Shown here piece by piece: positions 1-35,411 of a DNA stretch of 35,411 bases (the stretch's first letter is position 1; each line of letters starts with the position of its first letter). Below the pieces are notes generated by a model. The model saw nothing but the letters and a program-made list of their open reading frames with translations, was not told the DNA's origin and made no database searches. Position numbers and translations under genes: made by a program. The stretch is taken from NCBI RefSeq assembly GCF_017464355.1, contig NZ_JAFUAG010000009.1, positions 1 to 35,411 on the forward strand, in the 5' to 3' direction. Origin of the DNA: Ruminococcus sp. GTDB lineage: Bacteria; Bacillota; Clostridia; Oscillospirales; Ruminococcaceae.

Positions 1-87
1 ATTATATGGAACGCCCAAAAGCCTTGATTCTATTAAGTTTTAGCGATATTCGACCTGCCGATTTCTTACTGTTTTCATCATTTTGAT

Positions 88-130
88 TTGTAAAGTTTTT
101 GTGAAGTCTTGTTCCCTTTGGACTTTACAA
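88..130. repeat. Inverted repeat upstream of the first gene
   Basis: TTGTAAAGT (88-96) and ACTTTACAA (122-130) are perfect 9-base inverted arms around a 25-base loop. No T run follows on the plus strand. It lies just before the promoter at 145-173, so it could be an operator, the tail of a structure from a gene outside the window, or chance in AT-rich DNA. The first 87 bases hold no gene that I can support. Confidence 0.35.
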
Positions 131-144
131 GTATGGCGTTTTTA

Positions 145-173
145 TTGACAATGCAGCAATGTTATGCTATAAT
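145..173 (+). promoter_or_regulatory. Sigma-A promoter, extended -10
   Basis: TTGACA (145-150), a 17-base spacer and TATAAT (168-173) match both consensus hexamers exactly, and TGC before the -10 adds the extended motif. Transcription should start near 180 and read the gene at 210. Confidence 0.85.
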
Positions 174-209
174 TGTAACAAACATAGATCGGAATTGAGG
201 TGATAGGGT

Positions 210-638
210 ATGCACGCATATGAAAAAGCAATTGCAGATGCATTAAATGATATTGCTGATAAGGAGATCTACTTTCATCCATCTGAGATCATGTCTCTCC
301 CCGATACACTTGCTTGCAAAGTAATTGGAACGCTCCTCTCATGGGCTTGTCAGCCAACAAATATTATGCCGATCACGATTGCAAGAAATCGTTTGAAACA
401 ATTTCCTGTTGAATGGGTATCTCCCAAAATCAAACAAACAGTATTCAGTTTTATTGATATCACTGATTACTGGGATTTTCGGCGATTATTAGAGTTGTGT
501 GACCTGATCTCGATCGATCTTCTGAAATGGGCTGTTACATTGGGAGCAGATTCCACTGATCCCGACATCATAGAAGCTGTTGATGATTTCAATGAATATA
601 TTATCAGAAAGAGTGTACCAAATTCTGATCTATCTTAG
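210..638 (+). CDS. Hypothetical protein, 142 aa
   Basis: I do not recognise this family. The predicted product is soluble, rich in Ile, Asp and Leu, with no membrane span, signal peptide or cysteine motif. Its spacing looks mostly helical, and residues 55-70 have several basic side chains. The ATG at 210 follows a GAGGTGATAG ribosome site and a perfect promoter, so it is probably a real, monocistronic gene. Its base composition is more AT-rich than the housekeeping genes that follow, and it stands alone between unrelated DNA and a convergent GGDEF gene. That fits an accessory gene. No function is claimed. Confidence 0.7.
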   Translation: MHAYEKAIADALNDIADKEIYFHPSEIMSLPDTLACKVIGTLLSWACQPTNIMPITIARNRLKQFPVEWVSPKIKQTVFSFIDITDYWDFRRLLELCDLISIDLLKWAVTLGADSTDPDIIEAVDDFNEYIIRKSVPNSDLS

Positions 639-647
639 CAACCGTAT

Positions 648-685
648 AAAATATAAAGCCCCTAAGCGCATAAACGCTTGGGGGC
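648..685 (-). terminator. Intrinsic terminator of the GGDEF gene
   Basis: An 11-bp stem pairs 658-668 with 675-685 around a 6-base loop. Read on the minus strand it is followed by a U-rich stretch (TTTATATTTTAT, 657 down to 646). It lies about 45 bases past the GGDEF stop. The plus side lacks a T run, but the stem may also stop the convergent gene at 210-638. Confidence 0.75.
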
Positions 686-730
686 AAAACTTCTATATGG
701 GTATTCGTCTTAAGGCTGCGGGACTTTTGT

Positions 731-2215
731 TCAGCGGTAGCCGCCGTGTTCTTTTTTGAAAGACATCTTGTTTTCGTACATGGCCTTGTCGGCACGCTTG
801 AAGACAAAATCCACAGTGGGGTCATCGGAGGCTTTTTCTGCCATGCCTACTGCCGCCGAGAACCTCTGCCAGGGCTCGACTTCGGTGTTTTTGTAGCATT
901 CATCGAAATCAGCTTTCAGCTTTTCGGTTATCTGCCTGCGGTTCTCGTAGTCAGCACCCTGCAGTATGGCAACGAACTCGTCGCCGCCTATCCTGAATAC
1001 GGGGGAATGCTTGAAAGCTTCGCAGACCATGCTGCAGCAGCCCTTGATATATGTGTCGCCTGCCTTGTGGCCGTGTTCATCGTTTATCTGCTTGAGGTTG
1101 TTCATATCCACCATAACAATGGCGAATTCATGGTTCTCATCTTCTGCCCGGGTGTCAAGCTCCTCAGACTTCCTGATATAGGCAGCCTTGTTGCCCACAC
1201 CTGTCAGAGCGTCCTTATAGGTCTCAATGCTCAGCTGACCTATCTGCTTATCCTTGTTCCTGATATCTTCTTCTGCTTTCAGTTTGTCTTCCTGCAAAGC
1301 GTAAAGGTCGTTCAGATGGTCGATGGTGTTTATCTGCATGGTGCGTATGCCCCGGTATATCTCGCTTATCTCATCGCGGCTACTGATATCCAGGTCTATA
1401 ACGCCCGACTTCTCGTAGTCCGCACCAACAGTGGGCCTGAACTTTTTCATCTCGGTGGTCATGGCGTCCAGAGGCTTTACTACCACCCTGTTTATGAACA
1501 GCACCGATATGGTCAGCACAGTTACCGTCAGTATGACCGCACCTGCTATCAGGTACATGAGCAGCTGACTTCTTTCCTCCATAACATCGTCCATACCCAC
1601 ATCGCAGCCGACTAAACATACGCATTCGCCTGCCGAATTGTACACAGGCTTGAAATCCGAACACAGCCAGCCCCAGTCGCCGTTGGAAATGGTAGGTTCA
1701 GGGAAGTTGGCCAGGTCGATCCCCCTTAGCTCCTCTTCGCGCTCTTCATAGTAGCCTGTTTCGTAGATAGGGCTCGAGTCGTCGTCCACCAGGTACATAT
1801 CGTACTCATCATCTATATCTCCGTGGGCTGCTATGTAAAGGTACTTTACCTGCTCCATATTGGCAAGGTAATCGGATATCGGCTGTCTTGTTTCCGAATA
1901 CTTCTCCCACAGACCCTTTTCCCGCAGGTAGTCTTCAACGGGCTGTTCATCATCGTTTTCCTCAGCCTGTTCCCGTATCTGCTGGAATTCTTCCGTCTGC
2001 GCCGCAGCTTTCAGCTCGGTGAGAAAGTCGCCGTCCACCAGGTAAGCAAAGTTCCTCGCGTTGTCGGAGGTTGCCTGCTTGTAGTAGTTGTCTATCTGGT
2101 CTGCACTGGTCGTGAACGCGATGACAGAAGTACCGAAGGCAACTGCCAGCACGGTCAGTATAACGAAAATATACATTTTTGTCTTTATGGAAAAACGTTT
2201 GTTATCGCCTGTCAT
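731..2215 (-). CDS. Membrane sensor diguanylate cyclase (GGDEF)
   Basis: Probable diguanylate cyclase making c-di-GMP from two GTP, 494 aa. A short basic N-tail leads into TM1 (about 14-36), an acidic extracytoplasmic sensor region (37-215) with a cache-like tail, TM2 (218-241), a HAMP-like linker (242-300), a coiled segment, and the GGDEF domain. The domain opens with DALTGVGNK (335-343) and carries an intact GGDEF signature at 410-414. No RxxD inhibitory I-site is present before the signature, so product inhibition may be absent. I chose the ATG at 2215 because AAGGAAGGTG precedes it. The longer reading frame to 2275 begins inside the -10 box of the promoter at 2274-2302. The ligand is unknown. 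Confidence 0.9.
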   Translation of the reverse strand: MTGDNKRFSIKTKMYIFVILTVLAVAFGTSVIAFTTSADQIDNYYKQATSDNARNFAYLVDGDFLTELKAAAQTEEFQQIREQAEENDDEQPVEDYLREKGLWEKYSETRQPISDYLANMEQVKYLYIAAHGDIDDEYDMYLVDDDSSPIYETGYYEEREEELRGIDLANFPEPTISNGDWGWLCSDFKPVYNSAGECVCLVGCDVGMDDVMEERSQLLMYLIAGAVILTVTVLTISVLFINRVVVKPLDAMTTEMKKFRPTVGADYEKSGVIDLDISSRDEISEIYRGIRTMQINTIDHLNDLYALQEDKLKAEEDIRNKDKQIGQLSIETYKDALTGVGNKAAYIRKSEELDTRAEDENHEFAIVMVDMNNLKQINDEHGHKAGDTYIKGCCSMVCEAFKHSPVFRIGGDEFVAILQGADYENRRQITEKLKADFDECYKNTEVEPWQRFSAAVGMAEKASDDPTVDFVFKRADKAMYENKMSFKKEHGGYR

Positions 2216-2273
2216 GGTATCACCTTCCTTTGTTCGTCTGTAACATAGAGCGAAACTATATCTATTCACGGAC

Positions 2274-2302
2274 ATTATAACATATTCTTGCTGTCAAGTC
2301 AA
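2274..2302 (-). promoter_or_regulatory. Promoter of the GGDEF gene
   Basis: On the minus strand TTGACT (2302-2297), 17 bases and TATAAT (2279-2274), with TGT before the -10 as an extended motif. Transcription would start near 2267, about 50 bases before the ATG at 2215. Confidence 0.75.
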
Positions 2303-2386
2303 TTGCCTTTTGTGACATTTTATGCAAAAATCGGCAAAATTAACTTGCCGTAATGGTACATTATGATACAGCGTGGGCTGACAGCA

Positions 2387-2415
2387 TTTACAAAAGTCTG
2401 CTGATATGCTATGAT
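2387..2415 (+). promoter_or_regulatory. Promoter of the anti-sigma-like/sigma pair
   Basis: TTTACA (2387-2392), 17 bases and TATGAT (2410-2415), with TGC as an extended -10. It leaves an untranslated leader of about 95 bases before the ATG at 2517. Confidence 0.6.
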
Positions 2416-2516
2416 AATGCTGAAAAAATTTTTGAAAAAAGGTGAGTGATTTTTCTTTTTCTGCCGTATATGTAAGTGTAAGGCCTTTCAAGTGAATTCA
2501 AAGAAGGAGGACGACC

Positions 2517-3767
2517 ATGAGAAATTTAACAGAATTATTACAGGAGATCCCCCTTGATGAAATGACAGGAGGACCTGAAATGAAAAACGGCACAACAGAA
2601 AACAGTAACATCACCGTAACAGAGGCTAAAAATGCAAAGATACGCAGCAAGGCGCCTGCCGCCATAGCTGTGGCAGCCTGCGCAGTGGTGGCAATATTCG
2701 GGGCAGTGCAGCTTTCCCATAACGGTATAAGAAGCGGCGGTGTGGCAGAAAATTGTGTTACCACCGATGGTGAGGATATGCTTGCAGAGAACAGCAAAGC
2801 TGCGAAGAACGCTGATCTCTGTGAAAAGGTCAAGATCGATAGCAGTCTGGAGTATATACCCATGTCGCTCCAGGGTACTGTAAACAGCGGCTTTGAAGGT
2901 GTAGAGGTCCGTTCCGGTTTATGGATCTACGATGTCGGATCTTCTATCCTTATTGTTGTAAGTGCAGAAAGAGATGAAGTCGTTGATATGACGACCTGGG
3001 ACGCTCCGTATGATAGGCAGGAAAGCGGTGAACTCAGCGATAACTGTAATTTAAGAGCAAGCGGCAGCTTGTGGGTAAACGGCACAGAATACAAGTGTAA
3101 TAAGATAAATATGCAGACCTGCGTCGAGCCGAGATGGCGCGCAATGGGCTTTTATCAGATACCCGCAGAGGCACTTAAGGACATCAGCGAAGATGCCAAA
3201 TTCAAGCTTGTGATAAATGAGCTGCACTCTCTTGATGAAGATGGCAATGAGGACGGTTTCTTTGACGCTGAGGGCGAGTATGTGGCAGAGTTCACTTACA
3301 ATGATATTCTCACCTATGAAGGACCCGATCATGATGACGAGATCGAACCTGTAGCCCATGGCGAGGTCGATATTGTTGCGGCATCTGAGCAGGATATCCG
3401 TCATCTGGAATATACCGTTAACACTTTTCATTATGACGAAACAGGTATCTATGTCGGCCTTACCTTTGATTTAGGCGCAGAGGGTGTCGCTCTTGAAGAC
3501 CTGACAAGCACGATATTCTCTGATATGAATATCAATTCCGAGGAGTACCGTCCTTACCGCATCCCTGAAGATGTCGATGTTCCTGCTTTTATAAACATAG
3601 AATACAAGGACGGCAGCATAAAGCCCTATGACTGCAGCAGCGAAAGCCACATGGTGGAGATGGGCGAAAATTATGTAGAATTTCAGTTCTTAGCAGGCAA
3701 ACTTGCCACTGATTTCGATGATGTAAAAGCTATCCACATAGGTACGGCAGTTATACCGCTGTACTGA
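2517..3767 (+). CDS. Single-span membrane protein, anti-sigma-factor-like
   Basis: Predicted 416-aa protein with a short cytoplasmic N-terminus, one transmembrane helix (about 47-66) and a large acidic outer domain (about 70-416). The outer part seems to hold two beta-rich halves (100-250, 285-416). This layout, next to a sigma factor gene, resembles membrane anti-sigma or DUF4179-type proteins of Clostridia, which hold a sigma factor at the membrane until a signal arrives. That role is inferred from layout and neighbour. The start is ambiguous: ATG 2517 has GGAGG at 2506-2510, and in-frame ATG 2580 has its own AGGAGG at 2567-2572. The short form would lose the first 21 residues of the cytoplasmic tail. 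The sigma gene follows after 101 bases. Confidence 0.7.
   Translation: MRNLTELLQEIPLDEMTGGPEMKNGTTENSNITVTEAKNAKIRSKAPAAIAVAACAVVAIFGAVQLSHNGIRSGGVAENCVTTDGEDMLAENSKAAKNADLCEKVKIDSSLEYIPMSLQGTVNSGFEGVEVRSGLWIYDVGSSILIVVSAERDEVVDMTTWDAPYDRQESGELSDNCNLRASGSLWVNGTEYKCNKINMQTCVEPRWRAMGFYQIPAEALKDISEDAKFKLVINELHSLDEDGNEDGFFDAEGEYVAEFTYNDILTYEGPDHDDEIEPVAHGEVDIVAASEQDIRHLEYTVNTFHYDETGIYVGLTFDLGAEGVALEDLTSTIFSDMNINSEEYRPYRIPEDVDVPAFINIEYKDGSIKPYDCSSESHMVEMGENYVEFQFLAGKLATDFDDVKAIHIGTAVIPLY
2567..2572 (+). promoter_or_regulatory. Internal Shine-Dalgarno for a second start
   Basis: A perfect AGGAGG lies 7 bases before in-frame ATG 2580, inside the 5' end of the anti-sigma-like gene. It could give a product lacking the first 21 residues, or be the true start signal. 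Confidence 0.5.
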
Positions 3768-3868
3768 TAATACTGACCTCGTAACACAGCACTTTACCCG
3801 CTGCCCTGCGGGGAGAGGTCATGCTGTTTACAGAAAAAAGCAAACTTTAAACGAAAGGCGGTGATCTT

Positions 3869-4426
3869 ATGACCGATGAAGAGATACTTTCCCTTATGCA
3901 GGAAAACGATGCCTCAGCCCTTGATGCGCTGATGGCAAGATACAGGACACTGGTAAGCTTCATCGTTTCCCAGTCGGTCAGAGATACCGCTGATCTTGAA
4001 GAGGCTGTGCAGGACACTTTCTACAAGGTATGGCGCACCCGCAGGGATATAGACATCGAACGGCGGAGCCTTAAGGGCTACATAAGCATGGTGGCAAAAA
4101 GCTGTGCCGAGGATAAGCGCCGAACTGTCAGCAGACATATGGAAGCGGAAGATATCTCTGCCGAAGAAAATGATATCGGCATCGATATAGACTATACCGA
4201 CGAAACAGCCAAACGGGAGAATATGCGTATCATCGCAGAATGTATCCGCGCCATGTCCTCCCCTGAGCGCGAGATATTCATTGAACGCTATTACTTCCGT
4301 ATGGCCGTCAGGGATATAGCCGAGCGCCACGGGCTCAAACCCAAAAAGGTCGAGAACATACTTGCCCGCCGCAAAAAGAAGCTGGGCAAGGAGCTGCTGT
4401 CAAAGGGGATCATCCTGGAAAAATAA
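3869..4426 (+). CDS. RNA polymerase sigma factor, ECF-like
   Basis: A 185-aa sigma-70 family protein of the two-domain type. Region 2 covers about 16-77, with the helix around EEAVQDTFYKVWR that contacts core enzyme and the -10. Region 4 covers about 118-175, with a helix-turn-helix (RDIAERHGLKPKKVENILARR) for the -35. There is no region 1 or 3, as usual for this class. The ATG at 3869 follows AAAGGCGGTGAT. It sits downstream of the membrane anti-sigma-like gene, while most sigma/anti-sigma pairs have the sigma gene first. Probably the two form a signal-responsive pair that controls its own operon. Targets cannot be told from this window. Confidence 0.88.
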   Translation: MTDEEILSLMQENDASALDALMARYRTLVSFIVSQSVRDTADLEEAVQDTFYKVWRTRRDIDIERRSLKGYISMVAKSCAEDKRRTVSRHMEAEDISAEENDIGIDIDYTDETAKRENMRIIAECIRAMSSPEREIFIERYYFRMAVRDIAERHGLKPKKVENILARRKKKLGKELLSKGIILEK

Positions 4427-4427
4427 A

Positions 4428-4526
4428 TCCCAATTTGGTTGTGTATTGTTTCCTCCGCCGAAGGCGGGGGAAACAATACGAAAAAAAGCCATTCTGTATC
4501 ATCAGCAATACACTTCAAAATTGGGA
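4428..4526. repeat. 99-bp nested inverted repeat, MITE-like
   Basis: The ends are 21-base inverted arms (4428-4448 and 4506-4526), identical at 17 of 21 positions and beginning TCCCAATTT. Inside, 4443-4459 pairs with 4463-4479 in a 17-bp stem with a GAA loop and one wobble. The inner stem reuses the GTATTG of the left arm, so the two foldings compete. It starts 2 bases after the sigma gene stop. No U run follows the hairpin on either strand, so this is not a normal terminator. A small non-autonomous element or REP-like repeat fits best. Confidence 0.6.
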
Positions 4527-4527
4527 G

Positions 4528-4575
4528 AAAAATAAAACATCGCCTGCTGTTCATAAGGAACAGCGGGCGATGTTT
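4528..4575 (-). terminator. Intrinsic terminator of the rlmH operon
   Basis: An 18-bp stem (4535-4552 with 4558-4575, one wobble) and 5-base loop are followed on the minus strand by TTATTTTTC (4534 down). It lies 10 bases past the rlmH stop. Confidence 0.85.
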
Positions 4576-4584
4576 ACTGCCTTG

Positions 4585-5070
4585 TCACTTGTGGTATTTT
4601 GAGCCTTTCTCTATCTGGAAGCCGCGGTAGATCTGTTCAAGCAGAAGTATCCGTGCCAGCTGGTGAGGGAAGGTCATCTTCGACATGGAAAGCTTCATAT
4701 CCGCCCGCTGTTTTACCGAGGGCGCTATGCCGAAGGAGGAGCCGATGATGAAATTCAGGGTGGAATATCCCCTGGTGCCGCAGTCGGTCATGGCTGCGGA
4801 AAGCTCTTCGCTGGTAAGCTGTTTGCCCTCAATGCACATGGCTATGTTGTAGGCCCCGTTGGCATTCAGGTACTTTTCCATGGAAGCCGCTTCCGTTTCA
4901 AGGGCGGCCTGCTTTTCCTTGTCGGAGGGGTCGTCGCTCAGGCGGCACTCGTTCAGTTCCACTATCTCGATCTTGCAGAAAGCCCCCAGCCGCTTGACGT
5001 ATTCGGCTGCAGCGTCCCGCCAGTATTTTTCCTTCAGCTTACCTACTGTTATCAGGTTTACTCTTATCAT
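4585..5070 (-). CDS. rlmH: 23S rRNA pseudouridine-1915 N3-methyltransferase RlmH
   Basis: SPOUT-class (knotted) methyltransferase that uses S-adenosylmethionine to methylate pseudouridine 1915 in helix 69 of 23S rRNA on assembled ribosomes. The 161-aa length is typical. Family marks seen are the start MIRVNLITVGKLKE, the SAM-binding knot IIGSSFG (108-114), MTFPHQLAR (132-140) and the conserved C-terminal tyrosine-histidine-basic tail (YHK, where most have YHR). Its ATG overlaps the upstream stop as TGATG, so it is translationally coupled to the YycJ-like gene. It is the last gene of a three-gene minus-strand operon closed by the terminator at 4528-4575. Confidence 0.95.
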   Translation of the reverse strand: MIRVNLITVGKLKEKYWRDAAAEYVKRLGAFCKIEIVELNECRLSDDPSDKEKQAALETEAASMEKYLNANGAYNIAMCIEGKQLTSEELSAAMTDCGTRGYSTLNFIIGSSFGIAPSVKQRADMKLSMSKMTFPHQLARILLLEQIYRGFQIEKGSKYHK

Positions 5071-5855
5071 CAGAATATCACCGCCCTTCCTATGCCCTCG
5101 GGCTTTGCGGCGGTAAGGAGGTAATCCTCGCCCCGTTCAAATTCACATAGGGCTCTAACGGCGCTGCTTTCTGCCAGCTGCACCGTGTTGTTATGCTGGC
5201 TTATGTGCCCCAGCACGAAACTGTATACCCCCGCTTTTACCAGCTTTACCAGCTCCGCCCCGCAGTCGTGGTTTGAAAGGTGCCCGTGTTCGGAGGCTAT
5301 GCGCTGTTTCAGGTCAGGGGGGTAAGGTCCTGTGCGCAGCATTTTCGGGTCGTAGTTTGACTCCAGCAGCACCAGCCTGCACTTTGTCAGTTCATTGTGT
5401 ATATCCTCTGTCACATGACCCAGGTCGGTACACACAGCACAGTCCGCACCGCTTGGGGCAGTTACCCTGAAACCGCAGCTGACGGGAGTATCGTGAGGGG
5501 TATCAAAGGCAGTTATCTCATAGCCTGCCGCCTGCACGGGGCTTCCGTTCATCTCATAAAGGTCGCTGACGGGGCTTACCTTGTCTTCCCGTGCCAGTAT
5601 CTCCAGATTTCCCCTGAGGGAGTAAACAGGCACCTCCAGCTTTTTGGTAAGCACTTTCAGCCCCGCGATGTGGTCTGAGTGGGTGTGGGTGATGAAAATG
5701 GCCTTTACCGCAGAGGTCTCTATGCCCCTGTCGTTCAGGGCGGTGCAGATCCGCTTGCAGCTTACCCCCGCATCTATGAGTATGCCCGAGCTTTCATCGC
5801 CTATGTAAGTGCAGTTGCCGCTTGATGATGAGAAAAGCGGATACATTCTAGCCAT
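5070..5855 (-). CDS. MBL-fold metallo-hydrolase, YycJ/WalJ-like
   Basis: A 261-aa metallo-beta-lactamase-fold protein. The N-terminus MYPLFSSSSGN is typical of the YycJ/WalJ group, and the metal motif HTHSDH is at 57-62, with further His/Asp ligands downstream (DTPHDT, DLGHVTED, LLESNYD, LSNHD). In Bacillus and Streptococcus the homologue belongs to the WalRK region and is linked to cell-wall and DNA-repair phenotypes, with 5'-exonuclease activity proposed. The start at 5855 is fixed by GGGAGGTG five bases upstream. The longer frame to 5945 would run deep into the HAD gene. It overlaps the HAD stop by 8 bases and the rlmH start by 1. No WalRK genes are in this window. Confidence 0.88.
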   Translation of the reverse strand: MARMYPLFSSSSGNCTYIGDESSGILIDAGVSCKRICTALNDRGIETSAVKAIFITHTHSDHIAGLKVLTKKLEVPVYSLRGNLEILAREDKVSPVSDLYEMNGSPVQAAGYEITAFDTPHDTPVSCGFRVTAPSGADCAVCTDLGHVTEDIHNELTKCRLVLLESNYDPKMLRTGPYPPDLKQRIASEHGHLSNHDCGAELVKLVKAGVYSFVLGHISQHNNTVQLAESSAVRALCEFERGEDYLLTAAKPEGIGRAVIF

Positions 5856-6666
5856 GGTACACCTCCCTGAGATATTCTGCCACACCGTCTTCCGTATTTG
5901 CCCCGATGACCCTGTCTGCCTGAGCCTTAAGCTCCTCTGCCGCATTGCTGACAGCTATGCGCACATCAGCCTCAGCGAACATGGAGAGGTCATTGAGGTT
6001 GTCCCCGAAAGCGGTTATCTTTTCAAAACCGTATTTATCCCGCAGCCAGTGCACCCCCGAGCTTTTTGAAGCCCTGCTGCTGAAAACTTCAAGATACCAG
6101 TCATCGCCGTAGATATCGGGATAAAAGGTCATGCCCAGCCCCTCTGTCTGCGGAAGGGCTGCCCTCATAGGTTCAAGCCTATCGCGGGTATCTATAAAGC
6201 AGAAGTATATTACGCTGCCCGCCACATCTTCCAGCCTTTTTGCTTTGGTGAAGGACTTGTAATACCTGCGCACTCTTTCGTCATGAAAATCCTCCATGGA
6301 CTTGTTTATCAGCCTGTCGTAGGCGGTGTGCATACCGTCCTCCTCCATGAGGTACATAAAGGGCGATAGCCCCAGGCTGTCCCGCAGGGCAAGTATGATG
6401 TCCTTTTTCTCATCGGGTATCTTGTGTACCACAGGGTAGGTCTTTGTCACAGGGTCGAATATCAGCACCCCGTTCATGAGTATCACAGGCAGCCGCAGGT
6501 CAAGCCCCGCCAGTATCTTTCCTGCTGAGGCATAGGTGCGGGCGGTAGCGGCGGTGAAAGCCATGCCTTTCTTTATCAGCCTGTTCAGTATGTCCGCCGA
6601 GGACTTTGTAAGCTCGGCATTTTTATCCAGTAAGGTACCGTCAAGGTCGGAAATAAAAAGCTCCAT
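5848..6666 (-). CDS. HAD hydrolase, Cof subfamily (IIB)
   Basis: A 272-aa phosphatase of the Cof/YwpJ type. These enzymes remove phosphate from sugar phosphates, FMN or cofactor intermediates. Motif I is DLDGTLLDK (7-15) with nucleophile Asp7 and acid/base Asp9. Motif IV is [11 protein letters not shown] near residue 215, and the type IIB cap lies between them (about 85-190). The substrate cannot be read from sequence. It is the first gene of the HAD/YycJ/rlmH operon and divergent from the rubredoxin gene. Between the two starts are 113 bases that carry the rubredoxin promoter. I saw no clear promoter for this gene. Confidence 0.9.
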
Positions 6667-6719
6667 GTATGCTCCTTTGGCAGCCGTTTCGGCGGCGGAA
6701 AAATTTTTTCCGAAAGTCC

Positions 6720-6748
6720 TTGCAATTTCTCGGAAAATATGCTATACT
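6720..6748 (+). promoter_or_regulatory. Rubredoxin promoter, extended -10
   Basis: TTGCAA (6720-6725), 17 bases and TATACT (6743-6748), with TGC before the -10. The AAGGAGG at 6765-6771 and the ATG at 6780 follow directly. Confidence 0.8.
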
Positions 6749-6779
6749 TATAAAAATTTTATGCAAGGAGGAAATGCAA

Positions 6780-6938
6780 ATGAAATATGTATGCAATATC
6801 TGCGGTTATATCTATGACCCCGAGGAGGGCGCTCCCGACGCAGGCGTAGCAGCAGGCACAGCCTGGGAGGACGTTCCCGAGGATTTCGTCTGTCCCCTTT
6901 GCGGTGTGGGCAAGGACGATTTCAGCCCCGCAGAATAA
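6780..6938 (+). CDS. Rubredoxin
   Basis: A 52-aa iron protein with one Fe bound by four cysteines: C5 and C8 in CNICGY, C38 and C41 in CPLCG. Length and spacing are textbook. It carries single electrons, in anaerobes often to superoxide reductase, rubrerythrin or flavodiiron proteins that detoxify oxygen. ATG 6780 was chosen over in-frame ATG 6774 because AAGGAGG ends at 6771, which leaves a workable spacing only for 6780. It has its own promoter and terminator, so it is monocistronic. Confidence 0.97.
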
Positions 6939-6946
6939 AACATCAT

Positions 6947-6971
6947 GCTGCCCCGCGGGGCAGCTTTTTTT
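6947..6971 (+). terminator. Rubredoxin terminator
   Basis: A GC-only palindrome (6947-6964, arms GCTGCCCC and GGGGCAGC) is followed by seven T residues (6965-6971), 8 bases past the rubredoxin stop. Confidence 0.9.
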
Positions 6972-7059
6972 GCCAGATCTGATGTGTATTGCAAAGATAC
7001 AGAACCGCTGTTCTTTCGCATTGCTCCTCCGCGATACACGGCCGTATCGGTATCCTGTC

Positions 7060-7102
7060 AATAACAAACCCCGAAGTCTTCAAAGAACGCTTCGGGGTAT
7101 TT
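7060..7102 (-). terminator. murA terminator, probably bidirectional
   Basis: CCCCGAAG (7069-7076) pairs with CTTCGGGG (7090-7097). On the minus strand it is followed by TTTGTTATT, which suits murA ending at 7114. On the plus strand TATTTT follows. The bases between 6972 and 7068 show nothing I can support. Confidence 0.75.
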
Positions 7103-7113
7103 TCATATCTGTA

Positions 7114-8403
7114 TCAGCTTGAAAGCTCAACGCTGTCGTTGTCGGGAACAATCATGCGCTTTATATCAGCGCCCAGTGCCCTCAGCTTTTCGTCTATGCG
7201 CTCATAGCCGCGCTGGATATAGTGGATATTCTCGATCTCGGTCATGCCCTCGGCAGCCAGGCCTGCAATGACCAGTGCCGCGCCTGCGCGCAGGTCGGTG
7301 GCCTGAACAGGCGCGCCCTTAAGGCAGTCAACACCCTCGATGATAGCTACCTTGCCGCCCTCGATAGAGATATCGGCGCCCATTTTACGCAGCTCAGCCA
7401 CATACCTGAAACGGTTGTTGAATATCTCCTCGGTAACTCTGCTGGTGCCCTTGGCCATGGTCAGCAGGGTGGAGAACTGGGGCTGCATATCGGTAGGGAA
7501 GCCCGGGTGGGGCTGGGTCTTCACGGTGGTGTTTATCAGGGGGCTGTCTACCCATACATGAACGCTCTCGTCGTTCTCTTCCACATTAACACCGCACTTG
7601 CGCAGCTTGGCAGTGATGGATTCAAGGTGCTTGGGTATGACGTTTGCGATGACAACATCGCCCTTGGTGGCAGCCGCAGCTACCATATATGTGCCCGCCT
7701 CTATCTGGTCGGGGATAGTCGCATAGGTGGTGCCGTGGAGGTAGTCCACGCCTCTTATCTTGATGACATCGGTGCCTGCGCCCCTGATGTCAGCGCCCAT
7801 GGAGTTGAGGAAGTTTGCCACATCAACAATATGGGGCTCCTTGGCAGCGTTCTCGATAACGGTCTGTCCCTTGGCCTTTACAGCCGCAAAGATAGCATTC
7901 ATCGTTGCGCCAACGGTGACAAAGTCAAAATATATCTGGTTGCCTATCAGGCTGTCAGCCTTGACATAATTGGCGCCTCTGACAACTTCATCGGTAGCGC
8001 CCAGGGCCTTGAAAGCCTTAAGGTGCTGGTCGATAGGTCTGTCACCCAGGTAGCATCCGCCGGGCATGGGCACGAAAGCCTCATGAAATCTTCCCAGCAA
8101 AGTGCCCAGAAAATAACTTGACGCTCTCATCGTTTCCGCAAGCTTGTAGGGAACACGGGTGGTGTTTATGGAACGGGTGTCAATATTGATGACACCGTCC
8201 TTCTCCATAACTACCTTAGCTCCCATGCTCTTGAGGATATCAAGGCATTTGGTGATATCGCTTATAGCGGGAACGTTTTCAAGCGTACAGGGTTCATCGC
8301 ATAAAATAGTAGCGGCCACCAGTGCTACTGCGGCATTTTTAGCACCGCTTACATACACCGTGCCGTGAAGAGGCTTGCCGCCTCTGATACAGAACTTCTC
8401 CAA
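7114..8403 (-). CDS. murA: UDP-N-acetylglucosamine 1-carboxyvinyltransferase MurA
   Basis: First committed step of peptidoglycan synthesis: transfers enolpyruvate from PEP to UDP-GlcNAc in the cytoplasm. The 429-aa length is normal. Seen are the N-terminal SGAKNAA (19-25), the catalytic loop PMPGGCYLGDRP with Cys117 (equivalent to E. coli Cys115, the fosfomycin target), and repeated EPSP-synthase-type motifs such as AATKGDV and TDLRAGAAL. Since Cys and not Asp is present, the enzyme should be fosfomycin-sensitive. It appears monocistronic, with a candidate promoter at 8568-8596 and a leader of about 160 bases. Clostridia often have two murA copies, and which one this is cannot be told here. 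Confidence 0.96.
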   Translation of the reverse strand: MEKFCIRGGKPLHGTVYVSGAKNAAVALVAATILCDEPCTLENVPAISDITKCLDILKSMGAKVVMEKDGVINIDTRSINTTRVPYKLAETMRASSYFLGTLLGRFHEAFVPMPGGCYLGDRPIDQHLKAFKALGATDEVVRGANYVKADSLIGNQIYFDFVTVGATMNAIFAAVKAKGQTVIENAAKEPHIVDVANFLNSMGADIRGAGTDVIKIRGVDYLHGTTYATIPDQIEAGTYMVAAAATKGDVVIANVIPKHLESITAKLRKCGVNVEENDESVHVWVDSPLINTTVKTQPHPGFPTDMQPQFSTLLTMAKGTSRVTEEIFNNRFRYVAELRKMGADISIEGGKVAIIEGVDCLKGAPVQATDLRAGAALVIAGLAAEGMTEIENIHYIQRGYERIDEKLRALGADIKRMIVPDNDSVELSS

Positions 8404-8493
8404 AATGATAACACTCCTTGCGAGCCGAAAGGTATATTTGTCTGCTTACTTCGCGGCTCCTCCAGATTTTATTATAGGCGCTAAGGCGCAAAA

Positions 8494-8509
8494 AGCCGTT
8501 TTATCGGCT
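8494..8509 (-). other. Small hairpin in the murA leader
   Basis: On the minus strand AGCCG and CGGCT (8509-8505 with 8498-8494) form a 5-bp stem with a 6-base loop, followed by TTTTTG. It looks like a weak attenuator about 90 bases before the murA ATG. The short stem makes function doubtful. Confidence 0.25.
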
Positions 8510-8532
8510 GAAAAATTCAATGCTGCATACGT

Positions 8533-8553
8533 AGTTTAAAAATAACTTAAACT
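8533..8553. promoter_or_regulatory. Dyad at the murA transcription start
   Basis: AGTTTAA (8533-8539) and TTAAACT (8547-8553) are perfect inverted arms, 7-base gap. They cover about +8 to +28 of the predicted murA transcript, a usual position for a repressor operator. The regulator is unknown. Confidence 0.4.
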
Positions 8554-8567
8554 GTTTGACGTATATT

Positions 8568-8596
8568 ATTGTACCATACTATTCTCAAAAAATCAA
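8568..8596 (-). promoter_or_regulatory. Candidate murA promoter
   Basis: On the minus strand TTGATT (8596-8591), 17 bases and TACAAT (8573-8568). The predicted transcript start is near 8561. Confidence 0.55.
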
Positions 8597-8884
8597 TAGC
8601 TGTCGAAAGCTTTTTTTGAAAAAACGAGAAAATTTTTGTAAATTAGACAAAATAAGCCCGAAAATGTGATTTTTTCAGCTATTTTTCAAGTTCTCAGGAC
8701 ATTTCTATCACATAAAACAAGTCCTATAAAACAGACTTTTGTGTATCTTGACGATTTTTGGACTGAAATATTGTACAAAATTATTCCCCGTATGTTTGTT
8801 CGCTTTTTTGGACAGGATAACATTTTCCATGATTTTGCGCAAAGCCTTTTATCAAGTGCCTGCGAACTTTCGGGGCGGTTAGCC

Positions 8885-8926
8885 TTGACTTTGAAATAGT
8901 TACAAATTGTAATAACTGTTACAAAA
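8885..8926 (+). promoter_or_regulatory. Promoter-like site overlapped by a palindrome
   Basis: TTGACT (8885-8890) and TGTAAT (8908-8913) are 17 bases apart. The palindrome TTACAA-A-TTGTAA (8900-8912) covers the spacer and -10, and a further GTTACAAAA half-site begins at 8918. This is the layout of a repressed promoter. What it would transcribe is unclear; the ruv operon lies 200 bases downstream. Confidence 0.4.
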
Positions 8927-9029
8927 TGATTTTCTTTTGTTTTATCATATTACTATTTTCTGCAAAAACAGGCGGTGATTATTTTTGGACTTGTCTTTGT
9001 GATGAAAACCCAAAAAACGCTCATACTAC

Positions 9030-9058
9030 TTGCAATTATTCTAAAAGTATGTTATAAT
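9030..9058 (+). promoter_or_regulatory. ruv operon promoter, extended -10
   Basis: TTGCAA (9030-9035), 17 bases and TATAAT (9053-9058), with TGT before the -10. It leaves a leader of about 45 bases before ruvC. Confidence 0.8.
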
Positions 9059-9110
9059 TAGTTGTTAATATGAAGAATTGTACCCTTTTTCGGCAGAGGA
9101 GGAAAAGTTT

Positions 9111-9623
9111 TTGAGGATAATGGGCATCGACCCCGGCTACGGTATAGTGGGCTACGGCTTCGTTGAATACAGCCACGGCAGGTTCACCCCCATAAAGGCG
9201 GGCACCATAACAACGCCCTCGGATATGGATCTTTACAAGCGTTTGCGGGTGATCTATCTGGATATGCAGGGGCTGCTCGAACATTACAGGCCTGATGAGA
9301 TAGCGGTGGAAAAGCTGTTTTTCAACACCAACATCACCACGGGCATAGATGTCGCCCAGGCCAGGGGAGTTACCCTGCTGCCTGCGGTCATGCAAAATCT
9401 GCCGATATATGAATACACACCGCTGCAGGTGAAAAGCTCCATAGTGGGTTACGGCTATGCCGAGAAAAAGCAGGTGCAGGAAATGGTGAAGTCCATGCTG
9501 CATCTTTCGGCGGTGATAAAGCCCGATGATGCGGCGGACGCTGTGGCTATCGCCATAACTCACGGCCTTTCGGTGAATACCAGAAAGGTCATGGAAAAGT
9601 ATGACAGCGCAGCGGGAAAGTGA
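9111..9623 (+). CDS. ruvC: Holliday junction resolvase RuvC
   Basis: Endonuclease that cuts Holliday junctions symmetrically after RuvAB branch migration; 170 aa. The RNase-H-like active site is intact: Asp7 in GIDPG, Glu in DEIAVEKLFF near 65, and the acidic pair in KPDDAADAVAIA near 140. The start is TTG 9111, eight bases after AGAGGAGG (9095-9102). This puts Asp7 exactly where E. coli has it. The reading frame extends upstream to another TTG at 9078, but that would place the ribosome site inside the gene. First gene of an operon with its own promoter; the next gene begins 7 bases on. Confidence 0.95.
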   Translation: MRIMGIDPGYGIVGYGFVEYSHGRFTPIKAGTITTPSDMDLYKRLRVIYLDMQGLLEHYRPDEIAVEKLFFNTNITTGIDVAQARGVTLLPAVMQNLPIYEYTPLQVKSSIVGYGYAEKKQVQEMVKSMLHLSAVIKPDDAADAVAIAITHGLSVNTRKVMEKYDSAAGK

Positions 9624-9630
9624 GGGTGCT

Positions 9631-9840
9631 ATGGATAACAGCATAAAGGTCTGCGATGAGTGCGGCAGTGAGTTCCTGGGGGCTTCATCGGCTATGGCGG
9701 GGCTTTGTCCCGAATGTGCCCATGTGCTTTACGGCTATGAGAACTGCGCCCATGTCTTTGAAAACGGCAGGTGCATAAAATGCCTGTGGGACGGCAGTGT
9801 CAGCAGATTTATCAGCGAGAATAAGGAGAATCAACCATGA
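9631..9840 (+). CDS. Small zinc-ribbon protein in the ruv operon
   Basis: A 69-aa protein with CDEC near the N-terminus, then CPEC, a single Cys, and CIKC, so enough cysteines for one or two zinc sites. I do not recognise a named family. ATG 9631 follows GTGAGGGTG, and its stop overlaps the ruvA start as ATGA, so it is translated with ruvA. Its place between ruvC and ruvA suggests co-expression with junction processing, but no role is shown by the sequence. Alternatives are a nucleic-acid-binding ribbon or a passenger gene. Confidence 0.75.
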   Translation: MDNSIKVCDECGSEFLGASSAMAGLCPECAHVLYGYENCAHVFENGRCIKCLWDGSVSRFISENKENQP

Positions 9841-10436
9841 TATATTCCGTGAGAGGAAAACTTATACATACCGAGAGCGAGCTTGCTGTGGTGGAATGCG
9901 CTGGTGTGGGCTATGCTTGCAAGACCACCTTCTACACCCTGCAGAAGATAGCGGGGGAGGACGAGGTGACGCTGTACACCCACCTGGCTGTCAGGGAAAA
10001 TGACGTTGACCTGTTCGGTTTCTCATCTCAGGAGGAACTGCGGTGCTTCCGTATGCTCATCACAGTTTCGGGGGTGGGGCCAAAGGCAGCGCTTTCCATA
10101 CTTTCGGGGAACACGCCCTCGCAGTTTGCACTGACAGTAGCAACGGGCGACCACAAGGCGCTGACAAAGTGCAAGGGCATAGGCGCAAAGACAGCCCAGA
10201 GGATAGTCCTTGAACTGAAAGACAAGATCGCCAAGGAGAACACTATCTCCGTGCGTGGCAGCGAGACCATAGCTGCCGCCCCTGTTATGGGCGGTGCTGT
10301 GCAGGAGGCTGTTACCGCGCTGATAGTGCTGGGCTACAGCGAAAGTGAAGCTGCGCAGGCACTTTCGGGGGCTGACCCGACAGCACCTGTTGAGGAACTT
10401 ATCAAGAAAGCTCTGATATCGTTGGCAAGGTTCTGA
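9837..10436 (+). CDS. ruvA: Holliday junction branch migration protein RuvA
   Basis: Tetramer that binds the four-way junction and loads RuvB; 199 aa. An N-terminal OB-fold (1-62) begins MIYSVRGKL. Two helix-hairpin-helix motifs follow: VSGVGPKAAL (about 77-86) and CKGIGAKTAQ (about 112-121). A C-terminal UBA-like domain III (about 150-199) that contacts RuvB is present (EAVTALIVLGYSESEA). AAGGAG precedes the ATG. It overlaps the zinc-ribbon gene by 4 bases and leads to ruvB after 50 bases. Confidence 0.96.
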   Translation: MIYSVRGKLIHTESELAVVECAGVGYACKTTFYTLQKIAGEDEVTLYTHLAVRENDVDLFGFSSQEELRCFRMLITVSGVGPKAALSILSGNTPSQFALTVATGDHKALTKCKGIGAKTAQRIVLELKDKIAKENTISVRGSETIAAAPVMGGAVQEAVTALIVLGYSESEAAQALSGADPTAPVEELIKKALISLARF

Positions 10437-10486
10437 TAAGATATCCTGCGTACAAATACATCGACACAGACTGAGGATGTGAAGTA

Positions 10487-11524
10487 ATGATAGAAGAATC
10501 CGAGTTCGACTTTGAACGCTTTGTTTCGCCGAAAGAGACAGAGCAGGAAACTACGGACGATTTTGAGATAAGCCTGCGGCCTCTTACCCTGAACGAGTAC
10601 ATCGGCCAGGAGAAGGTCAAGGAGAACATGAAGATATATATAGACGCCGCAAAGCGCAGGGGCGACAGCCTTGACCATGTGCTGCTCTACGGACCTCCCG
10701 GGCTGGGCAAGACCACCCTTGCGAATATCATAGCCCACGAAATGGGCGTGAATATACGCACCACATCGGGCCCTGCCATTGAAAAGCCGGGCGACCTGGC
10801 GGCGCTGCTGACAAACCTTGAAAAGGGCGATGTGCTGTTCATCGACGAGATACACCGTCTTTCAAGGCAGGTGGAGGAAGTGCTTTACCCCGCCATGGAG
10901 GACTATGCGCTGGATATAATCATGGGCAAGGGGCCTGCGGCGAGGTCTATAAGGATCGAGCTGAACAAGTTCACCCTCATAGGCGCTACCACCCGTTCGG
11001 GACAGCTTTCGGCACCCCTGAGAGACCGCTTCGGTATGCTCATGCATATGGAGATGTACTCGGTGGAGGAGCTTTCGGATATCGTCAAGCGGTCAGCCAC
11101 CATACTTGGTGTGGCCTGCGATGATGACGGCGCCGAGGAGATAGCCAAGCGTGCCCGCTGCACACCCCGTATCGCCAACAGGTACTTAAAGCGTGTGCGG
11201 GATTTTGCCGAGGTCATAGGCAACGGGCGGATAACACAGGATATCTCCAAGCTGGCACTCAACCGCATGGAGGTGGACAGCCTGGGTCTTGACAGCCTTG
11301 ACAGGCGGCTGCTGGAAATGATAATCAAGGGCTACAACGGCGGCCCTGTAGGGCTTTCCACACTGGCGGCGGCCATAGGCGAGGAAGCTGTCACCCTGGA
11401 AGATGTCTGCGAGCCCTACCTTATGCAGCTGGGATTTCTTTCCAAGACCCCCAGAGGCAGGTGCGCCACCCAGCTGGCTTACGATCATCTCGGCATACTC
11501 AGGCAGGGGCAGGTGCATTTCTGA
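10487..11524 (+). CDS. ruvB: Holliday junction helicase motor RuvB
   Basis: Hexameric AAA+ ATPase that drives branch migration with RuvA; 345 aa. Walker A is GPPGLGKT (69-76), Walker B is LFIDEIH (117-123), sensor 1 is GATTR, the arginine finger lies in PLRDRFGM, and a winged-helix domain closes the C-terminus (about 270-335, TPRGR). The N-terminal 25 residues are acidic, as is common in Clostridia. The stop overlaps the next start as TGATG, so the LRR gene is coupled to it. Confidence 0.97.
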
Positions 11525-12300
11525 TGGCGGGGACAAGAAAAGGAACGATAAAATGGCTGGCGATAGCGGCGGCAATAGCTGTGTGCTGTATGCTGTTTCA
11601 GAAATTCATGTATGTGGAGATAGAGGAAGAGAAGTTTTGTATCCTTTCTCCGAAGGTAGATGTATCCCACTTAACGACTAATGAAGAACTTAAAAAACTG
11701 TCAGCCTTTGTAAATCTGAAGGTACTGAATTTTCGGTTTGTTACTCGTAAAGGCAAAGCCTCTGATCTCTCGTTCCTGAAGAAACACACAAAGCTGAAAG
11801 TTCTGTACGCATCTATGTACGGTGATGGGGAAGTTGACTTCTCGCCCCTTGATAACTGCAATGATATCGAAGACCTGGGACTTACCTGCTATAATGCTGA
11901 GGGAAAGTGCATCGGGCAGATGTCTGAACTGAAAAAGCTGTTCCTGCAAACTGAGGTCATCAATGACATAGGGCTGATATGGAACTGCGGTGAACTTGAA
12001 AACGTCGGTATATATATGACCGATGACAATTACGATATCTCCGTAGATGGCATCGGCGGGCTTGACAAGCTGGAATTCCTGTATCTCTGCGGCGGAAAAG
12101 TGACTGATGCCGAGGAACTGAGCGGCTGTGAAAAACTCAGCGAACTGGGGCTTATATGTGAGCCTGGTGATGTTTCTTTCCTGACAGATATGCCTGCGCT
12201 GAAAACGCTTCACGTTTATGAGGGCGTGCTTTCTCAGCAGACAAAAGCTGAACTGGAAGAAAAAGGTGTGGAGATAGAAATTCTGAAGAAAAGCGAGTAA
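11524..12300 (+). CDS. Membrane-anchored leucine-rich-repeat protein
   Basis: A 258-aa protein with a basic N-terminus and one hydrophobic segment (about 10-27), probably a signal anchor. The outer part (45-258) has leucine-rich repeats spaced 21-25 residues, for example LKVLNFRFV, IEDLGLTCY, LKKLFLQTE, LEFLYLCGG and LSELGLICE. Such repeats usually bind proteins. The start at 11524 overlaps the ruvB stop (TGATG), with purine-rich AGGGGCAGGTG upstream; the frame open from 11461 would overlap ruvB by 60 bases. Its coupling to DNA-repair genes has no obvious reason. It is unrelated in repeat type to the BspA-like genes at 30872-32834. Confidence 0.78.
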   Translation: MAGTRKGTIKWLAIAAAIAVCCMLFQKFMYVEIEEEKFCILSPKVDVSHLTTNEELKKLSAFVNLKVLNFRFVTRKGKASDLSFLKKHTKLKVLYASMYGDGEVDFSPLDNCNDIEDLGLTCYNAEGKCIGQMSELKKLFLQTEVINDIGLIWNCGELENVGIYMTDDNYDISVDGIGGLDKLEFLYLCGGKVTDAEELSGCEKLSELGLICEPGDVSFLTDMPALKTLHVYEGVLSQQTKAELEEKGVEIEILKKSE

Positions 12301-12314
12301 GGGAGGTGCCTGCG

Positions 12315-12797
12315 GTGGAGATAGTCAGGCTGACAAATGAAAATGCCCATGACTTCGGTCAGGTCATATGCGACAGCTGGGGCGAGACCTACCGTGGGCT
12401 CATACCCGATGAGATACTGGATAACAGAAAAGCCGAACGCTGGACGGAAAGGGCAAGGCTATCACCCGAGGGCAAATACCTGGCCTATGCCGACGGCAGG
12501 GCGGTGGGCGCCATAGGCTTTCTAAAGCAAGCCCGTGACTTCTGCACCCACAGGCAAAGCTGTGAGATAGTCTGCCTTTATGTGCTTAAAGAATTTCACC
12601 GCAGGGGCATTGGCAGGGCGCTTATGGAAAAAGCCTTTGCCGACCTGGGGGACAGGGACATCACCCTGTTCGTGCTGAAAGGCAATGACAATGCCGCAGG
12701 TTTTTATGAGCATATGGGATTTGAGTTTACGGGCAGGGAGCTTGATGAGGGCGGCATGACCGAACTGGAAATGTTCAGAAAGGCAGGTGTTCTGTAA
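12315..12797 (+). CDS. GNAT family N-acetyltransferase
   Basis: A 160-aa acetyl-CoA-dependent acetyltransferase. The acetyl-CoA loop is RRGIGRA (96-102), preceded by the beta-4 strand CEIVCLYV and followed by the C-terminal GNAT ending NDNAAGFYEHMGF. The substrate is unknown. I chose GTG 12315 because GGGAGGTG (12301-12308) lies six bases before it; GTG 12306 is part of that ribosome site. It follows the LRR gene by 14 bases. Confidence 0.87.
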   Translation: MEIVRLTNENAHDFGQVICDSWGETYRGLIPDEILDNRKAERWTERARLSPEGKYLAYADGRAVGAIGFLKQARDFCTHRQSCEIVCLYVLKEFHRRGIGRALMEKAFADLGDRDITLFVLKGNDNAAGFYEHMGFEFTGRELDEGGMTELEMFRKAGVL

Positions 12798-12839
12798 TGA
12801 CGACTTTTCTTATTGCTGCGGCGGCACAGGTGAAGAATA

Positions 12840-12938
12840 CAGGCTGACCTGAGAAAACAGCCTGCCTTGGCGCATACGCTGCAAAGTATCGCAGAGTATA
12901 CGCTGTGGCAGGATAAGGGCGGTGAGAAAATGCCCGCC
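12840..12938 (+). other. Structured intergenic RNA candidate before glmM
   Basis: Three foldings are visible. CAGGCTG (12840-12846) pairs with CAGCCTG (12858-12864). CCTGCC (12861-12866) pairs with GGCAGG (12907-12912), with GCGCATAC/GTATACGC arms inside. GGCGG (12918-12922) pairs with CCGCC (12934-12938). The first two share bases 12861-12864 and exclude each other. No T run follows. It could be an untranslated regulatory element, a dispersed repeat, or the remains of a small gene. Confidence 0.4.
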
Positions 12939-12965
12939 TGACATATGATAAGCATACTATATAAA
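12938..12965 (+). promoter_or_regulatory. Candidate glmM promoter
   Basis: CTGACA (12938-12943), 16 bases and TATAAA (12960-12965), about 47 bases before the glmM ATG. It is an imperfect match. Confidence 0.45.
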
Positions 12966-13011
12966 ATATCAACGGGCGAAAAGCCCTGTGAAAATAAGGA
13001 GTTAAGGTAAG

Positions 13012-14361
13012 ATGGGAAGATTATTCGGAACAGACGGCGCCAGAGGCGTGGCTATAACAGAGCTGACGGTGGAGAAGGCACTGCTCATAGGCAAGGCGGC
13101 AGCACTGGTGCTGGCTAAGGACTGCGGTCACAGGCCCAAGATCATCATCGGCAAGGACACCCGTATCTCAGGTGACATACTGGAGGCTGCGCTGTGTGCA
13201 GGCATATGTGCGGTGGGCGCTGATGTGGTCAAGCTGGGTGTTATACCCACCCCCGCAGTGGCAATGCTGGTGAAGAAGTACAACGCTGATGCAGGTGTGA
13301 TGATATCTGCGTCCCATAACTCGGTGGAATTCAACGGCATAAAGCTGTTCTCGGGCACAGGCTTCAAGCTGCCTGACGATGTTGAGAACGAGATAGAGGA
13401 GCTGGTGCTGGATAAGCCCGGGGAAATGGATAAGCATCTCAGCGAAGGCACCGAGGTAGGCAGGATAACATTCTGCAAGGACGCTGTATGGGATTATATA
13501 AGACACGTCATGAAGACGGTGGACGTTGACCTTAAGAATATAAAGGTATGTCTTGACTGCGCCAACGGTTCCGCCAGCGTGTGCGCACAGAAGCTTTTTG
13601 AAGGCCTGGGCGCCAGGGTGGTAATGACCAACGACCGACCCGACGGCAGCAATATCAACGAGAACTGCGGCTCGACCCACATGGAGGGCCTTAAAAAAGC
13701 CGTGGTGGAAAACAGGTGCGATGTGGGTCTTGCCTTTGACGGCGATGCGGACAGATGTCTTGCGGTGGACGAAAACGGCGAGGTCATCGACGGTGACAAG
13801 CTGCTGGCCATATTCTCCAAGTTCATGAAGGCACAGCGCACCCTCAACAGCAACTGCTGCGTGGTAACTGTCATGTCAAACCTGGGCTTTTTCAAGTTTG
13901 CCAAGGCTGAGGGCATAGTTACTGCCACCACTAAGGTGGGCGACAGATATGTGCTTGAAGAAATGCTCAAGGGCGGCTACAACATAGGCGGCGAACAGTC
14001 GGGGCACATTATTCTCCTCGACCATGCCAATACGGGCGACGGCGAGATGACAGGCGCCATGTTCCTGCAGATAATGGCAAAGACAGGCAAAAAAGCCAGC
14101 GAGCTGGCAGCCTGCATGGAAAGCTATCCCCAGGTGCTTGTAAACGTGAAGATAACTGCTGACAAAAAGGGCAAGTGGGATAAAGTCCCCGAGATAACCG
14201 ACGCTATAAAGATGTACGAAGAAAAGCTGGGCGGCGAGGGCAGGATACTTGTAAGAGAGTCGGGTACAGAACCGCTGGTAAGAGTTATGATAGAGGGCAA
14301 GAAAACAGGGCTTATCACCGATTACGCCCACAGGATAGCAGATCTTATAGAGAAAATGTGA
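13012..14361 (+). CDS. glmM: Phosphoglucosamine mutase GlmM
   Basis: Converts glucosamine-6-phosphate to glucosamine-1-phosphate, the second step towards UDP-GlcNAc and so upstream of MurA. The 449-aa length is standard. The phosphoserine loop is SASHN with Ser101, the Mg loop is DGDADR (243-248), the sugar loop is GGEQSGH, and the C-terminal phosphate-binding loop is RESGTEPLVRV. The start MGRLFGTDG is the family signature. AAGGAG lies about 10 bases upstream. A membrane protease gene follows after 20 bases. Confidence 0.97.
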   Translation: MGRLFGTDGARGVAITELTVEKALLIGKAAALVLAKDCGHRPKIIIGKDTRISGDILEAALCAGICAVGADVVKLGVIPTPAVAMLVKKYNADAGVMISASHNSVEFNGIKLFSGTGFKLPDDVENEIEELVLDKPGEMDKHLSEGTEVGRITFCKDAVWDYIRHVMKTVDVDLKNIKVCLDCANGSASVCAQKLFEGLGARVVMTNDRPDGSNINENCGSTHMEGLKKAVVENRCDVGLAFDGDADRCLAVDENGEVIDGDKLLAIFSKFMKAQRTLNSNCCVVTVMSNLGFFKFAKAEGIVTATTKVGDRYVLEEMLKGGYNIGGEQSGHIILLDHANTGDGEMTGAMFLQIMAKTGKKASELAACMESYPQVLVNVKITADKKGKWDKVPEITDAIKMYEEKLGGEGRILVRESGTEPLVRVMIEGKKTGLITDYAHRIADLIEKM

Positions 14362-14381
14362 TCTGAGAAAGGAGAACAACA

Positions 14382-14987
14382 ATGTTTATTTCAGAACTTA
14401 TAGGCTCGGTAGTTCAGGTATTGATCTTTGCAGTGATACCGTTTATAGTATGGCTGATCGCAGGAAGAAAAAAAGAAAACTTCCTCAAATGGCTGGGCAT
14501 AAAAAAGCCCGAAGCCGAAAAGCCTGCGCTCAAATGGTGGGGCATTGCCATCGGGGTGATGGCAGTGTACTTTGTCGTATCGCTGCTCATCATGAAATAT
14601 GTGTTTTCCGATCTGCCCAATGCGACCTCAGATGCTTTCAGCGGAAAGGGCGCTGCGGCGATACCTGCGATACTGGCATATTCGTTTATACGCACAGCCT
14701 TTTCGGAAGAGATGCTTTTCAGGGGCTTTATCCTGAAAGGGCTTTCGGGCAAAATTGGTCATACAGCGGCAAATGCAGTGCAGGCGCTGCTTTTCGGAGC
14801 TATGCACGGTGTGCCCATATTTGTAAAGACTCATAATGCGGCTGCTCTCATATTGCTGACAGTGCTGCCTGCTTGTGTAGGCTGGGTGCTGGGCTGGCTC
14901 GATGAGAAAAAGAACGGCGGTTCCATAACACCTGGCTGGATACTGCACGGTACGATAAATGTATTTACGGCATTGATGTCTATTTAA
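14382..14987 (+). CDS. CPBP/CAAX-type intramembrane metalloprotease
   Basis: A 201-aa integral membrane protein with about six helices. The three CPBP motifs are present: EEMLFRG (Glu109, Glu110, Arg114), FGAMHG (His142) and HGTIN (His189, Asn193). Family members cleave or modify membrane-bound peptides and are often linked to bacteriocin maturation or self-immunity. No bacteriocin gene is seen nearby, so a general membrane role is as likely. A ribosome site AAAGGAG precedes the ATG. Confidence 0.88.
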   Translation: MFISELIGSVVQVLIFAVIPFIVWLIAGRKKENFLKWLGIKKPEAEKPALKWWGIAIGVMAVYFVVSLLIMKYVFSDLPNATSDAFSGKGAAAIPAILAYSFIRTAFSEEMLFRGFILKGLSGKIGHTAANAVQALLFGAMHGVPIFVKTHNAAALILLTVLPACVGWVLGWLDEKKNGGSITPGWILHGTINVFTALMSI

Positions 14988-15001
14988 GGAGCTGAAAACT
15001 C

Positions 15002-15493
15002 ATGCGTTTTGACTATTGCCCGAAGTGCAGCGGAAAGCTCGTGCTGCGTGAGATAGGTGACGAGGGTGAGATACCCTATTGCGGGAACTGCAAGCGTCCC
15101 TGGTTCGATATGTTTTCAACCTGCGTGCTGAACGTGGTGGTGAATGAGGATAACGAAGTGCTGCTCATAAGGCAGAGCTACGGCGACACTGCAAAGTTCG
15201 TGGGGGTAGCGGGCTTCATGAAAGTGGGGGAGACCCCCGAAGAAGCCGCTGCCAGAGAAGTGCTGGAGGAAACAGGGCTCACCGCAAAAAGTATCACCTA
15301 TATAGACAGCGCCTTCTATGAGGGCAGGGATCAGCTTATGCTGGGTATGCTGGCAAGGGTGGATAAGGCAGAGACCTCCATTTCGGGAGAACTGCTGGAA
15401 GCCAGGTGGTTCAGCATAGATGAAGCGGCAGAAACTGTCCGTGAGGGCAGCATAATACAGCGCTTCATCAAAGCGGCAAAGGATAAGCTGTGA
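15002..15493 (+). CDS. NUDIX hydrolase with N-terminal zinc ribbon
   Basis: A 163-aa pyrophosphohydrolase. A zinc ribbon (C6, C9, C27, C30) is followed by a complete Nudix box running from Gly71 to Leu93, with REVLEETG as its core. The ribbon-plus-Nudix layout recalls NudC-type NAD(H) or RNA-cap hydrolases, but the NudC substrate motif after the box is not evident. The substrate is therefore open (NADH, ADP-ribose or NTPs). AAGGAG precedes the ATG. The stop overlaps the ATG of the broken gene that follows (TGATG). Confidence 0.9.
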   Translation: MRFDYCPKCSGKLVLREIGDEGEIPYCGNCKRPWFDMFSTCVLNVVVNEDNEVLLIRQSYGDTAKFVGVAGFMKVGETPEEAAAREVLEETGLTAKSITYIDSAFYEGRDQLMLGMLARVDKAETSISGELLEARWFSIDEAAETVREGSIIQRFIKAAKDKL

Positions 15494-15765
15494 TGGTGCT
15501 GGCATAGATAGAGGACTTTTTCGATATAGATATTACCGAAAGGGAAAACGACTATCTTATCAGAGTGACACGGAAGTCTGACGGCAAGGACATGGAGTTT
15601 CCCATGGCACTTTGCGAGTTTGTGTGGTACATGGACTGGTGGTATGATACCAAGGCAAGCTATGATGAGGGCGGCTGTGCTGTCGAAAAGAAATGCGACA
15701 TTGAAGAAATGCGGCTGCGCATGAGAATGTACCTCTTTGAACACAGCAAGATATTCCTTATGTGA
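15493..15765 (+). pseudogene. Small acidic protein gene broken by an early TAG
   Basis: The ATG at 15493 overlaps the NUDIX stop (TGATG) and reads four codons (MVLA) before TAG at 15505-15507. The same frame then stays open to 15765 as 85 coding-looking codons beginning IEDFFDIDITEREND and containing a Trp-rich stretch (FVWYMDWWYD). Re-initiation at GTG 15565 would give 66 aa, but no ribosome site precedes it. I read this as a nonsense mutation or a sequencing error in a real small gene. The family is not recognised. Confidence 0.6.
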
Positions 15766-15778
15766 ACGGAGGAAGAAA

Positions 15779-16210
15779 ATGATATACACTGACCTGACAC
15801 GCAGGGCTATGAATATAATGTATAAGGCTCATAAAGACCAGCTTGACAAAAGCGGTGTGCCTTACGTCTTCCACCCGTGGCACGTTGCCGAGCAGATGAC
15901 CACCGAGGAAAGCTGTGCGGCGGCACTGCTGCACGATGTCATAGAGGACACAGATGTCACAGCTGAGGAACTGCTCGAAGCAGGCATAAGCGAAAGGGTG
16001 GTGGAGGCTGTTAAGCTGCTGACCCACCGTGACGACGAGCCTTATCTTGAATATGTGGCGAGGATAAAGAGCGACCCCATAGCAAGGGCTGTAAAGCTTG
16101 CCGACCTCGCCCACAACAGCGATGTCACCCGCTTTACAAGGGAACTTACCGACAAGGACAGAGCAAGGCTTGAAAAGTATAAAAAGGCAAAAGAGATACT
16201 GACCGAATAA
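15779..16210 (+). CDS. HD-domain hydrolase, SpoT/Mesh1-like
   Basis: A 143-aa protein made of a single HD domain. Metal ligands fit the RelA/SpoT hydrolase pattern: His32 (FHPWHVA), His52-Asp53 in LLHDVIEDT, and Asp109 in VKLADLAHN. The Glu-Asp pair after the HD (56-57) is typical of (p)ppGpp hydrolases. It has no synthetase or TGS/ACT domain, so it may be a small alarmone hydrolase, though related HD enzymes act on other nucleotides. ATG 15779 follows CGGAGGA; the frame open from 15737 overlaps the preceding gene. Confidence 0.82.
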   Translation: MIYTDLTRRAMNIMYKAHKDQLDKSGVPYVFHPWHVAEQMTTEESCAAALLHDVIEDTDVTAEELLEAGISERVVEAVKLLTHRDDEPYLEYVARIKSDPIARAVKLADLAHNSDVTRFTRELTDKDRARLEKYKKAKEILTE

Positions 16211-16253
16211 CAGACTTCTGAAAACGGGCTGTTCGGGATAATGAGGAGATAAG

Positions 16254-16544
16254 ATGATAAAACTTTGGCTTTTCGATCATGGCTGCGGTCATCTTGATGT
16301 TGAGGGCGAACTTGGTATAACGGAAGAAGCAGATGTTTTTCTGACAAGGAATATACCCGAGCTCAGCCTTGAAGGCACAGACAGTATGTGCGATCTTGAT
16401 GATAATGAGATCTTTTGGTTCTCGGCGGATAATGAAGAGGAATGTGTGAGAAAGATAGATGAATTGATAAAAGCACATATCTCAGAGGGAACACGAATGA
16501 AATATACCGTTGGCATAACTACGGGATATTCTTGGTACGACTAA
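16254..16544 (+). CDS. Hypothetical acidic protein, 96 aa
   Basis: Not recognised. A small soluble acidic protein with a possible alpha/beta fold, no metal motif and no membrane span. Clear TGAGGAG upstream of the ATG and a 43-base gap from the HD gene support it as real. It ends 24 bases before the methyltransferase gene. Confidence 0.7.
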   Translation: MIKLWLFDHGCGHLDVEGELGITEEADVFLTRNIPELSLEGTDSMCDLDDNEIFWFSADNEEECVRKIDELIKAHISEGTRMKYTVGITTGYSWYD

Positions 16545-16568
16545 ATAACAAAGCAAAGGAAATTGTTT

Positions 16569-17444
16569 ATGAGAATAGCAGAAAACTGGAAGGACTACCG
16601 TATACTTGACACCACCGACGGCGACAAGCTGGAAAGCTGGGGCGGCAAGGTGCTGGTGCGCCCCGACCCCCAGATAATCTGGAAAAGCCCGAAGAGGTCG
16701 GATATGTGGGATAAGGCTGACGGGGTGTACCACCGTTCGTCCAAAGGGGGCGGCGAGTGGGAGTACCGCAGAAAGCTCCCCGAAAGCTGGAACATAGAGT
16801 ACGGCAGCCTTAAGTTCATCATAAGACCCACAGGCTTCAAGCACACGGGGCTTTTCCCCGAGCAGGCCGTTAACTGGGACTTTATGGCTGATAAGATAAA
16901 AAATGCAGGCAGACCCGTAAAGGTGCTGAACCTGTTTGCCTACACAGGCGGCGCGACCCTGGCCTGCGCCAATGCAGGTGCCAGCGTTTCCCACGTTGAC
17001 GCCTCAAAGGGCATGGTGCAGTGGGCACGGGAGAACGCAGCAGCCTCGGGATTATCCGACAAGCCCATACGCTGGCTGGTGGACGACTGCGAGAAGTTCG
17101 TAAAGCGCGAGATACGCAGGGGAAATTTCTATGACGGCATAGTCATGGATCCCCCAAGCTACGGCAGAGGCCCCGGCGGCGAGGTCTGGAAGCTGGAGGA
17201 CTGCATATACGACCTGGTGAAGACCTGCGCGGGGGTACTCAGCGACAAGCCCCTGTTCTTCCTGCTCAACAGCTATACCACGGGGCTGTCGCCTTCGGTA
17301 ATGGCTTATATACTGGGCGATGTGCTGACCACCAAGCTGGGCGGAAAAGTAACAGCTGACGAGATAGGTCTTCCCGTGGAAGCCACAGGCGGGGTGCTGC
17401 CCTGCGGCTCAACGGCCATATGGTCAGATGGCGCAGCGGAATGA
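16569..17444 (+). CDS. SAM-dependent methyltransferase, RlmI/RlmK-like
   Basis: A 291-aa class I methyltransferase of the type that modifies 23S rRNA cytosine. SAM motif I is VLNLFAYTGGAT (119-130), followed by acidic Asp144 (HVDASKG). Motif IV is MDPPSYGRG (193-201), where RlmI-type enzymes have DPPxF. The PUA domain of E. coli RlmI is absent. The N-terminal 90 residues hold a beta-rich section instead. ATG 16569 was chosen over TTG 16563 because AAAGGA ends at 16560. The stop overlaps the next ATG (ATGA). Confidence 0.85.
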   Translation: MRIAENWKDYRILDTTDGDKLESWGGKVLVRPDPQIIWKSPKRSDMWDKADGVYHRSSKGGGEWEYRRKLPESWNIEYGSLKFIIRPTGFKHTGLFPEQAVNWDFMADKIKNAGRPVKVLNLFAYTGGATLACANAGASVSHVDASKGMVQWARENAAASGLSDKPIRWLVDDCEKFVKREIRRGNFYDGIVMDPPSYGRGPGGEVWKLEDCIYDLVKTCAGVLSDKPLFFLLNSYTTGLSPSVMAYILGDVLTTKLGGKVTADEIGLPVEATGGVLPCGSTAIWSDGAAE

Positions 17445-17776
17445 GCAGGAAAGCAGGCATAAAAGCTGACAGGTTCACGGCGGCGCTGGCAAAGGCTGTG
17501 CGTGAGACCGAGGAAGTTTCCATAAGCGAGATCAAGCGCCGTATCGAGGCAGGCGAGTTCGTAAGTCATGGGGAGCTTATCGAGGGCAAGGTGCTGAAAA
17601 GGCTGCTCTCGCTGTACAGAACATTTACCGAAGCAGGCATTGAATGTCAGCTTTACGCAGGTGACGAGCCCTGCACGGTGCAGTATTATAAAAATCTTCT
17701 GGAGTCCTACAGGGAAACGGAAGAATGGGTGGAATATATCACGGATATCGAAGCCCGCGAAGATGACGAAGAATGA
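17441..17776 (+). CDS. Hypothetical helical protein, 111 aa
   Basis: Not recognised. Start ATG 17441 overlaps the methyltransferase stop (ATGA), so the two are probably translated together. The product begins with a basic helix (MSRKAGIKADRF), is charged and mostly helical, and ends in an acidic tail (EAREDDEE). No cofactor motif is visible. Confidence 0.65.
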   Translation: MSRKAGIKADRFTAALAKAVRETEEVSISEIKRRIEAGEFVSHGELIEGKVLKRLLSLYRTFTEAGIECQLYAGDEPCTVQYYKNLLESYRETEEWVEYITDIEAREDDEE

Positions 17777-17821
17777 AAAAGCGGCAACGCTTTTCAAATA
17801 TATTTTTAGGAGGACAAAGGC

Positions 17822-18064
17822 ATGGACGTAAAGGACATCACAAAAGCAGTTGGCGGAGATAATATCGCTAAGGCAGTAGACAAGGCTGTTGACACCGTAG
17901 CAGACAAGGTACCCGTCCCCAAGTCTGTAAAGGACGATGTGGTGAAGGAAGTCAAGAAGGTGGCTACTGCTGAGAATATCGAGAAGATAGCTACCAAGGA
18001 GAACATTGAAAAGGCAAAGGATATTGCCGAAAAGGTGATCGATAAGGTCAAGGGCGACAAGTAA
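17822..18064 (+). CDS. Small amphipathic helical protein, 80 aa
   Basis: A Lys-, Val-, Ala- and Asp-rich protein with imperfect repeats (AVDKAVDTVADK; NIEKIATKENIEKAKD) that should form long amphipathic helices. It has no cysteine, no Trp and no membrane span. The ribosome site TAGGAGGAC is strong. Similar low-complexity helical proteins are often lipid-, wall- or stress-associated, but I cannot assign this one. Confidence 0.7.
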   Translation: MDVKDITKAVGGDNIAKAVDKAVDTVADKVPVPKSVKDDVVKEVKKVATAENIEKIATKENIEKAKDIAEKVIDKVKGDK

Positions 18065-18072
18065 CGGCCCCA

Positions 18073-18112
18073 ACGGGTGCGGAGCGCACAGTGCGTTCCG
18101 CAGAATGCCCGT
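18073..18112 (+). other. Hairpin between genes, no T run
   Basis: GCGGAGCGCA (18079-18088) pairs with TGCGTTCCGC (18092-18101) with one wobble and a CAG loop; outer arms ACGGG/CCCGT (18073-18077, 18108-18112) extend it. No T run follows, so it may act on mRNA stability or partial termination before the ECF genes. Confidence 0.45.
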
Positions 18113-18138
18113 GATATCACAGTAAGGAAAAGATCATT

Positions 18139-18996
18139 ATGAGCGAAAATTTCATCGAGATAAAGGATCTCAGATTTTCATATATAAACGACCTTGAGGA
18201 TCCGCCTGTGAAAACAGAGGTGCTCAAAGGTGTCACCCTTGGTATAAAAAAGGGTGAGTTCGTGGCGGTGCTCGGGCATAACGGCTCGGGCAAATCCACG
18301 CTGGCAAAGTGTATAAACGCTATAAATCTGCCTGAAGCAGGCGGGGTCTTCGTGGACGGCATGGACACCCTGGACGAGAACAACCTCCTGCCCATAAGAC
18401 AGCGGGTGGGCATGGTCTTCCAGAACCCGGACAACCAGATAGTTGCCACCATTGTGGAGGAAGACGTGGCTTTCGCACTGGAGAACATGGGGGTCGAGCC
18501 CGCCGAGATAAGGCAGAGGGTGGACGATGCCCTGAAGACCGTGGGTATGTACGAATACAGGCTCCATGCGCCCCATAAGCTTTCGGGCGGACAGAAACAG
18601 CGTGTGGCCATAGCAGGCATAATCGCCATGCGGCCCGACTGCATACTGCTTGACGAGCCCACAGCCATGCTTGACCCCAAGGGCAGGGAAGAGGTCATGA
18701 AGACCATAAAAATGCTCAACGGTCAGGGCGTGACCATAGTGCTGATAACCCATTATATGGAAGAAGCTGCCCAGGCTGACCGTGTGGTGGTCATCGACGG
18801 CGGCGAGGTAGTCATGGACGATGTGCCAAGGAAGATATTCTCTCAGGTGGAAAAGATGAAGGAGCTGGGGCTGGACGTGCCTCAGGTCACTGAACTTGCC
18901 TGGGAGCTGCAGAAAGCGGGATATGATATCTCCACCGAGATAATTGACGAGGACGAATGTGTGGCAAAGCTGGCAGAGCTCCTGAGAGGGCAGTAA
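18139..18996 (+). CDS. ecfA1: ECF transporter ATPase EcfA1
   Basis: One of the two ATPases of the energy-coupling module that powers vitamin or metal uptake through interchangeable S-components. 285 aa. Walker A is GHNGSGKST (46-54), the Q-loop segment [19 protein letters not shown] is typical of EcfA1, the signature is LSGGQKQR, Walker B is [11 protein letters not shown], and the H-loop is ITHYMEEA. The C-terminal domain is present. The ribosome site is weak (AAGGAAAAG). First of an A1 / membrane protein / A2 / T cluster; no S-component is in the window. Confidence 0.95.
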
Positions 18997-19042
18997 GAGA
19001 AAGAAACGGCTAAAAGCCTCACCGAAAGGAAAGTGACACAAA

Positions 19043-19828
19043 ATGTTCAGTATAGCAGCGGCAGTATTGGCAGTGGTGCTGATAGTGCTGGAAAGAACAG
19101 GAAAACTAAATTTGCAGAAAAAGGGCGGCGCTTTCGGAGCCATGCTGGCAGCGGCGCTGATGGCAGGCTTTTACTTTGCCGACTGTGCCAGATTTATAGC
19201 AGCGCTGGGCGTAAAGTTCTCAGGCTGGACAGGCGATGAAGGGGAAGCAAGGGCCTTCGGCAGCACCTCAACGGGGCTGCTGGTGGTGAGAGGTCTGCTG
19301 CTGCTCATATGCATAGTTCCTGCGGCAGGGGGACTTATATATACCCTGCAGGCGCTGGTGAGAAAGTCTGCCGAAAGGGAACTGCCCCGTTCTGACCATT
19401 TCTACGGGGAAAGCCGTGTGAAAGGGCTAATTTCACGAGGGACGGTGGCAGCCATAGGCTTCATCGCTTTTATGGTGATAATGGTGCTTTGCCTGCTGCC
19501 CTACATGGACAGGCTGCTGGCCAGCTTTGTGATTTTCAACCCCATGCTGCTGCTTTTCATAACGGTGTTCACCCTTGGGCTGGCGCTGCTGCCCATAGTG
19601 GGTCTGATGATATCTATGAACGGTATGTTCATGCTGCTCTGCTTCGGCATAGGCTCGGCGGGGCTGGTGTTCTACCTGTTCTCGGCGATACTCAGCGCAG
19701 CGGCCGCTGTACTTAGTGCAAAGTACGGACTTATGCAGAAGAGCCGCGCGGTGCTGTATGGTCTGCTGGGACTGATACCCGGCTGGAACCTGCTGGCGCT
19801 GTGGCTCATGAAAAAGGATATTAGTTAA
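19043..19828 (+). CDS. Multi-span membrane protein inside the ecf operon
   Basis: A 261-aa hydrophobic protein with about seven predicted helices: 1-17, 30-55, 75-100, 130-152, 160-185, 190-230 (two), 238-256. No conserved polar motif that I recognise, and it does not look like an EcfS (too long, and without a recognisable S-component N-terminal helix pattern). AAAGGAAAG precedes the ATG. It sits between ecfA1 and ecfA2 with gaps of 46 and 14 bases, a position normally empty in ECF operons. It may be an accessory part of the transporter or an insertion of an unrelated gene. Confidence 0.7.
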   Translation: MFSIAAAVLAVVLIVLERTGKLNLQKKGGAFGAMLAAALMAGFYFADCARFIAALGVKFSGWTGDEGEARAFGSTSTGLLVVRGLLLLICIVPAAGGLIYTLQALVRKSAERELPRSDHFYGESRVKGLISRGTVAAIGFIAFMVIMVLCLLPYMDRLLASFVIFNPMLLLFITVFTLGLALLPIVGLMISMNGMFMLLCFGIGSAGLVFYLFSAILSAAAAVLSAKYGLMQKSRAVLYGLLGLIPGWNLLALWLMKKDIS

Positions 19829-19842
19829 CGGAGAGTAAAATA

Positions 19843-20706
19843 ATGGCAGTTATTAAGACCGAAGGCCTCACCTATGTTTACGGTGAGGGCACGCCCTTTC
19901 GCAAGTTGGCAGTTGACCATGTTGACCTTGAGATAGAAAAGGGCGATTTCGCGGGGATAATCGGGCATACGGGCTCGGGCAAATCCACGCTGATACAGCA
20001 TTTTAACGGGCTGCTCAGACCAACGAGCGGTTCGGTGTATATAGACGGTGAAAGGCTGTGGGACGACAAGGCTAAGCTAAGGCCTGTCAGGTTCAAGGTA
20101 GGGCTGGTGTTCCAGTACCCCGAATATCAGCTTTTTGAGGAAACAGTGTATAAGGACATAGCCTTTGGCCCCAAAAACATGGGGCTTGATGAGGACGAGA
20201 CAGACAGGCGCATCAAGGAGACCGCCAGGCTGGTAGGGCTCTCTGACAGCGTTATGCAGAAATCTCCCTTTGAGCTTTCGGGCGGCCAGAAGCGCCGTGT
20301 GGCCATAGCAGGTGTTATGGCCATGGAGCCTGAGGTGCTTATCCTTGATGAACCCGCCTCGGGACTTGACCCCAAGGGACGGGAGCAGATACTGGGCATG
20401 ATAAAGGAGTACCATAAGGAAAAGGGCAACACAGTACTGCTGGTCTCCCATTCCATGGAGGATATCGCCCGCAACGTGGACAAGATAATGGTCATGAACG
20501 AGGCGAAGCTTTTCTGCTACGATGAAACGGCAAAGGTGTTCCACCGTTCGCAGGAACTGGAAAATATGGGGCTGGCAGTGCCCCAGGTGACAAGAGTGTT
20601 CAACCGCCTGAAAGCCCTGGGGCTGGATATGGGGGAGGACGTTTATACAGTTAAATTCGGCAGCGGCCTGCTGTTAGACAGATTGAGGAAGAGGGAAGCA
20701 AATTGA
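19843..20706 (+). CDS. ecfA2: ECF transporter ATPase EcfA2
   Basis: Second ATPase of the ECF core; 287 aa. Walker A is GHTGSGKST, the EcfA2-type Q-loop segment is FQYPEYQLFEETVYKDIAFG, the signature is LSGGQKRRVAIAG, Walker B is LILDEPASGLD and the H-loop is VSHSMED. GGAGAG precedes the ATG. Its last codons overlap the TTG start of ecfT (TTGA). Confidence 0.95.
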   Translation: MAVIKTEGLTYVYGEGTPFRKLAVDHVDLEIEKGDFAGIIGHTGSGKSTLIQHFNGLLRPTSGSVYIDGERLWDDKAKLRPVRFKVGLVFQYPEYQLFEETVYKDIAFGPKNMGLDEDETDRRIKETARLVGLSDSVMQKSPFELSGGQKRRVAIAGVMAMEPEVLILDEPASGLDPKGREQILGMIKEYHKEKGNTVLLVSHSMEDIARNVDKIMVMNEAKLFCYDETAKVFHRSQELENMGLAVPQVTRVFNRLKALGLDMGEDVYTVKFGSGLLLDRLRKREAN

Positions 20707-21509
20707 TAAAAGACATAACTATCGGACAATACTTCCCGGGGAACTCAGTACTGCACAGAATGGACGCCAGGGTCAAGATAATACTGACAGCCGTATTCAT
20801 AGTGATGTTGTTCGCAGCCAAGGGCATAGAGGGGCTGGCAGTGGGCATAGTCTTTACGGTGCTGACTTTCCTGTTCTCGAAGATACCCCTGAAAATGATG
20901 GGGAAGAGTCTTAAGCCCATAGTCCCCGTGGTGGTCTTCACTGCACTGCTGAACCTGTTTTTCATACGCACAGGCGATGTGCTGTGGGAGTGGAGATTTC
21001 TGAAGCTGACCCATGACGGGGTGGATACCTCGGTGTTCATGGTCATCAGGATAATCTGCCTTATCTGCGGAAGCTCGCTGCTGACCTACACCACTTCTCC
21101 CATAGACCTGACAGACGCTATCGAACGGCTGATGAGTCCTCTGAAGAAGATAAAGGTGCCTGTGCATGAGCTGGCCATGATGATGACCATAGCTCTCAGG
21201 TTCATACCTACACTGATAGAAGAAACAGACAAGATAATGAGTGCCCAGAAAGCCAGGGGCGCCGATCTGGAAACAGGCAACTTCCTGCAGAAGGCAAAGG
21301 CTCTCATACCCATACTTATACCCCTGTTCGTGGCCTCCTTCCGCCATGCGGAGGAACTGGCGCTGGCCATGGAATGCCGCTGCTATCACGGCGGCGAGGG
21401 CAGGACACGCATGAAGCAGCTGAGAATGAGCATATTAGACCTGTGGGGCAGTTTGTTCTGCATGGTGTTCCTGGCGGGTGTCATCGCGGTGAATGCGCTG
21501 GTGAAGTAG
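20703..21509 (+). CDS. ecfT: ECF transporter transmembrane protein EcfT
   Basis: Membrane scaffold that couples the ATPases to S-components; 268 aa with about five to six helices. The coupling-helix motifs are present: KARGADLETG with ARG at 184-186, and AMECRCYHGG (222-231), where the usual second motif is similar. The start is TTG 20703 inside TTGA, overlapping the ecfA2 stop, with GAGGAAGAGGG upstream. Most Firmicutes have truA next; here two small genes intervene. Confidence 0.93.
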   Translation: MIKDITIGQYFPGNSVLHRMDARVKIILTAVFIVMLFAAKGIEGLAVGIVFTVLTFLFSKIPLKMMGKSLKPIVPVVVFTALLNLFFIRTGDVLWEWRFLKLTHDGVDTSVFMVIRIICLICGSSLLTYTTSPIDLTDAIERLMSPLKKIKVPVHELAMMMTIALRFIPTLIEETDKIMSAQKARGADLETGNFLQKAKALIPILIPLFVASFRHAEELALAMECRCYHGGEGRTRMKQLRMSILDLWGSLFCMVFLAGVIAVNALVK

Positions 21510-21579
21510 ATATAGAAGTGTAAAAGTTTTCCCGACAAAAGGACGGGACGGAAGTATAGATTTTTGAGGAGAGTTTGAA

Positions 21580-22038
21580 ATGGCAGATACTTATTTCCCC
21601 GAGCTGGGAATGAGCGAAAAGGAACTTATGAAGAAACTGCCCTTTACCAAGGCCAATGACGGCGCCACGGGAAAAACACTGGATTTTTCGTGGTACGGCA
21701 GGATACCCAAAGGCTGGCGCATAGCCTTTGGTGTGGACCTTTTGCGGGAAATGGCGGCGGAGTACAAGAATTTCAGCCGAAGAGACCGCAAGGAATGGCG
21801 GGTGACAGGTGTTATGGAAAAGTACGGGGAGCTGAGGATCTACACAGGCCTCACCACCCCCAATATGGACGACATACTGGAGAAGTACACCTCCCTCAGC
21901 CACAAGCGCTGCGTTGACTGCGGCAGACCCTGCGTGCAGAGAGGCTCGGGCTGGATATATACCATGTGCGATGACTGCTATGAAGCCATGGTGGAAAGAG
22001 AAGGTCACGGCGCCAATATAAAGACTATGTTTGACTGA
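21580..22038 (+). CDS. Hypothetical protein with C-terminal zinc ribbon
   Basis: A 152-aa protein of unknown family. Residues 1-100 are an alpha/beta domain with several Trp and Tyr residues. The C-terminal part carries CVDCGRPC (111-118) and MCDDC (129-133), a likely zinc ribbon. GAGGAGAG lies before the ATG. It is co-directional with ecfT (70-base gap) and the coiled-coil gene downstream (17-base gap). Confidence 0.7.
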   Translation: MADTYFPELGMSEKELMKKLPFTKANDGATGKTLDFSWYGRIPKGWRIAFGVDLLREMAAEYKNFSRRDRKEWRVTGVMEKYGELRIYTGLTTPNMDDILEKYTSLSHKRCVDCGRPCVQRGSGWIYTMCDDCYEAMVEREGHGANIKTMFD

Positions 22039-22055
22039 CATCAAAGGAGAAGAAC

Positions 22056-22346
22056 ATGAGCATACTTAAAGACCTGGACCAGGACCAGAAGATAGAGATA
22101 CTGGAAAGACGGATAAGACAGCTGGAAAACAAGATCAACGGAGGTAACACTATGTCAAAGATACTTGAAACACTGATAGGCCAGGACGTTACTATGAATA
22201 TAGGCTATGAAGAGGTAAAGTGCAGGGTGCTTGACTGCGATGATGAGTGGGTCAAGCTGATGGTCTATTCAAAGAAAAAGGATATCACCGTTATCAGGCG
22301 GGTGGCCGAGATAAGCAAGGTAACACTTGACAAAGACGGCATATAA
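22056..22346 (+). CDS. Hypothetical protein, coiled coil plus small beta domain
   Basis: Up to 96 aa. Residues 1-30 form a charged coiled coil (KIEILERRIRQLENK). Residues 33-96 look like a small beta barrel (IGQDVTMN, VKCRVLDCD, WVKLMVYS, ITVIRRVAEI), reminiscent of Sm/SH3-like folds. There are two starts: ATG 22056 after AAAGGAGAAG and in-frame ATG 22152 after a perfect GGAGGT (22140-22145). The second would give the beta domain alone (64 aa). Function unknown. Confidence 0.68.
   Translation: MSILKDLDQDQKIEILERRIRQLENKINGGNTMSKILETLIGQDVTMNIGYEEVKCRVLDCDDEWVKLMVYSKKKDITVIRRVAEISKVTLDKDGI
22140..22145 (+). promoter_or_regulatory. Internal Shine-Dalgarno for a short form
   Basis: GGAGGT ends six bases before in-frame ATG 22152, exactly at the junction between the coiled coil and the beta domain of the gene at 22056. 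Confidence 0.5.
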
Positions 22347-22355
22347 GTTTATAAT

Positions 22356-23108
22356 ATGAGATACTTTAAAATGACCCTTGCCTATGACGGCAGCAGCTAC
22401 CACGGCTGGCAGCGGCAGTCAAATGCGCTGGCGGTGCAGGAGGTCGTGGAGACAGCCATTGCTAAGCTTACAGGCGAAACTGTGGTGGTGCAGGGCTGTT
22501 CCAGGACAGATGCGGGGGTCCACGCGAGAGAGTATGTGCTTTCTTTCGGGCTGGAGCTTCCCATAAACTGCAAGGGGCTGCAGATGGGGCTTAATTCATG
22601 GCTGCCCGATGACATCAGCGTCATCGGATGCGAGGAGTGTGATGAGGGCTTCCATGCAAGGTACCATTGCAAGGGCAAGGAGTACGAGTATATCGTACAC
22701 AACAGCAGGATAAAGGACCCGTTCCTCAGGAACACGGCCCTGCGCCACACCCGCATAATAGATGAGGGTCTGCTGGACAGGGTGGCCAAGGACTTCGTGG
22801 GCGAGCATGATTTCAAGGCTTTCTGCTCCACGGCCTGCGACAAGGAAATAACTGTGAGAACTATATATCGTTTCGATGTCAGGCGGGAGGGCGACCTGGT
22901 CATCTTCACCGTGGCAGGAAACGGATTTTTGTATAATATGGTCAGGATTATGGTGGGAACACTGCTTTTCATCAATGAGGGGAAGATAGCGCCCGACGCT
23001 ATACCCCGCATAATAGAGTCCAAGGACAGGACGAAGGCAGGCAAGACAGTTCCGCCTCAGGGATTGTACCTGAACAAAGTTTATTATGATAAGGATAAAG
23101 AAGATTGA
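22356..23108 (+). CDS. truA: tRNA pseudouridine(38-40) synthase TruA
   Basis: Makes pseudouridine at positions 38-40 of the tRNA anticodon arm; 250 aa, normal length. The catalytic aspartate is Asp52 in SRTDAGVHA. Other marks are the N-terminal YDGSSYHGWQRQ, the motif KGKEYEY, and FLYNMVRIMVGTL near the C-terminus. No clear ribosome site precedes the ATG, so translation may depend on the gene 9 bases upstream. The stop overlaps the next TTG start (TTGA). Confidence 0.96.
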   Translation: MRYFKMTLAYDGSSYHGWQRQSNALAVQEVVETAIAKLTGETVVVQGCSRTDAGVHAREYVLSFGLELPINCKGLQMGLNSWLPDDISVIGCEECDEGFHARYHCKGKEYEYIVHNSRIKDPFLRNTALRHTRIIDEGLLDRVAKDFVGEHDFKAFCSTACDKEITVRTIYRFDVRREGDLVIFTVAGNGFLYNMVRIMVGTLLFINEGKIAPDAIPRIIESKDRTKAGKTVPPQGLYLNKVYYDKDKED

Positions 23109-24694
23109 ACGACAAGGGTAAGGAAAGAAAAGGTAAAAACAGGAAGAAACGTCCCGAAAGCAAGCTTGATAAAGAGCTGCGCAAGGGCAAAGGCAAGGTC
23201 GAGAAGACCTTTGATGCCATAACCGAGCAGGAAGTCATCGAGGAGCTTGACGAAGAAAGCGGCGAAAAGACCGTGACCGCCAGAAGCGCCACGGTGCTTG
23301 AAGAGAATAAGGAAGCTAACAGGAAAAAGAACAGGCAGGCACCTGCGAAAAAAAAGGTATCACCTCCCAGGGACGAAGCTGCCATTGCCCGTGAGAGCAT
23401 AAAGCATACCCGCACAGGGGGTATACCTGACGAGAACGAACCTCCCCGCAGACGCAGACGTTCTGCCATAAGCGATGAGATAGCCGAAAGAGCCATGCCT
23501 AAAAAGGAGCGCAAGGCGCCCTCGGCTGAGGAGATACGGGAGGCCAGACAGCGTGAGAAGAACAAGAAGCGCATAAAGACCGCCGTTGCCCTGCTGGTGG
23601 TGGCAGTGTTCGCGTTTACGGCATATTTTACCAGAAAACATTGGGTGCCCCAGCTTGAGGCTATACTCAACCGCCCCAAGGAGACTATCGTCAATGACGG
23701 TGAGGTCAAGAAGGGCAACTTCCCCCTGGGCTTTGATGAGGGCTCGGTGAGCAGCATTGCCAACACAGGCAGCTACCTGCTGTGCCTTGACAAGAACCAG
23801 TTGAAATTCTACGATGAGGACGGCGCAGAGACCAGCGCATTCAGCCACAACTATGCCGACCCCATCATGAAGACCTCGGATAAGAGGGTGCTGCTCTACG
23901 ACAAGGGCGGAAGCTCCCTTATGGTGGTGGGCAGGAAGAACGAGATGTTCTCCAAGGCTGTGAAAAACAGGCTCATCATGGCAGAACTGGCAGATAATAA
24001 CAACGTGGCCGTAGTCACCTCCGATGAGAGGTACGGCGGTATACTGACGGTATATGACGGCAACGGACGTGAGATATACAAGTGGTCCAGCAGCGCCAGC
24101 CTTATAAGCGTCACCTTTGACAAGAACGGGGACGGCTGCTATGTTACCACCTATTCGGGCAGCGGAGGAACTCTCAGCTCGGTGGTGAGATATCTTAAAT
24201 TCGACAGTGAGGAACCTGCGATGATCAGCGAACCTCTGCCCTGCCTGGCGCTGCAGGCGCTGGAAAACGACAACGGTGAGTTCTGGGTAGCAGGTGATAC
24301 CGCATTCTACAGGCTTGACCGGGACGGCAAGGTGATGACACAGTACAGCTACAAGGGCAGGCTCAAGGACTTTGACCTGAGCCGTGACTGTGCGGCTGTT
24401 ACCCTCTGCGGAGTACAGCGCAGGTCCAGTGAGCTGCTCATATTCGACAGCGACACCCAGAAAGACGAGCCCGATCATATCGTCAGCGGACGGGACGGTG
24501 AGCCTGAGCGTGTGAAGATCAGCGGCAGCAAGATAATCCTGCTCAAAGCCAGGAGCATAAACTGCTACGACCACTACGGAAATCTGGTGGCCACCGCAGA
24601 ATGCAGCTCGGATTATATAGATTTCGTATACTTCGGAGATAACGTTTATTTCTGCGACCTCAGGGAGGTAAACAAGATCTCCTTTACCACATAG
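23105..24694 (+). CDS. Membrane-anchored propeller-like protein, DUF5711-type
   Basis: A 529-aa type II membrane protein. Residues 1-157 are an extremely charged, probably disordered cytoplasmic tail rich in Lys, Arg and Glu. One helix spans 158-175. The outer domain (185-529) has repeated beta blades (YLLCLDKNQLKFYDEDG, GILTVYDGNGREIYKW, AFYRLDRDGKVMTQYSY), as in propellers of the DUF5711 kind; that family name is from memory. The start is TTG 23105, overlapping the truA stop. The basic tail could bind nucleic acid or acidic proteins. Role unknown. Confidence 0.72.
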   Translation: MNDKGKERKGKNRKKRPESKLDKELRKGKGKVEKTFDAITEQEVIEELDEESGEKTVTARSATVLEENKEANRKKNRQAPAKKKVSPPRDEAAIARESIKHTRTGGIPDENEPPRRRRRSAISDEIAERAMPKKERKAPSAEEIREARQREKNKKRIKTAVALLVVAVFAFTAYFTRKHWVPQLEAILNRPKETIVNDGEVKKGNFPLGFDEGSVSSIANTGSYLLCLDKNQLKFYDEDGAETSAFSHNYADPIMKTSDKRVLLYDKGGSSLMVVGRKNEMFSKAVKNRLIMAELADNNNVAVVTSDERYGGILTVYDGNGREIYKWSSSASLISVTFDKNGDGCYVTTYSGSGGTLSSVVRYLKFDSEEPAMISEPLPCLALQALENDNGEFWVAGDTAFYRLDRDGKVMTQYSYKGRLKDFDLSRDCAAVTLCGVQRRSSELLIFDSDTQKDEPDHIVSGRDGEPERVKISGSKIILLKARSINCYDHYGNLVATAECSSDYIDFVYFGDNVYFCDLREVNKISFTT

Positions 24695-24704
24695 GAGGCG
24701 GCAT

Positions 24705-25583
24705 ATGGCTATATATCTTGATATAGCGATCATAGTCATACTGATAGTGACCTGCATAGTGGGCTATGTCAGGGGCTTCCGCAAGTATTTCATCGGCATG
24801 GTGGCGGTGGTCATAGCTGTGGTGGCGGGTGCATATATCTCAGGGGAACTGGCTGAGCCTGTTTACGACAGGTATATGCGTGAAAAGGTAAAGACCCATG
24901 TCACCGAAGCTATAGAAGACTACGACCCGAAGGAAGTGGTCATGGAAAAGCTCCGTGAGCAGGGCTACGGCGACTACATCAGCGAGAGCGAGGTAGGGGA
25001 GATAGTAGCCCGGGGGGGCGACTACCTTGAAAATGTCAGCGAGCTGCTGAGGCAGAAAGGCGCAGGCAGTGAGGAAGTGGCTCAGGTAAAGCAGAATATC
25101 GACGGGTACTTCAAAAGCGAACTTCCCGACCAGATAAACCGCAGGCTGGAGGAAACAGGCCTGGCGCCCTATGTGGAAAAGGTGAATATCTCAGCGGACG
25201 AACTGCGTGAATGCGTTACAAGGGCAGCTGCCCAGAGCAAGGAGGACGCAGCGGACTACATCGTGGAAAAGGCCATAAAGCCCGTGCTGGTAGGCATTAT
25301 ACGCAGCCTGCTGTTTGCGATATGCTTCCTGGCGGTGATACTGCTGCTGAGGATAATAATAGCCATATCGGGGGTCATGGACAGTATCCCCGAGGCCAGG
25401 GCAGCTGACCGCTTTGCAGGGCTGGTGCTGGGGGCTATAAAGGGTCTGCTGTACTGTGCAGTCATAGCCTGGGCGCTGAGTACCCTGTGCAATGCCACCA
25501 AGAACAGCATGAGCTTTTTCAATGCCGATATAAGCGAGAAAACATTCCTTTTCAGATATTTCTTTGACTTTTTCTATAAATGA
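24705..25583 (+). CDS. CvpA family membrane protein
   Basis: A 292-aa protein with the CvpA pattern. Two N-terminal helices (about 4-24, 28-46) hold the family's GYVRGFRKYF link. Residues 50-190 form an unusually long hydrophilic, helical insertion. Two C-terminal helices (about 193-220 and 235-257) include DRFAGLVLGAIKG. CvpA proteins are tied to colicin V secretion in E. coli and to cell-wall and envelope homeostasis elsewhere. TAGGAGGCG precedes the ATG. It follows the propeller protein by 10 bases. Confidence 0.82.
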   Translation: MAIYLDIAIIVILIVTCIVGYVRGFRKYFIGMVAVVIAVVAGAYISGELAEPVYDRYMREKVKTHVTEAIEDYDPKEVVMEKLREQGYGDYISESEVGEIVARGGDYLENVSELLRQKGAGSEEVAQVKQNIDGYFKSELPDQINRRLEETGLAPYVEKVNISADELRECVTRAAAQSKEDAADYIVEKAIKPVLVGIIRSLLFAICFLAVILLLRIIIAISGVMDSIPEARAADRFAGLVLGAIKGLLYCAVIAWALSTLCNATKNSMSFFNADISEKTFLFRYFFDFFYK

Positions 25584-25598
25584 CATCGGAGGTGCGGA

Positions 25599-26129
25599 AT
25601 GTACAGTATCTATAAAGGTGAGGACTGCGCAGCAGTTATCACAGAGGAAATGGCTATCATTTTTTACAAGTCCGAGGTCAGCCTGACCTGCGTGCTGCTT
25701 GATGATGAAGCTGACACCATAGCCGTGGCGAGAGCCTATGAGGACGGCAGAAAAAGCGAATACAGCTTTGTTTCTCAGGACGGCTCGGGAAAGGTCATGC
25801 AGTCAAAGCGGGGAGAGATACTGGCTGCCCACAATGACAGTTTCGTGCTTCCCGATGAGGGCGGGGACTTCTGCTTTACTGCCCACAGCGGCAGCTACAG
25901 TGCAAAGCTTGCCGAAACAGGTGATGAATCTGTCATAGGCTACATAAAGGGAGATAAGTACAGCATCAGGGCTGAACTTGTCACCGACAGCTACAGCGCA
26001 GGCTTCGAGTTTGCAGGTGCGCTGTTCAAGGCAGCCAATGCCTTCGAGTGCCGCTTTGAAAACAGCAGCGGCGAGGGAGTCTTCATGGATATGACAGGCT
26101 TCGAGGAGTATGAGGCTGATGAAGAATAA
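25599..26129 (+). CDS. Hypothetical acidic protein, 176 aa
   Basis: Not recognised. An acidic, beta-rich soluble protein without signal peptide, Trp or metal motif. A TCGGAGGTGC site lies before the ATG, and the 15-base gap to cvpA points to shared transcription. It ends 51 bases before clpE. Confidence 0.68.
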   Translation: MYSIYKGEDCAAVITEEMAIIFYKSEVSLTCVLLDDEADTIAVARAYEDGRKSEYSFVSQDGSGKVMQSKRGEILAAHNDSFVLPDEGGDFCFTAHSGSYSAKLAETGDESVIGYIKGDKYSIRAELVTDSYSAGFEFAGALFKAANAFECRFENSSGEGVFMDMTGFEEYEADEE

Positions 26130-26180
26130 GACTATCTCAAATATAAATATACAAAATAGTAAGCGAAAGGAGAATGAACC

Positions 26181-28508
26181 ATGATAAAGTGTTCAAGATG
26201 CGGCAAAAGGCCTGCGGTGGTCTTTGTATCATCGACCAACCCCAACGACCCTACCAAGGCGATGAAGAACGAGGGTCTGTGCCTTAGCTGCGCCAGAGAA
26301 CTGAAGATACCCCAGGTCGAGGACTACATCAAGAAAATGGGTATCTCAGATGAAGATATCGAGGCGATGAACGATACATTTGAAGACCTTGATGACGGCG
26401 CTGATTTCGAGCCCGGCGGCAGCGGCACCATGCCTGACATATTGTCGAACCTGTTCGGCGGCATAAAGAACATGGCCGACAGCCTTGAAAAGAACCTGAC
26501 AGGAGGAGAAGGCTTCGGCGCACCCAAGTCAGACCAGCCCCCCAGACGCAAGGAGGGCGACCAGAACCGCAATGACCCCAGGGGCAAGGGCGGCAAAAAG
26601 CTGAAATTCTTAAACAACTACTGCACCAACCTGACCCAGAAGGCCCGTGACGGCGAGCTGGACAACATCATCGGAAGAGACCGCGAGATATCCAGAGTGG
26701 AGCATATACTGTCCAGAAGGCAGAAGAACAACCCCTGCCTTATAGGCGAACCCGGTGTCGGCAAGACCGCCATAGCTGAGGGCATTGCCCAGAAGATAGT
26801 TTCGGGGGACGTACCCTTCCACCTTCTCGGCAAGGAGATATATCTTCTTGACCTGACATCGCTGGTGGCAGGCACCCAGTTCCGCGGCCAGTTCGAGAGC
26901 CGCTGCAAGGGTCTGGTAGAAGAGGTAAAGGCCGAGGGCAATATCATACTGTTCATAGATGAGGTGCATACACTGGTAGGCACAGGCGATTCCGAAGGCA
27001 GCATGAATGCCGCAAATATCCTGAAGCCCAGCCTTTCAAGAGGCGAGATACAGGTCATAGGCGCTACCACTTTCTCTGAGTACCGCAAGTACATCGAGAA
27101 GGACTCAGCCCTTGAAAGACGTTTCCAGCCTGTCACCGTAGGTGAGCCCACGGTGGAGGATACTGTTTCCGTGCTGGAGGGCATTAGCAAGTATTATGAG
27201 GAGTATCACCGTGTCCATGTGAGCAAGGAGTCACTGAGGAAGTGCGCTATACTTTCCGAGAGATATATAAACGACCGTTTCCTGCCCGACAAGGCCATCG
27301 ACCTGCTGGACGAGGCCTGTGCCTGCACCAGCATAAGGACTCCTGAGATAGCCGAATATGACAAGGCCAAGAAGGAACTGAAGGAGCATAACGACCTGGC
27401 AGAGCGCCTTGAGCTGAGCAATGACCCCGACTACGAAGCTATCGCCAAGGAGAAGAGCGAGGTCAGCCGCCTGCAGAAGGTCGTTGACGACCTGAACGAC
27501 AAGCTTAAAGAGGTATATGTCACCGATGAGGATATCTCCAAGGTCATCGAACTGTGGACGGGCATACCCGCCAACAAGATCGCTGAGAGCGAGTTCGAGA
27601 AGATAAGGAACCTCCGCGATGAGATGTCCAAGCGTGTCATCGGCCAGGACGAAGCTGTTGACAAGGTGGCTAAGGCCATAAAGCGCACCAGGGTGCAGCT
27701 CGACAAGCGCCGCAGGCCTGCGTCCTTCATTTTCGTGGGACCCACAGGTGTGGGCAAGACCGAGCTGGTAAAGGTGCTGGGCGAGTCCCTGTTCGATGCC
27801 ACTGAGCCCCTTATCAGGATAGATATGTCCGAGTATATGGAGAAGTACAGCGTTTCCAAGCTCATAGGCTCGCCTCCGGGTTATGTGGGCTATGACGAGG
27901 CTGGCCAGCTGACCGAAAAGGTAAGGCGCAGACCCTACAGCGTGGTGCTTTTCGATGAGATAGAAAAGGCTCACCCCGATGTCATGAATATCCTCCTGCA
28001 GATACTGGACGAGGGCAGGATAAACGATTCACAGGGCAGGAGCGTTTCCTTTGAGAACACTGTCATAGTCATGACCTCAAATGCAGGCGCTGCTGACAAG
28101 GACTCCGGCGTGGGCTTCAACAAGACCGACAACGAGATAGCTGAGAACAAGGCCATGAAGGCTCTGCGTGAGTTCCTCAAGCCCGAGTTCATCGGCCGTG
28201 TGGACGAGATAGTAATGTTCAACTCACTGACCAAGGAGGACTACTGCAAGATAGCAGCCCTCATGCTGGACGAGATGAAGCAGCCCCTGTCCGAAAAGGC
28301 TATCAAGCTGGAATACACCGATGAGGCTCTCAGGCTCATCGCCGAAAAGAGCCACGGCAAGCGCCTTGGCGCAAGAGATATCCGCCGTGTTATCCGTGCT
28401 GAGGTGGAGGACAAGATAGCAGAGGTCATCGTTGAGCATGGCGAAGGCTGCATAGGTCTTGTAAGGGTAGGCGCTGAGGGCGACAAGCTGACAGTGACTA
28501 CAGAGTAA
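26181..28508 (+). CDS. clpE: ClpE-type ATP-dependent unfoldase (HSP100)
   Basis: A 775-aa double AAA+ unfoldase, partner of the ClpP peptidase or a stand-alone disaggregase. The N-terminus is a zinc finger (C4, C7, C34, C37), as in ClpE, and not the double Clp-N repeat of ClpC. An acidic, Gly-rich linker (60-140) follows. D1: Walker A GEPGVGKT (189-196), Walker B LFIDEVH. A middle coiled region (about 395-445). D2: Walker A GPTGVGKT (520-527), Walker B LFDEIEKAH. A VGF tripeptide (644-646) sits where ClpP-docking loops lie. No CtsR operator is evident upstream. AAAGGAG precedes the ATG. Confidence 0.93.
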   Translation: MIKCSRCGKRPAVVFVSSTNPNDPTKAMKNEGLCLSCARELKIPQVEDYIKKMGISDEDIEAMNDTFEDLDDGADFEPGGSGTMPDILSNLFGGIKNMADSLEKNLTGGEGFGAPKSDQPPRRKEGDQNRNDPRGKGGKKLKFLNNYCTNLTQKARDGELDNIIGRDREISRVEHILSRRQKNNPCLIGEPGVGKTAIAEGIAQKIVSGDVPFHLLGKEIYLLDLTSLVAGTQFRGQFESRCKGLVEEVKAEGNIILFIDEVHTLVGTGDSEGSMNAANILKPSLSRGEIQVIGATTFSEYRKYIEKDSALERRFQPVTVGEPTVEDTVSVLEGISKYYEEYHRVHVSKESLRKCAILSERYINDRFLPDKAIDLLDEACACTSIRTPEIAEYDKAKKELKEHNDLAERLELSNDPDYEAIAKEKSEVSRLQKVVDDLNDKLKEVYVTDEDISKVIELWTGIPANKIAESEFEKIRNLRDEMSKRVIGQDEAVDKVAKAIKRTRVQLDKRRRPASFIFVGPTGVGKTELVKVLGESLFDATEPLIRIDMSEYMEKYSVSKLIGSPPGYVGYDEAGQLTEKVRRRPYSVVLFDEIEKAHPDVMNILLQILDEGRINDSQGRSVSFENTVIVMTSNAGAADKDSGVGFNKTDNEIAENKAMKALREFLKPEFIGRVDEIVMFNSLTKEDYCKIAALMLDEMKQPLSEKAIKLEYTDEALRLIAEKSHGKRLGARDIRRVIRAEVEDKIAEVIVEHGEGCIGLVRVGAEGDKLTVTTE

Positions 28509-28509
28509 A

Positions 28510-29052
28510 ATGCTTGACCCGCAGATAAGAGATAAGCTTTTCTTTCAGATAGAAACGACCTCCCCGAAGATACGCATTTTTGAGGAGGTCATCATCGGTA
28601 AGTCGCGGTGCGATTTCTTTGCCGTCACCGATAAGCTGACAGGCTACGAGATAAAAAGCGATGCTGACAGCTACACCAGGCTGCGCTCACAGGTGAAAAG
28701 CTATGACAGGTTCTTCGACGAGAATTATCTGGTGGTAGGGAAGACCCACCGCAAAAGCGCGGAAAAACATATCCCCGAATACTGGGGGCTTATCTGCGTT
28801 GATGAGGACAGCATTGAAACTGTCCGTGAGGCCTGCCCCAACCCAAAGGTAAAGACCACCGAACAGCTGAGGCTTCTGTGGAAGCGGGAGCTGTGGAACA
28901 TTCTTGACAGGTACAGCCTGCCCAAGTACCGCAGCTGCAGCAGGCAGTTCATCACGAAAAAGCTGCTGGCTTTCATAGATGAAAAAATGCTGAAAGCCGA
29001 GATATGCACCGAGCTTTTCGAGCGTGACTATGTGAAGGAAGGCTTTGTCTGA
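28510..29052 (+). CDS. sce7726-like protein with PD-(D/E)XK fold
   Basis: A 180-aa protein that starts one base after the clpE stop. Asp35 and the Glu47-x-Lys49 triad (RCDFF... YEIKSD) match a PD-(D/E)XK nuclease-type core, and the segment DSYTRLRSQVKSYDRFFD matches the sce7726 family as I remember it. Such proteins are uncharacterised, and some lie in accessory regions. No ribosome site is clear, so it is probably translated by coupling to clpE. It is the last gene before the strong terminator at 29064. Confidence 0.75.
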   Translation: MLDPQIRDKLFFQIETTSPKIRIFEEVIIGKSRCDFFAVTDKLTGYEIKSDADSYTRLRSQVKSYDRFFDENYLVVGKTHRKSAEKHIPEYWGLICVDEDSIETVREACPNPKVKTTEQLRLLWKRELWNILDRYSLPKYRSCSRQFITKKLLAFIDEKMLKAEICTELFERDYVKEGFV

Positions 29053-29063
29053 AAACATATGAC

Positions 29064-29102
29064 AAGAGGAAAGAATGGAGAGTGCCGTTCTTTCCTCTTT
29101 TT
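29064..29102 (+). terminator. Strong terminator closing the housekeeping block
   Basis: A 15-bp stem (29064-29078 with 29085-29099, one wobble) and 6-base loop run into a T tract (29098-29102). The base composition changes right after it. Confidence 0.9.
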
Positions 29103-29177
29103 GCATTCACAACTATTCTCCCGGCGGCGTAATATGTCAGCAGAGGGCGACCTCTGAAAGAAACGGAGATGATGTGA

Positions 29178-29243
29178 ATGGATAAATTTGAGAAGAATAT
29201 CTTAGAGAAGATAATTAGGCTTAAGTTGTGGTATTATAAGTAA
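29178..29243 (+). CDS. Possible 21-aa peptide
   Basis: ATG 29178 follows CGGAGATGATG and encodes a short basic, amphipathic peptide ending WYYK before TAA. Its 3' half is the 22-base element shared with 30817-30838. It may be a leader peptide for the ATPase gene 18 bases downstream, or the remains of a gene end. Confidence 0.3.
   Translation: MDKFEKNILEKIIRLKLWYYK
29215..29237 (+). repeat. Shared upstream element, copy A
   Basis: TTAGGCTTAAGTTGTGGTA followed by TTAT. The 22 bases TAATTAGGCTTAAGTTGTGGTA are identical to copy B upstream of the first LRR gene. A TATTAT (29232-29237) could serve as -10, but no good -35 is present. Confidence 0.55.
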
Positions 29244-29261
29244 AAGGCAGGTGATTAAGCT

Positions 29262-30767
29262 ATGAAAGGCGTGTTTACCAATACAGCCTTTAACGGTTAT
29301 GAGGTTACTCCAAAGCAACCGACAGATGCAGATACCAAAAGGTATATATTTGCTGTGTTAAAGAAACGTATAGAAGATTGGCACAATGCAGGGTGTGATG
29401 AGCAGATACATTGTGTAGCTTTAAGCGGTGTCAGGAGAATAGGCAAAACTACTGTATTAAAGCAGCTATACAATGAGACCTCCCATTCAGTTTATATAGA
29501 AGGTGGTACTTTCAAGGGCAGTCTTTATAAGCTGATAACGCAGGCACAGCAGGCAGGTATTCGGCATATCTTTATAGACGAAGCAAGTAAGCTGGACGGT
29601 GAATCAAGGGGCGAACTTATTGCATTGGTAAAGAACGGCACACGGGGCGTTTTCTTTGTGCTTACTGGCAGTGTTGCGTATCTTATCGACAACATTTCCG
29701 CTTCTATCTGTGATTGTGAGTTATTAGAGTTACCGCCTATACTTTATACGGAAAGGCTTATATGGCATAAGGGTATATCTGTAAATAGGATAAATAAGGC
29801 TTTGGGTATCACTACTAATGATAGTTTTATAGCTTGGCTGCGCACAGGAGAGCGAGTGGTGCAGGAAAAGAGCGATTATATACAAGGTATAGTCCGAGAT
29901 ACGTTATCCTCATATTCGGGTAATGATTTTGATGATATAAAGGCAATCTTCGGTAACAGACGTTTGAATAAGACAGAGATACAGATGTTATTGTCTTATG
30001 TGGGGTGTTGCCAGTTGCTTTATATTTTGCAAAGTAATCAGCATTACCCCAACACTCCTAACATTACAGTAACAGAGTATGATGAGCAAACACAGCAGAG
30101 GGTAAGCAGGCTGAAAAACTCTTTGGATAATCTAAAGAAATCCTTGAAGCGAGAGGTAATATCAGCCTTTTGTTCTGTATTGGAAAATGCAAGGTTAGCG
30201 CATAGGATATTCAGCTATGATGAGACGGATAATACAGAGTTGAAGAAGGCAATAAGTGAGTATGCTGTGCCTGCTTATGTTTTTGAATATCCACAGTTTA
30301 TAAATGATTACTTTGGCGTAGATGTTAGTAATGCTTTGATAGACAACTGGGTAGAGTACACTATACTCATAAAAGCTATGTATTATTATGATATGGCGGG
30401 TAAGTATAGAACAGGCAGCGGTGCTTCTGAAATAGATGTGGTGTATTCATACAGTCCTATTGATTTGTTAAACAAAGGTGCTATTGAGGTAAAGAACGGT
30501 GCATATCCAGATAGAAAAGCGATGCGCTACACAAACACTTCATTGGAGAATATAAGAGAACTTATAATCTCTTGCAACAATGTGTGTTATAAAGATTTAA
30601 GCGATACGCTGCCTAAAAGTTCTTCTTTTGAATTTGTGGGTAGGTTGCGTAATGACATCATTGTAGTTCTGCTTGAACTTGGGTACATTGAGAAACAGTA
30701 TACACAAAGCGAAAGTTCTGTAACTTTGCACGAATTATATGAGAAATACAGTAACCATACTAACTGA
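29262..30767 (+). CDS. P-loop ATPase with C-terminal nuclease-like motif
   Basis: A 501-aa protein of the AAA_14/DUF4143-like group. Walker A is GVRRIGKTT (56-64), the arginine-rich form typical of this family. Walker B is IFIDEAS (103-109), and a sensor is VLTGS. Residues 180-360 are helical. Near the C-terminus Glu390/Asp392 and Glu409-x-Lys411 (SEIDVVY, AIEVKNG) fit a PD-(D/E)XK core. Family members are widespread, uncharacterised and variable between strains; a role in defence or toxin-like control is a guess. AAAGGCAGGTGAT precedes the ATG. It is much more AT-rich than the genes before 29052. A terminator follows at 30771. Confidence 0.82.
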   Translation: MKGVFTNTAFNGYEVTPKQPTDADTKRYIFAVLKKRIEDWHNAGCDEQIHCVALSGVRRIGKTTVLKQLYNETSHSVYIEGGTFKGSLYKLITQAQQAGIRHIFIDEASKLDGESRGELIALVKNGTRGVFFVLTGSVAYLIDNISASICDCELLELPPILYTERLIWHKGISVNRINKALGITTNDSFIAWLRTGERVVQEKSDYIQGIVRDTLSSYSGNDFDDIKAIFGNRRLNKTEIQMLLSYVGCCQLLYILQSNQHYPNTPNITVTEYDEQTQQRVSRLKNSLDNLKKSLKREVISAFCSVLENARLAHRIFSYDETDNTELKKAISEYAVPAYVFEYPQFINDYFGVDVSNALIDNWVEYTILIKAMYYYDMAGKYRTGSGASEIDVVYSYSPIDLLNKGAIEVKNGAYPDRKAMRYTNTSLENIRELIISCNNVCYKDLSDTLPKSSSFEFVGRLRNDIIVVLLELGYIEKQYTQSESSVTLHELYEKYSNHTN

Positions 30768-30770
30768 TAG

Positions 30771-30804
30771 CTACCTCTCACTTTCGGGTGAGGGGTAGTT
30801 TATT
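30771..30804 (+). terminator. Terminator after the ATPase gene, copy 1
   Basis: CTACCTCTCAC pairs with GTGAGGGGTAG (11 bp, one wobble, 30771-30798) followed by TTTATT. The same 28 bases plus tail recur at 32107-32140. Confidence 0.85.
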
Positions 30805-30811
30805 ATAAGGC

Positions 30812-30840
30812 TTGTAATTAGGCTTAAGTTGTGGTATAAT
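30812..30840 (+). promoter_or_regulatory. Promoter of the first LRR gene, element copy B
   Basis: TTGTAA (30812-30817), 17 bases and a perfect TATAAT (30835-30840). The spacer is the conserved element shared with copy A. The transcript would start about 25 bases before the ATG at 30872. Confidence 0.75.
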
Positions 30841-30871
30841 AACACAAGATTATTTTGGAGGGAGAATGATT

Positions 30872-32098
30872 ATGTTATTTGCAAGTAAGGTAGAGGGCGA
30901 TATTGTTTATGTTAAAGATACAGAGGATAATACAGAAGAAAAGGTATCAAAGTCTGTTGCAATGAAGACAGAAGGAATACTTGGAGTATCAAGAGAGGGT
31001 GTTAAGGCAGTTACGAATGAAGAACTGATAGGTCTTTCTATGGCAGAACTGAGAATAACAAATATCGGGTGTCCTTTGAAAATTGAAGGTACAGAGATAA
31101 AAGAGTGTTTAAATAAGAATGTAACGAAAATAATAGTACCTTATGGGGTTACAAGTATAGGGGAAGAGGCTTTTGCAATGTGTAAAAAGTTGCAAAATAT
31201 AGAGATGCCGATTACTGTAACAAGCATAGGCAAGTGTGCTTTTTTAAATTGTGATAGTTTAGAAAGCATAGAGATACCAGATAGTGTAGTGAGTATAGGT
31301 AATGGAGCGTTTACTTGGTGTGAACATTTACATAATATAAATATACCGAATAGCGTCACAAGCATTGGTGCTTTAGCTTTTTGGGCTTGTCACAGCTTGC
31401 AAATTATAGAGATACCAGATGGTGTTTCAACTATAGGCGGCAATACTTTCAAATCGTGCAATAATTTACAGAGCGTAAAGATACCAAATAGTGTAAAAAG
31501 TATAGGCGAACACGCTTTTAATGGTTGTGAAAGTTTACAGAACATAGAGATACCGAATAGTGTAATAAGCATAGGTGTGAGTGCTTTTGCAGGTTGTAAC
31601 AGCTTTAAGAGTATAGAGATACCAAACAGTGTAGAAAGCATAGGTGAGGGTGCTTTTTCAAACTGTAAGGGATTAGAAAGCATAGATATACCTGATAGTG
31701 TAACGAGTATAGGTGTAGTTGCTTTTCAGGGATGTAGTAGTTTGAAGAGAATAAAGATTCCTAATAATACAACAAGTATAGAATATGGCACTTTTCTGGA
31801 GTGTACAGGTTTACAGAGCATAGAAATATCTGATAGTATAACAGAGATAGGTCATGCGGCTTTTGAGGATTGTACTTGCCTACAGAGCTTAAAGATACCA
31901 AATAGTGTGGCAAGTATAGGCAATCTGGCTTTTAATAGTTGTAAGGGCTTACACCACATAGAGATTCCAAGCAGTGTAAAGAGTATAGGAGATTCCGTTT
32001 TTAAGGATTGTAAGAGTTTACAGAGTATAAAGTGTGAGAAGGGCAGTTACGCAGAGCAGTATGCAAAGGAAAACGGTTTACCAATAGAATACATATGA
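30872..32098 (+). CDS. BspA-type leucine-rich-repeat protein, 408 aa
   Basis: An N-terminal head domain (1-75) starts MLFASKVEGDIVYVKDTEDN. About thirteen 23-residue repeats of the LRR_5/BspA type follow (pattern I-P-N-S-V-x-S-I-G-x-x-A-F-x-x-C-x-x-L-x-x-I). The tail resembles the end of Treponema/Trichomonas BspA repeats (YAEQYAKENGLPIEYI). No signal peptide, wall anchor or membrane helix is present, so it is probably cytoplasmic, unlike most BspA proteins. ATG 30872 was chosen over 30866 because GGAGGGAG ends at 30864. The gene is AT-rich. The head domain recurs in the next gene. Confidence 0.88.
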   Translation: MLFASKVEGDIVYVKDTEDNTEEKVSKSVAMKTEGILGVSREGVKAVTNEELIGLSMAELRITNIGCPLKIEGTEIKECLNKNVTKIIVPYGVTSIGEEAFAMCKKLQNIEMPITVTSIGKCAFLNCDSLESIEIPDSVVSIGNGAFTWCEHLHNINIPNSVTSIGALAFWACHSLQIIEIPDGVSTIGGNTFKSCNNLQSVKIPNSVKSIGEHAFNGCESLQNIEIPNSVISIGVSAFAGCNSFKSIEIPNSVESIGEGAFSNCKGLESIDIPDSVTSIGVVAFQGCSSLKRIKIPNNTTSIEYGTFLECTGLQSIEISDSITEIGHAAFEDCTCLQSLKIPNSVASIGNLAFNSCKGLHHIEIPSSVKSIGDSVFKDCKSLQSIKCEKGSYAEQYAKENGLPIEYI

Positions 32099-32106
32099 CC
32101 TTTAAA

Positions 32107-32140
32107 CTACCTCTCACTTTCGGGTGAGGGGTAGTTTATT
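32107..32140 (+). terminator. Terminator after the first LRR gene, copy 2
   Basis: The 28-base hairpin (32107-32134) is identical to copy 1 and again followed by TTTATT. Confidence 0.85.
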
Positions 32141-32158
32141 GATATAATTTCTGGAGGG

Positions 32159-32190
32159 CTTGTATTCATCTTAAAATTGTGATACCATAA
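32159..32190 (+). repeat. Shared upstream element, diverged copy C
   Basis: This segment aligns without gaps to 30811-30842 at 23 of 32 positions, including CTTGTA and ATTGTGATA. The -10 equivalent (ACCATA) is poor, so the promoter may be weak. Confidence 0.45.
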
Positions 32191-32210
32191 GAGCAGATAT
32201 AAGTTAAGGG

Positions 32211-32834
32211 GTGAGTACTACGCTATTCGTAAGCAAGGTATATGAAGACACAGCTTATGTCACAGATACCGCAGACAACACCGAGGAACGAATATCGTTT
32301 ACCACAATCCGAAAGCTAAAGGGCATACTGGGTGTGTCCAATAATGGAGTAAGGGTATTTACAACCGAAGAATGTATAGCCCAAGACATTGTCACACTAA
32401 AGCTCATGGGCTACCGCCTGCCCTACAAGCTAAGGGGTACAAAGCTCGCAGATTGCGTTGATAAACAAATAGAACACGCAGTCATTCCCTACGGCATAAC
32501 AACTATTTGTGATGACGCTTTTTCTGGGTGTGCTAATCTGGTATCAATCCAAATTCCTCACACTGTAAGGTCAATAGGCGATAGGGCATTTATGGGCTGC
32601 TGTGCGTTGCAGAGCATACGTCTCCCAGAAAATGTTGAAACTATAGGGCGTGGAGCGTTTGCTATGTGTGAGAGTTTACTGGAGGTCACTATCCCCAAGG
32701 GTGTAAGAGAATTAAAGCCAGCGACATTTATGGATTGTATCAGCTTGAAAAGAGTTGTGTTGCCAGACAGCAGGGCAAAGATATGTGACGGAGCTTTTTA
32801 TGGGTGTGATAATTATATCGCAGTAGTAAAATAG
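32211..32834 (+). CDS. Second BspA-type LRR protein, short paralogue
   Basis: Up to 207 aa. The head domain (LFVSKVYEDTAYVTDTADN) matches that of the preceding gene and is followed by about four 23-residue repeats (IPHTVRSIGDRAFMGC, LPENVETIGRGAF, and so on). The start is unclear. GTG 32211 lies inside the ribosome site AAGGGGTGAG (32205-32214). The codon aligned to the paralogue's ATG is ACG at 32220, five bases after that site. This suggests an ATG to ACG change or a rare ACG start. Its composition is less AT-rich than its neighbour. Confidence 0.75.
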   Translation: MSTTLFVSKVYEDTAYVTDTADNTEERISFTTIRKLKGILGVSNNGVRVFTTEECIAQDIVTLKLMGYRLPYKLRGTKLADCVDKQIEHAVIPYGITTICDDAFSGCANLVSIQIPHTVRSIGDRAFMGCCALQSIRLPENVETIGRGAFAMCESLLEVTIPKGVRELKPATFMDCISLKRVVLPDSRAKICDGAFYGCDNYIAVVK

Positions 32835-32854
32835 CATTATTTCAGAGATGTAAT

Positions 32855-32881
32855 AAAAAACACGCAGGATAAACCTACGCA
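32855..32881 (-). terminator. Minus-strand terminator past the iteron array
   Basis: CACGCAGG (32861-32868) pairs with CCTACGCA (32874-32881) with wobbles, around ATAAA; on the minus strand TTTTTT (32860-32855) follows. It would end a transcript from the helicase gene that runs through the iterons. Confidence 0.55.
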
Positions 32882-32928
32882 GATAATGTTCCTTTCTTTC
32901 TCTCTATAGGATTACAACTTATGTTTAT

Positions 32929-33088
32929 GGCGTATAGGCGTATATCTGCCTTTGTTATGGGATTTTCGGCGTATATGCAGGGCGTATGATTTTGATGACG
33001 GCGTATTTTTATACGCCCTGCCGTATGGCATACGCCGTTGCAATACGCTGTTTTTCTCTATTCTATGGGCTTTATACGCCTATACGCC
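32929..33088. repeat. Mirror-symmetric iteron array, candidate origin
   Basis: Ten copies of GGCGTATA or close variants. Five read forward (starts 32929, 32937, 32968, 32981, 33000). Five read in reverse (ends 33017, 33036, about 33049, 33080, 33088). Each forward copy has a reverse partner at the same distance from the centre at 33008.5, yet the spacers between them do not match. The outer 16 bases are exact inverted copies and the centre is a perfect 7-bp hairpin with a TTTT loop (33000-33017). The array begins 21 bases past the helicase stop. Position and iteron type suggest a replication origin or an assembly site for the element's own binding protein. Confidence 0.8.
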
Positions 33089-33109
33089 GTTTTTGACGGT
33101 CAGCATATA

Positions 33110-34573
33110 TTACTGATAGCTGAAAGTCAGCGAGATACCTTTGAAGCCCCTGACATTCTTGCCATTGCTTGCGATATTCGTGGAATATGCTATGCTGTAT
33201 TTATCCTCATTCTGCTTTATCCACGAAATAAAAGTCTCTCGTTTCAAAGCAGTCAGTGCATTATCCTCACACCATTTATAGTAGCTGTCATATAGTGCCG
33301 ATGATGTCACGCACAGCTTTTCCCCATAGGTCACACGGCTGTCGTCCGCAAGATATTCGGGGATATTACAGCTATCCTGCATCGTCTCCTTGACATTGAG
33401 CTTTGCCTTGTCGGAGATCGTGAAACGGTAATTATTCGCAACTAATCTCCGAAGTCCATCATACATCCAGCAGAATATCTGATTTTTCTCAGCTATAAAC
33501 TTGTCTGCGATGTGCGGATCAACAACACGATTCTCAGGCGGTGTCAGCGTGGTCAGAATGATCATACGGCGTGAGAATCCCTGACTCTTATCATAGAGTG
33601 CTTTCGGGCTTCCGTTGCCGAAACATAGCAGACGAGTATATAGTAACGCCTGTTCCGACTGCTTGCCTTTTGCTTCAACGTCTATCGGTATCTCCGCTGT
33701 GACAAGATTTTTGATGTAGCCCGTGGACGGCAACGCCGACATCTGCATATCATCATCGACCATGAGCAGCTTATCTTTCAGATTGTATCGGAAGAAGCGG
33801 TCGTTCTCGATACGCTGGAAATTTCCTGTTATCATGTTATCTCCGAAAATCTCACGGAGAACGATAGCAATTCGGGACTTGCCCTCGCCGCCCTGACCTA
33901 TGATGAACATCATCTTCTGCCCTTTGGTGGACGGTATCAGCAGATAGCCGAGATACTCCTGCAAGGTATTTACATCTTCGGGCGTGAGAAGCTCCAGCAG
34001 GAACGTCAGGAACTTTTCGGGATAATATGCACCGCTGTTCCATATATCGGGCTTGTACCATACATTCAGGCGGTTGATGCAGAATTCCTTCCGTGGATAA
34101 AAGTTGCCGTTCAGGTCGAGCTTTCCGTTCAGCAGATGTATGTACCTTGTGTCGGGCAGAAGCGGTTTGCTGTAACAGTAGTGGCGAAGCGTGTCTGTGA
34201 TGAGCGTTACCTTTTTCGGCAGCCCGAACCACACCGCCTGCCGGAGTGTTCTGTATATCTCGTTGCCCAAGGCGTTTTCATCAACAAGTCCGTCATAATC
34301 ATAGAACCGTCCGCCGATACATTTCAGAGGGTGCTTCTCCGTGAACATCTTGCAGAACTTCATCTCGTTGATCGTCAGCTTGTCCACCATCCAGTCGGGC
34401 AGCTCACGCTCCTGCTTTTTCTTTTCAGGTGGCGGTTCGGGAAGCGGTGTATCATCAGGCGGTATTACAGCAATATCCTGTTCTATCTCAGCTTCGACCT
34501 CTGACCGCAGCCTTTCAAGCTCATGTTCTTCATTCTCCCCATTCATCAAGGATTCGTTTGTATTCTCGTTCAA
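33110..34573 (-). CDS. D5/P4-type SF3 helicase of a mobile element
   Basis: A 487-aa replication protein. Residues 1-60 are acidic and Pro-rich. Residues 100-215 resemble a D5_N domain. The superfamily 3 helicase core has Walker A IIGQGGEGKS (224-233), Walker B LLMVDDDM (269-276), and motif C around LLCFGNGSPKALYD. The C-terminus (about 380-487) resembles a winged-helix domain. Such proteins unwind phage, satellite or plasmid origins. The start is TTG 34573, eight bases after GGAGGT; it overlaps the CHC2 gene by 44 bases. There is no AEP or TOPRIM primase domain. The iteron array lies directly downstream. Confidence 0.88.
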   Translation of the reverse strand: MNENTNESLMNGENEEHELERLRSEVEAEIEQDIAVIPPDDTPLPEPPPEKKKQERELPDWMVDKLTINEMKFCKMFTEKHPLKCIGGRFYDYDGLVDENALGNEIYRTLRQAVWFGLPKKVTLITDTLRHYCYSKPLLPDTRYIHLLNGKLDLNGNFYPRKEFCINRLNVWYKPDIWNSGAYYPEKFLTFLLELLTPEDVNTLQEYLGYLLIPSTKGQKMMFIIGQGGEGKSRIAIVLREIFGDNMITGNFQRIENDRFFRYNLKDKLLMVDDDMQMSALPSTGYIKNLVTAEIPIDVEAKGKQSEQALLYTRLLCFGNGSPKALYDKSQGFSRRMIILTTLTPPENRVVDPHIADKFIAEKNQIFCWMYDGLRRLVANNYRFTISDKAKLNVKETMQDSCNIPEYLADDSRVTYGEKLCVTSSALYDSYYKWCEDNALTALKRETFISWIKQNEDKYSIAYSTNIASNGKNVRGFKGISLTFSYQ

Positions 34574-35123
34574 TCCTGTCTACCTCCGTTTTTATTTCTT
34601 GCTGCTGCACCACATCGGTGCGATTGAATGTTTCAAGCAGATACCACGCATACTCGATATGATGAACAGCGTAAACATACCGTCCGTCTATTTCATCATC
34701 GGGAGCTTTCGGAGCAAAGCGTATTTTGTACTTATCCAGCAAAGTGTAGTATCGGAGCAGTATGTCATACATTCGCTCTATATTCGCTTGCTCGGCTTTT
34801 TGCTTGACAATTTCCTGCCGCCGTCTGTTTACTGCCGTCATATCGGGTGGCTTATCCACATCAAGTCCGAGACTGAAATCATTGCTTAACTGCTTCACGG
34901 CTTCGATAGGTGCCAGCCCGAAAAGCTCCTGCACCAGCCTGATAACATCGCCGTGTGCCTGACAACCGAAGCAGTAATAGTGGTCATCATAGAGTTTCAT
35001 AGACGGTGTGCGGTCATGATGAAACGGACAGTTCGCCATGTTGCTCCTATGTACCTCAACACCGTAATGACGGGCAGCGGTCGGAACATCGACAAGCTCT
35101 TTTACTTCTTCAAAAATAGTCAT
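34530..35123 (-). CDS. CHC2 zinc-finger protein, primase-like N-domain
   Basis: A 197-aa protein with the DnaG-type zinc domain: Cys32, His35, Cys51 and Cys54 in NCPFHHDRTPS and YYCFGCQAHGD. The rest (80-197) is helical and coiled. The catalytic TOPRIM domain of DnaG is absent, so it probably recognises DNA and needs a catalytic partner elsewhere. GGAGGT lies before the ATG. It is the first gene of the minus-strand pair and overlaps the helicase start, so the two are co-translated. Confidence 0.87.
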   Translation of the reverse strand: MTIFEEVKELVDVPTAARHYGVEVHRSNMANCPFHHDRTPSMKLYDDHYYCFGCQAHGDVIRLVQELFGLAPIEAVKQLSNDFSLGLDVDKPPDMTAVNRRRQEIVKQKAEQANIERMYDILLRYYTLLDKYKIRFAPKAPDDEIDGRYVYAVHHIEYAWYLLETFNRTDVVQQQEIKTEVDRIEREYKRILDEWGE

Positions 35124-35141
35124 GTTTTACCTCCATATGAC

Positions 35142-35170
35142 TTGAAACATATAGCGTTTTGTGCTATAAT
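35142..35170 (+). promoter_or_regulatory. Promoter of the last gene, extended -10
   Basis: TTGAAA (35142-35147), 17 bases and TATAAT (35165-35170), with TGC before the -10. It lies in the 82-base gap between the divergent starts. Confidence 0.75.
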
Positions 35171-35205
35171 ATATTTTGGAAAATTATGTGACAGGAGTGA
35201 AAGCT

Positions 35206-35403
35206 GTGTACTGTGATTTTAGTAATGTAACGGATATTCTTTATAGAAACAGAAAGTCATCTAAATACATTACCTACAACAATATCGTGAACACATTGTT
35301 CGGTACATATTTAAGGGATAATAATATCTATGAATTTCCTGATTATACGCTTACTAAACTCCATAAAGGCAGCATCGGCGTATCTCCTGAATTAAAAGAC
35401 TAA
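35206..35403 (+). CDS. Hypothetical small protein, 65 aa
   Basis: Not recognised. A Tyr-, Asn- and Thr-rich soluble protein, divergent from the CHC2/helicase pair. GTG 35206 follows AGGAGTGA with good spacing; the frame is open upstream to TTG 35176 without a ribosome site. The segment YITYNNIVNTLFGTYLRDN could be a helical DNA-contact region, which would suit a regulator of the element, but this is a guess. It ends 8 bases before the window edge. Confidence 0.6.
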   Translation: MYCDFSNVTDILYRNRKSSKYITYNNIVNTLFGTYLRDNNIYEFPDYTLTKLHKGSIGVSPELKD

Positions 35404-35411
35404 TATCAAGA

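Follow-up and report, generated by a model that had tools for sequence, protein, structure and literature searches.

A mirror array of ten GGCGTAT-type words lies directly 3' of a P4/D5-family helicase gene in a Ruminococcus sp. contig of 35,411 nucleotides, which was analysed whole and is referred to here as the window. We consider it very likely that an integrative mobilizable element has its replication origin at this array, which the winged helix of the helicase would bind, with two helicase rings probably being loaded there. The reading draws on the conserved position and spacing of the array, concerted changes of its words, covariation between protein and word, and the predicted fold of the helicase; from these we infer helicase binding, the two rings, melting, replication and the role of the CHC2 protein encoded beside the helicase.

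In the mechanism that we propose, duplex DNA would be bound at each GGCGTAT word by the C-terminal winged helix of the helicase, where a beta-hairpin with S464, T465, N466 and N473 would read the last two letters of the word. The five words of each arm, which face each other across a centre of 4-5 bp, would probably gather two opposed helicase assemblies; these may melt the DNA between or beside them and depart in both directions, with the CHC2 protein probably taking part in priming. Solved relatives of P4/D5-family helicases are hexamers, and a ring-forming initiator assembling both ways, as suggested in an earlier sequence-only reading of the window, would fit a SaPI-Rep-like helicase. What is known of how helicases of the D5/P4 type locate an origin and place two rings so that they face apart comes mainly from a small number of satellites and viruses. 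Near-identical helicases whose hairpin tip and word differ in step, with a geometry fixed almost to the base, make recognition, ring placement and the compatibility of co-resident elements testable with natural parts, and the array provides a sequence signature by which probable origins of mobilizable elements can be sought in Oscillospiraceae.

Geometry of the array and its setting in the window

The array (Table 1) spans 160 bases and holds nine exact GGCGTAT words and one AGCGTAT, five per strand, in exact mirror register with gaps of 8, 31, 13, 19, 11, 19, 13, 31 and 8. All five pairs are exact about an axis at 33008.5, with outer edges at distances of 8.5, 27.5, 40.5, 71.5 and 79.5 bases, and the outer tandem pair (GGCGTATAGGCGTATA) recurs as an exact 16-base inverted copy. 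These features agree with the sequence-only reading, which had described ten words at pairwise equal distances from the centre (giving 40.5 as about 40) and the exact outer copy. Beyond the array, a single further exact GGCGTAT occurs in the 35.4 kb, at 35377. Chance was modelled by distributing an arm's inner words over a 71-bp span with gaps of at least 8 (11,480 placements); mirrored gaps arose in 0 of 400,000 random draws, with draws of overlapping words scored as misses, and the mirror register is far beyond chance. A mechanical 85-codon open reading frame (33038-33295, + strand) overlaps the array and is a putative ORF only, with no sign of a real gene.

The helicase stop codon lies 21 bases from the array, in keeping with the D5-type neighbour named earlier. 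The helicase matched TIGR01613 at 2.4e-31 with a score of 108.7, equal to the cut-off, and Pfam DUF5906 at 3.4e-17, and its predicted fold matched the poxvirus D5 / SaPI Rep fold over the helicase and the C-terminal winged helix. Homology to related elements has its left limit at 32884 and reaches the contig end on the right; the left part of the window, to ~32.8 kb, is chromosome-like (RuvB, EPSP synthase, ABC transporters, phosphoglucomutase and others). Two BspA-type leucine-rich repeat genes lie at 30866-32834, the second stopping 95 bases before the array and near the homology start. The start of a STAND-type NTPase gene is found at 35176-35403, its frame closing after 75 codons close to the contig end; the gene is intact in relatives, with 779 residues in L034. 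The product at 35206, once put forward as a candidate binder, is this NTPase start and is unlikely to bind the array.

Table 1. Coordinates of the array, its words and neighbouring features in the window.
Feature	Position	Strand	Basis
Mirror array of ten iterons, probable replication origin	32929..33088	.	word search, mirror register, relatives
Outer tandem pair, words 1 + 2 (GGCGTATAGGCGTATA; exact GGCGTAT at 32929 and 32937)	32929..32944	+	word search
Iteron 3 (GGCGTAT)	32968..32974	+	word search
Iteron 4 (GGCGTAT)	32981..32987	+	word search
Iteron 5, innermost (GGCGTAT)	33000..33006	+	word search
Iteron 5', innermost (GGCGTAT)	33011..33017	-	word search
Iteron 4' (GGCGTAT)	33030..33036	-	word search
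Iteron 3' (AGCGTAT, one mismatch)	33043..33049	-	word search
Outer tandem pair, words 2' + 1' (exact GGCGTAT at 33074 and 33082)	33073..33088	-	word search
Terminator-like hairpin past the array, in the direction of helicase transcription	32861..32881	-	consensus match only
P4/D5-family (DUF5906, TIGR01613) helicase gene, 487 aa, probable initiator	33110..34573	-	family match, fold
Helicase residues 456-487, end of C-terminal winged helix; beta-hairpin with S464, T465, N466, N473	33113..33208	-	covariation, predicted fold
CHC2 zinc-finger protein gene (DnaG-type zinc ribbon), upstream partner of helicase	34530..35123	-	family match
Stretch homologous to related elements (89% to L034)	32884..35411	.	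sequence comparison

Conservation of words and spacing among relatives

Forty loci were collected by helicase search, and relatives among them have the array at the same place, directly 3' of the helicase gene. A ten-site template with positions 0, 8, 39, 52 and 71 per arm fitted 16 of the 40 (L033-L038, L040-L047, L050 and L055), some sites differing at letters 1-2, and the plan was kept with missing or shifted words in seven more (L039, L048, L049 and L051-L054, of which L053 and L054 are alike); the inner words are absent in some relatives (L039, L049). The template did not fit the other 17 (L056-L072), mostly with distant helicases and several with shorter inverted repeats of other words; among these, no inverted repeats were seen by eye in L056 and L071, and L072 is a fragment.

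Mirror identity was calculated over 19 distinct template arrays picked by template fit from 117 records (two of them, L074 and L077, are remnants from genome G063), and amounted to 585/665 in words and 318/817 in spacers; since the arrays were chosen by fit, the lack of indels in the arms and part of the word identity follow by construction. The conserved words and spacing of the relatives bear out the earlier view that these, and not a simple palindrome, seem to be held by selection. The spacers had been called unmatched, which holds in the window (14 of 45 mirror pairs match) and less strictly across relatives, where mirror similarity was 0.352 against 0.258 in shuffles (0 of 1000 shuffles as high); because of this faint similarity the spacers are not wholly free.

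Words were also assigned in 46 arrays, a count less selected than the 19-array set, though the pair finder also takes stray pairs (e.g. L081, L154). Both outer pairs were present in 30, of which 20 span 160-162 bp and ten span 130-151 or 169 bp. Measured against 161, the shorter spans fall short by roughly one, two or three helical turns (p ~0.01, post hoc), in a test of 8 length variants, including the near kin L170 and L171, that was devised after the lengths were known and left out L044 (169 bp, with an extra tandem copy). By eye, a degenerate and nearly palindromic box like AAAnnnCGTAAATACGnnGTTTT often lies in the 24-bp spacer between words 2 and 3 of either arm, and is perhaps a second protein site or a melting element.

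The symmetry might instead reflect a structured single strand: the DNA could form a long hairpin or a cruciform, comparable to the 100-nt stem-loop of pRN1, or the helicase transcript could carry an RNA structure or its terminator here. The array scores much better than shuffled sequences when folded as single-stranded DNA (z -7.6), a result expected from any inverted array; terminator-like stems number 3 where 0.3 are expected, and a stem-loop in the corresponding position is required in pRN1, in the text available (PMC4234260). Among the 19 template arrays, however, words that mirror each other resemble one another no more than words that do not (0.880 vs 0.893), and a mismatch is present in 57 of 95 mirror pairs; within an arm every word has the same spelling, a uniformity that pairing by itself would not call for, and Rfam gave nothing at gathering score. 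Given the mismatched mirror pairs, a near-invariant CGT core and letters 6-7 that vary by lineage, a factor reading one word in duplex DNA explains the word pattern and pairing does not, and we regard the structured strand as quite improbable. The central hairpin of the sequence-only reading is an inverted pair of the innermost words, whose pairing is not kept in relatives.

Covariation of word spelling with the helicase tail

Words were assigned by eye. Letters 3-5 (CGT) are near invariant (187, 190 and 189 of 190 in the 19 template arrays), and letters 6-7 vary by lineage and change in concert across an array, as AT, GT, GC, AC, CT or CC. Association with word letters was scored for 425 helicase columns in 23 representatives, after removal of L050, whose tail is too short, and of the mixed array L004; z-scores were taken from shuffled labels, uncorrected for kinship, with the comparison between columns serving as control. 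N466 was the top column for letter 7, as N473 was for letter 6. Of the 20 columns with the strongest tie to the whole word, 8 fall within the last 32 residues (1.5 expected), as do just 3 of the 20 strongest for letter 7 taken by itself (p 0.18). With CHC2 columns added (637 columns, 10 representatives), N473 and N466 still came first for their letters; for the whole word F484 was first, N466 was not first and CHC2 T179 was third. The CHC2 protein, named earlier as a candidate binder, has an overall link to the word no stronger than that of the helicase tail, in these 10 representatives only.

Residue 466 is N in 28 of 28 rows with a word ending in T; with a word ending in C it is H in 12 of 17, N in 4 and K in 1. 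Exceptions to the rule are the L008/L093/L096/L177 clade, whose AC words accompany N466, and L104, which has K. For the mixed array L004/L035, which combines GGCGTAT with GGCGTAC words, the helicase has K at position 466, not N or H.

On a tree of helicase cores, which carries long-branch warnings, the words need 15 changes (minimum 6, shuffled mean 25.8). L006 and L040 share 337 of 355 core residues and only 15 of 32 in the tail, and their words differ; conversely, L006 and L052 share the word and 29 of 32 tail residues on different cores, and L049 and L089 likewise share 26 of 32. Such natural exchanges of tail and word are the clearest sign that the helicase tail may read the word, although some joint transfer by recombination would be expected even without contact, because tail and array are adjacent. 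Independent pairs on supported branches, too few for significance, changed in the predicted direction for letter 7 C/H466 in 3.9 of 5, C/T464 in 2.8 of 3, G/D464 in 2.4 of 5, letter 6 G with H or R473 in 4.6 of 5 (with one opposite in a few pairings) and A/S464 with T or N465 in 4.9 of 5. When words were predicted from the tail before the array DNA was seen, mostly in already sampled clades, letter 7 was right at 5 of 5 loci and letter 6 at 3 of 5, the errors falling in L172 and L173. For L170 and L171 the words were deduced from the tail without being recorded beforehand, and both matched.

Tentatively, and with a belief somewhat short of even, we suggest that the family may hold a natural amino-acid-to-base code by which a hexameric D5-type helicase recognises its origin, with residues 464, 465 and 473 setting letter 6 and residue 466 setting letter 7, that tail and origin may swap as a cassette, and that the mirror geometry, in which span changes lie close to whole helical turns, may fix two opposed rings at a set rotational phase.

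Alternatively, the array could serve as an operator or a partition-type site for some other factor (CHC2, the small downstream product, Xis or a relaxosome protein), and replication would then begin elsewhere. The adjacency of helicase and array links the two in any case, and the element encodes another DNA-binding protein (NikA/MobC). Against this, the word letters follow the helicase wing more closely than they follow other parts of the helicase or CHC2 (the latter in 10 representatives only, and still a candidate), and elements with the same array plan differ in their recombination genes (serine in L034 and L048, tyrosine integrase in L042); such a site seems to us quite improbable.

Host elements and known origins

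Array-bearing elements occur in gut and rumen bacteria. Relatives show the order CHC2, helicase, array and then recombinase genes, which are of serine type (tested in L034, L048) or encode a tyrosine integrase (L042); L033 and L049 (serine) and L043 (tyrosine) were assigned by similar ORF starts, and an Xis-like protein by eye. The related block also encodes a NikA/MobC protein and a STAND-type NTPase (tested in L034), a MobA/VirD2-type relaxase (tested in L033) and CHC2 (L042). We call the elements integrative and mobilizable on the strength of these relaxase, MobC/NikA and recombinase genes, as predicted in relatives; the window contig stops short of all of them. In R. albus 7 the block occurs both on plasmid pRUMAL02 and chromosomally, in near-identical, overlapping stretches (L143/L144, L168/L169; 100% over 14,455 bp and 99.99% over 18,470 bp, ~32 kb in all), with one element end at C2:261546 and the other beyond the ~32 kb examined.

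A degenerate mirror pattern was searched in 396 family genomes and matched 6, against 1 when read backwards. Because the pattern is strict and misses many arrays found through the helicase, these are not a census. Five of the six have the array beside a helicase of the P4/D5 family studied here, and the sixth is G063, with six pattern places (five listed): L140 and L142 have no helicase match by tblastn and the others adjoin broken helicase ends. G063 holds many dispersed array copies (L073-L078, L138-L142), including half arrays and broken C-terminal helicase pieces, with two word types, GGCGTGT and GGTGTCT; helicase searches gave fragments only, and the copies look like repeated origin remnants.

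Were the array a decayed transposon end, or a site of recombination or attachment, this would agree with the end of the window's homology 45 bases past the array and with the repeated G063 copies lacking an intact helicase. In relatives, though, the element goes on past the array into further genes, including recombinases, and the identical R. albus 7 copies extend ~7 kb past it on that side, which makes this most improbable. The narrower idea of an attachment site only was rejected, since the array stays with the helicase under either recombinase type and elements continue past it; it also lies outside the helicase gene, a place within a gene being the other possibility that the sequence-only reading had raised against an origin.

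The sequence-only reading knew of no such origin, yet the kind is already known from SaPI/PICI islands, where, in the text available of PMC6092414 and PMC7581432, origins with two iteron sets lie directly 3' of the Rep helicase gene and are recognised by the C-terminal domain of the helicase. The array shares with them a P4-family helicase of the same predicted fold and short iterons in two sets at that position, from which an origin role may be read. It differs in its five words per arm, exact mirror register and 4-5 bp centre (in template arrays), in lacking the AT-rich stretch that those descriptions place between the iteron sets, and in the company of a relaxase, MobC/NikA, serine or tyrosine recombinases and a separate CHC2 protein, the genes identified in the elements along with the STAND NTPase.

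The available text on SCCmec Cch2 describes a D5-family helicase that binds specifically to repeats between its gene and a serine-recombinase gene (PMC7581432); three short direct repeats are needed there and inverted repeats are dispensable, whereas here ten words stand in mirror order. Vibrio cholerae PLE RepA-origin modules, as presented in the part available of PMC8263062, exchange initiator and iterons together between backbones, with specificity swapping within repA; their initiator is of RepA_N type, not a helicase, and has three iterons of ~30 bp. pRN1 combines an SF3 helicase with a winged helix and an essential non-coding stretch just 3' of the replication gene (available text of PMC4234260), but requires the stem-loop, of which the pairing is not kept here. 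A RepA/RepE-type iteron plasmid origin was rejected: the neighbour is a P4-family helicase and the two word sets are mutually inverted.

Phage P4 alpha is likewise a P4-family helicase acting on repeated words; it differs in its fused primase and two separate cis sites (ori/crr). Alpha and its cognate ori are named in the available part of PMC6092414.

A literature search by title or abstract start gave no description of this array among the matches listed. The exact mirror plan, its host elements and the tail-word correspondence appear undescribed in the literature searchable, with most subscription papers outside it.

A plasmid search found no free-standing plasmid form of the element; the single match above 60% identity lies inside a 353-kb plasmid with its own listed replicon. 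In IMG/VR, no viral relatives were confirmed by tblastn. The helicase matches 43 phage records, four of them over at least 80% of its length at 39-47% identity, and these four are unannotated human-faecal contigs; no ten-word array was seen by eye in L164-L166, from three of them, and L163 ends at the helicase. The mirror pattern matched 4 IMG/VR contigs, three judged by eye to be chance and one being L188. There, GGCGTGT repeats in both orientations lie at and past the 3' end of a gene for a 749-residue Prim-Pol protein (L188:9380-9720), with no tblastn match to these helicases, a possible parallel case. The contig of L049, a GGCGTGC element, is binned as Alistipes (Bacteroidota), yet its helicase core is identical to that of the window at 323 of 356 positions, reflecting either recent transfer or mis-binning.
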